Shown here piece after piece: positions 1 through 64,000 of a stretch of 64,000 nt of DNA (position 1 is its first letter; every line of letters starts with the position of its first letter). The stretch is taken from assembly GCF_018138085.1 (NCBI RefSeq), contig NZ_CP073105.1, forward strand, positions 62,001 through 126,000, read 5' to 3'. The translations under genes were made by a program, and so were the position numbers. The stretch is from Stutzerimonas stutzeri (GTDB taxonomy: Bacteria > Pseudomonadota > Gammaproteobacteria > Pseudomonadales > Pseudomonadaceae). The notes under the pieces were generated by a model. It had not been told where the DNA came from. It did no database searches and was given only the letters and a program-made list of their open reading frames with translations.

Positions 1-254
1 TCCACTGAGCGCGTGGTAAAGAGTGGGCTGCGATATACCTTCGACCGATCTGCACGGTCGACGATGCGCAAATACGACAGGCCTCCGCCAGGAGCTAACA
101 GGCCCTTTACCGGCACGCTTTCGATCAAATGCCCACCTTGCGGGCTGACTTGCGAAACCGACGGCGGCGCGCTCAGCGCATCGCTCAGGCTCCAGCCAAA
201 GAGCAGGGCGAGCGCGGCGAGAAGGCTGCATACAGCGAGAATGGCTTTGTTCAT
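1..254 (-). CDS. Partial small membrane-anchored or exported protein
   Basis: The reading frame is open on the minus strand from an ATG at 254 to the left edge, so the C-terminus is missing. The visible N-terminus (MNKAILAVCSLLAALALLF) is a typical uncleaved anchor or signal peptide, followed by a polar extracytoplasmic segment. The ATG lies one base after the stop of the upstream DUF6402 gene (TGA-C-ATG), so translation is probably coupled. I do not recognise the family. Its position third in a PAAR, DUF6402, small-protein series suggests an accessory or immunity role in a type VI secretion cargo locus; this is inference from context only. Confidence 0.6.
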   Translation of the reverse strand, partial: MNKAILAVCSLLAALALLFGWSLSDALSAPPSVSQVSPQGGHLIESVPVKGLLAPGGGLSYLRIVDRADRSKVYRSPLFTTRSV

Positions 255-255
255 G

Positions 256-1151
256 TCAGCGTTTCGGCAGGGTGATGGCGGGCGTGCCAGGTGGCAAGGG
301 TTCGCGTAGCAGATCGGAAAACACGCGGAAGTCTCCGCCTCGTTTGTATCTGGCCCGGTAATCGGCGAAATGACTGTTCAGCACAAGCATGTAGCGTTTG
401 CGCTGCTCGTCTATGTAGCGCCTTTGGTTCTGAGCACTCATTCCGAACAACGATTGCTGCGTGATGCTGCGGGAGACCGCATCGACGCCGGCATTATGCG
501 CCGTGGCCTCCAGCAGGCTGGGAGCGACACCATCGAAGTTCCAGAAGCCCAGCGGCTGGCTGAACACCGAGCCATCGTCGTTGAAGTCGTAGTTGTCCTC
601 AGCATAGAACAGCAAGGTTCTCGGGCGAAACAGGATGCGATCTGCATGTACTTCTACGTCACCCTCGGCCGCTACCCGCAGGTTGAAGTCCGCCAGCGCT
701 CCTCGCAGGTCGTTGAGGCCTTCGCTGCCCCACTTGGAAAAGGTGATCGCGCGTGAGTTGAAGTAGCCGAAGCGCTCCACCGCGCTCGCCAGGTTCGGGA
801 AAACCAGGGGATAGCAGCCGAGCCCCTTGTCGCCATAGGCCGTGAGCAGATGCTTGCGAATCTCACCCATGGCGGCGGTGTTGTTCCAGCTTCGGCGCAG
901 CTCGGCGAGAACCGGCTGGACCTTGTCGAAACTGGCCACCCAGCTCATCTTGACGATGCTTTCCTCGATGTAGGCCAGGGTAGTCCCTGAAACCAGTGGC
1001 GCATCAGCGCGGCGGAAACCGGCCAATCGATGGCATCCATGGCTGCGGGAATATCGGTGATCTTGAACAGCCTGGCCTGAACTGGGGCGCCTTGCGTATT
1101 GCTCGCAGGGCTAAGGTTAGATTGTGCGACGACTGGCTCCGTGCTCGACAT
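256..1151 (-). pseudogene. DUF6402 family protein, frameshifted
   Basis: Two overlapping minus-strand frames together look like one DUF6402 protein. The first starts at ATG 1151 and reads through a segment ending MRHWFQG. The second picks up at TTLAYIEESIVKMSW and continues to the stop at 256. The switch falls at the CCC run at 985-987 on the plus strand (GGG in the mRNA); one extra G there would restore a single frame reading MRHWFQGTTLAYIEE. The gene therefore carries a one-base deletion, or the assembly has an error there. DUF6402 proteins are often found next to PAAR genes and are suspected type VI cargo, but I know of no established activity. It begins 9 bases after the PAAR gene stop. 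I do not claim programmed frameshifting because no slippery heptamer is obvious. Confidence 0.7.
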
Positions 1152-1160
1152 GCTGTGGCC

Positions 1161-1673
1161 TCAACCAACGAAGATTTCGGTTTGTGGGGCGAACTCGACG
1201 GACACGGTTTCGGCCGCGTAGCCTGCTACACGTTTGGTCTTGCCGTCCTCGTCGGTAACGCCTTCGATGACCTTGCCGGAGGCCGTCTTCAGCTTGTAGG
1301 GGCGGTTGGCCAAAGGCAGGCCGGTATCGCTATCGCTGAGCACGAAATGCTCGTCTAACTGGTTGGGTAGCGGCGCTGGCGCAGTGAAGGGCGCCGGGCT
1401 CACCGACGAGCCGACCAGGATATTGCCGGAGCCAGTCACGACGCTGCCGCCATGCGTCGTGGGGCTGCCGAGGAAGGCAACTGGCTTGCCGTTGACCAAG
1501 ATAGTGGCTTCGCCTTCTGGTATCGCGCCGCCACAGCTACTGGCGTCACCGACTCGGGCAGCAGGTAGGTTATTGAACAACACGTCGGGCGAACCAACCG
1601 CTATCGGGTTGGAACCGTGGCCGGGGATGGGGCAGGAGTGGGTGTCGGATAAGCGAGCAGCGGGCTTGGCCAT
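1161..1673 (-). CDS. PAAR domain protein, type VI secretion spike tip
   Basis: The 170-residue protein starts with the PAAR signature: MAKPAARLSDTHSCPIPG, then repeated Gly-rich strands with Pro-Ala-Ala-Arg (LPAARVGD), a Cys-bearing turn (SSCGG) and the closing THGGSVVTGSG-type strand. PAAR proteins form the sharpened metal-binding cone that caps VgrG in type VI secretion and carry effectors. About 80 residues follow the PAAR fold and could adapt it to a cargo. An alternative start at 1706 exists, but the ATG at 1673 has a good ribosome site (AAGGAACTCGT) and begins at the family start. It is first of three co-directional genes with DUF6402 and a small anchored protein. No other type VI genes are in the window, so this is an orphan PAAR island. 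Confidence 0.88.
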   Translation of the reverse strand: MAKPAARLSDTHSCPIPGHGSNPIAVGSPDVLFNNLPAARVGDASSCGGAIPEGEATILVNGKPVAFLGSPTTHGGSVVTGSGNILVGSSVSPAPFTAPAPLPNQLDEHFVLSDSDTGLPLANRPYKLKTASGKVIEGVTDEDGKTKRVAGYAAETVSVEFAPQTEIFVG

Positions 1674-1859
1674 ACGAGTTCCTTTCGTATCTGAGTGAAG
1701 GGCCAAACCCTAACAAGTCTGGGGGCGTTCATCGACTTCGCGATCCCAAGGAATCCGACCTGTTAACGTTTTTGCTTTACAAGGGCTGTCCGGATCGCAC
1801 CGCTCCAGCTGCAGCCGTCTGCCGTATCATGCGCAGCCCATTTACGTTCATCGACCTCC

Positions 1860-2426
1860 ATGACCACCCTCGAACTCATCGCCTCCGCCCTCGGCGTCCT
1901 TTCCGTCTGGCTCACGGTGCGGCAGAACCCGCTGTGCTGGCCCATCGGGTTGGTGATGGTGTCGCTTTATGGGTGGTTTTTCTTCGAGGTGCGGCTGTAT
2001 TCCCAAGTGCTGCTCAACGGCGTCTTTGCCGCCATGCAGGTCTATGGGTGGTGGCAGTGGACGCGGGGCAGCGGCAGCGAAGGAGGGCGGCCAGTAGTGG
2101 GCGCGACGGCGATGGAGATAGGCGCCGGGATGTTGGCGGCGGCGGTTGGTAGCGTCGGGCTGGGCCTGATGATGGCCCATACCGAGGCGGCTTATCCCGG
2201 GCCGGATGCGGCGCTGACCGCCTTCAGCCTGCTCGCGCAACTGTGGATGGCGCTCAAGCGCTGGCAGTGCTGGGTGTTGTGGATCGTGGTGGACGCGCTC
2301 TATGTCGGCTTCTTCGTCTTTCAGAACTACTGGCTCACCGCGGGACTGTATGGGTTGTTCACCCTGCTGGCGGTGATGGGGTTGCGCGAGTGGCGACAGG
2401 CGAGGCTGGAGGTGCAACAGGCGTAG
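1860..2426 (+). CDS. pnuC: Nicotinamide riboside transporter PnuC
   Basis: This 188-residue polytopic membrane protein has the PnuC pattern: about seven hydrophobic helices, an early NPLCWPIG segment, aromatic-rich helices with YGWWQW, and a WIVVDALYVGFFVF helix near the end. PnuC proteins facilitate diffusion of nicotinamide riboside across the inner membrane; uptake becomes net accumulation when the substrate is phosphorylated inside. A NadR-type kinase that could do this lies downstream at 4659-5183, but a 611-residue ABC exporter gene sits between them. Length fits the short PnuC family. The 283 bases after the stop contain no recognisable gene. Confidence 0.92.
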   Translation: MTTLELIASALGVLSVWLTVRQNPLCWPIGLVMVSLYGWFFFEVRLYSQVLLNGVFAAMQVYGWWQWTRGSGSEGGRPVVGATAMEIGAGMLAAAVGSVGLGLMMAHTEAAYPGPDAALTAFSLLAQLWMALKRWQCWVLWIVVDALYVGFFVFQNYWLTAGLYGLFTLLAVMGLREWRQARLEVQQA

Positions 2427-2709
2427 GCGACCGCCGATCATGCTTCCGCTGGTCCAGGCTGGGTTGGCTGTCGGCGAAATCGACGAGGCGGGAAACGCTG
2501 CCCGGCCGATGGCGTCCAACGATCGCCATCTGGCGGAGCCTTTGCGTAGGATGTGATCCCCGCAGGCGCTCCGTCGTATCGACAGTCGAACGCATGCAGC
2601 ACCATCTTGAAACGTCCCGACCGACTCGATTGCCGGATGCGCCACTGCCTGATCCAACCGGCTGTAGCGTTGCGCAGCCGCCTCCATTCGCCAAAGCAGA
2701 CCTCAGCTC

Positions 2710-4545
<1,836 letters not shown>

Positions 4546-4658
4546 ACGACCGCTAGGGCCGATAACAGAGCTTCATTCATGAACAGTGCAATTGCCCATG
4601 CGGCTCGGTTTCGTTTCGTCCTTGCGACCGCGCGTCGGCAGGCAAGCGGGGCGTCCCG

Positions 4659-5183
4659 TTGAAGGTGCTGGTGCTCACCGGAGCCGAATCGACCGGCAAA
4701 AGCTGGTTGGCCGCACGCGTGCAGCAACGCTTCGGCGGGGTGGTGGTGGGCGAATACGTCCGGCATTTCATCGACAGCGAACAGCGCGATACCTGCCTGG
4801 CCGACATTCCCGCCATCGCCAGTGGCCAGCTGGCCTGGGAAGACGCCGCGCGCCGCCAACGACCGGAGCTGCTGATCCTCGAGACACATCTGCTGAGCAA
4901 CATGCTCTGGAGCCAGACGCTGTTCGGCAACTGCCCGGCATGGCTGGAGGACGAACTGCTCACGCGCCGTTACGACCTCCATCTGCTGCTTTCGCCGGAC
5001 GGTGCCGAATGGCATGCGGACGGCCAACGCTGCCAACCGGACGCCGCCGAGCGATGGGCTTTTCACGAAGCCTGCCGAAGCTGGCTCCAGCGGAATCGGC
5101 AGCCGTTCGTAGAGATTGCTGGAGACTGGGCCCGCCGCGAGCAGCAGGCTGTTGCAGAGATTCAGGCGTTGTTGACGCCATAG
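4659..5183 (+). CDS. NadR-type ribosylnicotinamide kinase-like P-loop ATPase
   Basis: The 174-residue protein begins MKVLVLTGAESTGKS, the P-loop of the C-terminal ribosylnicotinamide kinase domain of NadR. It continues with GEYVRHFI (the GEYAR-like motif of that domain) and a LILETHLLSN strand matching the Walker B region of these kinases. The adenylyltransferase and repressor domains of enterobacterial NadR are absent, as is usual for stand-alone kinase forms. It should phosphorylate nicotinamide riboside to NMN, trapping substrate taken up by PnuC. The start is TTG at 4659, chosen because the P-loop begins only eight residues later and no ATG in this frame gives a better N-terminus. Confidence 0.8.
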   Translation: MKVLVLTGAESTGKSWLAARVQQRFGGVVVGEYVRHFIDSEQRDTCLADIPAIASGQLAWEDAARRQRPELLILETHLLSNMLWSQTLFGNCPAWLEDELLTRRYDLHLLLSPDGAEWHADGQRCQPDAAERWAFHEACRSWLQRNRQPFVEIAGDWARREQQAVAEIQALLTP

Positions 5184-5227
5184 ATCGCTCTGCACGAACT
5201 GCGAACGGATGACAGCTGGCCGTGGTG

Positions 5228-5362
5228 TACAGCGGTGGATCGGTGAGGCGTGATCCGCCTGGCGGATGTCGCTGTTCACATCCACCGCTGGCACCGACGG
5301 TGAGCGGAATTTCGAGTCCGCGATATCCACCGGGACGTGCGGGGAACGCGATGGATATCGCT
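5228..5362. repeat. Multi-arm palindromic intergenic element
   Basis: Three inverted repeats are packed between the kinase gene and the next membrane protein gene. CAGCGGTGGAT (5230-5240) pairs perfectly with ATCCACCGCTG (5280-5290). Nested inside is ATCCGCC-T-GGCGGAT (5253-5267). A further arm is GCGATATCC near 5313 against GGATATCGC near 5352. No T-run follows, so it is not a standard terminator. It looks like a repetitive Pseudomonas intergenic element, but no second copy lies in this window. Confidence 0.5.
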
Positions 5363-5437
5363 TCGCTCAACGCTATTCCACGGCCGGGGTCTACTGTACC
5401 AAGCGGCGGTATGGCCGCCTTTCGATAGGGGACGCGC

Positions 5438-5842
5438 GTGGACAGTCGAGGGTTTGTGTGGGCGCATTTCAAGCTCAATGCCGAGCAGCGCCTGCGGGGG
5501 TTCAACTTCTTCGTGGTGCTGGCGATCTTTGCCGATGGCGGTGTGCTGGCCGCTCTGGAGCGCGGCTTCTCGCCCGGGCTGCTGATGTTGCTGGGGGCCT
5601 TCACGGTCTTGCTGGCCATGGTGTTCTGGCTCGTCGATGCGCGCAGCCGCCAGCTGTTGCAGCTGACCATCACGGCGCTCAAGGAAATCGAGTCGGAATT
5701 TCCGGCCAGCTACCAGCTGTTCGCCAACGATGCGCAGGGGCAAAACCCCGTCATCAGCTATACCTTCGCCATTCGCGCGCTGTTGTTGGCGCAGATGGGC
5801 TTCGGCTTTGGCGTGATCGCCTACGGCTTCTACCACTGGTGA
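5438..5842 (+). CDS. Small membrane protein of unknown function
   Basis: The 134-residue protein has two hydrophobic helices near residues 22-70 (FFVVLAIFADGG and LLMLLGAFTVLLAMVFW), a central soluble amphipathic stretch (LLQLTITALKEIESEF), and a final helix around residues 110-134. The helix-pair, coiled segment, helix layout recalls small bacterial SLATT-like or RipA-like membrane proteins, but I do not recognise a named family. The start is GTG at 5438 with GGGGA six bases upstream. It stands alone between a palindromic element and the DUF945 gene. Confidence 0.65.
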   Translation: MDSRGFVWAHFKLNAEQRLRGFNFFVVLAIFADGGVLAALERGFSPGLLMLLGAFTVLLAMVFWLVDARSRQLLQLTITALKEIESEFPASYQLFANDAQGQNPVISYTFAIRALLLAQMGFGFGVIAYGFYHW

Positions 5843-5991
5843 TGGCGCACCGCGGTTTGCTGCAACGTTCTCACCCTTTTCATCCCGTTGCACGGCGCGC
5901 TGGAGCCCGGACAGGCGCGCTGCTAGAGTGCCGCCGCTTGCCCACTATCGGCTGACAGGATGTCTGCCCAGCCGCCGCACAGGATGCTCCC

Positions 5992-7473
5992 ATGAAAAAA
6001 CTCGCAGTCGCCGTTGCCGTACCCCTGGCCCTTATCGGAGCCGCCACTTTCTACACCGGCACCCAGGTCGAATCGCTCGCTCGCGATGCCGTCGACCAAG
6101 CCAACGTCAAGCTGCGCGAGATGGGCGTAGGCGCCGGTGCGGAGGTCAGCCTGAAGCTGGTTAGCTTCGACCGTGGCCTGCTGTCCAGCTCGGCGCGCTA
6201 CCAGATCGACTTCGAAGTGCCTGACGACGAAGGCAGCAGCAAGCAGTATTCGATCCTGCTGCAGGATCACCTGGAGCACGGCCCGTTCCCGCTTTCGCGC
6301 TTGGCCCGCGGCCAACTGATGCCGGTCGCCGCCCAGAGCCATGCCCAGCTCGAGCGGAGCCCTCTGACCGAAAAGCTGTTCGACGCCGCCTCGGGTGAAA
6401 TCCCGTTGGTGGGCGACACCACTATCGGCTATGACGGCCGCCAATACGGCGAGCTGCGTTCGGCCGCCTTCAAGCTCGAAGACGAGGAGGGCTCGGTTCG
6501 CGTCTCGTCCAGCTCAATCAATTTCGAAGCGGCGAAGGACGCCACCGCGGTGCGCCTGGACGGCGAACTGCCGGAACTCGACATGAACCTGCAAAACAAC
6601 GCCACCGGCCAGCCGGTGCGCATCAGTCTGCGCGGCCTTGGCCTGAGCGTGGACAATCACGAGGATGCCAATGGCTTCGCCCAGGGACCGTCAGCCATCA
6701 CCCTCAAGCGCATGGAGATCCAGACCGGGGAGGCGCCTGCCGTGATCGTCCAGAACGCATCGTTCGACGCGGCACTGACCGAGGGTGAGCGTGGCCTCGA
6801 CCTGTCGGCCGGCTACCGTGTCGGTCAGGTGGACGCCCAAGGCCAGACCTTCCGCAACCTTGCGCTGGTGTTCGGCCTGCGCAATCTCGAGGCCAGCAAA
6901 CTCAAGGCGCTGATCGATCGCTACAAGGAAGTGCTCGACAGTGGCCCCACGCCGCAGGAGTCGCTCGCCAGCATGACTGCTGCCCAGCAGCAGGAACTGC
7001 AGGCGCTGGGGCTGCAGCTACTCGAGCACAAGCCGACATTGGCCCTCGATGAGTTCGGTTTCGAGACCGCGCATGGTGCGGCCCGCCTGTCCGTCGTGCT
7101 CGATCTGCAGAGCCCGAGTGACGATGCCTTCACCCCCGATGCGATGATCACCAGCATGCTCGCATCGCTCAAAGCCGAAGCCGGTATCGACAAGGCGCTG
7201 GTGCGTGACGTGGTCGGCCTCGTCGCGCAGAGCCGGCAGGACGGCGCGCGGCTTGACCCTGTTGCGCTGAAGCAGGAGACCGACGCCACCACCGACCTCT
7301 TCAGCGGCATGGCGCTGGAGTCGGGCTGGTCCCGCCTGGAAGGCGAGCGCCTGGTCAGCTCCCTGCATTACGCCGACAACCGGGTGAACTTCAACGGCCG
7401 CGAAATGAGCGTGCAGGAGTTCATTGGCTTTGCCTTCGGCTCGGCGCAGGGTGCGGGTCTGCTCGGCGAGTAA
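5992..7473 (+). CDS. YdgA-like DUF945 family protein
   Basis: A 493-residue protein with an N-terminal signal or anchor (MKKLAVAVAVPLALIGAATFY) followed by a long periplasmic beta-rich region. The start of the mature part (GTQVESLARDAVDQANVKL, then a region around FDRGLLSSSARYQ) matches the YdgA/DUF945 family, whose members are about 480-500 residues. The molecular function of the family is unknown; members are thought to sit at the inner membrane facing the periplasm. The gene is monocistronic and converges with the 5'-nucleotidase gene across a long palindromic element. Confidence 0.85.
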   Translation: MKKLAVAVAVPLALIGAATFYTGTQVESLARDAVDQANVKLREMGVGAGAEVSLKLVSFDRGLLSSSARYQIDFEVPDDEGSSKQYSILLQDHLEHGPFPLSRLARGQLMPVAAQSHAQLERSPLTEKLFDAASGEIPLVGDTTIGYDGRQYGELRSAAFKLEDEEGSVRVSSSSINFEAAKDATAVRLDGELPELDMNLQNNATGQPVRISLRGLGLSVDNHEDANGFAQGPSAITLKRMEIQTGEAPAVIVQNASFDAALTEGERGLDLSAGYRVGQVDAQGQTFRNLALVFGLRNLEASKLKALIDRYKEVLDSGPTPQESLASMTAAQQQELQALGLQLLEHKPTLALDEFGFETAHGAARLSVVLDLQSPSDDAFTPDAMITSMLASLKAEAGIDKALVRDVVGLVAQSRQDGARLDPVALKQETDATTDLFSGMALESGWSRLEGERLVSSLHYADNRVNFNGREMSVQEFIGFAFGSAQGAGLLGE

Positions 7474-7486
7474 GCGCGGACGGGCA

Positions 7487-7663
7487 TGAGAAAGGCGACC
7501 TTTACAGACCGTGTGAAAACTACTGCGCTCGGTCATGCTGCGTTAAAAACAGCCTCAAAATGCTCATTTACAGCTCGTAAACTGCGCTTTTTCGCCTGTT
7601 TTTGCCTTGCCTGACCAGCGCTCGCTACGTTTTCACTCGGCCTGTTCGGGTCGCCTTTTTTCA
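7487..7663. repeat. MITE-like palindromic element with about 32-bp inverted termini
   Basis: The space between two convergent genes is one long imperfect palindrome. The left end (GAAAGGCGACC, then ACAGACCGTGTGAAAAC) is matched in reverse by the right end (GTTTTCACTCGGCCTGT, then GGGTCGCCTTTTTTC). The inside is also self-complementary: TTAAAAACAGCCT near 7550 against GCCTGTTTTTGCC near 7596. The outer arm, ending in a T-run, could also terminate both converging transcripts. No transposase is encoded. I cannot tell whether it is a transposed element or an elaborate terminator without other copies. Confidence 0.6.
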
Positions 7664-7681
7664 TTCAGCTTCGTCCCAGGT

Positions 7682-9499
7682 TCAATCGACGCGCCGGATT
7701 CGCCCTTCGATGCCGCCATTGAACGGCTGCGGCAATGCTTCGATGTAGTCGACCAGCGCATCCAGATCCACCGGGCCGACGACGCGGTTCTGGCCTTCGG
7801 TGAGGATCGTGAAATTGTCGCCGCCGCCGGCAAGGAAGAAATTCACGGTGACGCGGTAGATGGCGGCCGGGTTGATCGGCGCACCGCCCGCGTCATGGAT
7901 CTCGATCACGCGGTTGCCTTCGGGGCGGCTGGCGGACCAGCTGTAGCGGATGCCGGAAGGCTTGAGCAGGCGGGTATAGCTCTGGCCGATCCATTGCTGT
8001 TCGAGCAGCGTCTTGATCTGCGCGCCGGTCAGGTCCATCGAGACGAGGTCGTTGGCGAAGGGCTGGATGGCGAACAATTCGCCCCAGGTCACCTCACCGC
8101 TCGCCAGATCGGCACGGATGCCGCCCGGGTTCATGAAGCTGATCTGCGCGTCAGTGGCGACACGCTGGGCATCGGCAATCAGGTTGCCCAGTGCCGATTC
8201 GCCGGCTGGCGTTTCGGTGCGGTTGATGTCGCCCTGGGCCACGCCCACCACGCGCGCAACCAACGGCTCGACCTGCACATCCGTCTGTGCCACCAGGGCG
8301 GCGACCTGCGGATCCGGCGAAAGCCCGGCGCCCTGGTCGGCCCAGGTGGTGAGTATGGCGGCGGACTTTTCGACGATATCGCGGCTGCGGCGGCTGACCA
8401 CCAGTTCGATATCGGCATAGGCGGTGCCGGCCGAGAATGCCTGGGTCACGAGGATCGGTTTGCCGTTGGCATTGGGTACCAGGGCATTGGTGAAGCCGTG
8501 GGCGTGGCCGGAGATGACCACGTCCACCTCGTCATCCAGACGCTCGATGATATCGACCACCGGGCCGGTAACCGTGTCGGCCTCGGGGTTGGTCGGGCCG
8601 TCATAGCTGCTTTGCTGGCCGCCCTGGTGCAGGGCGACGACGATGGCATGCACGCCATGCCGGCGCAGCTCGGCCACGGACTGGTTGATGGCGTCCGCCT
8701 CGTCGATGAAGCGCAGGCCGGCCACGCCGCTCGGCGAGACGATCGACGGGGTTTCCTTCAGTACCGCACCGATCACGCCAATACGCACGCCATCGCTGAA
8801 GTAGATGGAGTAGGGTGGCAGCAGGGATTCACCGGTGCTTTGGTCGATCACGTTGCTCGACACCATGGGAAAGCGTGCGCCTTGCCACGGGTCGTCGAGG
8901 AACGGCCCGTTGCGGTGGTTGCCACCGGTGAGCAGGCGCAGTAGCTCGGTACGGCCGTCATCGAACTCGTGGTTGCCGAGGGTGCCGATCAGGTTGCAGC
9001 GCTGCTGGGCGAAGGGCTGCACGCTGCGAGGCATCTGCATTTGCCGGCTGAAATCTCGGCAATGCGGGTTGGCCAGCAGACTGAAAAAGCTGATCGAGGG
9101 CTCGTCCTGCAGCAGCGCGGAGTTGGGAGGGGAAGCGCCGACCTGGTCGCCGTCGTGCACGATCAGCGTATTGTCGTTACTGGCGGCCTTGAGGTAGGCG
9201 GCGAGCACGGCGGCGCCTCCGGCAGGACGCCCGGCGACACTGCGCGGCGACAGCTGACCGTGGAAATCATTGATGCTGAGCAGGTTGATCGACACTACCG
9301 GCTCGGGTCGCCAGTCCGGGGCACGCCAACTGCGACGCTCGGCGGCCTGCTGGCGGGCCTTGAGAGCCTCCAGGCGCTCTTCACGGTAGTCCCGCTCGAT
9401 GGAGCCGTGCTCGGCCTGCCCTTGCGTTTGTGCCAGCGTCGGGGCGGCGATGCCGACCAGGCTGGCGGCGAACAGCCAATCCAAGATGCGCGTGCGCAT
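7682..9499 (-). CDS. Periplasmic 5'-nucleotidase / UshA-type metallophosphatase
   Basis: The 605-residue product has a cleavable signal peptide (ending TLAQ near residue 24) and the two-domain layout of UshA-like 5'-nucleotidases. The metal ligands are visible in order: NDFHGQL, HDGDQVG, GNHEFDDG, a later ALHQGG, and SGHAHGF. The C-terminal substrate domain contains NPGGIRAD and the nucleotide-stacking FLAGGGDNF motif. It should hydrolyse nucleotides or nucleotide sugars in the periplasm to recover nucleoside and phosphate. It has a good ribosome site (GAGGAAAACAACA before ATG) and faces ydgA tail to tail. It may supply nucleosides or nicotinamide riboside to importers such as the nearby PnuC; that link is inference. 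Confidence 0.9.
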   Translation of the reverse strand: MRTRILDWLFAASLVGIAAPTLAQTQGQAEHGSIERDYREERLEALKARQQAAERRSWRAPDWRPEPVVSINLLSINDFHGQLSPRSVAGRPAGGAAVLAAYLKAASNDNTLIVHDGDQVGASPPNSALLQDEPSISFFSLLANPHCRDFSRQMQMPRSVQPFAQQRCNLIGTLGNHEFDDGRTELLRLLTGGNHRNGPFLDDPWQGARFPMVSSNVIDQSTGESLLPPYSIYFSDGVRIGVIGAVLKETPSIVSPSGVAGLRFIDEADAINQSVAELRRHGVHAIVVALHQGGQQSSYDGPTNPEADTVTGPVVDIIERLDDEVDVVISGHAHGFTNALVPNANGKPILVTQAFSAGTAYADIELVVSRRSRDIVEKSAAILTTWADQGAGLSPDPQVAALVAQTDVQVEPLVARVVGVAQGDINRTETPAGESALGNLIADAQRVATDAQISFMNPGGIRADLASGEVTWGELFAIQPFANDLVSMDLTGAQIKTLLEQQWIGQSYTRLLKPSGIRYSWSASRPEGNRVIEIHDAGGAPINPAAIYRVTVNFFLAGGGDNFTILTEGQNRVVGPVDLDALVDYIEALPQPFNGGIEGRIRRVD

Positions 9500-9698
9500 T
9501 GTTGTTTTCCTCGGTGCGGTGGGGTCCGACCGAAACTAGAAAGCGCAGGTGGCTGTTTGATGACCGCTGGTTGGTGGTTTGGCGATAGGCGACGTGCGGC
9601 TTGCCGCTGTGAAAACGTACCGGACGACAGCCCGTCCCTCCGGCTGAACGCCTTCGTCCCGTACCCGGTCGTTATAGATAACCACCGGGAGATTGACG

Positions 9699-10184
9699 AT
9701 GACGATATCCAGCAATCTGTTTTGGGGCGCGTTGGCGCTTGGTCTGGTAACGGGCATGCGCAGCACACTGGCGCCGGCCATGACCAGCCGTGCGCTGGCC
9801 GCATGTGACGACATCGATGAAGCCGACGAGCCCGCGCGTACGCTGGCCTCGCACCGTACGCAGCAAGTTCTGCTGCCGATGGCAGCGGCGGAACTGCTGG
9901 GGGACAAGATGCCCTTTGCGCCGGATCGCACCATTGTCCCGTCGATGGTGTTCCGTGCGCTGTCGGGTGGCGTGACCGCGGCGGCGCTGGCGAGCATGCG
10001 CCGTGAGCCCATGCTGCTGCCGGCGCTGATCGGCGCCACCGCAGCGCTGGTGTCATCAAAGATCGGACTCGGCCTGCGTAAGCCTTACCAGCCGCAGCCC
10101 TTGCTCAACGCGGCGCTGGGGCTGGCCGAGGACGGTCTGGCGTTGACCGTCGGCAATGCCGGATTGCGCCGGGCGCTGGGTTAG
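9699..10184 (+). CDS. DUF4126-like membrane protein
   Basis: A 161-residue hydrophobic protein starting near MTISSNLFWGALALGLVTG and continuing with MRSTLAPAM, a Gly/Ala-rich helix pattern, and a conserved LLPALIGATAALVSS helix. The pattern fits the DUF4126 family of small membrane proteins of unknown function. A TTG at 9693 would add two residues, but GGGAG at 9687-9691 is correctly spaced only for the ATG at 9699. The gene is followed directly by a repeat array. Confidence 0.65.
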   Translation: MTISSNLFWGALALGLVTGMRSTLAPAMTSRALAACDDIDEADEPARTLASHRTQQVLLPMAAAELLGDKMPFAPDRTIVPSMVFRALSGGVTAAALASMRREPMLLPALIGATAALVSSKIGLGLRKPYQPQPLLNAALGLAEDGLALTVGNAGLRRALG

Positions 10185-10195
10185 CCGCTCCAGTT

Positions 10196-10752
10196 GGTTG
10201 GGTCTGCATTCGCCGCGGGTCGCGGCTCCCACTGGTTGGGCCCTGGCGGCGGTGCGGTTCTGGCTTTGGCTTTTGCTCTGTGGGAGGCCCGACCTCGGGG
10301 CGAAGCTTTGGCGCGCGCAGGCCGGCGGCCTGCATTCGCCGCGGGTCGCGGCTCCCACTGGTTGGGCCCTGGTGGCGGTGCGGTTCTGGCTTTGGCTTTT
10401 GCTCTGTGGGAGGCCCGACCTCGGGGCGAAGCTTTGGCGCGCGCAGGCTGGCGGCCTGCATTCGCCGCGGGGGCGCGGCTCCCACTGGTTGGGCCCTGGC
10501 GGCGGTGCGGTTCTGCTTTGGCTTTGGCTCTGTGGGAGGCCCGACCTCGGGGCGAAGCTTTGGCGCGCGCAGGCCGGCGGCCTGCATTCGCCGCGGGGGG
10601 TCGCGGCTCCCACTGGTTGGGCCCTGGCGGCGGTGCGGTTCTGGCTTTGGCTTTTGCTCTGTGGGAGGCCCGACCTCGGGTGAAGCTTTGGCGCGCGCAG
10701 GCTTGCGGCCTGCATTCGCCGCGGGGTCGCGGCTCTCACTGGTTGGGACCCC
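10196..10752. repeat. Tandem array of class B REP units, 126-bp period
   Basis: Five units begin with GCATTCGCCGCGG at 10206, 10332, 10458, 10584 and 10712, a spacing of 126, 126, 126 and 128 bases. Each complete unit holds two facing palindromic half-elements, CGCGGCTCCCAC and GTGGGAGGCCCGACC, and then GGGGCGAAGCTTTGGCGCGC; the last unit breaks off after the first half-element. The same GTGGGAG-CCGACC-GGGGCGAAGC element recurs in a second array at 31015-31490. Because 126 is a multiple of three, long spurious frames cross the array on both strands. No protein gene is credible here. Confidence 0.9.
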
Positions 10753-10776
10753 ACGGCGGTGTTGTGTTAGCGACCC

Positions 10777-11574
10777 TCAGCTGGGCCGCTGAATCACGCA
10801 GACGCGATCGGTGCACATCCCGGCCTCGCGCGTACCGACGCCTTCAGCCACTTCGCGGCCGGTAGGCCCGGCGCCGGTGGCGTTGTTGGTTGCCAGGGTG
10901 CCGGGGTAGTCGGTGCCGGCGCGCTTGGCGTCGCTGCCGACCTCGTAACGGCCGGTATCGACGGTCCCGGTCCTGTCATGCGCGGTCGGGTGCGCCTGGT
11001 CGGTCGGGCCGGCGCCGGCCGCATGGTCGAGGCGATCGGTCTGCGTCTCGCCCTGGCGCTCGTTGTGGTTGTCGGCGCTCGAGGTAGTGGAAGCGTTCCC
11101 GGCGAAATGCTTGTCCAGGTGGCTATCACCACCCGTGGCGCCGGCGTAAGGGCTGGTCGGACCGGCGTAGCCAGGCGTCGCGCTATCGCCGCCGCGCTCG
11201 TTGACGTTCAGGGCGCCGTTGTATTCCAGAGCGTCGCGAACCTTGACCAGCTCGTCGTCATCGCGCGCATCGACCGCGATCACCGTCGCGCCCCGGCGAA
11301 CCGCTTCGGGATAGGCCGTGGCATGGTGACGATGCGCTTCATGCGGCTGGTGGCCGAACAGGGACTTGAAGAAGTGGGCGACTTTGGACTCGTGATGCGT
11401 GCGGTCGACCGTACCGTCGGCGGTGGAATAGGGCTCATCGTAGCCATGGATTTCCGCGCTGTCGGCGCCCACCATATGAATCTGCTCGCGGGCGATGCCC
11501 CTCGACATCAGGTCGCCGTAAGTGCGACTGGCGTCGGTTGGCGTCGCGAACGCTGCTACCAGTGTGTGTCTCAT
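10777..11574 (-). CDS. General stress protein 17M-like domain protein
   Basis: The 265-residue protein opens with MRHTLVAAFATPTDASRTYGDL, matching the flavin-independent ferredoxin-like stress domain of the general stress protein 17M family. A second strand set lies around GATVIAVDARDDDELVKV. After residue 120 the chain is a low-complexity hydrophilic tail rich in Gly, Thr, Asp, His and Ala, probably disordered. The ribosome site (AGGTGAACC before ATG) is good. Family members are induced by osmotic or desiccation stress in other bacteria; the biochemical role is unknown. The tail is much longer than the domain and recalls hydrophilin-like protectants, which is inference. Confidence 0.75.
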   Translation of the reverse strand: MRHTLVAAFATPTDASRTYGDLMSRGIAREQIHMVGADSAEIHGYDEPYSTADGTVDRTHHESKVAHFFKSLFGHQPHEAHRHHATAYPEAVRRGATVIAVDARDDDELVKVRDALEYNGALNVNERGGDSATPGYAGPTSPYAGATGGDSHLDKHFAGNASTTSSADNHNERQGETQTDRLDHAAGAGPTDQAHPTAHDRTGTVDTGRYEVGSDAKRAGTDYPGTLATNNATGAGPTGREVAEGVGTREAGMCTDRVCVIQRPS

Positions 11575-11799
11575 GGTTCACCTCGCGTTGTGTAGACAAC
11601 TGGGTTATCCGAGCATTGCCCTGGACGCAGGACTGATGACCACGGCCGCTCTAACCATGGCAGCTCATCCGCTCCTCAGAGCAGCGCTCATGATTATTGG
11701 GTCTGGCGGGCCGGTCATAGTTCAGAAAATAAGCGGTAGCAGGGCGCAGTTGGAGCGGAGAATCGCCAACGTGCTTTTGTAAGCGGCATTGGCTGTTGG

Positions 11800-12550
11800 G
11801 GCTTTCGTGGGAGCGGTCTTGACCGCGAATGAAGTGATGCACGGCTACAAGCCAGTTTTTGCTCAATCGGTGTCGAGCTGCGAGGTTCCTGCCCAATCCG
11901 GCGTTGGCGCTTGCGCGGCGCGGTCACCCAATTCGCGGTCAAGACCGCTCCCACAAGTCCCCAATCCCACCGGGCCCGATCCAATAGGACCGGTGTTGTT
12001 CGGCCGCGGTACGGGAGCTGTGCTTTGTGAATGAAGCTACAAGACGACGCCATGGCAGACACAAACGGTCTTCGCTGCGGGGCTGTCGTGGGAGCGGTCT
12101 TGACCGCGAATGAAGTGGCGCACGCAGAGATCGGTACACAGGTAGCGATGGCTACAAGCCGGTTTTTTGCTCAAGCGGTGTCGAGCTGAGAGATTTCTTG
12201 CTCAGGCCGGCGTTTACGCTTGCGCGGCGCGGTCACCCAATTCGCGGTCAAGACCGCTCCCACAGAGTCCCAATCCTACCGGGCCCGCTCCCACAGGTCC
12301 GGTGTTGTTCGGCCGCGGTAAGGGAGCTGTGCTTTGTGATGGAGCTACAAGACGACGCCATGGCAGACACAAGCGGCTTCACTGCGGGGCTTTCGTGGGA
12401 GCGGTCTTGACCGCGAATGAAGTGATGCACGGGCTACAAGCCGGTTTTCGCTCAAGCGGTTTCGAGCTGCGAGAGTTTCTGCCCAATCCCCGGCGTTGAC
12501 GCTTGCGCGGCGTGGCCCCCAATTCGCGGTCAAGACCGCTCCCACAGGTC
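11800..12550. repeat. Class A REP array in about 290-bp tandem units
   Basis: Three copies of GTGGGAGCGGTCTTGACCGC lie on the plus strand at about 11807, 12088 and 12395, each followed 110-150 bases later by the inverted copy (near 11934, 12241 and 12522). The intervening DNA is also repeated, including CTACAAGCC, TGCTCAA and a stretch near GACGACGCCATGGCAGACAC. The units are therefore BIME-like segments of 281-307 bases duplicated in tandem. The hairpin core is GCGGTC-AA-GACCGC. The whole stretch 11575-12620 contains no plausible gene. Confidence 0.9.
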
Positions 12551-12624
12551 ACCACTCCCACAACGCTAACGCCGTAGCGGCGAGGCCGCTGGCGCGGCCT
12601 GCCTCGTTGGGTGAGCGTCTGAGG

Positions 12625-13467
12625 TCAATCCAGGTCAGCTGCGCTGTGGCGCTCGGCGGCCTGCTCCGATTCGTCGCCCCAGGTGCGGTTGACCTTGCGC
12701 CCGCGGATCACGGCGGGGCGTTCGGCCACTTCCGCGGCCCAGCGTTGGACGTGCTTGCAGTCCTGCACGGAAAGGAATTCACCAGCCTCGTACAGCTCGC
12801 CACGGGCCAGCACGCCGTACCAGGGCCAGATGGCCATGTCGGCGATGGTGTAGGCGTCGCCGGCTATGTAGCGGTTCTCGGCCAGTTGGCGATCCAGCAC
12901 ATCGAGCTGGCGCTTGACCTCCATGGCGTAGCGGTTGATCGGGTACTCGTACTTCTCCGGCGCGTAGGCATAGAAATGCCCGAAACCGCCGCCGAGGAAG
13001 GGCGCCGAGCCCATCTGCCAGAACAGCCAGTTCAGCGTTTCGGTGCGTGCGCGGGTTTCGCTCGGCAGGAAGGCGCCGAATTTTTCCGCGAGGTAGACCA
13101 GGATTGAGCCGGACTCGAACACCCGCAGTGGCTCGCCGTCGACGCTGTGATCGGCCAGGGCTGGAATCTTGGAGTTCGGGTTGATCTCGACGAAGCCGCT
13201 GCCGAACTGATCGCCATCGCCGATCTTGATCAGCCAGGCGTCATATTCCGCGCCACTGTGGCCGAGCGCGAGCAGCTCTTCGAGCATGATCGAGACCTTC
13301 ACGCCGTTGGGCGTGGCCAGCGAGTAGAGCTGCAGCGGATGCTTGCCGACCGGCAGCGCCTTCTCCTCGCGCGCGCCGGCGGTGGGCGCGTTGATGCTGG
13401 CGAACTTGCCACCTGAGGGTGCGTCGTGGGTCCAGACTTTCGGCGGTACGTAAGGGGTATCAGGCAT
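12625..13467 (-). CDS. yghU: Glutathione-dependent disulfide-bond oxidoreductase YghU
   Basis: The 280-residue protein has the N-terminal extension (YVPPKVWTHDAPSGGKFASIN) and thioredoxin-fold start (QLYSLATPNGVKVSIMLEEL) of YghU, a glutathione S-transferase family member. It then has NPNSKIPALAD and FESGSILVYLAEK, the glutathione-binding cis-Pro and Ser segments, and the GST helical domain ending in ADMAIWPWYG. Enzymes of this group bind two glutathiones and reduce small disulfides in the cytoplasm. The start at 13467 has AGGAG seven bases upstream; the TTG six bases earlier does not. It lies beside two aldo/keto reductase genes on the same strand. Confidence 0.92.
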   Translation of the reverse strand: MPDTPYVPPKVWTHDAPSGGKFASINAPTAGAREEKALPVGKHPLQLYSLATPNGVKVSIMLEELLALGHSGAEYDAWLIKIGDGDQFGSGFVEINPNSKIPALADHSVDGEPLRVFESGSILVYLAEKFGAFLPSETRARTETLNWLFWQMGSAPFLGGGFGHFYAYAPEKYEYPINRYAMEVKRQLDVLDRQLAENRYIAGDAYTIADMAIWPWYGVLARGELYEAGEFLSVQDCKHVQRWAAEVAERPAVIRGRKVNRTWGDESEQAAERHSAADLD

Positions 13468-13639
13468 GGGCAATCTCCTCGAGTGGGTACTGGGATGTGC
13501 AGCGCATGCTACGCGCCCTCACGGCGCTGTCGAAATCGAGCCGGTTGATATTGGTCATCGATGGGCGATGGTTTGTTCTATGTGGGTACCCCGTGCGGGT
13601 CAGCAGTCGAGGTGAGGCGGGTAGGGCTGTGGTGGTTCG

Positions 13640-13712
13640 CTGCATCCATCGGATGGGTCGGGCCGCGCAGGTGAAACCCGCCGAGCGCCGGTGATGGGTT
13701 GCACCCATCCTA
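13640..13712. repeat. Palindromic element of a further REP-like class
   Basis: The spacer between yghU and the aldo/keto reductase gene contains CATCCATCGGATGGGT around 13644 and a perfect hairpin GATGGGT-TGC-ACCCATC at 13693-13709 followed by CTACGGGGG. The half-site GATGGGT...ACCCATCCTAC is related to, but different from, the GTAGGGTGGGC class near 16.2 kb. It may be a degenerate REP or a weak terminator. Confidence 0.5.
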
Positions 13713-13743
13713 CGGGGGCTGGGCCAGCACACTGGTAACGCGG

Positions 13744-14724
13744 CTAGCTGAAACCCACCACCGAATGCGGCACATAGGGCGCTTCGAGCTCGGCAATTTC
13801 CTCGTCTGTCAGCCGCAGCTCGAGCGCCGCGACCGCGTCGTCCAGGTGATGCGGTTTCGAGGCGCCAATGATCGGGGCCGTGACCTCGGCTTTCTGCGCC
13901 ACCCAGGCGAGCGCCACCTGCGCCCGCGGTACGCCGCGCGCTTCAGCGACCCGCGCCACCGCCTCGACCACGCGCCGGTCCGCGTCCTCGCTGGCCTGAT
14001 ACAACGTGCGGCCAAAGTCATCGGTCTCGCTGCGGGCGCTGCCGGTGTCCCAGTCGCGGGTCAGCCGACCGCGCGCCAGCGGGCTCCACGGAATCACACC
14101 GATGCCCTCGGCCGCGCACAGCGGCAGCATCTCGCGCTCTTCCTCGCGGTTGAGCAGGTTGACGTGGTTCTGCATGCTGACGAAGCGCGTCCAGCCGTGG
14201 CGCTCGGCGGTGTACAGCGCCTTGGCGAACTGCCAGGCGTACATCGACGAGCCGCCGATGTAGCGCGCCTTGCCGGCCTTGACCACGTCGTGCAGCGCTT
14301 CGAGCGTTTCCTCGATGGGCGTGGCGTAGTCCCAGCGATGGATCTGGTACAAGTCGACGTAATCAGTGCCCAGGCGCTGCAGGCTTTCATCGATGGCGTT
14401 GAAAATGGCCTTGCGCGACAAGCCGCCATTGTTCGGTTTGTCGCGTAGCGGCATGTAGACCTTGGTCGCCAGCACCACCTCGTCGCGACGGGCGAAGTCC
14501 TTCAGGGCGCGACCGACGATCTCCTCGCTGGTGCCGTCCGAATAGGCGTTGGCCGTGTCGAAGAAATTAATGCCCAGCTCCAGCGCCTTCTGGATGAACG
14601 GGCGGCTCTGCGCCTCGTCCAGCGTCCAGGGGTGTTTGCCGCGGTCGGGGATGCCGTAGGTCATGCAGCCCAGGCACAGGCGGGACACCTTGAGCCCGGT
14701 CCGGCCGAGATTGATGTAGTCCAT
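13744..14724 (-). CDS. Aldo/keto reductase, YajO-like group
   Basis: A 326-residue NADPH-dependent oxidoreductase with the aldo/keto reductase barrel. The catalytic tetrad is visible as Asp and Tyr in FFDTANAYSDG, Lys in ATKVYMPL, and His in YQIHRWD. Phosphate-binding residues lie near the C-terminal IIGASKPHHL. The opening (MDYINLGRTGLKVSRLCLG) is typical of the YajO/Tas-type group that reduces aldehydes and ketones. It lies 24 bases after the second aldo/keto reductase gene, and GAGGAGG precedes its ATG, so the two probably form one operon. The natural substrate is unknown. Confidence 0.9.
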   Translation of the reverse strand: MDYINLGRTGLKVSRLCLGCMTYGIPDRGKHPWTLDEAQSRPFIQKALELGINFFDTANAYSDGTSEEIVGRALKDFARRDEVVLATKVYMPLRDKPNNGGLSRKAIFNAIDESLQRLGTDYVDLYQIHRWDYATPIEETLEALHDVVKAGKARYIGGSSMYAWQFAKALYTAERHGWTRFVSMQNHVNLLNREEEREMLPLCAAEGIGVIPWSPLARGRLTRDWDTGSARSETDDFGRTLYQASEDADRRVVEAVARVAEARGVPRAQVALAWVAQKAEVTAPIIGASKPHHLDDAVAALELRLTDEEIAELEAPYVPHSVVGFS

Positions 14725-14748
14725 TGAGCCTCCTCAGTTGAGTTGCGC

Positions 14749-15573
14749 CTAGTTGAGCGCTGACGGATCCGGGCCGATGCGCTGGCCGCGGTCCAGGGTG
14801 GCGATTTCCGAAATATCGTCCGCGCTGAGCGAGAAATCGAACAGGTCGAAGTTCTCGCGCAGCCGTTCGGCGTGGACCGACTTCGGAAAAATCACGAAGC
14901 CGTTATCCAGGTGCCAGCGCAGCACCACCTGCGCCGCGCTCTTGCCGTATTTCTCTGCCAAGGCCTTGATCATCGGGTCGCCCAGCATCTCGCCGCCGCG
15001 TGCCAATGGGCTCCAGGCCTCGGTGGCGATGCCTTTGGCGGCGTGATACTCGACCAATTCCTGTTGTTGCAGATAGGGATGCAGCTCGATCTGGTTAACC
15101 ACGGGCGTCTCGCCGGTCTCGGCGATCAGCAGTTCGATGTCCTGCACGCGAAAGTTCGACACGCCGATGGACGTGACGCGACCCTCTTCACGCAAGCGCA
15201 GGAAGGCCTTCCAGGTATCGAGAAATTCGCCGCGCTGCGGGCAGGGCCAGTGGATGAGGTAGAGGTCGAGCCGGTCGAGCTTGAGCTTCTTCATGCTCTT
15301 GTCGAAGGCCCGTAGCGTGCTGTCGTAACCCTGCTGGTCGTTCCACAGCTTGGTGGTGATGAACAGCTGCTCGCGCGGCAGCCCGGCGTCGGCGATGGCC
15401 TCGCCGACGCCTCCTTCATTCTTGTAAATCGCCGCGGTATCGATGTGCCGATAGCCGATCTCGAAGGCGTCCAGCACCGCCTGGCGGGTCTGCTCCGGTG
15501 GAATCTGGAACACGCCGAGGCCGAGCTGCGGGATCTGGTGAGCGTCTTTCAGAGCAATATTGGGAACCGTCAC
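14749..15573 (-). CDS. Aldo/keto reductase, DkgA/DkgB-like
   Basis: The 274-residue product fits the 2,5-diketo-D-gluconate reductase group: IPQLGLGVFQIP near the start, catalytic Asp and Tyr in RHIDTAAIYKNE, Lys in TTKLWNDQ, His in LIHWPCPQ, and the cofactor site IFPKSVHAERLREN. These cytoplasmic NADPH enzymes reduce methylglyoxal and other carbonyls. The start is GTG at 15573 with GAGGAGA upstream. It is first in a two-gene run with another aldo/keto reductase. Close to yghU and a cupin gene, the group looks like carbonyl or electrophile detoxification, which is inference. Confidence 0.9.
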   Translation of the reverse strand: MTVPNIALKDAHQIPQLGLGVFQIPPEQTRQAVLDAFEIGYRHIDTAAIYKNEGGVGEAIADAGLPREQLFITTKLWNDQQGYDSTLRAFDKSMKKLKLDRLDLYLIHWPCPQRGEFLDTWKAFLRLREEGRVTSIGVSNFRVQDIELLIAETGETPVVNQIELHPYLQQQELVEYHAAKGIATEAWSPLARGGEMLGDPMIKALAEKYGKSAAQVVLRWHLDNGFVIFPKSVHAERLRENFDLFDFSLSADDISEIATLDRGQRIGPDPSALN

Positions 15574-15733
15574 GAAGTCTCCTCACGGATTGAAATGTGG
15601 CGGATGTGTCCGCCTGCGGTTCTTATCCGACTGTGGAGGTGCGACTTTGATCGGTAGCAAAGGACGAAAGGAAGGGGCGACCGGGGGCCGCATGGCTGTG
15701 GTTTCGGTGCCATCTGATGCGGCGGCATCGCGT

Positions 15734-16063
15734 TCAGTCCACCACGAATAGCCGGGCGCCAACCAGGGTGGATGAGCGATGCGGCTCCGCGCCGTCTGCC
15801 ACCTGATAGCTCATGCCCGGCGTCAGGATAAAGCGGCGGCCGTCAGGCAGTTCGGTGTGCAGCTCGCCCTCCAGGCACAGCAGGATATGACCTTTGCTGC
15901 ACCAGTGATCGGCGAGATAGCCGGGTGTGTATTCGACCATACGCACCCGAATGGGTCCGAATTGCCGCGTGCGCCAATAGGCGGTGCCGGTCTCGCCTGT
16001 GTGTTCGGTGGGTTCGATGGTCGACCAGTCGGTAGTGGCGAAAGGGATGTTCTGGATGTCCAT
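15734..16063 (-). CDS. DHCW-motif cupin-fold protein
   Basis: The 109-residue single-domain cupin has the expected strands: VRMVEYTPGYLADHWCSKGH followed by LLCLEGELHTELPDG and MSYQVADG. His and other ligands lie in ADHWCSKGH, the motif that names the family. The start at 16063 has AAAGGAC upstream and begins MDIQN as in the family; the longer frame to 16150 would add an implausible Pro-rich leader. Function is unknown; cupins of this size often bind a metal and a small acid. It stands alone between the reductase operon and the RAYT remnant. Confidence 0.8.
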   Translation of the reverse strand: MDIQNIPFATTDWSTIEPTEHTGETGTAYWRTRQFGPIRVRMVEYTPGYLADHWCSKGHILLCLEGELHTELPDGRRFILTPGMSYQVADGAEPHRSSTLVGARLFVVD

Positions 16064-16106
16064 GAATGTCCTTTGATGGTCGATGGAGGGCAAGGGAATG
16101 GCGTGA

Positions 16107-16200
16107 CGTGGTGATGGTGGTGGGCTGAAGCGGAACGCCGCCCGGCCCACCCTACGTCGGTCTGCAGTTTGTAGTCTTGTAGGGTGGGCTTCAGCCCACC
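16107..16200. repeat. Class C REP palindromes on the 3' side of the RAYT remnant
   Basis: GTAGGGTGGGCTTCAGCCCA begins a perfect small palindrome (GTGGGCT-TC-AGCCCAC core) at 16179-16200. A second, degenerate pair lies at about 16110-16155 (GTGGGCTGAAG ... GGCCCACCCTAC). The same palindrome occurs at 16793-16856 on the other side of the transposase gene. This arrangement is typical of a RAYT and its cognate REPs. Confidence 0.85.
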
Positions 16201-16231
16201 AGGGCGGGGTTCTCGCTGTACACCGATTGAA

Positions 16232-16754
16232 TTATTCACCGAACGAGCCGCCCGCCCCGGCGCTACCCGCCCAATCGCTTGGCAATAGCCCTTTCTCCAC
16301 ATACCGATGGAAACTCGAATACGGCCAATCGGCGACTCGATCAACCAGCCCATGCTTGACCGGGTTGTAGTGAATGTAATCAACGTGGCGCTGCAGATCC
16401 GATTCGTCTCGAATCTGGTGTTCCCAGTAGCGGCGTTGCCAGTTGCCTTTCTCTCGTTTACACAACTGACTCGGGTTTCGGGGCGTGGCGGGGAGCTGTC
16501 GAGAAACGGAGCTCTTGCAGGCTCCAGCGGCCCGCGTAGTCAGCGTCGCCTTCAGGGAGCGTCCAGATGGCGTGCAAATGATCAGGCAGGATGCAAATGG
16601 CGAGCGTTTGAAAGGGGCGGGTGCGCTGAGTCAGGCCATAGGCGTGGCGAAGCCATTCGATCTCATCGATCAACAATTGGGAGCGGCGGTCGGCCAGCGT
16701 CACGGTGAAGAACCAGGTGCCACCGCGCACCTGGCTGCGGCGGTAGTTGGACAT
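16232..16754 (-). pseudogene. REP-associated tyrosine transposase (RAYT), frameshifted
   Basis: Two minus-strand frames join into one RAYT of the HUH/Y1 superfamily. The first, from ATG 16754 with AGGAGG upstream, carries the fold start TWFFTVTLADRR and the metal-binding histidines in LPDHLHAIW. The second carries RRYWEHQIRDESD, with the catalytic tyrosine region, and IHYNPVKHGLV. The upstream frame goes off course at about 16508-16514 (near GAGCTC); in the other frame the sequence continues SVSRQLPATPRNP into the C-terminal part, so an indel lies there. The intact family is about 170 residues. Class C palindromes flank it on both sides. It is probably inactive unless the frameshift is a sequencing error. 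Confidence 0.85.
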
Positions 16755-16792
16755 GGAGGCCTCCTTGCCTTCATGAGTGTGGATGAGCGTCT

Positions 16793-16856
16793 GGTGGGCT
16801 GAAGCCCACCCTACGGCACTCACATCAGAGTCTTGTAGGGTGGGCTTTAGCCCACC
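16793..16856. repeat. Class C REP pair on the 5' side of the RAYT remnant
   Basis: GGTGGGCTGAAGCCCACCCT at 16793-16812 and the inverted copy GTAGGGTGGGCTTTAGCCCA at 16835-16854 face each other across 20 bases. Each contains a perfect internal hairpin (GTGGGCT...AGCCCAC). They match the copy at 16179-16200 beyond the other end of the RAYT gene. Confidence 0.88.
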
Positions 16857-16901
16857 AATTGGTAGCTGAGCCGCACTCCGCGGTGCACCCTACAACGCAG
16901 C

Positions 16902-19115
<2,214 letters not shown>

Positions 19116-20000
19116 ATGAGCCAGGACCTTCCTCCGCTGAACGCCTTGCGCGCCTTCGAAGCGGCGGCCCGCCTGCAGAGCGTGAGCCAAGCGGCGATCG
19201 AACTCAGCGTCACCCACGGTGCTGTCAGCCGGCAGATTCGCCTACTGGAAGAACACCTCGGTGTGGCGCTGTTCAGCAAGGAAGGCCGTGGCGTAAAACT
19301 CACTGATGCCGGCGTGCGACTGCGCGATGCGGCGGGCGATGCCTTCGAGCGGCTGCGGGGAACCTGTGCCGAGCTGCGCCAGCAGACCGCCGATGCGCCG
19401 TTCGTGCTCGGCTGCCCAGGCAGCCTGCTGGCGCGCTGGTTCATTCCGCGGCTCGACCGGCTTAACCGCGAATTGCCGGACCTGCATCTGCAGCTATCGG
19501 CCAGCGAAGGTGAGCTGGACCCGCGCCGCGCCGGGCTGGATGCCACGCTCTGGTTTGCCGAGCCGCCTTGGCCGGCGGACATGCAAGTCCACGAACTGGC
19601 CGTCGAGCGCATCGGACCGGTGCTGAGCCCACACCATCCGCGCTTCGCCACGCTGAGTCAGGCGCGGCCGGAAGAGTTGCTTGGTGAACCACTGCTGTAT
19701 ACCGCTTCACGTCCGCAAGCCTGGCCGGCCTGGGCGTTGGGCAACGGCCTCGACCCGGCCCGCCTGGAGATGGGGCAGGGCTTCGAGCACCTGTATTTTT
19801 TGTTGGAGGCAGCCCTGGCGGGGCTCGGGGTCGCCATCGCGCCCCAGCAGCTGGTCGCCGACGACCTGGGTCAGGGACGCCTTCTGGCGCCCTGGGGATT
19901 CGTCGAGACGCGGGCGCGACTGGCGCTGTGGGTTCCGGCGCGGCGCGCTGATCGACGTGCCGCGATGCTGGCGGACTGGTTGCGTCGACAGCTGGTTTGA
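19116..20000 (+). CDS. trpI: LysR-type activator TrpI
   Basis: A 294-residue LysR regulator. The N-terminal winged helix-turn-helix is clear ([20 protein letters not shown], then [19 protein letters not shown]), and the effector domain starts near residue 90. Its start at 19116 gives the usual 290-300 residue length; upstream extension would read through REP sequence. Divergent orientation against trpBA is the known Pseudomonas arrangement, in which TrpI activates trpBA when indoleglycerol phosphate accumulates and represses itself. Confidence 0.93.
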
Positions 20001-20352
20001 CGAGTGCCGGGCATCGGCAATCTGAGCTGTCGCCAGCCGTTCAAATGGCGCTGCCGAGCGATAGGCTGAAGCGAGGGCCGCCCAGCCTGCCAGGGATGCA
20101 GGGTGGGTCAGCGACCGGGTTGATGGAGCTACAGGCTGCATCGGTAAACGCAGGATGCCTTCAGCCATCAGTTGAGTCTGGCGGCCTGATGCGCGGCGTC
20201 GCCCGCGCCATTACTTTTGCCGACCAATGGCGCGTCGTTTCGTCCGGCGCCGCTAAAACGCTACCGACCTTGCCGATACATTCGCCGATACCCCGTTCGG
20301 GGAATGCCTGGCGATGGCGCCGGCTATCTGCAGTCGTTCAAGGAGAACAGTG
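20001..20352. other. Intergenic region with a 9-bp perfect inverted repeat
   Basis: This 352-bp stretch between trpI and the subtilase gene has no credible gene. It contains CGCGCCATT at 20203-20211 and its exact inverse AATGGCGCG at 20225-20233, separated by 13 bases. No T-run follows, so an operator or attenuating hairpin is more likely than a terminator. The remainder shows no feature I recognise apart from AAGGAG at the 3' end, the ribosome site of the next gene. Confidence 0.5.
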
Positions 20353-21744
20353 ATGGTCATGAGTCGGCGTGCCGGTCTTTTTCTGTTTGCGTTGCTGGCT
20401 ACCGGCGCGGAGCAGGTCGCGGCAAAACCCAACCCCACGGTGGAGGCTTCGCTCAAGGCGGGCAGGCCTTTCGTCCAGGGCGAGGTGCTGGTGCAGTTCA
20501 AGTCCGGCGTATCGGACCTGGCGACGGGGGCCGCGCTGACCAAACAGGGCGCCAAGGCCGCACAAAAACTGCTCGACAAGGCGGCCCGCAAAGACGCCAA
20601 GGGTGACCTGGTCCGCGCCAAGCTGGGCAAGGGGCAGAAGGTCAACGCTGCACTGATTGCCCGGCTCGCTGAGGATCCATCGGTGGAGTTCGTCGAACCC
20701 AACTGGATCTACCGCACCCAGGTCACCAACCCCAACGATCCAGGCCTCGGCATGCTCTGGGGCTTGCAGGGCGCGACCACCTCGCCGGCCCAGCCCTACG
20801 GCAGCGGCGCGCTGGCGGCCTGGAACGCCGGCGCCTTGTGTTCCAAAAAGGTGTATGTGGGGATCGTCGACGAGGGCGTGATGGCGACCCATGGCGACCT
20901 GCGCGCCAACGTGTGGATCAACCCGGGCGAGGGCAGCCGGGCCGATCGCCTGGACAACGACGGCAACGGCCTGGTCGACGACATTCTCGGCTGGGATTTC
21001 GCCGCCAACGACGCCAGCATCTTCGATGGGTCGGCCGACGATCACGGCACCCACGTGGCCGGAACCATCGCCGCGGTGGCGAACAACGCTGCCGGCGTGT
21101 TCGGCGTCTGCCCAACGGCCAAGTACATCACCGCCAAGTTTCTCGGCGTCAATGGCGGCACCACGGTGGATGCGGTGAAGGCCATCAACTACCTGACACA
21201 GCTGAAGCTCGCGAAGAAGATCAACCTGGTCGCCACCAATAACTCCTGGGGTGGCGGTGGGTATTCGCAGGCGCTGTATGACGCCATCCGCGCAGCCGGC
21301 AACGCCAACATCCTGTTCATTGCCGCGGCCGGCAACGACGGGCTCAACCTCGATACCACGCCCAGCTATCCGGCCAGCTACAACCTGCCCAACGTGATCG
21401 CGGTGGCGGCCATCAATCAAAACGGCCAACGTGCGGATTTCTCCAACTACGGCGTCAACAGCGTGCATATCGCCGCGCCCGGTGTCGATATCCTCTCGAC
21501 GGTGCCGACCGCGACTCGCACTGCGGGTTACGCCTACATGAGCGGGACCTCCATGGCGACGCCTCATGTGACCGGTGCGGCGGCGCTCTACGCCTCGTTG
21601 AATCCCTGCGCCACCAGCGCGCAGATCCGCGAGGCGCTGCTGCGACTGGCGGTGCGTGATCCGCAGCTCACCGGTGTGGTGCAGCAGAATCGTCGGCTGG
21701 ACCTGTCGAAGATCCGAGCAGAGCTGACCTGCACCGCGCCCTAG
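20353..21744 (+). CDS. Secreted subtilisin-like serine protease (S8)
   Basis: A 463-residue preproprotease. It has a signal peptide, an inhibitor-I9-like prodomain (GEVLVQFKSGVSD to PSVEFVEPNWIYR, about residues 35-120) and an S8 catalytic domain. Catalytic Asp is D173 in VGIVDEGV, His is H231 in DDHGTHVAGT, oxyanion Asn is N328 in AAAGNDG, and Ser is S400 in SGTSMATPH. Four cysteines outside the signal peptide suggest disulfides. There is no visible autotransporter or C-terminal secretion domain, so it may be released to the periplasm or by type II secretion. AGGAG precedes the ATG at 20353; a second ATG is at 20359. Confidence 0.9.
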   Translation: MVMSRRAGLFLFALLATGAEQVAAKPNPTVEASLKAGRPFVQGEVLVQFKSGVSDLATGAALTKQGAKAAQKLLDKAARKDAKGDLVRAKLGKGQKVNAALIARLAEDPSVEFVEPNWIYRTQVTNPNDPGLGMLWGLQGATTSPAQPYGSGALAAWNAGALCSKKVYVGIVDEGVMATHGDLRANVWINPGEGSRADRLDNDGNGLVDDILGWDFAANDASIFDGSADDHGTHVAGTIAAVANNAAGVFGVCPTAKYITAKFLGVNGGTTVDAVKAINYLTQLKLAKKINLVATNNSWGGGGYSQALYDAIRAAGNANILFIAAAGNDGLNLDTTPSYPASYNLPNVIAVAAINQNGQRADFSNYGVNSVHIAAPGVDILSTVPTATRTAGYAYMSGTSMATPHVTGAAALYASLNPCATSAQIREALLRLAVRDPQLTGVVQQNRRLDLSKIRAELTCTAP

Positions 21745-21765
21745 CACGGCGCAGCGCTGGCCTGC

Positions 21766-22830
21766 TTAGCTGGCCAGCGCGGTCTCGGCCGTTTTGCCGG
21801 CTTTGGCCGGAGTCGTTTCTGCCGCGTACCCCTGCGGGTTGCGGCTCTGCCAGCGCCAGGCGTCAGTGAGCATCGTAAGCAGGTCCTTTTCCGCCTGCCA
21901 GCCCAGCTCTTCGCGGGCCTTGGTCGGGTCCGACCAGCACTGGGCGATGTCGCCCGGGCGGCGCGCTCGGAACATATGTGGCAGCGGCCGGCCGATGACT
22001 TCCTCGAATGCGGTGATCATCTGGCGTACCGAGTAGCCACGGCCGGTACCGAGGTTCCACGTGGAAACACCGTGCACCCGCTCTAGCCGCTCCAGCGCTT
22101 TGAGGTGCCCCTTGGCCAGGTCGACCACATGGATGTAATCGCGCACCCCCGTGCCATCCGGCGTCGGGTAGTCCGCTCCGTATACGTTCAACTGGGGCCG
22201 ACGCCCCACGGCGACTTGCAGCATGTAGGGCAGCAGGTTGTTGGGGATGCCGTTGGGGTCTTCACCGATCAGGCCGGACTCATGAGCGCCGATCGGGTTG
22301 AAGTAGCGCAGCAGGGCGATCGACCAGCGCGGGTCGGACTCGGCCAGCCCCTTGAGCACGTTCTCGGCCATCAGCTTGGACTGGCCATAGGGATTGGTCG
22401 GCAAACCGGTCGGGCAGTTCTCGGTGATCGGCATCTGCGGGGAATCGCCATAGACGGTCGCCGACGAGCTGAACACCAGCTTGAAGATGCCGGCCTCGGC
22501 CATCGCCTGGCACAGCGCGATGCTGCCGCTGACATTGGTCTCGTAATAGCGCAGTGGCTCGCGCACGCTTTCGCCGACGGCCTTGAGCCCGGCGAAGTGC
22601 AGCACCGCAGTTACCGGATAGGAGGCGAAGAGCGCATTGAGCAGCGAGCGATTGCGCACGTCGCCCTTGATGAACTGGGCCTGGCGACCAGCGAGGGCTT
22701 CGACCCGATCCAACGCGATCTTGGAACTGTTACAAAGATTGTCCAGCACCAGTACTTCGTGGCCCGCCAGGAGCAGCTCCAGCACGGCGTGCGACCCGAT
22801 GTAACCCGCTCCACCAGTTACCAGAATCAT
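21766..22830 (-). CDS. galE: UDP-glucose 4-epimerase
   Basis: The 354-residue extended short-chain dehydrogenase has the NAD-binding motif GGAGYIGSH at the start, catalytic Ser-Ser-Ser and Tyr-x3-Lys (SSSATVYGD and NPYGQSK), and the GalE-specific ALLRYFNPIGAHESG and GVRDYIHVVDLAKGH segments. It interconverts UDP-glucose and UDP-galactose. The start at 22830 is set by the Rossmann motif and an AGG ribosome site. It is transcribed away from the glycosyltransferase-glf operon. It can supply UDP-galactopyranose to the mutase there, so the two divergent units plausibly form one pathway to galactofuranose. Confidence 0.95.
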   Translation of the reverse strand: MILVTGGAGYIGSHAVLELLLAGHEVLVLDNLCNSSKIALDRVEALAGRQAQFIKGDVRNRSLLNALFASYPVTAVLHFAGLKAVGESVREPLRYYETNVSGSIALCQAMAEAGIFKLVFSSSATVYGDSPQMPITENCPTGLPTNPYGQSKLMAENVLKGLAESDPRWSIALLRYFNPIGAHESGLIGEDPNGIPNNLLPYMLQVAVGRRPQLNVYGADYPTPDGTGVRDYIHVVDLAKGHLKALERLERVHGVSTWNLGTGRGYSVRQMITAFEEVIGRPLPHMFRARRPGDIAQCWSDPTKAREELGWQAEKDLLTMLTDAWRWQSRNPQGYAAETTPAKAGKTAETALAS

Positions 22831-23241
22831 GTGTATACCTCGCATACCGAATTTATTCGACGCGCACGGGGGATACGCGGCTGGCCGTATGAGCGCGGCC
22901 GCTGCATGCATCTCCAGGGTTGGGTTCGGCAAAAAACGGGCGGTGCTGCTGCGCAGTCACGCGGGCCGATGCCGGGGTAAATCAGGCGTCCTGAAATAGG
23001 GACGGGGGAAGCTGCGAGCAAGTTCCAACGAAGCGACGGGCAACCGATGACCGACCGCAAACGGCGGCAACAGGGAACCTTGGCTCGTGCGCCGTCGTCC
23101 ATAGCCGGCAGGCAGCGCTTGCGTGCTGGCATTTTTCTGCTACCGAGCGCCACCCGGTTTTGCTTTGCGCGGGCTGCGCAGGCTGATGCGATGCGGCAGA
23201 ACGGAACTCTGAAGGGCATCGCCACCCATTACGAGGTTTCC
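22831..23241. other. Divergent spacer between galE and the glycan operon
   Basis: This 411-bp spacer must carry promoters for both galE and the glycan operon. An open frame in phase with the glycosyltransferase extends back to 23047, with a possible ATG at 23191, but its sequence (Arg- and Ala-rich) looks non-coding and lacks a ribosome site. I see no REP, terminator or clear promoter hexamers. Confidence 0.4.
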
Positions 23242-24426
23242 ATGAGCTGGGCCGGTCCCTACCAATACGAAATTGGCAAATCCCCCGACAAACAAGCGAC
23301 GCCACCGGAAGTCATCTTCGATGAACAGGTGCCGACCTTGCTGTGCCTCTCCCACCTGCGCTGGAGCTTCGTTTACCAACGCCCGCAGCATCTGATGTCG
23401 CGATTCGCGCGCGATTTCAACGTGCTGTTTTTCGAAGAGCCGATCCCCACCGAGGACGCCCAGCCATGGCTGGAAGTGCGGCCCGGGGAAGATGGCGTTC
23501 AGGTATTGATTCCGCGCCTGCCGCAGGGCTGCGAGGGCGAGACGGCATTGCGCATCCAGCGCGATCTGCTCGACGGCTACCTGGACAAGCTCGGCGTCAA
23601 GGAGCTGATGCTCTGGTACTACACGCCAATGGCGCTGGGTTATGCCGGGCATTTGAAGCCCAAGCTCACCGTTTACGACTGCATGGACGAACTCTCCGCG
23701 TTTCGCGGCGCGCCGCCGGAGCTGGTGCAGCGCGAGCGCGAACTGCTCGAGCGCGCCGACCTGGTTTTCACCGGCGGCTACAGCATCTGGGAAGCCAAGC
23801 GCGAGCTGCATGACAACGCCTTCGCCTTTCCCAGCAGCGTCGACGTGGCGCACTTCGCCGAGGCGCGGCGGACCCAGGCCGACCCCGATGACCAGGCCGA
23901 GATCCCGCATCCGCGCCTGGGCTTCTATGGCGTGATCGACGAGCGCTTCGATATCGAGCTGGTGGCCCGTGTTGCCGAGCAGCGTCCGGACTGGCAGTTC
24001 GTGCTGGTTGGCCCGGTGGTGAAGATCGACCCCGCCGACCTGCCGCAGCGCGACAACATCCACTATCTGGGCGGCAAGACCTACGACGAGTTGCCCCGCT
24101 ACCTGTCCGGCTGGGAAGTGGCGATCATGCCCTTCGCGATGAACGAGTCGACGCGTTTCATCAGCCCCACCAAGACGCCAGAGTACCTCGCCGGTGGCTG
24201 CCCGGTGGTGTCCACGCCGATAAAGGACGTGGTGCGCACCTACGGCGATACCGAGATCGTGTACATCGCCGACAGTCCCCAGGCGTTCATCGAGGCGGTG
24301 GGCAAGGCCCTGGCCGATGGCGAGGACCGCGACCGTTTGTTGAAGACCGCTGACGAGATTCTCGGCGACATGTCCTGGGACCACACCTGGGCGCTGATGA
24401 AGGAGAAGATGCAATGCGCGATGTAA
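23242..24426 (+). CDS. Glycosyltransferase (GT-B fold, family 1/4-like)
   Basis: A 394-residue protein. It opens with LLCLSHLRWSFVYQRPQHLMSRFA, the first Rossmann strand of TuaH-like glycosyltransferases that carry the WDFVxQRPQHL-type motif. A linker YDCMDELSAFRG and a second domain (HPRLGFYGVIDERFD, then FVLVGPVVKIDP and IHYLGGKTYDELP) follow. The donor-site acidic segment is STRFISPTKTPEYLAGG, near residue 320. It should transfer a sugar to a cell-surface acceptor. The start at 23242 (MSWAGPY) has GAGG five bases upstream. The last 13 bases overlap glf, so the mutase and transferase are coupled, which suggests a galactofuranosyl or galactosyl transferase; that specificity is inference. Confidence 0.85.
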   Translation: MSWAGPYQYEIGKSPDKQATPPEVIFDEQVPTLLCLSHLRWSFVYQRPQHLMSRFARDFNVLFFEEPIPTEDAQPWLEVRPGEDGVQVLIPRLPQGCEGETALRIQRDLLDGYLDKLGVKELMLWYYTPMALGYAGHLKPKLTVYDCMDELSAFRGAPPELVQRERELLERADLVFTGGYSIWEAKRELHDNAFAFPSSVDVAHFAEARRTQADPDDQAEIPHPRLGFYGVIDERFDIELVARVAEQRPDWQFVLVGPVVKIDPADLPQRDNIHYLGGKTYDELPRYLSGWEVAIMPFAMNESTRFISPTKTPEYLAGGCPVVSTPIKDVVRTYGDTEIVYIADSPQAFIEAVGKALADGEDRDRLLKTADEILGDMSWDHTWALMKEKMQCAM

Positions 24427-25655
24427 GCCTGCGAGACAGCAACCCCGATTACGCGGGCGGCGGCGCCAGCGTTGGCCCGTCCAGCGGCCGGCGGGGCTTC
24501 GACTACCTGATCGTCGGTGCCGGTTTCGCCGGCAGCGTACTGGCCGAGCGGCTGGCGGCCGGCCTGAACAAGCGCGTGCTGGTGGTCGACCGGCGTCCGC
24601 ACATCGGCGGCAACGCCTACGATCATTACGACGAAGCCGGCGTGCTGATCCACCGTTACGGGCCGCACATCTTTCACACCAATGCCCAGCGCATCGTCGA
24701 TTACCTGTCGCGCTTCACCGAATGGCGGCCCTACGAGCATCGCGTGCTGGCGCAGGTGGACGGCCAGCAAGTGCCGATCCCGATCAACATGACCACGCTG
24801 AACAAGCTCTACGGGCTAAGCATGACCACCGAGCAGGAAGCGGCGGATTTCCTCGCCGGCCGCGCCGAGCCGGTGGCGGACATCCAGACCAGTGAAGACG
24901 TGGTCATCAACGGCATCGGCCGCGAGCTGTATCAGAAGTTCTTCCGCGGCTACACCCGCAAGCAGTGGGGGCTGGACCCCTCGCAGCTGGACAAGTCGGT
25001 CACCTCGCGCATCCCCACGCGCACCAACACCGACGACCGCTACTTCACCGACACCTTCCAGCAGATGCCCAAGTACGGGTACACCAAGATGTTCGAGAAG
25101 ATGCTGGCGCACCCGAACATCAAGGTCATGATCAACACCGACTACCGCGAGATTCGCGACGAGATTCAGCATGACCACCTGATCTTCTGCGGGCCGATCG
25201 ACGAGTACTTCGACTACCGCTTCGGCAAGCTGCCGTACCGCTCATTGAAGTTCGAGCACAAGCAGCTCGATCAGGAGCAGTTCCAGGCGGTCGGCACGGT
25301 CAACTATCCCAGCGAAGACGTGCCCTATACGCGCATCAGCGAGTACAAGCACCTCACAGGGCAAGTGCACCCGAAGACCAGCATCACCTACGAATACCCC
25401 TCGGCCGAGGGCGATCCCTATTACCCGATCCCGCGCCCGGAAAACGCCGAGCTGTACAAGCGCTACCAGAAGCTGGCGGACGAGACGCCGGGCGTCACCT
25501 TCGTCGGCCGCCTCGGCACCTACAAGTACTACAACATGGACCAGGTGGTGGGGCAGGCGCTGGCGCTGTACAAGCGCATCGAGGAGGCCGAGCGCGGCCC
25601 GGCGTCGGGCGAAAGCGCCGAACACAGCCAATCGCTGGCTGAACAAGCCCCCTGA
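24414..25655 (+). CDS. glf: UDP-galactopyranose mutase
   Basis: A 413-residue flavoenzyme. An unusual 28-residue hydrophilic extension precedes the FAD-binding motif DYLIVGAGFAGSVLAERLA. Family signatures follow: RPHIGGNAYDHYD, RYGPHIFHT, FFRGYTRKQWG, and FVGRLGTYKYYNMDQ near the C-terminus. It converts UDP-galactopyranose to UDP-galactofuranose in the cytoplasm and requires reduced FAD. It overlaps the glycosyltransferase gene upstream and is followed after 14 bases by a GH1-like gene. With galE next door, the cluster has the full route from UDP-glucose to UDP-galactofuranose. Confidence 0.95.
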   Translation: MRDVSLRDSNPDYAGGGASVGPSSGRRGFDYLIVGAGFAGSVLAERLAAGLNKRVLVVDRRPHIGGNAYDHYDEAGVLIHRYGPHIFHTNAQRIVDYLSRFTEWRPYEHRVLAQVDGQQVPIPINMTTLNKLYGLSMTTEQEAADFLAGRAEPVADIQTSEDVVINGIGRELYQKFFRGYTRKQWGLDPSQLDKSVTSRIPTRTNTDDRYFTDTFQQMPKYGYTKMFEKMLAHPNIKVMINTDYREIRDEIQHDHLIFCGPIDEYFDYRFGKLPYRSLKFEHKQLDQEQFQAVGTVNYPSEDVPYTRISEYKHLTGQVHPKTSITYEYPSAEGDPYYPIPRPENAELYKRYQKLADETPGVTFVGRLGTYKYYNMDQVVGQALALYKRIEEAERGPASGESAEHSQSLAEQAP

Positions 25656-25669
25656 GGCGAGACCTGAAG

Positions 25670-26824
25670 ATGCATCAGCCCTCGTTGTTCAAGAGTTTCT
25701 TCATGGGCGGGTTCGAATGCTCGAACCACCGCCGCAGCGATGGCCGGCGGCTCGATCTGCTGGCCGCCACCGGACACGACCGCTGGGCCGCGCACGATTA
25801 CGCGGTGCTGCATCGGCATGGGCTGCACAGCGTGCGCGACGGTCTGCGCTGGCATCTGATCGAGCAGGCGCCGGGCCGGTACGACTGGTCGAGCTTCCTG
25901 CCAATGCTGCAGGCGGCGCAGCGTCAGGGCACCCAGGTGATCTGGGACCTGTGCCACTACGGTTGGCCGGACGACATCGACATCTGGCGTCCGCAGTTCG
26001 TCGAGCGCTTCGCCCGTTACGCGGCGGCGGCGGCGCAGCTGGTCAGGGACGAAACCGATACCGTGCCCTTCTATGCGCCGCTCAATGAAATCTCGTTCTG
26101 GGCCTGGGCCGGCGGTGACGAGGCGTATTTCAACCCGATGGCGCGCGGTCGCGGTTTCGAGCTCAAGCATCAATTGGTGCGCGCCACCATCGCCGCGATG
26201 CAGGCGATCCGCGAGGTCGAGCCGCGGGCGCGCTTCGTCCAGGTCGACCCGGCCATACATGTGGTTTCGCCCAACGACCGGCCGGGGCCGCAGCGCGACG
26301 CCGAACGTTTTCGCCAGGCGCAGTTCGAGGCCTGGGACATGCTCTGCGGCGAGGCCTGGCCTGGCCTCGGCGGCGCGCCGGAATACCTCGACGTGCTAGG
26401 CGTCAACTACTACTCCGACAACCAGTGGTACCACGGTGATGGCCGCACTATCGAGCGCGACAATCCGGACTATCGGCCCTTCAAGGGCATCCTCACAGAG
26501 ATCTGGCAGCGCTACAAACGCCCGTTGCTGATTGCCGAAACCGGTGCTGAAGGCGACGTGCGTGGCGACTGGCTGCGCTACGTCAGCGAGCAGGCCGGGC
26601 TGGCCATGCAGCGTGGGGTGCCGGTCGAGGGCATCTGCCTGTATCCGGTGCTGGACTATCCCGGCTGGACCGACGACCGGCACTGCCCGGTAGGCTTGTT
26701 GGGTTTCCCGGATGAAAACGGCAATCGCCGCGTGCATGAGGGCCTCGCCGACGAATTGCGCCTGCAACAGCAGCGATTCAATCAGCTCAACAGCCACTTG
26801 CCGCTCGCCGAAGCGCTGACATGA
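25670..26824 (+). CDS. GH1-like glycosidase-fold protein
   Basis: The 384-residue protein has a TIM-barrel glycosidase pattern: HGLHSVRDGLRWHLIEQAPG (as in family 1 enzymes), QVIWDLCHYGWPDDID, an acid/base-like Glu in YAPLNEISFWAW, and a candidate nucleophile Glu in PLLIAETGAEGD. WDMLCGEAWPGLGG lies between them. It has no signal peptide, so it is cytoplasmic. It could trim or remodel the glycan or its lipid intermediate, or act as a transglycosylase. The stop overlaps the ABC exporter start (ATGA). The assignment to family 1 is by motif; substrate is unknown. Confidence 0.8.
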   Translation: MHQPSLFKSFFMGGFECSNHRRSDGRRLDLLAATGHDRWAAHDYAVLHRHGLHSVRDGLRWHLIEQAPGRYDWSSFLPMLQAAQRQGTQVIWDLCHYGWPDDIDIWRPQFVERFARYAAAAAQLVRDETDTVPFYAPLNEISFWAWAGGDEAYFNPMARGRGFELKHQLVRATIAAMQAIREVEPRARFVQVDPAIHVVSPNDRPGPQRDAERFRQAQFEAWDMLCGEAWPGLGGAPEYLDVLGVNYYSDNQWYHGDGRTIERDNPDYRPFKGILTEIWQRYKRPLLIAETGAEGDVRGDWLRYVSEQAGLAMQRGVPVEGICLYPVLDYPGWTDDRHCPVGLLGFPDENGNRRVHEGLADELRLQQQRFNQLNSHLPLAEALT

Positions 26825-28626
26825 ACGCTCCGGCCCAGGCGCCCAAGGCGAAACCGCACATGGTGCCGTTGCCGAGCCGGCCGGTGGCTTTCCTTTGGCA
26901 TTACATCTGCGCACGGCCCTGGCACTTCGGCGGCCTGCTGGCGCTGATCGTCGGCGCCGCCGGCTGCGCCGTGGCGGTGCAGTACGGGATGAAGCTGCTG
27001 GTGGACTCCATGGCGCAAGGCGGCGCGGACCGCGTCGGTGCCAACGTCTGGTTTCCGTTGGGGTTGTTTATCGGATTGATCGTCACCGAGAACGTCTTCT
27101 GGCGTTTGGGCGGCTGGCTGGGTTGCCGCACGGTGGTGGCCAGCGTGGTGGATATACGCGTCGACCTGTTCAAACACCTGACCGGGCATCCGATGCGCTA
27201 TTTCACCGAGCATTTCGCCGGCTCGCTGGGCAATCGCATTTCGGCACTGGGTCAGGCCGCCGGGGCGATCTATGGCGGCCTGGCGTGGAAGATCGTGCCG
27301 CCCATCGTCGACTTCATCGGAGCCGTGGTGGTACTGCTCACCGTCGACGTACGCATGGCGGTGGCGCTGATCCTGTTCGTTGCCATCGTTGCCGCGCTGA
27401 TCACCGGCTTCGGCATTCGCGGCCGCGCCAAGCATCAGCGCTTCGCCGCGCAGTCGGCGCGCGTCGGGGGTGAGCTGGTGGATGCGGTGTCCAACGTGTG
27501 GACCATCAAAGCGTTCTCCGCCCGCGACCGCGAGGCCGAACGGCTGGCCCAGGAAATCGGCTACGAAGCGCGCGCCCAACGCCGCAGCTGGATGTATCTG
27601 GAAAAGGCGCGGGTGATGCACGACATTTGCCTGTCGGTGATGGCCGGCGGCATGCTGATCTGGGCTATCAACCTGTGGGTCGCCGGCTCGGTAACCGCTG
27701 GCGACGTGGTGCTGGTCAGCGCACTGACGTTCCGCATCCTGCATGGCTCGCGCGATCTGGCCCTGGCACTGGTGGACGCCACGCAGCAGATCGGCGCAAT
27801 CGACGACACCCTGCGCATCATCGTCCAGCCACACGGCCTGGAGGACAGCGACACGCAACTGTTGCTCGCCGAGGGCGACATCACCTTCGACGATGTCGGC
27901 TTCGGCTATCCGGGGCGTGGCGCCGTTTTCAACAAGCTCGACCTGCACATCCCGGCCGGGCAGAAGGTTGGCGTGGTGGGTTCGTCCGGGGCCGGCAAGT
28001 CGACGTTGATCAACCTGATCCAGCGCCTGGATGACGTGCAGAGCGGACGCATCCTGATCGACGGCCAGGACATCCGCAGCGTCAGTCAGGACAGCCTGCG
28101 TGAAAAGATTGCCGTGGTGCCGCAGGAAACCGCGCTATTCAACCGCAGCATCCGCGAGAACATTCGCTACGGCCGCCCCGATGCGACCGACGAGGAGGTG
28201 GTCGAGGCCGCGCGCAGTGCCTTCTGCGATGGCTTTATCCGCGAGCTGCCGCAGGGCTACGACACCCTGGTCGGCGAACGCGGGGTGATGCTTTCCGGTG
28301 GCCAGCGCCAGCGGCTGGGCATCGCCCGGGCGTTCCTGAAAAACGCGCCGATCCTGATCCTCGACGAGGCCACCTCGGCACTGGACACCCAGTCCGAAGC
28401 CGAAATCCAGGTCGCGCTCAACGACCTGGTGCACAACCGCACCGTGGTAGCGGTGGCGCATCGGCTGTCGACCCTGTCGAGTTTCGACCGGATCATCGTG
28501 CTGCGTGACGGCCGCATCGTCGAGGACGGCCCGCCGCACGAGCTGCGTAGCCGTGGCGGCGAGTTCGACGCCCTGTGGCGCATGCAGGCCGAGGGCTTCA
28601 AGCAGCGCCCCGATCCAGCCCCATGA
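26821..28626 (+). CDS. ABC exporter of the glycan operon
   Basis: A 601-residue fused permease-ATPase. Six helices are spread over about residues 20-310, and the nucleotide-binding domain has Walker A GSSGAGKST near residue 387, signature LSGGQRQR, Walker B LILDEATSALD and switch AHRLST. In this operon the likely cargo is a lipid-linked or nucleotide-derived galactose glycan, as MsbA-like exporters do for lipid substrates; that is inference from context. It overlaps the genes on both sides by ATGA. It resembles the exporter at 2710-4545 in length and motifs. Confidence 0.9.
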   Translation: MNAPAQAPKAKPHMVPLPSRPVAFLWHYICARPWHFGGLLALIVGAAGCAVAVQYGMKLLVDSMAQGGADRVGANVWFPLGLFIGLIVTENVFWRLGGWLGCRTVVASVVDIRVDLFKHLTGHPMRYFTEHFAGSLGNRISALGQAAGAIYGGLAWKIVPPIVDFIGAVVVLLTVDVRMAVALILFVAIVAALITGFGIRGRAKHQRFAAQSARVGGELVDAVSNVWTIKAFSARDREAERLAQEIGYEARAQRRSWMYLEKARVMHDICLSVMAGGMLIWAINLWVAGSVTAGDVVLVSALTFRILHGSRDLALALVDATQQIGAIDDTLRIIVQPHGLEDSDTQLLLAEGDITFDDVGFGYPGRGAVFNKLDLHIPAGQKVGVVGSSGAGKSTLINLIQRLDDVQSGRILIDGQDIRSVSQDSLREKIAVVPQETALFNRSIRENIRYGRPDATDEEVVEAARSAFCDGFIRELPQGYDTLVGERGVMLSGGQRQRLGIARAFLKNAPILILDEATSALDTQSEAEIQVALNDLVHNRTVVAVAHRLSTLSSFDRIIVLRDGRIVEDGPPHELRSRGGEFDALWRMQAEGFKQRPDPAP

Positions 28627-28838
28627 AACGGATCGCGGTGACCTCGCGCAGCCTGCGCGCGCTGGGCTACGACCCCGACCAGCAGGCGCTGGAAGTGGAA
28701 TTCCACAACGGCTCGGTCTACCGCTACGAACAGGTGCCGGCCGAGGTGGTGCAGGCGCTGCTGGAGGCCGATTCGATGGGCCGTTATTTCAATCAGGTGT
28801 TCAAGCCGCAGCACTACCGCTACCAGCGCATCGGATAA
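28623..28838 (+). CDS. KTSC domain small protein
   Basis: A 71-residue protein of the KTSC family. It has the strand-turn ALEVEFHNGSVYRYEQVPAE and the GRYFNQVFKPQHYRY tail; the name-giving Lys-Thr-Ser-Cys motif is replaced here by the Met-Gly-Arg-Tyr turn. KTSC domains are small, occur alone or fused to nucleases and lysyl-tRNA synthetase, and have no established function. Its ATG overlaps the exporter stop (ATGA), so it is the last gene of the glycan operon. Its coupling to an exporter is a reason to test it as a small operon partner. Confidence 0.75.
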   Translation: MKRIAVTSRSLRALGYDPDQQALEVEFHNGSVYRYEQVPAEVVQALLEADSMGRYFNQVFKPQHYRYQRIG

Positions 28839-28857
28839 CCCACCCGCGTGTGTTTAA

Positions 28858-29105
28858 AAGCTCGCGGTCGAGACCGCTCCTACAAGGGCGTCGCCTCGCC
28901 ATCGTCATTGGCATTCCGGTGGCATTGCTTGTGGGAGCGGTCTTGACCGCGATTGCCGGCTGTAAGCCGGCCGCATGAAGTGTGGCACCGGGTGGTCCGC
29001 CGGGCAGCTTGTGTCAGTGTGGTTTTGAAAGCTCGCGGTCGAGACCGCTCCTACAAAGCCCAGTCCGCCGCGATTGCTTCCCGTGGGAGCGGTCTTGACC
29101 GCGAA
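28858..29105. repeat. Class A REP elements after the glycan operon
   Basis: Four palindromes: GCTCGCGGTCGAGACCGCTC at about 28860, GTGGGAGCGGTCTTGACCGC at about 28931, another GCTCGCGGTCGAGACCGCTC at about 29035, and GTGGGAGCGGTCTTGACCGC at about 29083. They are arranged as two inverted pairs. The remaining bases up to the dodecin gene at 29271 show no gene. Confidence 0.88.
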
Positions 29106-29270
29106 TACTGGCGCAAGCCGGCGCTCTTGCACAGGGCAGTCTGCTCCTGTCTGTCGCCCGTGCCTGTTTGAGCGTCTCGCTGAACTTCCGACCCGCTGTA
29201 TGGGCCTCAGTTAGACAGGACGCGTCACTACCGAGCGGAGGCTCCCTCAGATCGCCAAAGGGGATATCTA

Positions 29271-29486
29271 ATGTCGGATCACCACACCTACAAGAAGATT
29301 GAAATCGTCGGCTCTTCGCGCACCAGCGTGGACGAGGCGATTCAGAACGGAATCGCCGAAGCCAGCCGGACACTGCGCAACGTCGAATGGTTCGAAGTCG
29401 GCGAAATCCGCGGCCATGTCGAAAATGGCAAGGTCGGTCATTATCAGGTCACCATGAAGGTCGGCTTCCGTCTCGCCGAGAGCTGA
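29271..29486 (+). CDS. Dodecin family flavin-binding protein
   Basis: A 71-residue protein with the dodecin pattern: YKKIEIVGSSRTSVDEAIQNGIAEASRTLRN-type strand-helix followed by WFEVGEIRGHVENGKVGHYQVTMKVGFRL. Trp in VEWFEV is the flavin-stacking residue. Dodecins form hollow 12-mers that store riboflavin, lumichrome, FMN or related flavins and buffer against photo-damage. It lies in its own unit with GGGGA before the ATG. Confidence 0.92.
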   Translation: MSDHHTYKKIEIVGSSRTSVDEAIQNGIAEASRTLRNVEWFEVGEIRGHVENGKVGHYQVTMKVGFRLAES

Positions 29487-29537
29487 TCGACGCCGTTGGC
29501 CGCGTAGCCGGTGGTTCGCTCGCCTGGCGCTGCGCCG

Positions 29538-30902
29538 TCAAGGCGGGGAGGTCGATGTCTGACCGCGGCTACGCTCGTAATAGCGCAGCAGCGGTTGCGT
29601 GCTGAGGCCGTGGAACAGGATGCTCAGTGCCACCACCGGAATTACCAGCCGGATGACCTGCTCGGCCTCTTCCGGCAGCAGGCCGTGGGTCACGGCATAG
29701 CTCAGGTAGTAGAGGCTGCCGATGCCGCGAATTCCGAACCAGCCGACGGTCATCAGCTGGGCGCGATCCAGGTAGCGTCGGGGCATCAGCAGCCATACGC
29801 TCAACGGCCGGATCAGTACGAACAGCGCCAGCCCCAGTGGCACCGCGCGCCAGTCCCAGTGCGCCGACACCAGCACGCCGAGCATGGTGACCAGCAGCAC
29901 TTCGAGGCTGCGTTCCAGCTGTCCGCCAAACGTCAGGATGTCGCCCATCATTACCCCCGCCGCCACCTTGGGTTCGGCGATGCGGTCGCTCTCCAACGGC
30001 AACTCACGGGGTGTCATGCCGCCTTCGACCACATGCGGAACCGCGTGGGCGATCAGCTCTTCGGATGGCGTCTCGGATCGCCTGGCCACCGAGACTTCGG
30101 CGCGCCGCAGGCCGAGCCCGGCGGCGAATACCGCGAGAAAGCCCCAGGCGCCGATCAGCTCGGCGCCGACATAGGCCAGCGCGATCAGGGCCAGCGCCAG
30201 CGAGTCGTTGGGTGACATCGAGGTATCGGCGTGGCGGCTGCGTAAAAAAATCGCCAGCTTGCCGATCAGCTTGCCCAGCAGGTAGCCGAACAGCAGCCCC
30301 GCCGGAACGGCCCAGACCAGCCTATGCAACGCCCAATCGCCGACCCAGCCCAGCGCCAGGTTGTCCTGCTCGATCAGCAACAGGCCGAACACCACGAAGG
30401 GAAAGGCCGTGCCGTCATTGAACCCCGCTTCGCCGGACAGGCCATAGCGCACGTGATCGCTGTCGCGCGAGTTGTTGACCTGCACCAGGCTGGCTAGCAC
30501 CGGATCGGTAGGCGCCAGGATCGCACCGGTCAGCACCGCCAGCCCCCAGTTCAGCCCCAACAGGTAGTGGCAGAACAGCGCGACGCCGGCGATACAGGCC
30601 AGCATCACCGGGCCGGCCAGGACGTAGGTGCTGCGCCACGCCGGATGGCCCAGCGGCATGCGCAGTTTCAGGCCGCTGACGAACAGCGAGACCAGCACCA
30701 CCACTTCGGTGAGGTGCTCCATCCAGCCGGCGATCAGCAGGAAGTCCATCTCCCACAGGCCGATGCCGAGCTTTCCGATCAGCAGTCCGAAGCCGAGATA
30801 GATCAGTGAGGTGGTGACCGGCAGCCAGCGCAGGTAGGCCGATGCCAGGGCGAGGATCAACAGCAGGATGCCAAGCACGGCCATCCATTCGAGAAAATTC
30901 AT
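29538..30902 (-). CDS. CPA1-type cation:proton antiporter
   Basis: A 454-residue membrane protein with about 12 helices. The ion-binding signatures of Na+/H+ exchangers are present: GAILAPTDPVLAS and GEAGFNDGTAFPF, with the Asp pair typical of NhaP-like antiporters. A Ser/Arg loop (LRSRHADTSMSPN) and GGQLERSLEVLLVT lie in the second half. It exchanges Na+ or K+ for protons at the inner membrane. GGAAGACTGC precedes the ATG at 30902. Its stop is 52 bases from the dodecin stop, so the two converge. Confidence 0.88.
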   Translation of the reverse strand: MNFLEWMAVLGILLLILALASAYLRWLPVTTSLIYLGFGLLIGKLGIGLWEMDFLLIAGWMEHLTEVVVLVSLFVSGLKLRMPLGHPAWRSTYVLAGPVMLACIAGVALFCHYLLGLNWGLAVLTGAILAPTDPVLASLVQVNNSRDSDHVRYGLSGEAGFNDGTAFPFVVFGLLLIEQDNLALGWVGDWALHRLVWAVPAGLLFGYLLGKLIGKLAIFLRSRHADTSMSPNDSLALALIALAYVGAELIGAWGFLAVFAAGLGLRRAEVSVARRSETPSEELIAHAVPHVVEGGMTPRELPLESDRIAEPKVAAGVMMGDILTFGGQLERSLEVLLVTMLGVLVSAHWDWRAVPLGLALFVLIRPLSVWLLMPRRYLDRAQLMTVGWFGIRGIGSLYYLSYAVTHGLLPEEAEQVIRLVIPVVALSILFHGLSTQPLLRYYERSRGQTSTSPP

Positions 30903-30984
30903 GCAGTCTTCCGCAACAAGCGTGACGCGCTGAAATGCGCATGGCTGATGATTCGATAGGGATGCTGCGACGGGGTTCAGCCGC

Positions 30985-31500
30985 GTTCGTCGAGCGGGAG
31001 CAGGTACGGGCGGTGCGTTTGCTGTAGGAGACCCGACCCGGGGGCGAAGCAGTTAGGGCTTGGCAGGCCTGCGTCCTGCGTCGCCGCGGGGCGCGCCTCC
31101 CACAATGGGGGCGGCATGCACTGCTTTTTTGTGAGAGCCCCGCCCTCGGGGCGAAGCTTTTCGGGCACCGGGCTGGCGTCATTCGGCGCGAGGGCGCACC
31201 TCCCACAATGAGGGGGCGTACGCTGTTTTTTGTGGGAGGCCCGACCCGGGGCGAAGCTTTTCGGGCACCGGGCTGGGGCCATTCGCCGCGAGGGCGCGCC
31301 TCCCGCAATGGGGGCGGCGTGCACTGCTTTTTTTTGTGGGAGCCCCGCCCTCGGGGCGAAGCTTTTGGGGCACCGGGCTGGGGCCATTCGGCGCGAGGGC
31401 GCGCCTCCCACAATGGGGCGGCGTGCACTGCTTTTTTTTGTGGGAGCTCCGCCCTCGGGGCGAAGCTTTCTAGGCTTGGCAAGTCTGTGCTCTGCCAAGG
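30985..31500. repeat. Second class B REP array, 100-108 bp period
   Basis: Five copies of GGGGCGAAGC (or GCGAAGC) fall at 31043, 31151, 31251, 31356 and 31460. Between them are GTGGGAG and CTCCCAC half-elements, the stretch TTTTCGGGCACCGGGCTGG, and poly-T tracts (CTTTTTTTTG). Class B units of this kind also form the array at 10196-10752. No gene is present in the 612 bases between the antiporter and the next gene. Confidence 0.9.
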
Positions 31501-31514
31501 CGCGCCTTCTCGGC

Positions 31515-32510
31515 TCAGCGCAGCCCGGCGAGAATCTCGAAGGCGTGGTGGCGGTCGGCGGTTTCGTAGAAATCGCAGGTGAAGATCAGCTCGTCGGCCT
31601 GGGTCTGCTCCAGAAGGATCTCCAGCCGCGCGCGGATTTTCTCCGGCCCGCCGATCAGTGCCATGCCGAGGAAGTTGCCGACGGCGTCCTGTTCGTGCGG
31701 TAGCCATTTGCCCTGCATGCTCGGCACCGGTGGCACCAACACCAGGCTCTGGCCGCGGATCAGCGCGAGGATGCGCTGGTAAGCCGTGGTCGCCAGGTAT
31801 TCGGCCTGTTCGTCGGTGTCGGCGGTCATCAGCGGCACGCCGAGCATCACGTAGGGCTTGTCCAGTACCTCCGAGGGGCGGAAGTTCTCGCGGTACAGGC
31901 GAATCGCCTCATGCACGTAACGCGGTGCGAAATGCGAGGCGAAGGCGTAAGGCAGGCCCTTGGCCGCGGCCAGCTGGGCGCTGAACAGGCTTGAGCCGAG
32001 CAACCAGATCGGCACGTTGCTGCCGACTCCGGGCATGGCGATCACCCGCTGATTGGGCTGACGCGGGCCGAGCAGTCGCTGCAGCTCCTCGACGTCTGCC
32101 GGGAAATCGTCGGCACTGCCCATGCGGTCTCGGCGCAGCGCGTGGGCGGTGAACTGGTCGGCCCCCGGCGCGCGGCCGAGCCCCAGCTCGATACGCCCGG
32201 GATAGAGCGCGTCCAGCGTGCCGAATTGCTCGGCAATCACCAGCGGCGCATGGTTGGGCAGCATCACCCCGCCGGCGCCCAGGCGAATCCGCGAGGTGCC
32301 GGCGGCCAGATAGCCGATCAGCACCGAGGTGGCGGCGCTGGCGATGCCATCCATGTTGTGGTGTTCGGCAACCCAGAAGCGCTCGAAGCCGAGCTTCTCG
32401 ACGTGCTGGGCCAGTGCCAGGGAATTGCGCAGGGCGAGGCCGGCATCACCGTCATCGCGAATTGGCGCCAGGTCGAGGGTGGAAAAGCGGGTGTGTTCGA
32501 TACGGGACAT
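31515..32510 (-). CDS. Luciferase-like flavin-dependent oxidoreductase, YhbW-like
   Basis: A 331-residue LLM-class protein: [33 protein letters not shown] and [12 protein letters not shown], the segments that form the flavin site and core strands of bacterial luciferase-like monooxygenases. The Met-Asp-Gly turn after the His pair is typical of the MsnO8/YhbW group. It uses FMNH2 supplied by a reductase and a hydrophobic or aromatic substrate that cannot be inferred. AGAGG lies upstream of the ATG. It is transcribed toward the class B array. Confidence 0.88.
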
Positions 32511-32548
32511 CGTCTACCTCTATGCTGACGGAGGAGTCGCAGCGCGAC

Positions 32549-32959
32549 TCAATAGCAGTGTTCGGCTTCGGCGCGCGCCAGGACGTTGCGTTGTTCGTCG
32601 TACAGCCAGCCCTGCGGGGTGAAACCCAGCGAGCGCGCCTGGAACAGGTAGCGTCGGCCAGGCTGGAAGTCGTCATAGCGGATGACCATGGTACAGCGCA
32701 GGTATTGGGTTTCGCCGAACTCGCCCAGTCCGCCACTGCTGATTTCGAATTCATAGCGCGCTTCGAGTTCATGCGCGCCGGGGCCGACCTGGAAATAGCG
32801 ACCGTCGGGGGTGCGTTTGTCGTCCAGCCGATCGGACATGAAGATATCGCTGGGTTGGGCGCTCAGGTCCACCCAGGCCATGTCGGCTTGGGGGGCGGGC
32901 AGCGGACCGGCGCAGGCGGTCAGGCCGAGCACCAGGAACATCGGGAATGTCGGGCGCAT
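32549..32959 (-). CDS. PA0061/PA0062-family lipoprotein, copy 1
   Basis: The 136-residue precursor has a lipobox (LGLTACAG) with the acylated Cys near residue 16. Motifs shared with the next gene follow: AWVDL near the N-terminus, RYFQVGPGAHELEARYEFE, and LYDEQ in the C-terminal part (GWLYDEQRNVLA). The family occurs as adjacent paralogues in Pseudomonas. The start at 32959 has GGAGGATTCATC upstream; the frame beginning at 33055 is not used. Function is unknown; it should be tethered to a membrane facing the periplasm. Confidence 0.82.
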   Translation of the reverse strand: MRPTFPMFLVLGLTACAGPLPAPQADMAWVDLSAQPSDIFMSDRLDDKRTPDGRYFQVGPGAHELEARYEFEISSGGLGEFGETQYLRCTMVIRYDDFQPGRRYLFQARSLGFTPQGWLYDEQRNVLARAEAEHCY

Positions 32960-33070
32960 GATGAATCCTCCGGGGCGCATCCGCGCGTGCGGTCGCGATA
33001 GGCATTGAGCCTGAGCCAGATGCGCCTCTATTTCAACGACTGCGCCGCGGCACAACGGTTCACCAGAGGT

Positions 33071-33496
33071 TCAGCGCGTCGCGACTCCCCCGCAGCCGCG
33101 CTCGGTGGCCTTGGCCAGCAGCTGGTCGTGCTGGTCGTAGAGCCGCGCCCAGGGGCGGAAGCCGTAACCGCCGGCGACCAGGCGGTAGCGCACGCCAGCG
33201 TCGAAGCTGTCGTATTCCAGGGTCAGGCGGCAGTCCCGCTCGAGGGCTTGGCTGTCGCGGCCGACGTCGGCCGCGCCCACTTCGAAGCGGTAGCGCATGC
33301 CGAGCTGATGGCTGCCGGGCGTGACCTGGAAATAGCGATGGTCATCCAGGGGCCGCTGGTCCACTGCCACGGCCTTCAGGATGGTTTCATCGCGTGGGGC
33401 CAGCTCGATCCAGGCCTGGTTCGGGTCCGGCTGGGGCATCCACAGGGTGCAGCCGCCGAAGGTGGACAGTGCGAGAGCAAGGAACAGGATTCGCAT
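33071..33496 (-). CDS. PA0061/PA0062-family lipoprotein, copy 2
   Basis: A 141-residue lipoprotein precursor (lipobox STFGGC) homologous to the preceding gene: AWIELAPRDE, RYFQVTPGSHQLGMRYRFE, then YDSFDAGVRYRLVAGGYGF and ARLYDQHDQLLA. The shared RYFQV-PG-H-L segment and the LYD strand are the clearest common features. It is transcribed from 33496 with GGAGAACAATCC before ATG. The next gene downstream is copy 1, so the pair is co-directional and arose by tandem duplication, as in other Pseudomonas. Confidence 0.82.
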   Translation of the reverse strand: MRILFLALALSTFGGCTLWMPQPDPNQAWIELAPRDETILKAVAVDQRPLDDHRYFQVTPGSHQLGMRYRFEVGAADVGRDSQALERDCRLTLEYDSFDAGVRYRLVAGGYGFRPWARLYDQHDQLLAKATERGCGGVATR

Positions 33497-33633
33497 GGAT
33501 TGTTCTCCGACCGCTGGCTGGACGGTCTGGCTGCAAAGAGCGCGTTGCCATTGATGATTGGGTAGGCTTCGCCGTCGTTGTACGCTCAGCGCACCGACCC
33601 GTTGGGTCATGCACGCGGGTAAGCGATTTGTTG

Positions 33634-34692
33634 GTGTCGAAGCTGAAAACCGCCCTTGTCGACAAGCACAGCCGGCTCTGGGTTCCGCTGCTGCTTGCCG
33701 TTGGTCTGAATGGTTGCAGCACCTACTATGGTCAGTTGGCGGTCGGTCAGCTGGAGCTGCTGCGCCAGCGCGAACCCATCGCGGCGATCATCGAGGACCA
33801 GCAGGCCGACCCGCAATTGCGCCAACGCCTAGGCCATGCACTGCAAGCTAGACGCTTCGCCAGTGCCGCTTTGGGATTGCCGGATAACGGCAGCTATAAG
33901 GTTTATGCCGATATCCAGCGGCCCTACGTGGTGTGGAACCTGTTCGCCACCGAAGCGTTTTCCGTGGCTCCGCTGAAGCACTGTTTTCCGATCGCCGGTT
34001 GTGTGGCCTATCGTGGTTATTACCAACCGGGACGTGCGCGGGGCGAAGCGGCGCGGCTCCAGGCCAAGGGCTACGACACCCTGGTGACCGGCGTGCAGGC
34101 TTATTCGACCCTCGGCTGGTTCGACGATCCGCTGCTCAGCTCGATGCTGCGCTGGGACGATGAGCGGCTGGCCGGGCTGATCTTTCACGAGCTGGCGCAT
34201 CAGCGCCTGTATGTGCCTGGCGACACGGCCTTCAACGAGTCCTATGCATCCTTCGTCGAGCATGAGGGGCTGCGCCAGTGGCGCGACAGCCAGGGCCTGC
34301 CGCCGCCCGACCAGATCGGGCAGCAACGCTATGCCGAGTTCAGCCAGCTGATGCTCGATACCCGCGAATGGCTGGCCGAGCTGTACGCCTCCGATCTCAG
34401 CGAATCGGCCATGCGGGCCGCCAAGGAAGCAGAGTTCATGCGCCTGCGTAAGGCCTATCGCCATTTGCGCGACGATCGCTGGAAGGGCGACGGCCGCTTC
34501 GATCGCTGGATGGCCCGGCCGCTGAACAATGCGAGCCTGGTGCCATTCGGTCTCTATGACCGCTGGGTGCCGGCGTTCGCTGCGCTGTTCGAGCAGGTCG
34601 ATGGCGATTGGCAGCGTTTCCATGCGCGAGTCGAGTCCCTGGGACGCGTGTCTGCCGACGAGCGGGCAAAGGCGCTCGAAGCGCTTCGCTAA
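33634..34692 (+). CDS. Lipoprotein aminopeptidase-like zinc protease
   Basis: About 352 residues. A lipoprotein signal (LLLAVGLNGC) is followed by a metal-binding HELAH motif in LIFHELAHQRLYVPGDTAF and an NESYASFVEHEG segment with the third ligand Glu. The KHCFPIAGCVAYRGYY segment and two Cys precede it. This is the Pseudomonas aminopeptidase family linked to the PA0061/PA0062 lipoproteins. The start is uncertain: GTG at 33634 or TTG at 33631 or 33628; the frame continues open upstream to 33394, which is not used. It diverges from the lipoprotein pair across about 137 bases. Confidence 0.75.
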   Translation: MSKLKTALVDKHSRLWVPLLLAVGLNGCSTYYGQLAVGQLELLRQREPIAAIIEDQQADPQLRQRLGHALQARRFASAALGLPDNGSYKVYADIQRPYVVWNLFATEAFSVAPLKHCFPIAGCVAYRGYYQPGRARGEAARLQAKGYDTLVTGVQAYSTLGWFDDPLLSSMLRWDDERLAGLIFHELAHQRLYVPGDTAFNESYASFVEHEGLRQWRDSQGLPPPDQIGQQRYAEFSQLMLDTREWLAELYASDLSESAMRAAKEAEFMRLRKAYRHLRDDRWKGDGRFDRWMARPLNNASLVPFGLYDRWVPAFAALFEQVDGDWQRFHARVESLGRVSADERAKALEALR

Positions 34693-34942
34693 TGATCCGG
34701 CCGCTTCGTTCAAAGCCAATCGTGGCGAGGCGTTGCAGCAATTCTCGGACTGTTCGATGGCGTCCTGATCGCAGAGGTTGGCTGCACCGCTCATCGTCTT
34801 CCTGCGTTTTCGAGCCAAACGCCATGGAATTGTTTTCCCTCTGCTCCCGTCCATTTTTTAGACCGTCAGCCCAGCTAACCCGTGATTCGGCCGTACGCTG
34901 CGAGTACGCCTATCTAAAAAAAGCCGTGACAACGGAGGCTCC

Positions 34943-36118
34943 ATGGACAACCTATCCGGCATCCTCGACAACAAGGGCACGCCCCTCGAAAAGCAGAAGT
35001 TCACCTGGAAGGAAATGGCTGGCAAGCCGATCAGCAAGCTGGATGACGACGCCTTCACCCGGGTGCGGATCATTCTGATGAACGGGATCGAAACCGACGC
35101 GCTGCGCCTCAAGCACGGCATCGCCCGCATCACCGGCCAGCTGCGCGGCCCGCTCGCCGAGATCCGTCGCGTCGAGCAGCACCAGGCGACCATGGTCAAC
35201 TGGCTGATCTCCGCCGACCATTCCCCTCTGGAAACGACTGTCGCTTACGAGCAGGTCGCCATCGAGGTCACCGCCGCCGTCGCCCAGACCGAGCCGGACC
35301 CGTACCAGGCGCAGACCTACCGCTTCGGCCTGCTGGAAGACTTCGACCACCTGTACCGCTATTCGGCGATGCTCGACCGCCTCGAAGGCAAGGATGCCAA
35401 CAACATCCTGCAGGGCTACACCGACATCGTGCCGGGTCGGCAGACCTCCGAGCATCATCGTCATCCGGACAACGACCTGCGCGAAAGCTACGAGAAAGAG
35501 CAGGCCGCACTGATCACCAAGATCCACGCGGCGATGATCACCGCAGCCGAGTTCCAGACCCACGACTACTACATGAACATCGGCCCGCTGTTCGCCGATC
35601 CGCTGGCCCGTCAGCTGTACGCCGAAATCGCCTCGGTCGAAGAGCAGCACGTGACCCAGTACGGCTCGCTGGCCGATCCGCAGGAATCCTTCATGGAGAA
35701 GTGGCTGGTGCACGAGGCGATGGAAGTCTATGCCTACGCCAGCTGCGCCGAGCAGGAAACAAACCCGCGCATCAAGGCCATGTGGGAGCGCTTCCTCGAT
35801 TACGAATTAGGCCATCTGACGGTCGCCTGCGAGCATTTCAAGAACATCGAACGCCGTGATCCGGCGGAGATACTCGGCGGTCCGTTGCCGAAAATGATCG
35901 AGTTCAAGAGCCAGCGGGAATTCGTCCGCCAGGTGCTGGCGGCCGAGGTCAACCTGCGCTCCAGCGGCACCCAGTACGTCGACAAGAGCGAAGAGCCGCA
36001 GAACTCGCTGGACTACCGGGCCCAGCTCAACTCCGAAGGCATCGCGTCGAACATCGTATCGGCCGGTTACCAGTGGGCGCCGGGCGGCGAACTCATGAAG
36101 ATGCGCAAGGTTTCTTGA
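34943..36118 (+). CDS. Tandem ferritin-like domain protein
   Basis: A 391-residue helical protein with two ferritin-like halves. The C-terminal half has a full set of candidate di-iron ligands: E203 in AAEFQTHDYY, E233-x2-H236 in SVEEQHVTQ, an acidic residue in VHEAMEVYAYAS, and E288-x2-H291 in LDYELGHLT. The N-terminal half has E50, H80, E108 and D133-x2-H136 but lacks a regular first ExxH, so it looks degenerate. No heme or signal motif is seen; it is cytoplasmic. A second ferritin-like gene starts 12 bases downstream. Role in iron or peroxide handling is inferred from fold alone. Confidence 0.72.
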   Translation: MDNLSGILDNKGTPLEKQKFTWKEMAGKPISKLDDDAFTRVRIILMNGIETDALRLKHGIARITGQLRGPLAEIRRVEQHQATMVNWLISADHSPLETTVAYEQVAIEVTAAVAQTEPDPYQAQTYRFGLLEDFDHLYRYSAMLDRLEGKDANNILQGYTDIVPGRQTSEHHRHPDNDLRESYEKEQAALITKIHAAMITAAEFQTHDYYMNIGPLFADPLARQLYAEIASVEEQHVTQYGSLADPQESFMEKWLVHEAMEVYAYASCAEQETNPRIKAMWERFLDYELGHLTVACEHFKNIERRDPAEILGGPLPKMIEFKSQREFVRQVLAAEVNLRSSGTQYVDKSEEPQNSLDYRAQLNSEGIASNIVSAGYQWAPGGELMKMRKVS

Positions 36119-36130
36119 GGAGAACAGGAC

Positions 36131-36853
36131 ATGGCAAATTCAGCAAAGCTGGGCACCAATTTCACTGGCGTACAGATGTCGCCGAAGGACACCAAAAGCC
36201 TGCTCGAGGCGGTCAACGATATCCATCCGGATGTACCGGGCGACTCCAAAGGTCTGATGCTGGAGCGCACGACCCGTGCCGAAGAAGCCGATCGCATCGG
36301 TTCGGTACCGGTGCCCGGCTCCGCCAAAGGGATGCTCAAATCGACCTTCGACATGGCGTTGGGCAAGAGCCCTGAACTGCTGGTCGACAAGCTCGGCGAG
36401 CGGTTGGCATTCGAGCGCAGCGGCGTACGCATGTACGACGCCATGATCGCCAAGGCAAAGGCCAACAGCATGGCCGATTCCGATCTGATCGGCGTGCTGC
36501 AGCACATCCGCGACGAAGAGTTCGAGCACATGAACATGGTCGCCGAAGCCATCGAGACCCTGGGCGCCGACCCGACCGCGCAGACCCCTTGCGCCGACAT
36601 CGTCGGGGTCAAGTCGCTCGGCGTGATGCAGGTGCTCACCGATCCGCGAACCAACATCGCTCAAGGCATCAACGCCTTGTTGACCCTCGAACTCGAGGAC
36701 AACGCCGCCTGGGAACTGTTGATCGAACTGGCCGAAGCCGGTGGCCATCCCCGGATCGCCAAGAGCTTCCACAAAGCCAAGGAACAGGAAGATGACCACC
36801 TCATCAAGATCAAGACGCTGCTGCGTCGCGATCTGATTGCTCAGATCAAATAG
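36131..36853 (+). CDS. Ferritin-like (rubrerythrin-type four-helix) protein
   Basis: A 240-residue protein with the classic E, ExxH, E, ExxH set: E95 in LAFERSGVRMYDAM, E130-x2-H133 in IRDEEFEHMNMV, E187/E189 in LLTLELEDN, and E220-x2-H223 in KEQEDDHLIKI. An N-terminal 80-residue extension is hydrophilic. It follows the tandem ferritin-like gene by 12 bases with AGGAG before the ATG, and a strong terminator follows, so the two form a short operon. A di-iron oxidase or iron-storage function is likely; which one is not shown by sequence. Confidence 0.78.
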   Translation: MANSAKLGTNFTGVQMSPKDTKSLLEAVNDIHPDVPGDSKGLMLERTTRAEEADRIGSVPVPGSAKGMLKSTFDMALGKSPELLVDKLGERLAFERSGVRMYDAMIAKAKANSMADSDLIGVLQHIRDEEFEHMNMVAEAIETLGADPTAQTPCADIVGVKSLGVMQVLTDPRTNIAQGINALLTLELEDNAAWELLIELAEAGGHPRIAKSFHKAKEQEDDHLIKIKTLLRRDLIAQIK

Positions 36854-36874
36854 ATACGCGTGTGCTTCATCCTT

Positions 36875-36902
36875 TTACGCGCCTTCGGGCGCGTTTTTTT
36901 TG
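36875..36902 (+). terminator. Rho-independent terminator of the ferritin-like operon
   Basis: ACGCGCC-TTCG-GGCGCGT forms a perfect 7-bp stem with a UUCG tetraloop at 36877-36894, followed by eight T residues. It lies 24 bases after the second ferritin-like stop codon. Confidence 0.93.
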
Positions 36903-36948
36903 CGCAACATTTGGTAGGTGCAGCGATAGTTTTGAGGCCAAATGCAGA

Positions 36949-37483
36949 AGCTCGCGGTCAAGACCGCTCCCACGGGTGCGGGTGGCGCGGCTGCTTTTGT
37001 AGGAGCGGTCTCGACCGCGATGTCTCACGGCCGAAATGCTGATGAGCCCGTTGGTGGTGTCGGGGACAGTGGGGCCTGGCTCGGCGGGCCTGAATCAAAA
37101 GCTCGCGGTCAAGACCGCTCCCACGGGTGTGAACGGCGCTGCTGTTTTTTGTGGGAGCGATCTCGGCCGCGATGTTTCTCGGCAGAAATGTTGAATCATC
37201 TTTTTTGGCGGCGGTGCTGTACTTGCGGGGCCTGGCACGGCGGGCCTGAATCAAAAAGCTCGCGGTCAAGACCGCTCCCATAGGTGTGAACGGCGCGGTT
37301 GCTTTTTGTGGGAGCGGTCTCGACCGCGATGTTTCACGGCCGAAATGCTGATGAGCCCGTTGGTGGTGTCGGGGACAGTGGGGCCTGGCTCGGCGGGCCT
37401 GAATGCAGAAGCTCGCGGTCAAGACCGCTCCCACGAGGGCGGTGGCGCGGCTGCTATTGTAGGAGCGGTCTCGACCGCGAGCT
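36949..37483. repeat. Class A REP/BIME tandem array, 151-157 bp period
   Basis: Four units start with GCTCGCGGTCAAGACCGCTC at 36950, 37101, 37258 and 37411. Each is followed after about 25 bases by the inverted partner (GTAGGAGCGGTCTCGACCGC or GTGGGAGCGGTCTCGACCGC). The tail (around GATGAGCCCGTTGGTGGTG and GGGCCTGGCTCGGCGGGCCT) is duplicated almost exactly in units 1 and 3. The array abuts the stop codon of the RAYT gene at 37486. Nothing else is encoded here. Confidence 0.92.
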
Positions 37484-37485
37484 CT

Positions 37486-37935
37486 TCAAAGCCAGATGGC
37501 ATCCCACAAGGGATAGTCGCCCAATCGGGCCACCAATCCGGCTCTGAGCGGATTGGCAACCACATAACGGGCGACCGCCTGCACATCTTCCTCCTGACGC
37601 AACGCCCGGTCGTGATAACCCGCTTGCCAGAGGGGACCCGAGCTACTGCGCTGACGATTGATGACCCGTGCGCTGTTGGTTTTTACCCGACGCATCAGCT
37701 CATCGAGCGAGCTGTCGCCCAGCTCGATCAGCCAGTGGAGGTGATCAGGCATTAGCACCCAGGCCAATGATTGCACCCAGCCGTCCAGCTGTGCCGACTT
37801 GAGCTCGGCGACTACAAGTCTGCCGAGTGCGAAGTCTCTGAATACGGGGTGGCGGTCGGATGTGGCTGTGGTGAGCAGATAGAGGTTGCCACGCTGCGAG
37901 TGACGCCCTTTGCGTAAGCGGTTCGATTGGTACAT
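37486..37935 (-). CDS. REP-associated tyrosine transposase (RAYT), intact
   Basis: A 149-residue HUH/Y1 nuclease of the RAYT family. The fold begins GNLYLLTTATSDRHPVF; the metal-binding histidines are in LMPDHLHWLIEL; the catalytic tyrosine is in LWQAGYHDRALR; and the tail has YVVANPLRAGLV. Such enzymes cut single-stranded REP hairpins and are thought to spread or maintain them. The start at 37935 (MYQSNRLR) has AAAGGATTGCC upstream. Class A REPs flank it on both sides, at 36949-37483 and 37991-38213. It is unrelated at close range to the class C RAYT at 16232-16754: the residues around the Tyr differ (GYHDR versus RYWEH). Confidence 0.93.
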   Translation of the reverse strand: MYQSNRLRKGRHSQRGNLYLLTTATSDRHPVFRDFALGRLVVAELKSAQLDGWVQSLAWVLMPDHLHWLIELGDSSLDELMRRVKTNSARVINRQRSSSGPLWQAGYHDRALRQEEDVQAVARYVVANPLRAGLVARLGDYPLWDAIWL

Positions 37936-37989
37936 GGCAATCCTTTGCCGAGCTTGGAACAGGTGCCGGCTAGCTGACCAAACTGCGTC

Positions 37990-38214
37990 CTTCGCGGTCA
38001 AGACCGCTCCCACGGGTCCGGGTGGCGCGGCTGTTTTTTTGTGGGAGCGGTCTCGACCGCGAAAAGGCTTCAGGAAGCGTCGTGGTTGAAGATAGCGTGA
38101 GGACTTTTGACAGGTAGGTCGGCGCCGCTGACAACAGAAGCTCGCGGTCAAGACCGCTCCCACGGGTCCGGGTGGCGCGGTTTGCTTTTTGTGGAAGCGG
38201 TCTTGACTGCGAAT
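37990..38214. repeat. Class A REP elements upstream of the RAYT
   Basis: Two inverted pairs: 37991-38012 with 38041-38062, and 38140-38163 with 38191-38213. The spacer of each pair (around ACGGGTCCGGGTGGCGCGG) is identical in its first half and similar to the spacer in the array beyond the 3' end of the RAYT gene. The last copy carries changes in both arms (GTGGAAGCGGTCTTGACTGC). The cysA stop lies 24 bases beyond. Confidence 0.9.
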
Positions 38215-38237
38215 GGATGCGAACTCGGCCGCCTCGC

Positions 38238-39221
38238 TCAGCGGATCACTGCGATAGCCGTTGCGGGTTTGAAGAACAAGGTTTCGCCGCGTATCAGGTC
38301 GGTCAGGCTGTGGTGATCATGGGCGACTTCCGCTTCGATGGGCTGCGGCTGACCGGCGACTCTGAGAGTCACGCGGGTGACGGCGCCAAGCGGACGGATG
38401 TCACGCACTTCAGCCGGTTGGAGGTCGGCCGCGGCGCCACGTGACAGATGGATCTCGTGCGGGCGGAAAAGGATCTGCTGGCCGCCGACCTGCAACTGGT
38501 TGGCGTCGCCCAGGAAGTGATAGACGAAATCGCTGGCCGGCTGACGGTAGACCTCGGCCGGCGAGCCGATCTGTTCGATCACACCCTTGTTCATCACCAC
38601 GATGCGATCGGCCACTTCCATCGCTTCTTCCTGATCGTGGGTGACGAATACCGAGGTCAGGTGCACCTCTTCGTGCAGCCGTGCCAGCCAGCGGCGCAGT
38701 TCCTTGCGCACCTTGGCGTCCAGCGCGCCGAAGGGTTCATCGAGCAGCAGCACCTTGGGTTCCACCGCCAGTGCACGTGCCAGGGCGATGCGTTGCCGTT
38801 GGCCGCCGGAAAGCTGGTCGGGATAGCGCTCGGCAAGCCAGTCGAGCTGGACCAGCTCGAGCAATTCATGAACCTTCTGCTTGATCCGGCTTTCAGTGGG
38901 CCGCTCGCGCCGCGGCTTCATCCGCAGGCCGAAGGCAACGTTGTCGAACACCGTCATGTGGCGGAACAGCGCGTAGTGCTGGAACACGAAGCCGACGTTG
39001 CGATCGCGTACATCACGCCCGGAAACGTCCTCGCCATGGAACACGATGCGCCCACTGTCCGGCGTTTCCAGCCCGGCGATGATGCGCAGCAGGGTGGTCT
39101 TGCCGCAGCCGGAGGGGCCGAGCAGGGCGACCAGCTCGCCGCTGGTGATGTTCAGGTTGATGTCGTTCAGGGCTTTGAACTGGTCGAACTGCTTGCTGAC
39201 GTGGCTCACTTCTATGGACAT
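38238..39221 (-). CDS. cysA: Sulfate/thiosulfate ABC transporter ATPase CysA
   Basis: A 327-residue importer ATPase: Walker [11 protein letters not shown]-loop in [12 protein letters not shown], signature [16 protein letters not shown], Walker [13 protein letters not shown], switch [10 protein letters not shown]. The C-terminal regulatory domain ([10 protein letters not shown] onward) is typical of CysA. It is the last gene of the sbp-cysT-cysW-cysA operon, three bases after the cysW stop. It energises uptake of sulfate and thiosulfate. Confidence 0.96.
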
Positions 39222-39224
39222 GAC

Positions 39225-40103
39225 TCACTCCTCGCCGGCGGCGGCTTTGAGGCGTTGAAGGCGGGACTCGCTCCACTGCTTGAGCAGCAGGATCAGCAGC
39301 GCCAGCAGCAACAACAGGCTGGCCACGCTGAAGGCGGCGACGTGGTTGTATTCGTTGTAGAGAATCTCGACATGCAGCGGCAGGGTGTTGGTGTAGCCGC
39401 GGATATGCCCGGAAACCACCGACACCGCACCGAACTCGCCCATCGCTCGCGCGGTGCAGAGCACCACGCCGTAGATCAGGCCCCAGCGGATGTTGGGCAG
39501 GGTCACGTGCCAGAACATCTGCCAGCCGTTGGCGCCGAGCAGCCGCGCCGCTTCTTCCTCCTGCGTGCCCTGTTCCTGCATCAGCGGGATCAGCTCGCGG
39601 GCGACGAAGGGCACGGTGACGAACACCGTGGCCAGGACGATGCCGGGTAAGGCGAAGATGATCTGGATGTCGCGCTCGCCCAGCCATTCGCCAAAAAAGC
39701 CCTGGGCGCCGAACAGCAGCACGTAAATCAGGCCAGCGATCACCGGCGAGACCGAGAAGGGCAGGTCGATCAGCGTGACCAGCAGGCTTTTGCCGGTGAA
39801 TTCGTATTTGCTGACGCACCAGGCCGCGGCCACGCCGAAGACCAGGTTGAGTGGCACGCAGATGCCGACTGCCAGCAGGGTCAGTTTCAGCGCGGCGAGG
39901 GCATCGGCTTCGAAGATCGCGCCGAAGAAGGTGCCGAGGCCGAGCTTCAATGCTTCACCCAGCACCACCAGCAACGGCAGCAGCAGGAACAGCGCGAACG
40001 TCAGCCAGCCGGCGAGGATCAGCAGTCGCCGCGGCAGTGGGTTGCCCTGGCGTGTCTTGCCGGCCAGCGGGACGGCAACGGAGGTGGTGGTCATCTCAGC
40101 CAT
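39225..40103 (-). CDS. cysW: Sulfate ABC transporter permease CysW
   Basis: A 292-residue permease with six helices. The EAA-type coupling loop lies in [25 protein letters not shown], and CysW-type residues are [23 protein letters not shown] and [19 protein letters not shown]. The start overlaps the end of cysT by 8 bases. It pairs with CysT to form the channel. Confidence 0.95.
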
Positions 40104-40914
40104 GGGTAATTCTCCGTTGCAGCAGATTGATCGCCAGCAGCAGCACGAAGGACACCAGCAGCATCAGCACGCCAATGGCCGTGGCGCCGTGGTAGTCGTA
40201 CTGGTCGAGCTTGACCATGATCAGCAGTGGCAGGATCTCAGTTTTCATCGGCATGTTGCCGGCGATGAATATCACCGAGCCGTATTCACCGACACCGCGA
40301 GCGAAGGCCAGGGAAAAACCCGTCAGCCAGGCCGGCAGCAGCGCCGGTAGCAGCACGTAGCGGGCGATCTGCAACGGTTTGGCACCCAGGCAAGCGGCCG
40401 CTTCCTCCACTTCGCGGGGGATGTCGGCCAATACCGGCTGCAGGGTGCGAACCACGAAGGGCAGGGTGACGAACGTCAGCGCCAAGGTAATGCCCAGCGG
40501 GGTGTAGGCGATCTTCAGGCCCAGTTCGGCCGCCAGTCGGCCGATCATTCCGTTCGGTGCGTACAAGGCGGTCAGGGCAATGCCTGCCACAGCGGTGGGC
40601 AAGGCGAAGGGCAGGTCGATCATCGCTTCGATGATCTTGCGGCCGGCAAAGCGGTAGCGCACCAGCACCCAGGCCAGTAGCGAACCGATCACGCCGTTGA
40701 TCAGCGCGGCGACGAAGGCGGTGCCAAAGCTCAGCTTCAGCGCCGCGACCACGCGCGGCGCCGTGATGATCGCCCAGAACTGCTCCCAGGTCAGTTGTGC
40801 GGCGTGGACGAACAGGGCACCCAGTGGGATCAGCACCAACAGGCTGAGGTACACCAGGGTGTAACCCAGCGTCAGCCCGAAGCCGGGTATGACGGGGGAG
40901 GTTTGACGGGACAT
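40096..40914 (-). CDS. cysT: Sulfate ABC transporter permease CysT
   Basis: A 272-residue permease starting [13 protein letters not shown] with six helices. The coupling loop is [28 protein letters not shown], and [21 protein letters not shown] is characteristic. The frame runs back to 40959, but the ATG at 40914 gives the family N-terminus. It lies between the binding-protein gene and cysW in the sulfate operon. Confidence 0.95.
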
Positions 40915-41067
40915 GGATCGGCCTTGTCTATTCGAACAATGTGTCGGCTGGAGCGTCACGAGCGCAGCTCAGACAAGGCGAAGGCCGGCGTGGGCCGCGG
41001 AGTTTACGGGCGGTAAATGAGCAGGCCCGAGCCGGTCTTCAACGCAGTATGAGCAAGCGCAGTAGCT

Positions 41068-42066
41068 TCATTCGGTCTGGTAGATCTGGTCGAACACGCC
41101 GCCATCGTTGAAGAACTTCGGCTGCGCGACGGCCCAGCCACCGAAGTCGTCGTCGATGGTCACCAGCTTCAGCGCGGGGAATTGCCCGGCGAACTCGGCG
41201 GCCACCGCCTGGTTGCGGGGGCGATAGAAGTGCTTGGCGGCGATGCGCTGGCCCTCGTCGCTGTAGAGGTAGTTCAGGTAGGCCTCGGCGACTTCACGGG
41301 TGCCCTTGCGCTCCACGTTCTTGTCGACGACTGCTACCGGGGGCTCGGCGAGGATCGATAGCGACGGCGCGACGATTTCCAGGGCATCGCCACCTTCTTC
41401 CTTGAGCGCCAGGAAGGCTTCGTTCTCCCAGGCCAGCAAGACGTCGCCGATCTGGTTGTTGACGAAGGTGATGGTCGAGCCACGCGCGCCGGTATCCAGC
41501 ACCGGCACCTGCTTGTAGAGCTGAGCGACGTATTCCTTGGCTTTCTCCTCGCTGCCGTACTGCTGTTGGGCCCAGGCCCAGGCGGCAAGGAAGTTCCAAC
41601 GCGCGCCGCCGGAGGTCTTCGGGTTCGGGGTGATCACTTCGACGCCGGGTTTGATCAGGTCGCCCCAGTCCTTGATGCCCTTGGGGTTGCCCTTGCGGAC
41701 GAGGAAGACGATGGTCGAGGTGTAGGGCGTGCTGGCGTCCGGCAGACGGCTCTGCCAGTCGGCCGGGATCAGTTTGCCGATCCGGTGCAGCTCGTCGATG
41801 TCGCCGGCCAAGGCCAGCGTCACCACGTCGGCGCGCAGGCCGTCGATGACCGCGCGGGCCTGCTTGCCCGAGCCGCCATGGGATTGCTGAATGCGCAGCG
41901 GTTCATGGCCTTGCGCCTGCCAGTGCTTGTTGAAGGCGGCATTGAAATCGACGTAGAGCTCGCGTGTCGGATCGTAAGACACGTTGAGCAGTTCGCCGGC
42001 GGCAAAAGCCTGACCGACGACAAGGGCGCTGGCCAGAACGGCCAGGATGGGTTTTCTGATAGACAT
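41068..42066 (-). CDS. sbp: Sulfate-binding protein
   Basis: A 332-residue periplasmic protein with a signal peptide (cleavage after QAFA). It has the sulfate-binding fold: [67 protein letters not shown] and YRPRNQAVA. It delivers sulfate to CysT/CysW. The start at 42066 has AGGAGCC upstream; a GTG-type extension to 42084 is not needed. Just upstream are a short RCRC peptide ORF and oscA. Confidence 0.96.
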
Positions 42067-42135
42067 GGAGGCTCCTTCTCGCATCCGTGCGGACGCGTTG
42101 CGTGCTGCTGGTGAGTTCTGGGTAGGGCGGTGGCG

Positions 42136-42225
42136 TCAGCTACGCATTCGGCAACGACAGCGGTGCAGCAGAAGGGCGGTCTGGGTTGGCGTGTACATGT
42201 TTAGGCTTTCCTGGCGTAGGTTCAT
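42136..42225 (-). CDS. 29-residue peptide ORF with RCRC motif (candidate Cys leader)
   Basis: This ORF is shorter than the usual annotation cut-off. It starts at ATG 42225 with GGAGGG six bases upstream and ends at TGA 42136. The peptide begins MNLRQESLNMYTPTQTALLL and ends HRCRCRMRS, so two Cys codons (TGT, TGC) lie five codons apart from the end. It sits between oscA (39 bases upstream) and sbp (69 bases downstream) and could be cotranscribed with both. In the downstream RNA, GCAACG can pair with CGTTGC across the Cys codons, and GCGTCC-GCAC-GGATGC can form a hairpin just before the sbp ribosome site. These are hand-folded. A leader that stalls when cysteinyl-tRNA is short is a natural reading but unproven. 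Confidence 0.55.
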   Translation of the reverse strand: MNLRQESLNMYTPTQTALLLHRCRCRMRS

Positions 42226-42264
42226 GTCACGCCCTCCGGTGGTCCGGTCGGGGTGGGGTTTGGG

Positions 42265-42450
42265 TCAGGCCTGCTTACCGGATGGCTGCAGGCGAATTTT
42301 CTCTTTGCGCTCGATCTGCACAATCTGGCCGTTGTGCAGGGTGATTTCTACAGAGCCATACTTCAGGCCCTGCATCGCAAGCCGGATCTCATGCAGGCCA
42401 TCGGCTTCTTCCCGGAGCTCGGGTGTTCGCGGTTCGGTTGTCATTGTCAT
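42265..42450 (-). CDS. oscA: Sulfur-starvation protein OscA (YezD/DUF2292 family)
   Basis: A 61-residue protein ending GSVEITLHNGQIVQIERKEKIR, the DUF2292/YezD fold. In Pseudomonas this small gene upstream of the sulfate operon is known as oscA, needed for growth on organosulfur compounds in chromate-containing conditions. Two starts are possible, ATG at 42450 and 42444; neither has a strong ribosome site. It is first in the row oscA, peptide ORF, sbp, cysT, cysW, cysA. Confidence 0.88.
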   Translation of the reverse strand: MTMTTEPRTPELREEADGLHEIRLAMQGLKYGSVEITLHNGQIVQIERKEKIRLQPSGKQA

Positions 42451-42514
42451 GTCTCATGAGCCATGTGAGCGCGATTCGAGCCGCGCTTTGGCGAATCATA
42501 AGCAGCTGCACATA

Positions 42515-42570
42515 TTCTCTAAAAATACTGTTTAGTTGGATTTATATTCATTTATAGAATAAACAGGCCG
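42515..42570 (-). promoter_or_regulatory. AT-rich control region upstream of oscA
   Basis: The DNA upstream of oscA, 42515-42566, is strikingly AT-rich in a GC-rich window. It contains an inverted repeat CTGTTTA (42528-42534) and TAAACAG (42560-42566) separated by 25 bases. A CysB-type LysR regulator would be expected to bind here in the sulfur regulon, and the dyad is a candidate site. I cannot assign the -35 and -10 hexamers with confidence. Confidence 0.45.
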
Positions 42571-42701
42571 CACTCCTCATCAGGCACAAGAACGCAGCAA
42601 CTGAAGGTAGAGACGATCGCTGATAGGTGTCGCCGCGGCCAGGGAGAACCGGTGTCATTCGTTACACTCTGATGCTTCATCGCCGTTCATCGAGCCGTCG
42701 C

Positions 42702-44645
42702 ATGCCCAGCCCCGCACCCTCCAACACCTACGCCTCCCTTCCTCTTGTGCTCGCCGGTCCCCTGCTGCGCCGGCTCGAAGCGGGGCGGCTGGTGCTCTGG
42801 CTGGTTGCCAGCGAGCCGCTGTCGTTGCGCCTGATGCTACAGCCCGAAGGAGAGGCGCCGGTTTCTCTGGCCGTGGAAGGCAAATGCTCTCGCCAGTTGC
42901 GAATGGGTACGTCGGCCTGGTTACACCTGATCGACCTTCATCTGGATAGCCCGCTGCCGGTCGATCAGATGATCGAATACGACGTGTTAATCCAGCGCGA
43001 CGGCCAGCAACAGGGCATCGCTGTTTGGGCGCCGCACCTGATTCACGAAGGATTCCAGCGCCCGGCCTTTGTCGTGCGCTCGCGCTACGACGATCTGCTG
43101 CATGGCTCCTGTCGCAAGCCGCACCATGCTTCGGCAGACGGATTAGTCACCGTCGATTCCCTGGTCGCCCAGACCCGCCGGGCCCCCGAACACTGGCCCG
43201 CCGCGCTGCTGATGACCGGCGACCAGATCTATGCCGACGACGTCGCCGGGCCGACCCTGGTAGCCATTCACGGATTGATCCGCCGGCTCGGTTTGTATGG
43301 CGAGTGTCTGGAAGGTGCAGTCGTCGCCGATAGTGATGAGCTGATGGCGCATTCGGCGACCTACTACCGGCGTGAGCAGTTGCTGCCGGCGTTCAAGTCC
43401 AACGAGGCGCTGCGCGAGCGCTTCTTCGGCGGCGTGGAAAAGCCGGTGTTCACGACGTCCAGCGCACATAACCATCTGGTCTCGCTGGGCGAGGTGTTGG
43501 CCATGTACCTGCTGGTCTGGTCGCCGATACCCTGGCAGCTGATCGAGCTTCAGCCGCCAGCGCTGGACGGCGAACTGGCTGATCGCTGGGCGCGTGAGCT
43601 ACGTGCTATCGATGACTTCCGGGCAGGCTTGCCGCAGGTTGCGCGTGCACTGGCGCACCTGCCGTCACTGATGATCTTCGATGACCACGACATCACCGAC
43701 GACTGGAACCTTAGCGCCCGCTGGGAAGAGACCGCCTACGGCCATCCGTTTTCCCGCCGCATCATCGGCAACGCACTGCTCGGTTATCTGCTGTGCCAGG
43801 CGTGGGGCAACGATCCGGATGCCTGCGTCACCTCACTGGATGGCGTCGAGGCGCTATTGGCCAGCGGCGAAGCTGGACGGCTGGATTGCACGCTGCACGA
43901 TGGTGTGGTCGATGAGCTACTGCAGCGCGGCGACTGGGGCTACGTGTTCCCCAGCGAGCCGGCGCTGGTAGTGCTCGACACGCGCACCCGGCGCTGGCGC
44001 AGCGAGCGCAATCTGAATCGGCCGTCGGGCTTGATGGATTGGGAGGCGCTCACTGATTTCCAGCAGGAACTGCTCGACCATCGTTCGGTGGTCATCGTCT
44101 CGCCGGCACCGATGTTCGGCGTCAAGCTGATCGAGGTCGTGCAGCGCGTGTTCAGCTGGGCCGGGCTGTCGCTCTTGGTCGACGCCGAAAACTGGATGGC
44201 CCATCGCGGCGCGGCGCAGGTCATGCTCAACATCTTTCGGCATACCCGCACGCCGGGTAACTACGTAATCCTCTCCGGCGACGTGCATTACTCGTTTGCC
44301 TATGAAGTGCACATTCGTGGCCGTGCCGAAGGCCCACGGCTATGGCAGATCACCAGCAGTGGCGTGAAGAACGAGTTTCCACCGCGCCTGCTCGACCTGT
44401 TCGACCGGCTCAATCGCTGGCTGTATTCGCCGCGCTCGCCGTTGAACTGGTTCACCAAGCGCCGCCGGGTGCGGGTCCAACCGTGGCTGCCGGGCCGCAG
44501 CCGGGCCGGCGAGCGCCTGTGGAACGGTGCGGGCATCGGTCGAGTGCGACTGGATGCCGAGGGGCGGCCGTCGCGTGTCGAACAGATCAATGCCGATGGG
44601 TCACCGCCGGTGAGCTTCGCCCCCGAGCGCGACCCGGCGCCCTAG
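42702..44645 (+). CDS. PhoD-like metallophosphatase
   Basis: About 647 residues of the alkaline phosphatase D family. Metal-binding motifs in order are MTGDQIYADDV, FDDHDITDDWN and LSGDVHYSFAYE; a SPAPMFGVKL strand precedes the last. No signal peptide is seen, so unlike PhoD itself it is probably cytoplasmic. The start is uncertain: ATG at 42702 or 42672; the open frame begins at 42627. It diverges from oscA. Its TAG stop shares the CTAG palindrome with the opposite-strand HAD gene. Confidence 0.82.
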   Translation: MPSPAPSNTYASLPLVLAGPLLRRLEAGRLVLWLVASEPLSLRLMLQPEGEAPVSLAVEGKCSRQLRMGTSAWLHLIDLHLDSPLPVDQMIEYDVLIQRDGQQQGIAVWAPHLIHEGFQRPAFVVRSRYDDLLHGSCRKPHHASADGLVTVDSLVAQTRRAPEHWPAALLMTGDQIYADDVAGPTLVAIHGLIRRLGLYGECLEGAVVADSDELMAHSATYYRREQLLPAFKSNEALRERFFGGVEKPVFTTSSAHNHLVSLGEVLAMYLLVWSPIPWQLIELQPPALDGELADRWARELRAIDDFRAGLPQVARALAHLPSLMIFDDHDITDDWNLSARWEETAYGHPFSRRIIGNALLGYLLCQAWGNDPDACVTSLDGVEALLASGEAGRLDCTLHDGVVDELLQRGDWGYVFPSEPALVVLDTRTRRWRSERNLNRPSGLMDWEALTDFQQELLDHRSVVIVSPAPMFGVKLIEVVQRVFSWAGLSLLVDAENWMAHRGAAQVMLNIFRHTRTPGNYVILSGDVHYSFAYEVHIRGRAEGPRLWQITSSGVKNEFPPRLLDLFDRLNRWLYSPRSPLNWFTKRRRVRVQPWLPGRSRAGERLWNGAGIGRVRLDAEGRPSRVEQINADGSPPVSFAPERDPAP

Positions 44646-45286
44646 GCGAACGCCGCGCGCAGCTCCGGCAGCGTTGCGTAGTAATACGCTGGCGAGTGCG
44701 CCATCAGCTCGGCATGGCTGCCAAAGCCGTAACCCACCGCTGCCGCTTTCAGCCCGTTGCTGTGCGCACCGATCAGGTCGTGCTTGCGATCGCCAATCAT
44801 CAGTGTCTGCTCTGGATCGAGCCCTTGTTCGGCGATCACGTGGGCAATCAGCTCGACCTTGTTAGTCCGAGTGCCGTCCAGCTCGCTGCCGTAGATCAGC
44901 TTGAAGTGATGATCGAAGGCGAAATGCCGGGCGATTTCGCGGGCGAACACTGAGGGCTTCGAGGTCGCCACATAGAGCGTCCGGCCTTGTCCGCGCAGGT
45001 GTTCGAGCATCTCCAGCACACCGTCGAACAGCAGGTTTTCGTACAGCCCGACCGTTTTGAAGCGCTCGCGGTAATGGCCGACGGCTTCCCATGCCCGCGC
45101 CTCATCGAAGCCATAGAACTCCATGAACGCCTGTAGCAGCGGTGGGCCGATAAAGGGCTCGAGCTTGCGCAGGTCCGGCTCGTCGATACCGAGCTTTGCC
45201 AGCGCATGCTGAATCGAGCGGGTGATGCCTTCGCGCGGGTCGGTGAGGGTGCCGTCGAGGTCGAAGAGGATGGTGGAATGGTGCAT
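44642..45286 (-). CDS. HAD-superfamily phosphatase, phosphoglycolate phosphatase-like
   Basis: A 214-residue HAD hydrolase: nucleophile motif LFDLDGTLTDPREG, a helical cap (residues 15-80), motif II in YVATSKPS, motif III Lys in TRTNKVELIAH, and motif IV MIGDRKHDLIGA. The cap type is that of Gph and 5'-nucleotidase relatives. It hydrolyses a small phosphate ester such as phosphoglycolate or a nucleotide. It ends tail to tail with the PhoD-like gene, their stops overlapping in one CTAG. PA0065-type gene of the conserved Pseudomonas order. Confidence 0.88.
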   Translation of the reverse strand: MHHSTILFDLDGTLTDPREGITRSIQHALAKLGIDEPDLRKLEPFIGPPLLQAFMEFYGFDEARAWEAVGHYRERFKTVGLYENLLFDGVLEMLEHLRGQGRTLYVATSKPSVFAREIARHFAFDHHFKLIYGSELDGTRTNKVELIAHVIAEQGLDPEQTLMIGDRKHDLIGAHSNGLKAAAVGYGFGSHAELMAHSPAYYYATLPELRAAFA

Positions 45287-45448
45287 GGGAGAAGCGGCCG
45301 GTAGCGGGTGGCCGTCAATTGTCCTTTACCCCTCGGCGCGAGGGCAAATGAGGCGCGCCGAGCGGTGCGGCACCTGTCAAAGCTCGCGATGCATGATGTA
45401 GCAGTCCACCAGCCCAAGGGTCCGATGGCGGTAAGCACGCGGCAAGGT

Positions 45449-45991
45449 TCAGTCGGCACAGCCTTCGGCCAGGTGCTGGTTCTTCAGCTTCACGTAGTTG
45501 CCAGCGGTATAGCTGAAGAAGCTGCGCTCCTTGTCGGTCAGTGGCCGGGCCTGCTTCGCTGGGCTGCCGACGTAGAGATAGCCGCTTTGCAGTGTTTTGC
45601 CCGGTGGCACCAGGCTGCCGGCGCCGATGATGACTTCGTCTTCTACCACCGCGCCGTCCATCACGATGGAACCCATGCCCACCAGGATGCGACTGCCGAG
45701 AGTGCAGCCGTGCAGGGTGACCTTGTGGCCGACCGTGACTTCGTCGCCAATGGTCAGTGGGAAGCCGTCCGGGTTGAATGGGCCGGCGTGGGTGATGTGC
45801 AGCACGCTGCCGTCCTGGATGCTGGTGCGTGCGCCGATGCGGATGCGGTGCATGTCGCCGCGGATCACGGTCAGTGGCCAGACGGAGCTGTCCTCGCCGA
45901 TCTCGATGTCGCCGATGAGCACGGCGCTGGGGTCGACAAAGACGCGTTCGCCAAGTACCGGCGTGTGGCCCTGGAAGGTTCGGATGCTCAT
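45449..45991 (-). CDS. Gamma-carbonic anhydrase family protein
   Basis: A 180-residue left-handed beta-helix made of hexapeptide repeats (VLIGDIEIGEDSSVWPLTVI and onward). The zinc ligands appear as H65 or H68 in SVLHITHAG, H89 and H94 in VGHKVTLHG. The family (YrdA/CaiE/PaaY-like) includes carbonic anhydrases and thioesterases. The start at 45991 with AAAGGAACAACCC upstream is strongly supported; the longer frame is antisense sequence. It is transcribed from near the AraC gene 3' end. Confidence 0.92.
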   Translation of the reverse strand: MSIRTFQGHTPVLGERVFVDPSAVLIGDIEIGEDSSVWPLTVIRGDMHRIRIGARTSIQDGSVLHITHAGPFNPDGFPLTIGDEVTVGHKVTLHGCTLGSRILVGMGSIVMDGAVVEDEVIIGAGSLVPPGKTLQSGYLYVGSPAKQARPLTDKERSFFSYTAGNYVKLKNQHLAEGCAD

Positions 45992-46025
45992 GGGTTGTTC
46001 CTTTAGCGTGTGAAAGTTTGGCCGG

Positions 46026-46850
46026 TCACTGGTAGACCCGGCCTTCGACGGCATTGCTGCCGGCGCGGAAGAATTCGCCTGGCGTTGCGCCGAACTGCTC
46101 GCGAAACGCGGCGATAAAGGCTGAAAGTGAGTCGTAGCCGCAGCCCAGCGCCACATCGGTGACGCGCTCGCCGCGCTCCAGCGCCGGCAGCGCGCTGAGC
46201 AGTCGCAGGCGCTGACGCCAGGCACGAAAGGTCAGCCCGGTTTCACGGAGAAACAGCCGGCTCAGGGTCCGCTCCGAGACGCCCAGCGTGCGGCTCCAGT
46301 CGGCCAGGCCTTCCTGCGACTCCGGCTGCGCCTGCAGGCTTTTGCATAGCCGATGCAGGCGTGGCTCGGCCGGCAGTGGCAACACCAGTTCGACCTCCGG
46401 CGCGCAGCTCAGCTGGTCCAGCAGTACCTGCACCAGTCGGCCTTCCGCGCCGTCTTCGGCATAGGCTTCGGGCAGGGTGCTGAAATGCCGGATCAGCTCG
46501 CGCAACAGCGGGCTGACCTGCAGCACACGGCAGTGCTCGGACGCCTCGCCGGCCACGGCCTGATCGATGTAAAGGCTGCGAATACAGGTGTCCGGCGCGC
46601 AGAAAACCTGGTGCGTCACGCCCGCTGGAATCCACACCGCGCGCAGCGGTGGCGCGATGAAGCGGCCACTGTCGGTGCGTACTTCGAGTACGCCTTCGAC
46701 CGCGTGGGATAGCTGCACCCAGGGGTGGCTGTGGCGGTAGCCGAGCTTGAGGTTGGGCGGCGAGTCGAGCTGGCCGTAGACCGGCCTCGGCAACGTCTTG
46801 AGCTCGCCGAGGCGGGTAATCAGCGCGGCTTCTTGTCCGATTGGCGACAT
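46026..46850 (-). CDS. AraC-family transcriptional regulator
   Basis: A 274-residue regulator: N-terminal cupin-like domain (LKLGYRHSHPWVQLSHAVEGVLEV, then AVWIPAGVTHQVF) and a C-terminal double helix-turn-helix (DWSRTLGVSERTLSRLFLRETG and VTDVALGCGYDSLSAFIAAFREQFG). It resembles the NimR group that often controls an adjacent efflux gene. The neighbour in the divergent direction is a decayed bile-acid symporter gene, so the target may have been lost. Start chosen at 46850. Confidence 0.88.
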   Translation of the reverse strand: MSPIGQEAALITRLGELKTLPRPVYGQLDSPPNLKLGYRHSHPWVQLSHAVEGVLEVRTDSGRFIAPPLRAVWIPAGVTHQVFCAPDTCIRSLYIDQAVAGEASEHCRVLQVSPLLRELIRHFSTLPEAYAEDGAEGRLVQVLLDQLSCAPEVELVLPLPAEPRLHRLCKSLQAQPESQEGLADWSRTLGVSERTLSRLFLRETGLTFRAWRQRLRLLSALPALERGERVTDVALGCGYDSLSAFIAAFREQFGATPGEFFRAGSNAVEGRVYQ

Positions 46851-46929
46851 TTCATGCCTGCTTGGCGTTAGTCGGAAGGTGCCGCCCACGTTAAGGTCGA
46901 TCCCTGTTGCCTGCAAGCCCCAAGGAACC

Positions 46930-47782
46930 GCCGCCATCGCGCTGCTGTTCTTCATGCACGGCGCCAAGCTGTCTCGCGAGGCGATCCTCGCCGGTGCCGG
47001 CCACTGGCGTCTGCACCTTCGTTATGTTTCCGCTGCTCGGGCTGGTGCTCAAGCCGGTGCTGACCCCGATGGTGGGCAACGATCTTTACCTGGGCATGCT
47101 CTACCTCTGCGCGCTGCCGGCTACGGTGCAATCGGCCATTGCCTTCACCTCGCTGGCGCGCGGCAACGTGCCGGCGGCGATCTGTAGCGCCGCGGCGTCC
47201 AGCCTGATCGGCATCTTCCTCACGCCCTTGCTGGTGCTGCTGTTGATGGGTGTCGAAGGGGACAGCGGCTCGACGCTGGATTCCATAGGCAAGATCGTGC
47301 TGCAACTGCTGGTGCCCTTCGTCGCCGGGCAGGTCGCCCGCCGCTGGATCGGCGCCTGGGTGACGCGCAACAAGACCTGGCTGAAAACCGTAGATCAGAG
47401 TTCGATCCTGCTGGTGGTCTACACCGCGTTCAGTGGCGCTGTGGTCGAAGGGCTCTGGCAGCTCGTGCCGCTTGGCAACCTGCTTGGACTGGTGGTGGCC
47501 TGCTGCCTGTTGCTGGCCATCGTGCTGTGGCTGACGAGCATGCTGGCCAAGGTATTCGGCTTCAATCTGGAGGACCGCATCACCATCCTCTTCGCCGGTT
47601 CGAAGAAGAGCCTGGCGACCGGCGTGCCCATGGCGCAGGTGCTGTTCGCCACCAGCGCGGTCGGCATGATCATCCTGCCGTTGATGCTCTTCCATCAGAT
47701 CCAACTGATGGTCTGCACGGTGCTCGCCCAGCGCTATGCGCGGCGGCCCGAGCTGCCTGTGGAATCGCCTGCGGCTTCGTAG
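46930..47782 (+). pseudogene. Bile acid:sodium symporter (YfeH-type), N-terminally truncated and frameshifted
   Basis: The long frame here encodes helices 3-10 of a YfeH-type symporter (FVMFPLLGLVLKP, ALPATVQSAIAFTSLARGN, FAGSKKSLATGVPMAQVLF). The preceding helix (AIALLFFMHGAKLSREAI) is in a different frame, from 46930 to about 47019. The join reads HWRLHL in one frame and CTFVMFP in the other at about 47012-47020, so a deletion of a few codons shifted the frame. The usual first about 45 residues, with the start codon, are also absent; sequence before 46930 does not resemble them. The gene is broken in two ways. It diverges from an AraC regulator that may have controlled it. Confidence 0.85.
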
Positions 47783-48129
47783 AAGCCACTTGTCTGTGCT
47801 CCGGCAAGCGGCCGTTGCGACGGGTACGAGCCAGCTTGCCGGCGATCCGCAGTGGCGGTACGCAACGCTGCCGGAGCGGCATACACGCGATCGCGAGCGA
47901 AAGGCTGTGCCGCGGGAACCCGCGCTGCAGGAAACCGTCGCAATAAGAGCGACTCGGCCGAGTGGGGCGGGTTCGCTTTTCACTGTTACGCAGCGCATCC
48001 GGGATTGCACAAGCTCAGCGGATTCATCATGCATAGCGCCACGCTATCGAGCCGTTTGCTGGCTGCGCGGCCGGGCAATTGTCTTTAACATGCTCGGCTG
48101 ATCACTTTATTTCAGAAGGGGCAAACGCC
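47783..48129. other. Gene-free stretch upstream of prlC
   Basis: About 347 bases. Minus-strand frames here are short and unlike any protein. I see no REP or clear promoter. It ends with GGGG at about 48117-48120 as the ribosome site of prlC. Confidence 0.4.
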
Positions 48130-50178
48130 GTGACCGATACCAATCCGCTGCTGCGCGATTTCGACCTGCCGCCCTATTCCGAGATCCGTCCGGAGCACGT
48201 CGAGCCGGCGGTCGATACCGTCCTCGGCGAGAACCGTGTCGCCCTGCAGGAACTGCTCAGCCGCCCGGCCGAGAGCCTCGACTGGAGCACCCTGGTGGTC
48301 GGCCTGGACGAAATGAACGAGCGCCTCAGCCGCGCCTGGGGGCCGGTCAGCCACCTCAATGCGGTGCGCAACAATGCTGAATTGCGCAGCGCCTACGAGG
48401 CCTGCCTGCCCAAGCTGTCCGCCTACGCCACCGAACTGGGGCAGAACGCCGAGTTGTTCGCCGCCTATCAGGCGCTGTCGCTGAACCCCGAGGCAGAAGG
48501 CTTCGACGTGGCGCAGAAGACCATCATCGAACACGCTCTGCGTGACTTCCGCCTGTCTGGCATCGACCTGCCGCCGGCCGAGCAGCAGCGCTTCGGCGCG
48601 ATCCGCATGAAGCTCGCCGAGCTGGGCAGCACCTTCTCCAACCAACTGCTCGACGCGACCCAGGCCTGGACCAAGCACGTCACCGACGAAAGCCTGCTGG
48701 CCGGCATCACCGACTCGGCCAAGGCGCAGATGGCAGAAGCGGCCAAGGCCAAGGAGCTCGATGGCTGGCTGATCAGCTTGGAATTTCCCAGCTATTACGC
48801 GGTGATGACCTACGCCGACAATCGCGCGCTGCGCGAGGAGGTCTACGTCGCTTACTCCACCCGCGCCTCCGACCGGGGGCCGAATGCCGGCCAGTTCGAC
48901 AACGGCCCGGTAATGGAACAGATCCTCGACCTGCGTCAGGAACTGGCCCAACTGCTGGGCTTCGGCAACTACGCCGAGCTGTCGCTGGCGACCAAGATGG
49001 CCGAGAGCACCGATCAGGTGCTGGGCTTCCTGCGTGACCTGGCCACGCGCAGCAAGCCGTTCGCCGAGCGCGACCTGAAGGAGCTGCGCGCCTTCGCTGC
49101 CGAGCAGGGCGTCACCGATTTGCAGAGCTGGGACGTCAACTACTTCGGCGAGAAGCTGCGCCAGGCCCGCTACAGCCTGAGCCAGGAAGAGCTGCGCGCC
49201 TACTTCCCGGTGGACAAGGTGCTGTCCGGCCTGTTTGCCATCGTCAAGCGTCTCTACGGTATCGAGATCCACGAACTGGAAGACTTCGACAGCTGGCACC
49301 CGGACGTCCGCCTGTTCGAAATCCGCGAAAAGGGCGAGCACGTCGGACGCTTCTTCTTCGACCTCTATGCGCGGGCCAACAAGCGCGGCGGTGCCTGGAT
49401 GGACGGCGCGCGCGACAAGCGCCGCACCTGCCTCGGCACGCTGCAGACGCCGGTAGCCAACCTGGTCTGCAACTTCACCCCGCCGGTGGGCGAGCGCCCG
49501 GCGCTGCTGACCCACGATGAAGTCACCACGCTGTTCCACGAGTTCGGCCACGGTCTGCATCACCTGCTGACCCAGGTCGAGCATGCCGGTGCCTCGGGTA
49601 TCAATGGCGTTGCCTGGGATGCGGTCGAACTGCCGAGCCAGTTCATGGAGAACTGGTGCTGGGAGCCCGAAGGGCTGGCGCTGATTTCTGGTCATTACCA
49701 GACTGGCGAAACGCTGCCGCAGGACCTGCTCGACAAGATGCTGGCGGCGAAGAATTTCCAGTCCGGCCTGATGATGGTGCGCCAGCTGGAGTTCTCGCTG
49801 TTCGACTTCGAACTGCACGCCACCCACGGCGACGGCCGCAGCGTGCTCGAGGTGCTCGAAGGCATCCGCGCCGAGGTCTCGGTGATGCGTCCGCCGGCCA
49901 GCAACCGCTTCCCCAACAGCTTTGCGCACATCTTCTCCGGCGGTTACGCGGCGGGGTATTACAGCTACAAGTGGGCCGAGGTGCTGTCTTCCGATGCCTT
50001 CTCGCGTTTCGAGGAAGAGGGCGTGTTCAACCCTGACACCGGCCGTGCCTTCCGCGAGGCGATCCTGGCGCGCGGCGGTTCGCAGGAGCCGATGGTGCTG
50101 TTCGTCGACTTCCGCGGCCGCGAGCCGTCCACCGATGCGCTGCTGCGCCACCTGGGCCTGACCGAGGAGGTCGCATGA
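48130..50178 (+). CDS. prlC: Oligopeptidase A (M3 metallopeptidase)
   Basis: A 682-residue zinc peptidase. The active site HEFGH is at residues 470-474 in TTLFHEFGHGLHHLL, with the third Glu in ELPSQFMENWCWEPEG. It digests signal peptides and short peptides in the cytoplasm. The start is GTG at 48130 with GGGG upstream; the frame to 48079 starts with a poorly supported peptide. The stop overlaps yheV (ATGA). The prlC-yheV pair is conserved in Pseudomonas. Confidence 0.96.
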   Translation: MTDTNPLLRDFDLPPYSEIRPEHVEPAVDTVLGENRVALQELLSRPAESLDWSTLVVGLDEMNERLSRAWGPVSHLNAVRNNAELRSAYEACLPKLSAYATELGQNAELFAAYQALSLNPEAEGFDVAQKTIIEHALRDFRLSGIDLPPAEQQRFGAIRMKLAELGSTFSNQLLDATQAWTKHVTDESLLAGITDSAKAQMAEAAKAKELDGWLISLEFPSYYAVMTYADNRALREEVYVAYSTRASDRGPNAGQFDNGPVMEQILDLRQELAQLLGFGNYAELSLATKMAESTDQVLGFLRDLATRSKPFAERDLKELRAFAAEQGVTDLQSWDVNYFGEKLRQARYSLSQEELRAYFPVDKVLSGLFAIVKRLYGIEIHELEDFDSWHPDVRLFEIREKGEHVGRFFFDLYARANKRGGAWMDGARDKRRTCLGTLQTPVANLVCNFTPPVGERPALLTHDEVTTLFHEFGHGLHHLLTQVEHAGASGINGVAWDAVELPSQFMENWCWEPEGLALISGHYQTGETLPQDLLDKMLAAKNFQSGLMMVRQLEFSLFDFELHATHGDGRSVLEVLEGIRAEVSVMRPPASNRFPNSFAHIFSGGYAAGYYSYKWAEVLSSDAFSRFEEEGVFNPDTGRAFREAILARGGSQEPMVLFVDFRGREPSTDALLRHLGLTEEVA

Positions 50179-50453
50179 GCGACGAACCGAAAGTGACCAC
50201 CAAACGCTTCATCGCCGGCGCCGTGTGCCCGGCATGCAGCGCCACGGACAGCATCAAGATGTGGGACGTCGACGGCGTGCCGCATCGCGAGTGCGTCGAA
50301 TGCGGCTACGCCGACACGCTCAACGCGCAGGGGCAATCAGTGCCGTCTGAGCTGGGTACGCGGGTCAACCAGGCCAAGCCGAAAGCCGCCGATCCGCAGG
50401 TGCAGGCGGTGCAGTTTTTCCCCAATCCGAAGCTGAAGAAAAAAACCGACTGA
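50175..50453 (+). CDS. yheV: YheV family zinc-ribbon protein
   Basis: A 92-residue protein with a four-Cys zinc ribbon: C18 and C21 in AVCPACSA, C40 and C43 in ECVECGYAD. The C-terminus is basic (PKLKKKTD). The family is conserved in proteobacteria and of unknown function. Its ATG overlaps the prlC stop, so it is coupled to that gene. Confidence 0.92.
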   Translation: MSDEPKVTTKRFIAGAVCPACSATDSIKMWDVDGVPHRECVECGYADTLNAQGQSVPSELGTRVNQAKPKAADPQVQAVQFFPNPKLKKKTD

Positions 50454-50470
50454 TCCGAGGGAGGCTCGCC

Positions 50471-51238
50471 ATGTGGCATCTCACCTGTGGCGACCTCGCC
50501 GCGGACAGCGTCCGGCCGCTGCTGGCTGACGGCAGTGAGGTCCGCGTGCTACGCGATGACCTGGCCGTCGGCCCGCTCGCCGATATCGACATCCCGCCGT
50601 GTGCGGCGCGGCTGGCCTTTTGGGAGGCGCTGTGGCCGGCAGCCATGACGCCGCGGCCGGATTTCACCGGCATCGTGGGTGATGCGTTGTGGCTGAAGGA
50701 GTTGTCTGGCCAGCCGCGGCCGGTAACCGTCTGGCATGGCGACAGCGCTTCCGAGCAGCTGATGCTGGCGCGGGTGGCGGCGGCGCTGGAGGGATCTTCG
50801 CTGCCCTTCTATGAAGTCGCCTGCGGCACCGGTGACAGCCGGGTCGGCACGCGCATGGCGGTGTCCATGCATACGCCCGAAGCACTGGTAGCACTCGACC
50901 AGCCGCGGCCTGTCGAGCCCGCCAGGGTCGCCACGCTCGCCAGCCAGTGGCGCACCGCCGTGGCGGACAACGCAGCGATACGGCGTTGGCTCGACGGTCG
51001 TTTCGTCGGTGAGGATTATCGGCGAATCGACCGCGAGCTCACCGAGGCCTGCGGTGACGAGGAGATGCCATTATCCCGAGCCATGGCCGAGGTCATGGGC
51101 CGCTGCGACGGCTTTTTCGCGACGGATATGTTTCTTTACTGGCGCGCCCGGGAGCTGGCGCAGCGCGGTGTGCTGCGCCTGTCCGACGACCACGACGCTG
51201 GCTACGCAACGGTTCAGGTACGCCACGCCTCGGATTGA
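50471..51238 (+). CDS. DUF1835 domain protein
   Basis: A 255-residue protein. The N-terminal half (MWHLTCGDLAADSVRPLLA, then VTVWHGDSASEQLMLARVAAAL) matches DUF1835, and the C-terminal half with a Trp-rich helix (FLYWRARELAQRG) matches DUF3658. The two occur together in a family of unknown function. It lies 17 bases after yheV with GGGAGG upstream and probably belongs to the same transcript. Confidence 0.8.
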   Translation: MWHLTCGDLAADSVRPLLADGSEVRVLRDDLAVGPLADIDIPPCAARLAFWEALWPAAMTPRPDFTGIVGDALWLKELSGQPRPVTVWHGDSASEQLMLARVAAALEGSSLPFYEVACGTGDSRVGTRMAVSMHTPEALVALDQPRPVEPARVATLASQWRTAVADNAAIRRWLDGRFVGEDYRRIDRELTEACGDEEMPLSRAMAEVMGRCDGFFATDMFLYWRARELAQRGVLRLSDDHDAGYATVQVRHASD

Positions 51239-51282
51239 GCCGGCATCGCTGCGCCAGGCCGCGATCAACACCCGGTGGCGGC

Positions 51283-52356
51283 TTAGCCGGCGATCTTCTC
51301 GCCGACCAGTGCCGCACGCGGCGCGCGCGCGAAGCGCTGCTTGAGTCTCATCGCCGGGGATTCGATCAGATGCCAGGACAGGATCGCCAACAGCAGCGTC
51401 GGCACGAGGCTGATCACGGTCAGCTGGAACACGCCGATTTCAGGGCCGAGCAGGTATACCACGAGCTGCTGGAACGGAAAGGCGTAGATGTACATGCCGT
51501 AGGAGAAGTCGCCGTGCTTGCCGAACCGGGAAATCAGCGGGATCGGGGCATAGGCGAGGTAGATCACCAGATAGGGCAGCGCGACCACGTAAACGTAGGG
51601 GCCTGCGGCGGTGTGGAAGGTCAGGCCCAGCGCAGCGACCAGGACCACCGCGATCCAGCCGCGCCAGGGCAGGGCGTCGCGATAGAGAAAGAGCGCGGAG
51701 CCGGTGTAGTACAGCAAGCCCAGCTTGACGATGTTGTTGATGAAGAACGACTCGATCCCGAGCATCCTCAGTATCCAGAAATGTCCCAGGGCGAGGCCGG
51801 CGATCGGCAGGAAGATCAGCCGGCGATTCAGCAGGCCGATCAGCCCCATCATCATCACGCCGAGGTACATCAGCACTTCCAGCGGCAGCGTCCACAATGA
51901 GCCGTTCACCACGTTCGGATAGATGTTCTGGGTGAACACGCCCGGCAGTTCGAAGCGCGTGACGAGCAGGATGTTCTGCAGATAGGTCCAGGTGACTGAG
52001 GACGAGAGATAGCTGATCATGCTCCGGTCGGTCACCAGCGGTCCGATGACGAAGGCAGAAAGCAGCACCGCCAAAATCAAGGCCGGGAACACGCGCAACG
52101 CACGCTTGATGAGAAAGCTCTTCGCGCTGCTGCTATTGATCCAGGAGGAGGTGATCAGGTAACCGCTGATCACGAAGAAGATCGCGACGGCCATCTCGCC
52201 GCCATTCTCGTAGCCGGTCAGCAGCTCGATGGGTTCATCGGGTCGGCGCCCGGTCAGCGGATAGCTGTGAACGAGGAGGACCATCGTTGCTGCGAAGAAT
52301 CGCAGAAAATCGAAGTTGTTTTCGTGAGCGAGCGGTGCGCCTGGCTGGGCGGGCAT
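51283..52356 (-). CDS. Acyltransferase 3 family membrane protein (OafA-like)
   Basis: A 357-residue membrane protein with about ten helices. The family start NNFDFLRFFAATMVLLVHSYP carries the active-site histidine, and FFVISGYLITSSW and LWTLPLEVLMYLG are characteristic. Such enzymes O-acetylate surface polysaccharides. The start at 52356 has a textbook AGGAGGTGAAG. It is on the opposite strand from its neighbours and shares no operon with them, and this position is not part of the usual Pseudomonas prlC neighbourhood, so it may be an inserted accessory gene. Confidence 0.86.
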   Translation of the reverse strand: MPAQPGAPLAHENNFDFLRFFAATMVLLVHSYPLTGRRPDEPIELLTGYENGGEMAVAIFFVISGYLITSSWINSSSAKSFLIKRALRVFPALILAVLLSAFVIGPLVTDRSMISYLSSSVTWTYLQNILLVTRFELPGVFTQNIYPNVVNGSLWTLPLEVLMYLGVMMMGLIGLLNRRLIFLPIAGLALGHFWILRMLGIESFFINNIVKLGLLYYTGSALFLYRDALPWRGWIAVVLVAALGLTFHTAAGPYVYVVALPYLVIYLAYAPIPLISRFGKHGDFSYGMYIYAFPFQQLVVYLLGPEIGVFQLTVISLVPTLLLAILSWHLIESPAMRLKQRFARAPRAALVGEKIAG

Positions 52357-52489
52357 CTTCACCTCCTTGTCGATACCGGGACGGATTACAGCCGTGAGCC
52401 AGCTTGGGCACAAACGGGTGGCGATAATTCCCTGGCCGTTGGTTTTTTTCCGACCATCGGCGTGGAGATGTTCGGCCGGTTACTTGATA

Positions 52490-52505
52490 CTGTATGCATG
52501 AACAG
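52490..52505 (+). promoter_or_regulatory. LexA (SOS) box before the radical SAM gene
   Basis: CTGTATGCATGAACAG fits the gammaproteobacterial LexA consensus CTG-N10-CAG, with TA and TA flanks giving TACTGTATGCATGAACAGTA. It ends 15 bases before the ATG at 52521 and overlaps the ribosome region, so bound LexA should block transcription. The P. aeruginosa orthologue (PA0069) is known as an SOS gene, which agrees. Confidence 0.85.
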
Positions 52506-52520
52506 TACTCGGAGGCTTCA

Positions 52521-53585
52521 ATGCGCGCTCCCATCACCACGCCGCGGGGCCGCGGCACCGCGATCAATCCGGACAACCGCTTCGCCCCGACGCGCAGTGA
52601 AGCCTATGACGATGGCTGGGAGCAGGATGTGCCGCAGACCCGGGCAACCGAGGTGCGGATCGAGACGGCGAAAACCGTGCTTACGCGCAACCAGTCGCCG
52701 GATGTCGGCTTCGATCGTTCGGTCAATCCCTATCGTGGTTGCGAACACGGCTGCATCTACTGCTTTGCACGGCCCAGCCACGCCTACTGGGATCTGTCGC
52801 CAGGGATCGATTTCGAAACGCGGCTGATCGCCAAGACCAACCTCGCCGAGCGCCTCGAGCAGGAGGTGAGCAAACCCGGCTACGTGCCGCAGCCCATCGC
52901 CCTGGGCGTCAACACCGATGCGTATCAGCCACTGGAGCGCGAGCAACGGTTGACGCGCCAGGCGCTGGAGATCCTGCTGCGCTTCAAGCATCCGGTGCAC
53001 ATCATCACCAAGGGATCGCTGGTGTTGCGCGATCTCGACCTGCTGGTGCCGCTGGCCGAGCAGAAGCTGGTCAGCGTCTCGGTCAGCCTGACGACGCTGG
53101 ACGACGAGCTCAAACGCATCATGGAGCCGCGGGCAGCATCGCCCTCGGCGCGGCTGCGGGTTTTGCGCAGCCTGCACGACGCGGGTGTACCAGTCAGCGT
53201 GATGTGCGCGCCGATGATCCCGATGATCAACGACATGGAGCTCGAGCGGATGCTGGAGGCCGCCCGTGAAGCCGGAGCGCGGTCTGCCGGCTACGTGCTG
53301 TTGCGGCTGCCACATGAGGTGGCCACGCTGTTCGACGAGTGGCTGCAGGAGCATTTTCCGCAGCGCGCCGCCCACGTCATGAGCCTGGTGCGCCAGTCGC
53401 GGGGCGGCAAGGACTACGACAGCCGCTTCGGCAGCCGCATGCGCGGTGAGGGCCAGTTTGCCCAACTGCTCGCGCAACGCTTCCAGCTGGCCTGCAAGCG
53501 CCTCGGTTACAACCGGCGAGACCAGAATTATGGCCTCGATTGCACCCGCTTCGCGCCACCCGGCCAGCAGATGACGCTGCTGTAG
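52521..53585 (+). CDS. PA0069-family radical SAM protein (SOS-regulated)
   Basis: A 354-residue radical SAM enzyme. The iron-sulfur Cys are C74, C78 and C81 in RGCEHGCIYCFAR. Further family motifs are VNTDAYQPLERE and a C-terminal YNRRDQNYGLDCTRF. It lacks additional clusters. SplB-like and Rv2578c-like radical SAM proteins of this group are tied to DNA photoproduct repair in name only; substrate is not known. GGAGG is five bases from the ATG, and a LexA box lies just upstream. The N-terminus MRAPITTPRGRG is family-like. Confidence 0.9.
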   Translation: MRAPITTPRGRGTAINPDNRFAPTRSEAYDDGWEQDVPQTRATEVRIETAKTVLTRNQSPDVGFDRSVNPYRGCEHGCIYCFARPSHAYWDLSPGIDFETRLIAKTNLAERLEQEVSKPGYVPQPIALGVNTDAYQPLEREQRLTRQALEILLRFKHPVHIITKGSLVLRDLDLLVPLAEQKLVSVSVSLTTLDDELKRIMEPRAASPSARLRVLRSLHDAGVPVSVMCAPMIPMINDMELERMLEAAREAGARSAGYVLLRLPHEVATLFDEWLQEHFPQRAAHVMSLVRQSRGGKDYDSRFGSRMRGEGQFAQLLAQRFQLACKRLGYNRRDQNYGLDCTRFAPPGQQMTLL

Positions 53586-53604
53586 TAGCTGAGCGCGGCT
53601 TCGC

Positions 53605-53885
53605 TGGAAAAGCTCGCGGTCAAGACCGCTCCTACAAAAGCGGTGCCGCGCGTGGCCTAAGTACAAGCACCAGCCCCGTGGGAGCGGTGCCGCGCACGGC
53701 CTTAAGTGCCAGCACCGAGCCTCCGTGGGAGCGGTCTCGACCGCGAAGGCGTCTGTTGTGGTGACTGAATTTCTGAGCGGCTTCGCTGAAAAGCTCGCGG
53801 TCAAGACCGCTCCTACAAAAGCGGTGCCGCGCTAAGCCTAAGTACAAGCACCAAGCCCCGTGGGAGCGGTATTGACCGCGAATGG
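53605..53885. repeat. Class A REP cluster after the radical SAM gene
   Basis: Palindromes AGCTCGCGGTCAAGACCGCT at about 53610 and 53791, with inverted partners GTGGGAGCGGTCTCGACCGC at about 53727 and GTGGGAGCGGTATTGACCGC at about 53861. A half element GTGGGAGCGGTGCCGCGC lies at about 53679. The two halves (around AAAAGCGGTGCCGCG and CTAAGTACAAGCACCA) are a tandem duplication of about 181 bases. Confidence 0.88.
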
Positions 53886-54134
53886 CTCGGCTGCGTCGTT
53901 GATCGCAGACCTGGCGGGTGCTCGGGGTCGGTTCGCTTCTAACACGATGGGGATCGTTTGCTAGGGCAGAGCCGCCGAAACCAGTCGGGCGTGTCCAGGC
54001 TTGGGGTGGTTCAAGAAAGGCACAAGGGCGACGCCACAGGGCGGCTCGCCGGAACTCTACGCCGCGCTTCGCGCACCAACCCAGGTATCGCTGAGGCGTC
54101 GGATGGCCGGCGCCCTGTGCAAGGTGGAGGCCTT

Positions 54135-54389
54135 TTGGACTGGATCGATCTGCTGCAGTGGCCGGCGATGGTGGTCACGGTACTGGCTGCCTGGTTGATC
54201 GGCTCGTTGAAGCCGCGTCGGCGTACGGTGGGATTCTGCTGTTTTCTGCTGAGCAATCTGCTCTGGGTGATCTGGGGTTGGCATGCCGAAGCATGGGCGT
54301 TGATCGCGCTGCAGGTGTGTCTGGCGCTGATGAACATCCGCGGTGTGAAGAAGAACGACCAGCCAGCACAGGCTCAAGCCAGCGCCTGA
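54135..54389 (+). CDS. Small membrane protein upstream of coxB
   Basis: An 84-residue protein with three hydrophobic segments: PAMVVTVLAAWLIGSL, TVGFCCFLLSNLLWVIWGW and WALIALQVCLALMNIRG. It belongs to a family of tiny inner-membrane proteins that I cannot name with certainty. The start is TTG at 54135 with GGAGG four bases upstream; the frame is open further upstream to 53958 but that part is not protein-like. It is co-directional with the oxidase genes but ends before their promoter. Confidence 0.6.
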   Translation: MDWIDLLQWPAMVVTVLAAWLIGSLKPRRRTVGFCCFLLSNLLWVIWGWHAEAWALIALQVCLALMNIRGVKKNDQPAQAQASA

Positions 54390-54398
54390 GCCGTGAAA

Positions 54399-54426
54399 TT
54401 GCCAGGTTTGGATCGCTGTCTATACT
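54399..54426 (+). promoter_or_regulatory. Candidate sigma-70 promoter for the cox cluster
   Basis: TTGCCA (54399-54404) and TATACT (54421-54426) are separated by 16 bases, close to the sigma-70 consensus. They lie about 175 bases before the coxB ATG, so the transcript would have a long 5' leader. No regulator site was identified. Confidence 0.45.
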
Positions 54427-54600
54427 CCGTTCGTAAGCGTACCGATTGAATCCGACTGCGCGTGCAAAGCGAGGCCTGGCAACCAGTAGTTGGGGGGAGC
54501 CGGACCGGAGCGTGGTCAGGCCGTGGGCGCGAGCGCTTGCTCGACGCTGCGACCAGACGAGCGGTCGGCGGGATAACAAGAACCATAAGGGGAACCCGCA

Positions 54601-55734
54601 ATGTCGCGACATCCACGAGTCTGGATGGGGATTGGGCTGTGGTCGCTGTTTGCGCAGGCCCAGGCGGCCTGGGATGTGAACATGCGATCCGGTGTGACCG
54701 ATGTCAGTCGCTCCGTATTCGATCTGCACATGACCATTTTCTGGATCTGCGTGATCATCGGCGTGCTGGTGTTCGCGGTCATGTTCTGGTCGATGTTCGC
54801 GCACCGCCGCTCCAAGCGGCTCGAGTCTGCGCATTTCCATGAGAACACCAAGGTCGAAGTGCTCTGGACCATCATCCCGTTGCTGATCCTGGTCGGCATG
54901 GCGATACCAGCCACCCGCACGCTGATCCACATCTACGATGCCTCCGAATCGGATGTGGATATCCAGGTCACCGGCTACCAATGGAAGTGGCACTACAAGT
55001 ACCTGGGCGAGGATGTCGAGTTCTTCAGCAACCTGACCACGCCGCGCGACGAAATCAACAACCTTGCGCCCAAGGGCGAGCACTACCTCCTCGAAGTGGA
55101 CCAGCCGCTGGTTATTCCGGCAGGCGCCAAGGTGCGCTTTCTGGTCACCGCGGCGGACGTCATCCATTCCTGGTGGGTGCCGGATCTGGCGGTGAAGAAG
55201 GATGCCATCCCCGGATTCATCAATGAATCCTGGACCCGCGTCGAGCGGCCCGGCATCTACCGCGGGCAGTGCACCGAGCTGTGCGGCAAGGATCATGGCT
55301 TCATGCCGATCGTGGTGGAGGTCAAGTCCGCCGAAGACTATGCCGCCTGGCTGGGCGAGAAAAAGGCCGAAGCCGCCAAGCTGGCAGAGCTGACCAGCAA
55401 GGAATGGACAGTGGACGAGCTCGTTGCCCGCGGCGAGAAGGTCTACCTGACCAACTGCGCCTCCTGTCACCAGCCCACCGGCATGGGGCTGCCGCCGATG
55501 TTCCCGGCGCTCAAGGGCTCGCCGATCGCCACCGGCGATGCCGAAAATCACCTCAGCGTGGTCGTCCATGGCCGGCCGGGCACAGCGATGCCGGCCTTCG
55601 GCCCGCAGTTGTCGGAAGTCGACCTGGCCGCTGTGGTGACCTACGAGCGCAACGCGTGGGGCAACGACAAGGGCGACATGGTTACGCCGAAAGACGTGCT
55701 CGATTTCAAACAGGCCGAAGAAGCCAGTCAATAA
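54601..55734 (+). CDS. coxB: Cytochrome c oxidase subunit II with fused cytochrome c domain
   Basis: A 377-residue CoxB: signal peptide, two helices, then the CuA domain with ligands in IHSWWVPDLAVKK and QCTELCGKDHGFM. A C-terminal cytochrome c domain begins near residue 275 with heme motif CASCH and a Met ligand near GTAMPAFGP. This fusion is typical of caa3-type oxidases and takes electrons without a separate docking step. It is first in the oxidase operon. Confidence 0.96.
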   Translation: MSRHPRVWMGIGLWSLFAQAQAAWDVNMRSGVTDVSRSVFDLHMTIFWICVIIGVLVFAVMFWSMFAHRRSKRLESAHFHENTKVEVLWTIIPLLILVGMAIPATRTLIHIYDASESDVDIQVTGYQWKWHYKYLGEDVEFFSNLTTPRDEINNLAPKGEHYLLEVDQPLVIPAGAKVRFLVTAADVIHSWWVPDLAVKKDAIPGFINESWTRVERPGIYRGQCTELCGKDHGFMPIVVEVKSAEDYAAWLGEKKAEAAKLAELTSKEWTVDELVARGEKVYLTNCASCHQPTGMGLPPMFPALKGSPIATGDAENHLSVVVHGRPGTAMPAFGPQLSEVDLAAVVTYERNAWGNDKGDMVTPKDVLDFKQAEEASQ

Positions 55735-55747
55735 GGGGTAGGCAGCG

Positions 55748-57376
55748 ATGAGTGCAGTGATCGACGATCATGGGCATGCCGGGCATGACCATCACCACGG
55801 CCCGGCCAAGGGACTCTCGCGCTGGCTGCTGACCACCAACCATAAGGACATCGGTTCGATGTACCTATGGTTCAGCTTCTGCGCCTTCCTGCTGGGCGGT
55901 TCGATGGCCATGGTCATCCGCGCCGAGCTGTTCCAGCCGGGCCTGCAGATCGTGCAGCCGGAATTCTTCAACCAGATGACCACCATGCATGGCCTGATCA
56001 TGGTCTTCGGCGCGGTGATGCCAGCCTTCGTCGGCCTGGCCAACTGGATGATTCCGCTGATGATCGGCGCGCCGGACATGGCCCTGCCGCGGATGAACAA
56101 CTTCAGCTTCTGGCTGTTGCCCGCCGCGTTCGGGCTGCTGGTCTCGACCCTGTTCATGGAGGGCGGTGGACCCAACTTCGGCTGGACCTTCTATGCGCCG
56201 CTGTCGACCACCTATGCGCCGGAGAGCGTGACCTACTTCATTTTCGCGATCCACCTGATGGGCATCAGCTCGATCATGGGCGCCATCAACGTCATCGCCA
56301 CCGTACTCAACCTGCGAGCGCCGGGCATGACCCTGATGAAAATGCCGCTGTTCGTCTGGACCTGGCTGATCACCGCGTTCCTGCTCATCGCGGTGATGCC
56401 GGTGCTGGCGGGCGTGGTGACCATGATGCTGATGGACATCCACTTCGGCACGAGCTTCTTCAGCGCGGCGGGCGGCGGCGATCCGGTGCTGTTCCAGCAC
56501 GTGTTCTGGTTCTTCGGCCACCCCGAGGTCTACATCATGATCCTGCCGGCGTTCGGCGCGGTCAGCTCGATCATCCCGGCCTTCAGCCGCAAGCCGCTGT
56601 TCGGCTACACCTCGATGGTCTACGCCACCGGGGCCATCGCCTTTCTCTCGTTCATCGTCTGGTCGCACCACATGTTTACCGTCGGCATACCGGTGACCGG
56701 CGAGCTGTTCTTCATGTACGCGACCATGCTCATCGCCGTGCCGACCGGGGTGAAGGTGTTCAACTGGGTCTCCACCATGTGGCGTGGCTCGCTGACCTTC
56801 GAGGCGCCGATGCTGTTCGCGGTCGCCTTTGTCATTCTGTTCTCCATCGGCGGCTTTTCAGGGTTGATGCTGGCCATTGCCCCGGCTGACTTCCAGTACC
56901 ACGACACCTACTTCGTGGTGGCGCATTTCCACTACGTGCTGGTGCCCGGCGCGATCTTCGGCATCTTTGCCTCGGCCTACTTCTGGCTGCCCAAGTGGAC
57001 CGGGCACATGTATGACGAGACGCTGGCCAAGCTGCATTTCTGGATGAGCTTCATCGGCATGAACATGGCGTTCTTCCCCATGCACTTCGTGGGGCTGGCC
57101 GGCATGCCGCGGCGTATCCCCGACTACAACCTGATGTTCGCCAACTTCAACATGGTCTCGAGCATCGGCGCCTTCATGTTCGGTGCGACTCAGCTGTTGT
57201 TCCTCTTCATCGTCATCAAATGCATCCGCGGCGGTCCGGCGGCTCCCGCCAAACCGTGGGACGGCGCCGAGGGCCTGGAATGGAGCGTGCCGTCACCAGC
57301 CCCCTATCACACCTTCAGCGTGCCGCCGACTATGGATGAGCTGCACGAACACCGCACCGGCCCGAAAGATGATTAG
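55748..57376 (+). CDS. ctaD: Cytochrome c oxidase subunit I
   Basis: A 542-residue membrane protein with twelve helices. The His ligands of heme a, heme a3 and CuB are in HGLIMVFG, HVFWFFGHPEVYI, SHHMFTVGI and HFHYVLVPG. The His-Tyr crosslink motif is present, and YTSMVYATGAIAFLSF is typical. It carries the oxygen reduction site and proton pumping channels. It follows coxB after 13 bases. Confidence 0.97.
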   Translation: MSAVIDDHGHAGHDHHHGPAKGLSRWLLTTNHKDIGSMYLWFSFCAFLLGGSMAMVIRAELFQPGLQIVQPEFFNQMTTMHGLIMVFGAVMPAFVGLANWMIPLMIGAPDMALPRMNNFSFWLLPAAFGLLVSTLFMEGGGPNFGWTFYAPLSTTYAPESVTYFIFAIHLMGISSIMGAINVIATVLNLRAPGMTLMKMPLFVWTWLITAFLLIAVMPVLAGVVTMMLMDIHFGTSFFSAAGGGDPVLFQHVFWFFGHPEVYIMILPAFGAVSSIIPAFSRKPLFGYTSMVYATGAIAFLSFIVWSHHMFTVGIPVTGELFFMYATMLIAVPTGVKVFNWVSTMWRGSLTFEAPMLFAVAFVILFSIGGFSGLMLAIAPADFQYHDTYFVVAHFHYVLVPGAIFGIFASAYFWLPKWTGHMYDETLAKLHFWMSFIGMNMAFFPMHFVGLAGMPRRIPDYNLMFANFNMVSSIGAFMFGATQLLFLFIVIKCIRGGPAAPAKPWDGAEGLEWSVPSPAPYHTFSVPPTMDELHEHRTGPKDD

Positions 57377-57445
57377 GCGAACGGCGGCTGGAAGCGGGAG
57401 GTTGGACGAAGTGTGGCTTCGATCGCCCACGCCTGGGTCACCAGC

Positions 57446-57718
57446 GGAGCAACCGGTTATTCGCGGTCAAGACCGCTCCCGCGAGAGCGGGGCACCGGTG
57501 GGAGCGGTCTCGACCGCGAGCTTTTCGACGGCAGGTCAGCCGACACACCGAGGGCTGCTGAATGAACACTGAGCTGCCTCTCATAAAGCAAGCCCGCCGC
57601 CCGCTGTTTGTGGCTATTCGCGGTCAAGACCGCTCCCACGAGAGCGGGGCACTGGTGGGAGCGGTCTCGACCGCGAGCTTTTCGACGGCAGGTCAGCCGA
57701 CACACCGAGGGCTGCTGA
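57446..57718. repeat. Tandem duplication of REP pair plus ctaG 5' end
   Basis: A 157-bp block is present twice. Each contains TATTCGCGGTCAAGACCGCT, an inverted partner GTGGGAGCGGTCTCGACCGC, then TTTTCGACGGCAGGTCAGCC and GACACACCGAGGGCTGCTGA leading into an ATG. The first ATG (57562) opens a 55-codon frame that begins MNTELPLIKQARR and resembles the ctaG start (MNTELPLAKLIRR); it ends inside the second copy. The second ATG (57719) is the true ctaG start. The duplicated start region therefore looks REP-linked. Confidence 0.85.
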
Positions 57719-58297
57719 ATGAATACTGAGTTGCCTCTGGCCAAGCTGATTCGCCGACTGTTGCTGCTGGTGGTGGTGATGTTCGCCTTCGGCTTCGCCC
57801 TGGTGCCGCTCTACGATGTGATGTGCAAGGCCTTTGGCATCAACGGCAAGACCGCCGGCGCCTACGAGGGCACACAGGTGACGGATGACGCCCGTGAAGT
57901 GCGGGTGCAGTTTCTGGCCACCAACGCCTCGGGTATGACCTGGGAATTCCATCCGCTGGCCGATCAGCTCAGCGTGAACCCGGGCGCCATTCAGGAGATG
58001 CGCTTCGTCGCCTTCAACCCCACCGACCGTCCGATGACCGCGCAGGCGGTGCCGAGCATTTCGCCATCCAAGGCGGCCGCCTATTTCCACAAGACCGAGT
58101 GCTTCTGCTTTACCCAGCAGGTGCTGCAACCCGGCGAGCGCATCGAAATGCCGGTGCGCTTCATTGTCGATCGTGATTTGCCCGCAGATGTGCGTCACCT
58201 GACGCTCGCTTACACCCTGTTCGACATCACGTCTCGTCAGCCTCCGGTCGCCGTTGTCCAGGCGCCCGGGGCGGCGGGCAAGGAGAGTCTGCAATGA
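57719..58297 (+). CDS. ctaG: Cytochrome c oxidase assembly protein CtaG (Cox11)
   Basis: A 192-residue copper chaperone: one N-terminal helix, then a periplasmic immunoglobulin-like domain with copper motif ECFCF in HKTECFCFTQQ. It delivers copper to CuB of subunit I. The start at 57719 is immediately after a duplicated REP region. The stop overlaps ctaE (ATGA). Confidence 0.96.
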   Translation: MNTELPLAKLIRRLLLLVVVMFAFGFALVPLYDVMCKAFGINGKTAGAYEGTQVTDDAREVRVQFLATNASGMTWEFHPLADQLSVNPGAIQEMRFVAFNPTDRPMTAQAVPSISPSKAAAYFHKTECFCFTQQVLQPGERIEMPVRFIVDRDLPADVRHLTLAYTLFDITSRQPPVAVVQAPGAAGKESLQ

Positions 58298-59193
58298 GCC
58301 AACCGACCCCCGCGTACGAGAAGTACTATGTTCCCGCTCAAAGCAAGTGGCCGATCGTCGCGACCGTGGCGCTGCTGACCACCGTCTACGGGCTGGGTAC
58401 CTGGTTCAACGATCTCAAGGCCGACCGCGCCGAGTCCCACGGACCGCTGATCTTCTTCCTCGGCGCCTTGCTGATCGCCTACATGATGTTCGGCTGGTTC
58501 GGTGCGGTGGTGCGTGAAGGCCGTGCGGGACTCTACAGCCACCAGATGGATCGCTCGTTCCGCTGGGGTATGAGCTGGTTCATCTTTTCCGAAGTGATGT
58601 TCTTTATGGCCTTCTTCGGCGTGCTGTTCTATGTCCGCTACTGGGTCGGGCCCTGGCTAGACGGCGAAGGCGACAAGGGTGTCAGTGCGATGCTTTGGCC
58701 GAACTTCGAGTTCAGCTGGCCGCTGCTGAACAACCCGGACCCCAAGCTCTACCCTGCGCCGGAAGGCACCATCAGCCCATGGGGCCTGCCGCTGATCAAC
58801 ACCATCCTGCTGGTCAGTTCCAGTTTCGTCCTGACCTGGGCGCACCATGCGCTGCGCAAGGGCCACCGCAAGCAGCTCAAGCTGGGGCTGGGGATCACCG
58901 TGCTGCTGGGTGCCACGTTCCTCAGCTTGCAGATCGAAGAGTACATCCACGCCTACACCGAGCTGGGGTTGACGCTCGGTTCGGGAATCTACGGTGCGAC
59001 CTTCTTCATGCTCACCGGGTTTCACGGGGCGCATGTGACCATCGGCGCAATTATTCTGACGGTCATGCTGGTGCGCAGCTTCCGCGGCCATTTCACGCCT
59101 GACCAGCACTTCGGTTTCGAGGCGGCGGCCTGGTACTGGCACTTTGTCGATGTGGTCTGGATCGGCCTGTTCATTTTCGTCTACGTGCTCTAG
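58294..59193 (+). CDS. ctaE: Cytochrome c oxidase subunit III
   Basis: A 299-residue subunit III with seven helices. Signatures include WGMSWFIFSEVMFFMAFFG, LTWAHHALRKG, and FHGAHVTIGAI with AAAWYWHFVDVVWI near the end. It stabilises the oxidase and its proton uptake. Its start overlaps the ctaG stop. Confidence 0.97.
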   Translation: MSQPTPAYEKYYVPAQSKWPIVATVALLTTVYGLGTWFNDLKADRAESHGPLIFFLGALLIAYMMFGWFGAVVREGRAGLYSHQMDRSFRWGMSWFIFSEVMFFMAFFGVLFYVRYWVGPWLDGEGDKGVSAMLWPNFEFSWPLLNNPDPKLYPAPEGTISPWGLPLINTILLVSSSFVLTWAHHALRKGHRKQLKLGLGITVLLGATFLSLQIEEYIHAYTELGLTLGSGIYGATFFMLTGFHGAHVTIGAIILTVMLVRSFRGHFTPDQHFGFEAAAWYWHFVDVVWIGLFIFVYVL

Positions 59194-59245
59194 GGCGGGT
59201 GCAAGCCGGCGATGCGGCCGGCGTCTGGTTCGATGTGCCTGTGGT

Positions 59246-59446
59246 TCAACCGAACCCCGGTCGCAGTTGGCCGGAATAGAAACCCCAGGCGATCAGGGCG
59301 ACCGTCAAGGCGGTGAGGGAGACGCGAATGAAAAGGGCGGTGAGCACGCGAGATCTGCGGCCCTCGTCCTTGACCAGGAAGAACAGACCACTGAACAGAC
59401 TGACCAGCGTGGCCACTAACAATAGAACAATCGCCGCCTTGAGCAT
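59246..59446 (-). CDS. Twin transmembrane protein (DUF2909)
   Basis: A 66-residue protein with two helices (AAIVLLLVATLVSLFSGLFF and SLTALTVALIAWGFY) joined by a short basic-acidic loop KDEGRRSRV. This matches the DUF2909 family, always found in the oxidase cluster beside surf1. It is on the minus strand and diverges from surf1. Function is unknown; a role in oxidase assembly is suggested by its fixed place. Confidence 0.85.
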   Translation of the reverse strand: MLKAAIVLLLVATLVSLFSGLFFLVKDEGRRSRVLTALFIRVSLTALTVALIAWGFYSGQLRPGFG

Positions 59447-59527
59447 GAGCGGGTCCGCCTTAACAGGTGAACTGGGGGAAGTGGGGTGCAGTATAGCCAG
59501 CCGTATCGATACGCCGCGGGACGTGAC

Positions 59528-60235
59528 ATGAGCGGCTTCAAGCCAGGCCTGTTGCCCACCCTGGTGGTGCTGTGCCTGCTGCCGTTGCTGGTCTGGCTGG
59601 GGTGCTGGCAGCTGGAGCGCGCCGAGCAGAAGCGCGACATGCTGGCCCGGCAGGCAGCCCGTGAAGTCGCCGCGCCAGTGGCACCGGAGCAGGTCGAGCA
59701 GCTTGACGACCCGGCTTATGCGCGTGTCTATCTGCAAGGCAGCTTCGACGCCGCGCACAGTTTTCTGCTCGATAGCCGCACCCGTGATGGCCGGGTCGGC
59801 GTGGAGCTGTTGCAGCCATTCCGGGATGAACCCAGCGGCCGCTGGGTGCTGATCAATCGCGGTTGGTTGCCCTGGCCGGATCGACGAGTCCCGCCGAAAT
59901 TCGATACGCCCGATAGACCGCTGAAACTGGCTGCATGGATTTACGCGCCTTCCGGCAAGCCGTTCTTGCTCAACGAGCGCATGGCAGAGGGCTGGCCAAG
60001 ATTGCTCAATCACGTCGATGTCGAAGCGCTCTGGCAATTGCTCGGACGCGATGGCGTCGCATACGAGCTGCGACTGGAGCCCGGCCCGGCGGCGTACCGG
60101 GCGGACTGGCCGATCACCACCATGCAGCCGCAGCAGCATCTGGGCTACGCGGTGCAGTGGTTTGCGCTGGCAGCGGCGCTGCTGGCGTTGTTCATCTACT
60201 TCGGCGTGCATCAGGCACGAGGGAGCAAGCAGTGA
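59528..60235 (+). CDS. SURF1 family oxidase assembly protein
   Basis: A 235-residue membrane protein with helices at both ends and a conserved periplasmic domain: LGCWQLERAEQKRDML, LLDSRTRDGRVGVELLQPF, VLINRGWLPW and HLGYAVQWFALAAAL. SURF1 helps insert heme a into subunit I. The start at 59528 has GGGA nearby; a GTG extension to 59486 exists. Its stop overlaps the next gene (GTGA). Confidence 0.94.
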   Translation: MSGFKPGLLPTLVVLCLLPLLVWLGCWQLERAEQKRDMLARQAAREVAAPVAPEQVEQLDDPAYARVYLQGSFDAAHSFLLDSRTRDGRVGVELLQPFRDEPSGRWVLINRGWLPWPDRRVPPKFDTPDRPLKLAAWIYAPSGKPFLLNERMAEGWPRLLNHVDVEALWQLLGRDGVAYELRLEPGPAAYRADWPITTMQPQQHLGYAVQWFALAAALLALFIYFGVHQARGSKQ

Positions 60236-60822
60236 CCGCGATGAATCCGACCTTTACTCCCGCGCAACCCCAACGTCGCCGCGGCCGGCTGCAATTGCTG
60301 CTGATCCTGGCCGTGGTGATCGGCCCCATGTTACTGGCGACGGCGATGTATCGGTTCGGCTTCTGGATACCTGAAAGCCGAACCTACCACGGCGCTCTGG
60401 TGGCCACCGGCCAGGACCGCACGACGCTCGGCATAACCGTGCCGGCCGCCGCCGAACCGCGCTGGGAACTGCTGGTTACGGCACCGCAAGCGTGCGCCGA
60501 AGACTGCCAGCAGCTGGTCTACCTGGCGCGACAGATCAATATCGGCCTGGCGCGCGAAGCCGGCCGTGCCGGCCATGCGCTGGCGACCGGACAGGCGCTG
60601 AGCACCGACTACGATCAGCGCCTGCAGCGCGAATACCCGCAGCTACAGCGCTATGCGCTGGACCCGGCCGCTTATGGGAGCAACCCGGAGGCACCCGGCG
60701 GCGCGCAACTGTGGATCATCGATCCGCACGGCAATCTGGTGCTGCGTTACGACGCCAAGGCCAATGGCAAGGCGATCCTCGATGACCTCAAGCACCTGTT
60801 GAAAATCTCCCAGATCGGCTGA
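60232..60822 (+). CDS. Membrane-anchored protein of the cox cluster
   Basis: A 196-residue protein: one N-terminal helix (LLLILAVVIGPMLLATAMY) and a periplasmic domain with APQACAEDCQQLVYLAR and WIIDPHGNLVLRYD, which recall thioredoxin-like folds such as SCO proteins, but the Cys pair is CAEDC instead of a classic CxxC. Start is GTG at 60232 with GGGAG upstream, overlapping the SURF1 stop; ATG at 60241 is the alternative. It sits between surf1 and ctaA in the conserved Pseudomonas order. It is a likely assembly factor. Confidence 0.75.
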   Translation: MTAMNPTFTPAQPQRRRGRLQLLLILAVVIGPMLLATAMYRFGFWIPESRTYHGALVATGQDRTTLGITVPAAAEPRWELLVTAPQACAEDCQQLVYLARQINIGLAREAGRAGHALATGQALSTDYDQRLQREYPQLQRYALDPAAYGSNPEAPGGAQLWIIDPHGNLVLRYDAKANGKAILDDLKHLLKISQIG

Positions 60823-60878
60823 CTAAGGCACTCGGCCGCCTCGCTGAAGTCTCAACGAGGTCGCCCAAGGAGAACCAG

Positions 60879-61940
60879 ATGGCAAAACCCGGATATCGTC
60901 TTGCCCTCATTGCCACGCTGTTGGCCGTCGTGGTGGTACTGCTCGGTGCCTATACACGGCTGACCCACGCCGGCCTCGGCTGCCCGGACTGGCCCGGTTG
61001 CTATGGCTTTCTAGCGGTACCCATGAGCGAACAGGCACAGAGCCTGGCGGCGCTGCGCTTCCCGGATGCGCCGGTCGAGGTGAACAAAGGCTGGAACGAG
61101 ATGGTGCATCGCTACTTCGCCGGCGCGCTGGGGCTGGTGATTCTCGCGCTCGCCGTGCAGGCGCTGCGGCGGCATGCGCAGCCGGGCCAGCCGGTCAAGC
61201 TGCCGTTGCTGCTGCTGGCCGTGGTCATTACCCAGGCGGCGTTCGGCATGTGGACGGTGACCCTGCAACTCTGGCCCCAGGTGGTGACCGCGCACCTGCT
61301 GGGCGGCTTCACGACCTTGAGCCTGCTGTTTCTGCTAACCCTGCGCCTGTCAGGGCGCCGCCCGGCCGTCCGGCCCCTACCGGCCCGGATCAGATCGCTG
61401 GCGATGCTCGGTCTGCTGGCGGTAATCGCCCAGGTCGCGCTGGGCGGTTGGGTCAGCAGCAACTATGCGGCGGTGGCCTGTACCGACTTCCCTACCTGCC
61501 ACGGCGAGTGGTGGCCCGAGATGGATTTCGCCAATGCATTCAACCTGACTCACCACGACATCGGGCCCAACTACCTCGGCGGCCTGCTCTACGGCGAGGC
61601 ACGTACCGCCATCCATCTCACCCATCGTCTCGGCGCGCTTACCGTGGCGCTGCTGTTATCGACCCTGAGCTGGCAGCTCTGGCGCAACGGCCTGCCTCGT
61701 CTTGCCGGGCTGTTGCTGGCGGCGCTGGCGCTGCAGGTCGGGCTGGGCATCAGCAATGTGCTGCTCAACCTGCCGTTGGCTGTCGCCGTTGCCCACAATG
61801 GCGGCGGCGCCTTGCTGCTGCTGGTCACGGTGCTGATCAACTACCACCTGCATCCGAGCCGCGAGACCGCCGTCGCGCCGGCGGCTCGGGCACAGCAGAC
61901 TCCAGACACGCTAGGCGGGCTCGACCTGCCTCGCGCTTGA
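60879..61940 (+). CDS. ctaA: Heme A synthase (Cox15)
   Basis: A 353-residue membrane protein with eight helices and four heme-coordinating His in two half-repeats: [37 protein letters not shown], and [11 protein letters not shown] with [10 protein letters not shown]. The Cys pair in [14 protein letters not shown] is typical of type 2 Cox15. It oxidises heme O to heme A. AAGGAG precedes the ATG. Confidence 0.95.
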
Positions 61941-61956
61941 CCACAAGGAGAACCCC

Positions 61957-62856
61957 ATGGCGACTCTTCTCAGCGAACGCGGTACGCAGGCCAGCTGGCG
62001 CGACTATCTCGAGCTGACCAAGCCGAAGGTGGTGCTGCTGATGCTCATCACATCCCTGGTCGGCATGTTTCTCGCCACGCGTGCGGGTGTGCCCTGGACC
62101 GTGCTGGTGTTCGGCAACCTCGGCATCGCCCTATGTGCTGGCGGTGCTGCGGCGGTCAATCACGTCGTCGACCGGCGCATCGACTCGGTGATGGCACGCA
62201 CCCACAAGCGGCCGCTGGCCGAAGGGCGGGTGTCGCCGGCCGCCGCCTTGTTCTTCGCGTTGCTTCTGGCGCTTGCCGGAATGGGCCTGCTGCTGACGTT
62301 CACCAACGCACTGGCCGCCTGGCTGACGCTGGCGTCATTGATCGGTTACGCAGTGATCTACACCGGCTTTCTCAAGCGCGCCACACCGCAGAACATCGTC
62401 ATTGGCGGCCTCGCCGGTGCCGCGCCGCCACTGCTCGGCTGGGTGGCGGTGACCGGCCAGGTGACCGCCGAGCCGTTGTTGCTGGTGCTGATCATCTTCG
62501 CCTGGACGCCCCCGCACTTCTGGGCGCTGGCGATTCACCGCAAGGCGGAATACGCCAAGGTCAACGTGCCGATGCTGCCGGTGACCCACGGCGAGCACTA
62601 CACCAAGGTGCATATTCTGCTCTACACGGCGATGCTGCTGGCGGTGAGTGTCATGCCATTCGCCATTCACATGAGTGGCCCGCTGTATCTCGCCGCTGCC
62701 GTCCTGCTGGGCGCACGCTTCCTGTTCTGGACGTTGGTGCTCTACCGCGACAGCCGACCGCATGCGGCCATCAAGACATTCAAATTCAGCATCTGGTACC
62801 TGTTCGCGCTGTTCATCGCGCTGCTGGTTGATCATTATCTGCCGCTCAATATCTAG
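61957..62856 (+). CDS. cyoE: Heme O synthase (protoheme IX farnesyltransferase)
   Basis: A 299-residue UbiA-type prenyltransferase with nine helices. The Asp-rich motif is in [20 protein letters not shown] and the second in [14 protein letters not shown]. It attaches a farnesyl group to heme b, giving heme O for ctaA. Named ctaB or cyoE; it sits in the cox cluster directly after ctaA. Confidence 0.95.
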
Positions 62857-62924
62857 GGCCGGTGGCGTAGGTGCGCTCACCGGTCTGACGCAGCCAACCC
62901 TGATGCAGCCAACTTAGGAATCCC

Positions 62925-63557
62925 ATGACCCGCATCCAGAAGACCGTCTTCATCCTCGTCGCGCTGGTCGCGTTGGTCATCGGCCTGACGGTTTACAAGG
63001 TGCTCAATACCGAACGTCAACTCGACACGGCCGAGCTGCTCGATGCGGGGATCGTCATGCTTCCCCAGGGTCGCGACATGCCCGACGTCACCTTGACCAA
63101 CCAGGACGGCGAGGCGGTGTCGATGGAACAGCTCGAAGGGCACTGGAACCTGCTGTTCTTCGGCTATACCTTCTGCCCCGATATCTGCCCGGCCACGCTC
63201 GCGGAACTGCGCCAGCTACGGGGCAGCCTGCCGGAAGAGGTGAACCAGCGGCTACAGCCGATCCTGGTCAGCGTCGACCCCGAGCGCGACACGCCCGAGC
63301 AACTGAAAAAGTATCTGGATTATTTCGGCGCCGGCTTCATCGGCCTGACCGGGCCGCTGGACGATATCCAGACGCTCGCCAACGCGGCGGGCGTGCCGTT
63401 CATTCCGGCCGATACCTCGAAAAAGGACTACACCGTCGATCATGGCGCGAACCTTGCGCTTATCGGCCCGGACGGCCGTTTGCGTGGCTTCATCCGCGCA
63501 CCGATGCGCACCGAGAAACTCGCCGAGCAATTGCCGGCGGTGCTGGCGTTGGAATAA
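62925..63557 (+). CDS. SCO family copper chaperone
   Basis: A 210-residue protein: N-terminal helix, then a thioredoxin fold with metal motif CPDICP in GYTFCPDICPATLAEL and the third ligand His in YTVDHGANLAL. SCO1/SenC-type proteins deliver copper to CuA of subunit II and reduce its Cys. It is the last gene of the oxidase cluster, which otherwise holds subunits I, II and III, CtaG, SURF1, CtaA and CtaB. Confidence 0.93.
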   Translation: MTRIQKTVFILVALVALVIGLTVYKVLNTERQLDTAELLDAGIVMLPQGRDMPDVTLTNQDGEAVSMEQLEGHWNLLFFGYTFCPDICPATLAELRQLRGSLPEEVNQRLQPILVSVDPERDTPEQLKKYLDYFGAGFIGLTGPLDDIQTLANAAGVPFIPADTSKKDYTVDHGANLALIGPDGRLRGFIRAPMRTEKLAEQLPAVLALE

Positions 63558-63593
63558 CGCCCCCTGGCGGCTCGTCTGTGCAGACGGGCGCAA

Positions 63594-63630
63594 CAAAAAG
63601 GCCCGCGCTGGAATATGCCAGGCGGGCCTC
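63594..63630 (-). terminator. Terminator after metQ
   Basis: On the minus strand GGCCCGC (63628-63622) pairs with GCGGGCC (63606-63600), followed by five T (63599-63595). It would end the metQ transcript coming from the right. On the plus strand the hairpin lacks a good T-run, so it is weaker for the SCO gene. Confidence 0.75.
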
Positions 63631-63665
63631 GGTGACACTTATGGCACTACCAAAAGTGCCTCAGC

Positions 63666-64000
63666 TTAGAACGCCGGAACCACCGCGCCCTGGTACTTCC
63701 CCTTGATGAACTGCTTTACGGCGTCGCTGTGCAGGGCATTGGCCAGCTTTTGCATGGCATCGCTGTCCTTGTTGTCCGGACGGGCCACCAGGATGTTCAC
63801 GTAGGGCGAGTCGCTGCCTTCGATGAACAGGGCGTCTTCGGTGGGGTTGAGCTTGGCTTCCAGCGCGTAGTTGGTGTTGATCAGCGCCAGGTCGACCTGG
63901 GTCAGCACGCGCGGCAGGGTCGCGGCTTCCAGCTCACGAAGCTTGATGTGCTTCGGGTTCTCGGCGATGTCCTTCGGCGTCGCGGTAATGCCGGCGCCTT
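63666..64000 (-). CDS. metQ: MetQ/NlpA family methionine-binding lipoprotein, partial
   Basis: The C-terminal about 111 residues of a periplasmic binding protein: TPKDIAENPKHIKLRELEAA, LPRVLTQVDLALINTNYALEA, and SPYVNILVARPDNKDSDAMQKL are typical of MetQ. It delivers methionine to the MetNI importer. The frame is open at the right edge (64000), so its start lies outside the window. Confidence 0.9.
   Translation of the reverse strand, partial: GAGITATPKDIAENPKHIKLRELEAATLPRVLTQVDLALINTNYALEAKLNPTEDALFIEGSDSPYVNILVARPDNKDSDAMQKLANALHSDAVKQFIKGKYQGAVVPAF

Follow-up and report, generated by a model that had tools for sequence, protein, structure and literature searches.

A conserved reading frame rich in Cys codons between oscA and sbp, a candidate translational attenuator of sulfate uptake in the Pseudomonas family

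Comparison of relatives shows a conserved short open reading frame between two genes of sulfur starvation, oscA and the sulfate-binding protein gene sbp, with a tail that is rich in Cys codons. With moderate confidence, and leaning on folding models, we propose that this frame belongs to an intercistronic translational attenuator through which the supply of Cys-tRNA would control sulfate uptake. A broader proposal is tentative, and we hold it possible rather than probable: that a cysteine-sensing translational attenuator lies within this operon in several genera of the Pseudomonas family, that its sensing Cys codons double as the anti-Shine-Dalgarno (anti-SD) strand, and that in one lineage the anti-SD sits five to six codons further upstream while the Cys codons are kept. 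That lineage includes the stretch of Stutzerimonas stutzeri DNA analysed here (64,000 nucleotides, hereafter the window).

A preliminary description of the window, which left the strand unstated, had reported a 29-codon ORF with a GGAGGG site at spacing 6 and an RCRC-type tail directly before the sulfate operon. Direct reading confirms all of this, on the minus strand (Table 1). The frame runs from an ATG at 42225-42223 to a stop at 42138-42136, encodes the peptide MNLRQESLNMYTPTQTALLLHRCRCRMRS and stands in the minus-strand gene order oscA, leader ORF (uORF), sbp, then cysT, cysW and cysA. The OscA call is based on a DUF2292 match above its cut-off and on NF033785, at 79.6 bits against a cut-off of 85 (E 1.3e-22). 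The leader peptide had no match in Pfam or NCBIfam. With the Rfam covariance models the interval was without a match; five weak matches lie elsewhere in 38000-48000 (E up to 5), and six relatives gave only three off-site matches (E up to 1). Divergent from oscA, a 672-residue plus-strand ORF at 42627-44645 matches PhoD-like phosphatases.

The sole sigma-70-like site within 41900-42700 is upstream of oscA, and a consensus scan found no intrinsic terminator on the coding strand between the uORF and sbp, both terminator-like sites of 41900-42700 being on the plus strand. For these reasons oscA, the leader ORF and sbp probably share one transcript. Two papers (PMC2996968, PMC3596284, citing Viti 2009) report an oscA-sbp transcriptional unit in P. 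corrugata.

Table 1. Features of the oscA-sbp locus, in positions of the window
Feature	Position	Strand	Basis
oscA	42265-42450	minus	NF033785 (under cut-off) and PF10055
Small hairpin CCGG-ACCA-CCGG overlapping the uORF SD	42236-42247	minus	RNAalifold, 41 leaders
uORF Shine-Dalgarno GGAGGG, spacing 6	42232-42237	minus	Read directly; within conserved element GACCACCGGAGGGCGTGA
Start-codon hairpin GGCGTGACATG ... CATGT-A-CACGCC, enclosing both ATGs	42188-42233	minus	Predicted, conserved
Leader ORF (uORF), 29 codons, tail HRCRCRMRS	42136-42225	minus	Read directly; family ORF in relatives
uORF portion from second ATG, MYTPTQTALLLHRCRCRMRS	42136-42198	minus	Alignments A1 and A3
Proposed anti-SD CCUUCU inside the uORF	42170-42175	minus	Pairs with sbp SD in the window's minimum-energy fold
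First Cys codon TGT, proposed stall site	42157-42159	minus	Cys in 8/8 RCRC-lineage leaders
Second Cys codon TGC	42151-42153	minus	Cys in 8/8 RCRC-lineage leaders
Local hairpin GCGUCC-GCAC-GGAUGC just before the sbp SD	42081-42096	minus	Predicted
sbp ribosome-binding site AGAAGGAG	42072-42079	minus	Read directly; sequestration modelled
sbp, sulfate-binding protein	41068-42066	minus	NF008022, 473 bits, cut-off 288
cysT, cysW, cysA	38238-40959	minus	NCBIfam matches

The leader ORF recurs in intervals behind OscA, which a search with one sequence found in 24 of 58 relatives and a model search in 226 of 298 family genomes. Among 99 distinct intervals with the conserved 5' hairpin were 84 leaders, 14 intervals without the ORF and one false uORF call (L247), which was excluded before counting; oscA lies directly in front of 79 of the 84 leaders. 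These counts carry a bias toward a coding result, since ORF detection demanded an open frame ending in RM (or QM, AM) and frame-broken copies were counted as without ORF. A further set of 48 distinct sampled intervals without the ORF, hairpin present or not, overlaps the 14. When the DNA pattern of the commonest tail was searched in a collection with one genome per species, it occurred on 32 contigs, with sbp directly downstream in all 32 and oscA detected upstream in 30; the matches include Stutzerimonas species, P. aeruginosa PA7, P. nitroreducens, P. peli, P. indica and P. panipatensis. An 18-mer around the SD of the ORF, allowing up to two mismatches, was found in 39 of 56 genus genomes, partly at unrelated sites (for example in L058, L059 and L070, where oscA was not found).

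A covariance model built from 41 leaders matched 123 of the 298 family genomes at E up to 0.01. Below 1e-7 a hand count gave 84 matches in 83 genomes, many of them the training sequences; three such matches (G192, G309, G243) were obtained, yet the fetched sequence did not show the ORF. Among the fetched matches of the model that did not show the leader, L236 and L240 keep the hairpin and have lost the tail, L241 has no hairpin with its context, and L247 is the false call mentioned above. Many relatives retain oscA and sbp without the leader, and in the largest genus the fetched oscA-sbp intervals are mostly without the leader ORF; genome sampling was uneven. Single genomes add to this picture. 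G009 (L024) has oscA and no leader, and none of 19 same-genus genomes without OscA gave a strong match to the leader model (G013 gave a weak one, E 0.0025). G116 carries two oscA-leader-sbp loci (L228, L229) with the Cys-rich tails RCCCWRMCR and RRCCWRM.

Beyond the family, the pattern C-x-C-x-P-R-M-R was found in 22 of 194 genomes of the order and a stricter form in 15 of 274 of the class, patterns that do not cover RCRC or CCW tails. For tails of this type we rejected a leader outside the family: on inspection only family members (L121, L129) carried it, and the other matches were judged to be chance occurrences from frame length and context, such as the L105 frame, which ends just behind the motif and precedes an unrelated 452-codon frame. 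In L143 a peptide ending CFCRCMPRMR stands before another gene.

Tails take different forms by lineage, HRYCSC.PRMR being the commonest, beside HRCRCRMRS, RRCCWRM and RYCSCCPRMCR, and the Cys positions shift among them. The Cys-rich leader ORF proved conserved, and the RCRC tail named in the preliminary description is confined to one lineage of 8 leaders. The classes HRYC, RCRC, CCW and other were set by peptide pattern and vary by analysis: their sizes are 59, 6, 9 and 5 for substitution counts (only leaders with oscA found, and 56 of the 59 HRYC leaders used), 53, 8, 9 and 14 for string pairing, and 60, 8, 9 and 7 for opening energy and pairing probability. Alignments A1 and A2 hold 41 and 39 of the leaders then known.

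Cys is present within the last 11 residues of 81 of the 84 leaders. It makes up 119 of the 744 last-12 codons (16.0%) of 62 distinct tails, which are related and not 62 independent cases; 200 base shuffles averaged 2.9% and never exceeded 4.4%, and seven genes of the window have 19 Cys among 2437 codons (0.78%). The claim that Cys is enriched beyond chance is therefore upheld. The other two frames of the 62 tails hold 70 and 2 Cys codons, against 119 in frame. At least one Cys occurs in 59 of the 62 and three or four in 11. Among the HRYC leaders the first Cys position is TGC in 51 of 56 and the second TGT or TGC in 41 of 56, being otherwise S, G, R or Y among others. Three leaders (L179, L238, L239) keep the RMR tail and have no Cys codon, which makes them natural tests of Cys sensing.

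The leader is probably a genuine reading frame, judging from how it has changed among relatives. The alignment check of synonymous sites proposed with the preliminary description gave a divided answer. In nine inner HRYC codons, which we chose from the per-codon table, parsimony counts 29, 15 and 44 substitutions at codon positions 1, 2 and 3 (56 leaders); all 13 HRYC codons give 53, 31 and 61, a wobble excess like that of oscA (128, 106 and 239). The excess is absent in the RCRC lineage (8, 14 and 15; 6 leaders) and in the CCW lineage (36, 25 and 30; 9 leaders, anchored at the stop although their lengths differ). In the alignments, insertions and deletions behind the second in-frame ATG (42198-42196) come in multiples of three, and the stretch from the first to the second ATG shows no such tie to the frame. 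Close to the ORF's end a rare Arg codon, CGA, precedes ATG almost without exception (55 of 56 HRYC leaders); in the window CGA is at 42148-42150 and ATG at 42145-42147. The pair is kept also in Cys-less leaders (alignments A1-A4), and a pause or an RNA constraint is a possible cause.

The second ATG is the better conserved start of the frame. Of the 77 leaders with an ATG close behind the SD, 11 have one from which translation would not reach the conserved tail, and in L004, of the window's own lineage, loss of a single base shifts the first ATG out of frame and leaves the frame from the second ATG intact. Which start codon is used is therefore uncertain. In L003, L014 and L005 the first ATG opens an ORF of five or six codons whose stop overlaps the second ATG (ATGA), which suggests a coupled mini-ORF ahead of the leader ORF.

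With no ribosome on it, the tail is predicted by folding to sequester the sbp ribosome-binding site by base pairing. Among HRYC leaders, the Cys-Ser codons UGCAGC and the GCUGCA that follows the SD are paired at a mean probability of 0.91 in all 48 leaders that have both strings; AGCUGCA is also present in 10 of the 48 distinct intervals without the ORF. CCW leaders can pair GCUGUUGCU with AGCAACAGC in 89.7% of cells (8 leaders), with a covariation score reached by 60 of 500 shuffles. In the RCRC lineage it is codons -13 and -12 that pair with the sbp site (mean probability 0.51 and 0.63, 8 leaders), the strand being CCUUCU or its counterpart, 5-6 codons or about 15 nt before the first Cys codon. 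Treated as a helix of fixed columns, CCUUCU pairs in 75.0% of cells, no better than after a slide of 3 columns. The predicted pairing with the sbp site averages 0.46 for Cys codons against 0.08 for other tail codons, and a Cys codon exceeds 0.5 in 53 of 60 HRYC, 6 of 9 CCW, 0 of 8 RCRC and 0 of 7 other leaders.

Tails also match their own sbp sites better than those of others. With 22 pairs, one per SD haplotype, own partners reached a helix score of 13.41 against 11.92 for permuted ones (p=0.004; duplex energy, p=0.025); with 61 reduced pairs, 0 of 5000 permutations did as well, a figure that relatedness weakens. Single leaders do not stand out in this test. The window is among them: its tail scores better with 14 of 21 other SD haplotypes than with its own, the tested stretches having cut off the end of the CCUUCU pairing. 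Some variants match on both sides (AUGUAGCU:AGCUGCAU in L244, UGCGCU:AGCGCA in L086), and L192 has one change from A-U to G-C. The HRYC pairing shows 1 double change and a covariation score reached by 490 of 500 shuffles, so it is conserved rather than covarying. Overall, partners match better than permuted ones between lineages, with little or no covariation within them. The local hairpin just before the sbp SD changes from U-G to U-A in two of 8 relatives (alignment A3).

The two interleaving pairings that were originally put forward for the window fared less well. The complementary strings exist and do interleave, CGTTGC (42156-42151) with GCAACG (42101-42096) and CTGCTG (42171-42166) with CAGCAG (42110-42105). 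As a shared pairing CTGCTG:CAGCAG had to be given up, as all six pairs form in the window only; across 8 leaders 54.2% of cells pair, a value reached by 6 of 500 shuffles and exceeded by a 3-column slide (62.5%). The CGTTG:CAACG core is intact in 5 of the 8 leaders and has an uncompensated C-A mismatch in the other 3, with no covariation; it may be part of the closed state. The preliminary description is in this sense partly supported: its idea of a Cys-responsive leader seems largely right, and its two pairings are poorly supported in relatives.

We then modelled a ribosome on the leader and calculated the energy needed to open the sbp site; all values are results of the energy model. Over 81 leaders, a stall at the first Cys codon gave a ddG of -2.75 kcal/mol, and the shuffled tails, 12 per leader, gave -0.45. 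The effect exceeded the shuffle mean in 67 of the 81 leaders (56 of 60 HRYC, 4 of 8 RCRC, 5 of 9 CCW and 2 of 4 others) and in 52 of the 81 no more than 1 of 12 shuffles equalled it. The site is also opened by a ribosome at codons up to -11 (-1.89; the first Cys gives -2.76 and the stop -1.24). The mean cost for HRYC leaders is 10.9 kcal/mol when the tail is free, 7.5-8.0 with the ribosome at codons -12 to -5 and 9.5 at the stop; for RCRC leaders it is 7.6 free, 4.6-5.1 at codons -11 to -6 and 7.4 at the stop, and for CCW leaders 7.6 free, 4.9-5.8 at codons -10 to -1 and 5.9 at the stop. In the window a ribosome at the first Cys drops the energy from 8.1 to 3.6 kcal/mol, and the window's shuffles start at 3.4-6.0; a ribosome at the second Cys leaves the site closed (7.3 kcal/mol). 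In L004, L072 and L084, of the same lineage, the site is nearly open already. These energies, with their shuffled-tail control, supersede a measure of mean SD accessibility under the ribosome footprint, which had shifted weakly from 0.30 to 0.35.

These predictions can be combined into one mechanism. As long as no ribosome is on the tail, the tail would pair with the sbp ribosome-binding site and keep it closed. The strand that pairs would consist mostly of the Cys codons themselves in HRYC and CCW leaders (UGCAGCU:AGCUGCA and the CCW strings above), and in RCRC leaders of CCUUCU or its counterpart ahead of the Cys codons. When charged Cys-tRNA is scarce, a ribosome waiting at the first Cys codon would cover the pairing strand and free the sbp start, and the sulfate-binding protein would rise separately from oscA. 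With ample cysteine the ribosome would pass, terminate and leave, and the site would reclose. We read the layout as translational rather than transcriptional because the coding strand has no terminator-like site. The attenuator layout described at the outset thus holds insofar as the predicted structure couples ribosome position to sbp; it does not extend to a coding-strand terminator, and a stall at the second Cys leaves the window's site closed. Our confidence in the attenuator is tempered by adverse results in the window's own lineage, namely the fixed helix, the partner test and the stall with shuffled tails.

The main rival to this reading is that the tail acts merely as an anti-SD that keeps sbp translation low, that any translation of the uORF opens the site, and that Cys is a by-product of complementarity to AGCUGCA or AGCAACA, with no sensing. 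Cys could be such a by-product in part, because 3 of the 84 leaders have no Cys and the paired strand accounts for 75 of the 99 Cys codons in the HRYC and CCW lineages. In addition, a stall at codons -12 to -10 is as effective as a Cys stall in opening the site of HRYC leaders. However, Cys outside the paired strand still amounts to 43 of 594 codons over all lineages (7.2%, against 2.9% in shuffles and 0.78% in the window's genes; HRYC alone, 16 of 362 or 4.4%). The RCRC lineage keeps both Cys in 8 of 8 leaders while 13 of the 14 Cys of its distinct tails are unpaired with the sbp site, and it speaks for Cys sensing because its Cys codons are kept though they lie outside the pairing strand. 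That cysteine would be the signal is thus suggested by the codons, the pathway and the RCRC lineage, and we regard the account without sensing as unlikely, if the most serious of the alternatives.

Two other accounts would have different causes for the control of sbp. In one, a C-rich, G-poor spacer behind the uORF would recruit Rho and so attenuate transcription, except when a ribosome stays on the tail. The composition fits, with 36% C and 16% G in the pooled spacers and C above G in 84 of 84 leaders. The match between tail and sbp site is left unexplained by Rho, the spacer ranges from 45 to 154 nt, and inspected intervals without the uORF have a similar A/C-rich stretch before sbp; we consider this account quite improbable. 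The other account, which we give slightly less credence still, is that the conserved [P]RMR tail as nascent peptide, or the rare CGA before ATG as slow codon, stalls the ribosome in place of Cys. The same CGA that is present in 55 of 56 HRYC leaders makes up only 10 of 176 Arg codons in the seven window genes, and RMR is kept in the three Cys-less leaders. Against an arrest, the residue after RM may be R, C, P or absent, the preceding residues differ by lineage, and in HRYC and RCRC, though not in CCW, a stall between codon -4 and the stop is less effective than a Cys stall in opening the sbp site.

Transcription factors such as CysB are usually named as the regulators of sulfur metabolism in Pseudomonas and Stutzerimonas. 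If the attenuator that we propose is real, sulfate uptake would gain a direct post-transcriptional sensor in a leader that reads the charging of Cys-tRNA, and sbp could be set apart from oscA within one transcript. In erm-type translational attenuators leader RNA masks a downstream ribosome site until a ribosome stalls on the leader; there the stall is caused by an antibiotic, and here it would be caused by lack of Cys-tRNA. TnaC- and SpeFL-type leaders, which act through Rho and small-molecule arrest, likewise encode peptides with conserved residues near their C-terminus.

In mycobacteria, Cys-rich uORFs have been described ahead of cysteine and sulfur genes (Shell 2015, PMC4633059; Canestrari 2020 as cited in PMC9094748). 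Those uORFs too are short, have Cys codons near the end, lie upstream of sulfur genes and are proposed to respond to cysteine. They are, however, leaderless and belong to a different phylum, and their Cys codons are clustered, whereas those of the window are separated; the leader described here is SD-led, stands between two genes and is predicted to pair, as an anti-SD, with the ribosome site downstream. The likeness drawn here is one of layout. In Rhodobacterales the uORFC-8-2 motif before cysS, with predicted transcription attenuation (PMC8632094), also has a uORF with conserved Cys codons within a conserved RNA structure. It differs in its tandem Cys codons, its position before cysteinyl-tRNA synthetase and its intrinsic terminator, which was not found here. 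What would set the present leader apart from known Cys leaders is its placement and an anti-SD in place of the terminator. If so, cysteine attenuation, as in mycobacteria and as predicted for Rhodobacterales cysS, would extend to another bacterial group and to an anti-SD mode. Among the literature matches listed, titles and the beginnings of abstracts contained no leader ORF between oscA and sbp, a scope mostly outside subscription papers. Natural Cys-less variants and lineages with a relocated pairing strand make the idea directly testable.

The 5' part of the leader carries structures of its own. The predicted start-codon hairpin keeps 11 pairs invariant in 8 of 8 leaders of the window's lineage, with no covariation. 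In 39 HRYC leaders 93.4% of its cells are paired against 91.7% in shuffles (0 of 500 as high); one pair shows a double change from C-G to U-A in 6 of the 39, and the covariation score was equalled by 70 of 500 shuffles. A tail hairpin, CCGC-GAAU-GCGG, was also tried and is not claimed, as 68.7% of its cells pair in 39 leaders against 72.4% in shuffles. The small hairpin at the SD persists in form in some intervals without the uORF. Ten loci (L089, L090, L091, L096, L099, L100, L193, L194, L195 and L197) have a hairpin CYGG-NNNN-CCRG with a purine-rich GAGG-type stretch and no leader ORF, and this hairpin may have a role of its own between oscA and sbp.
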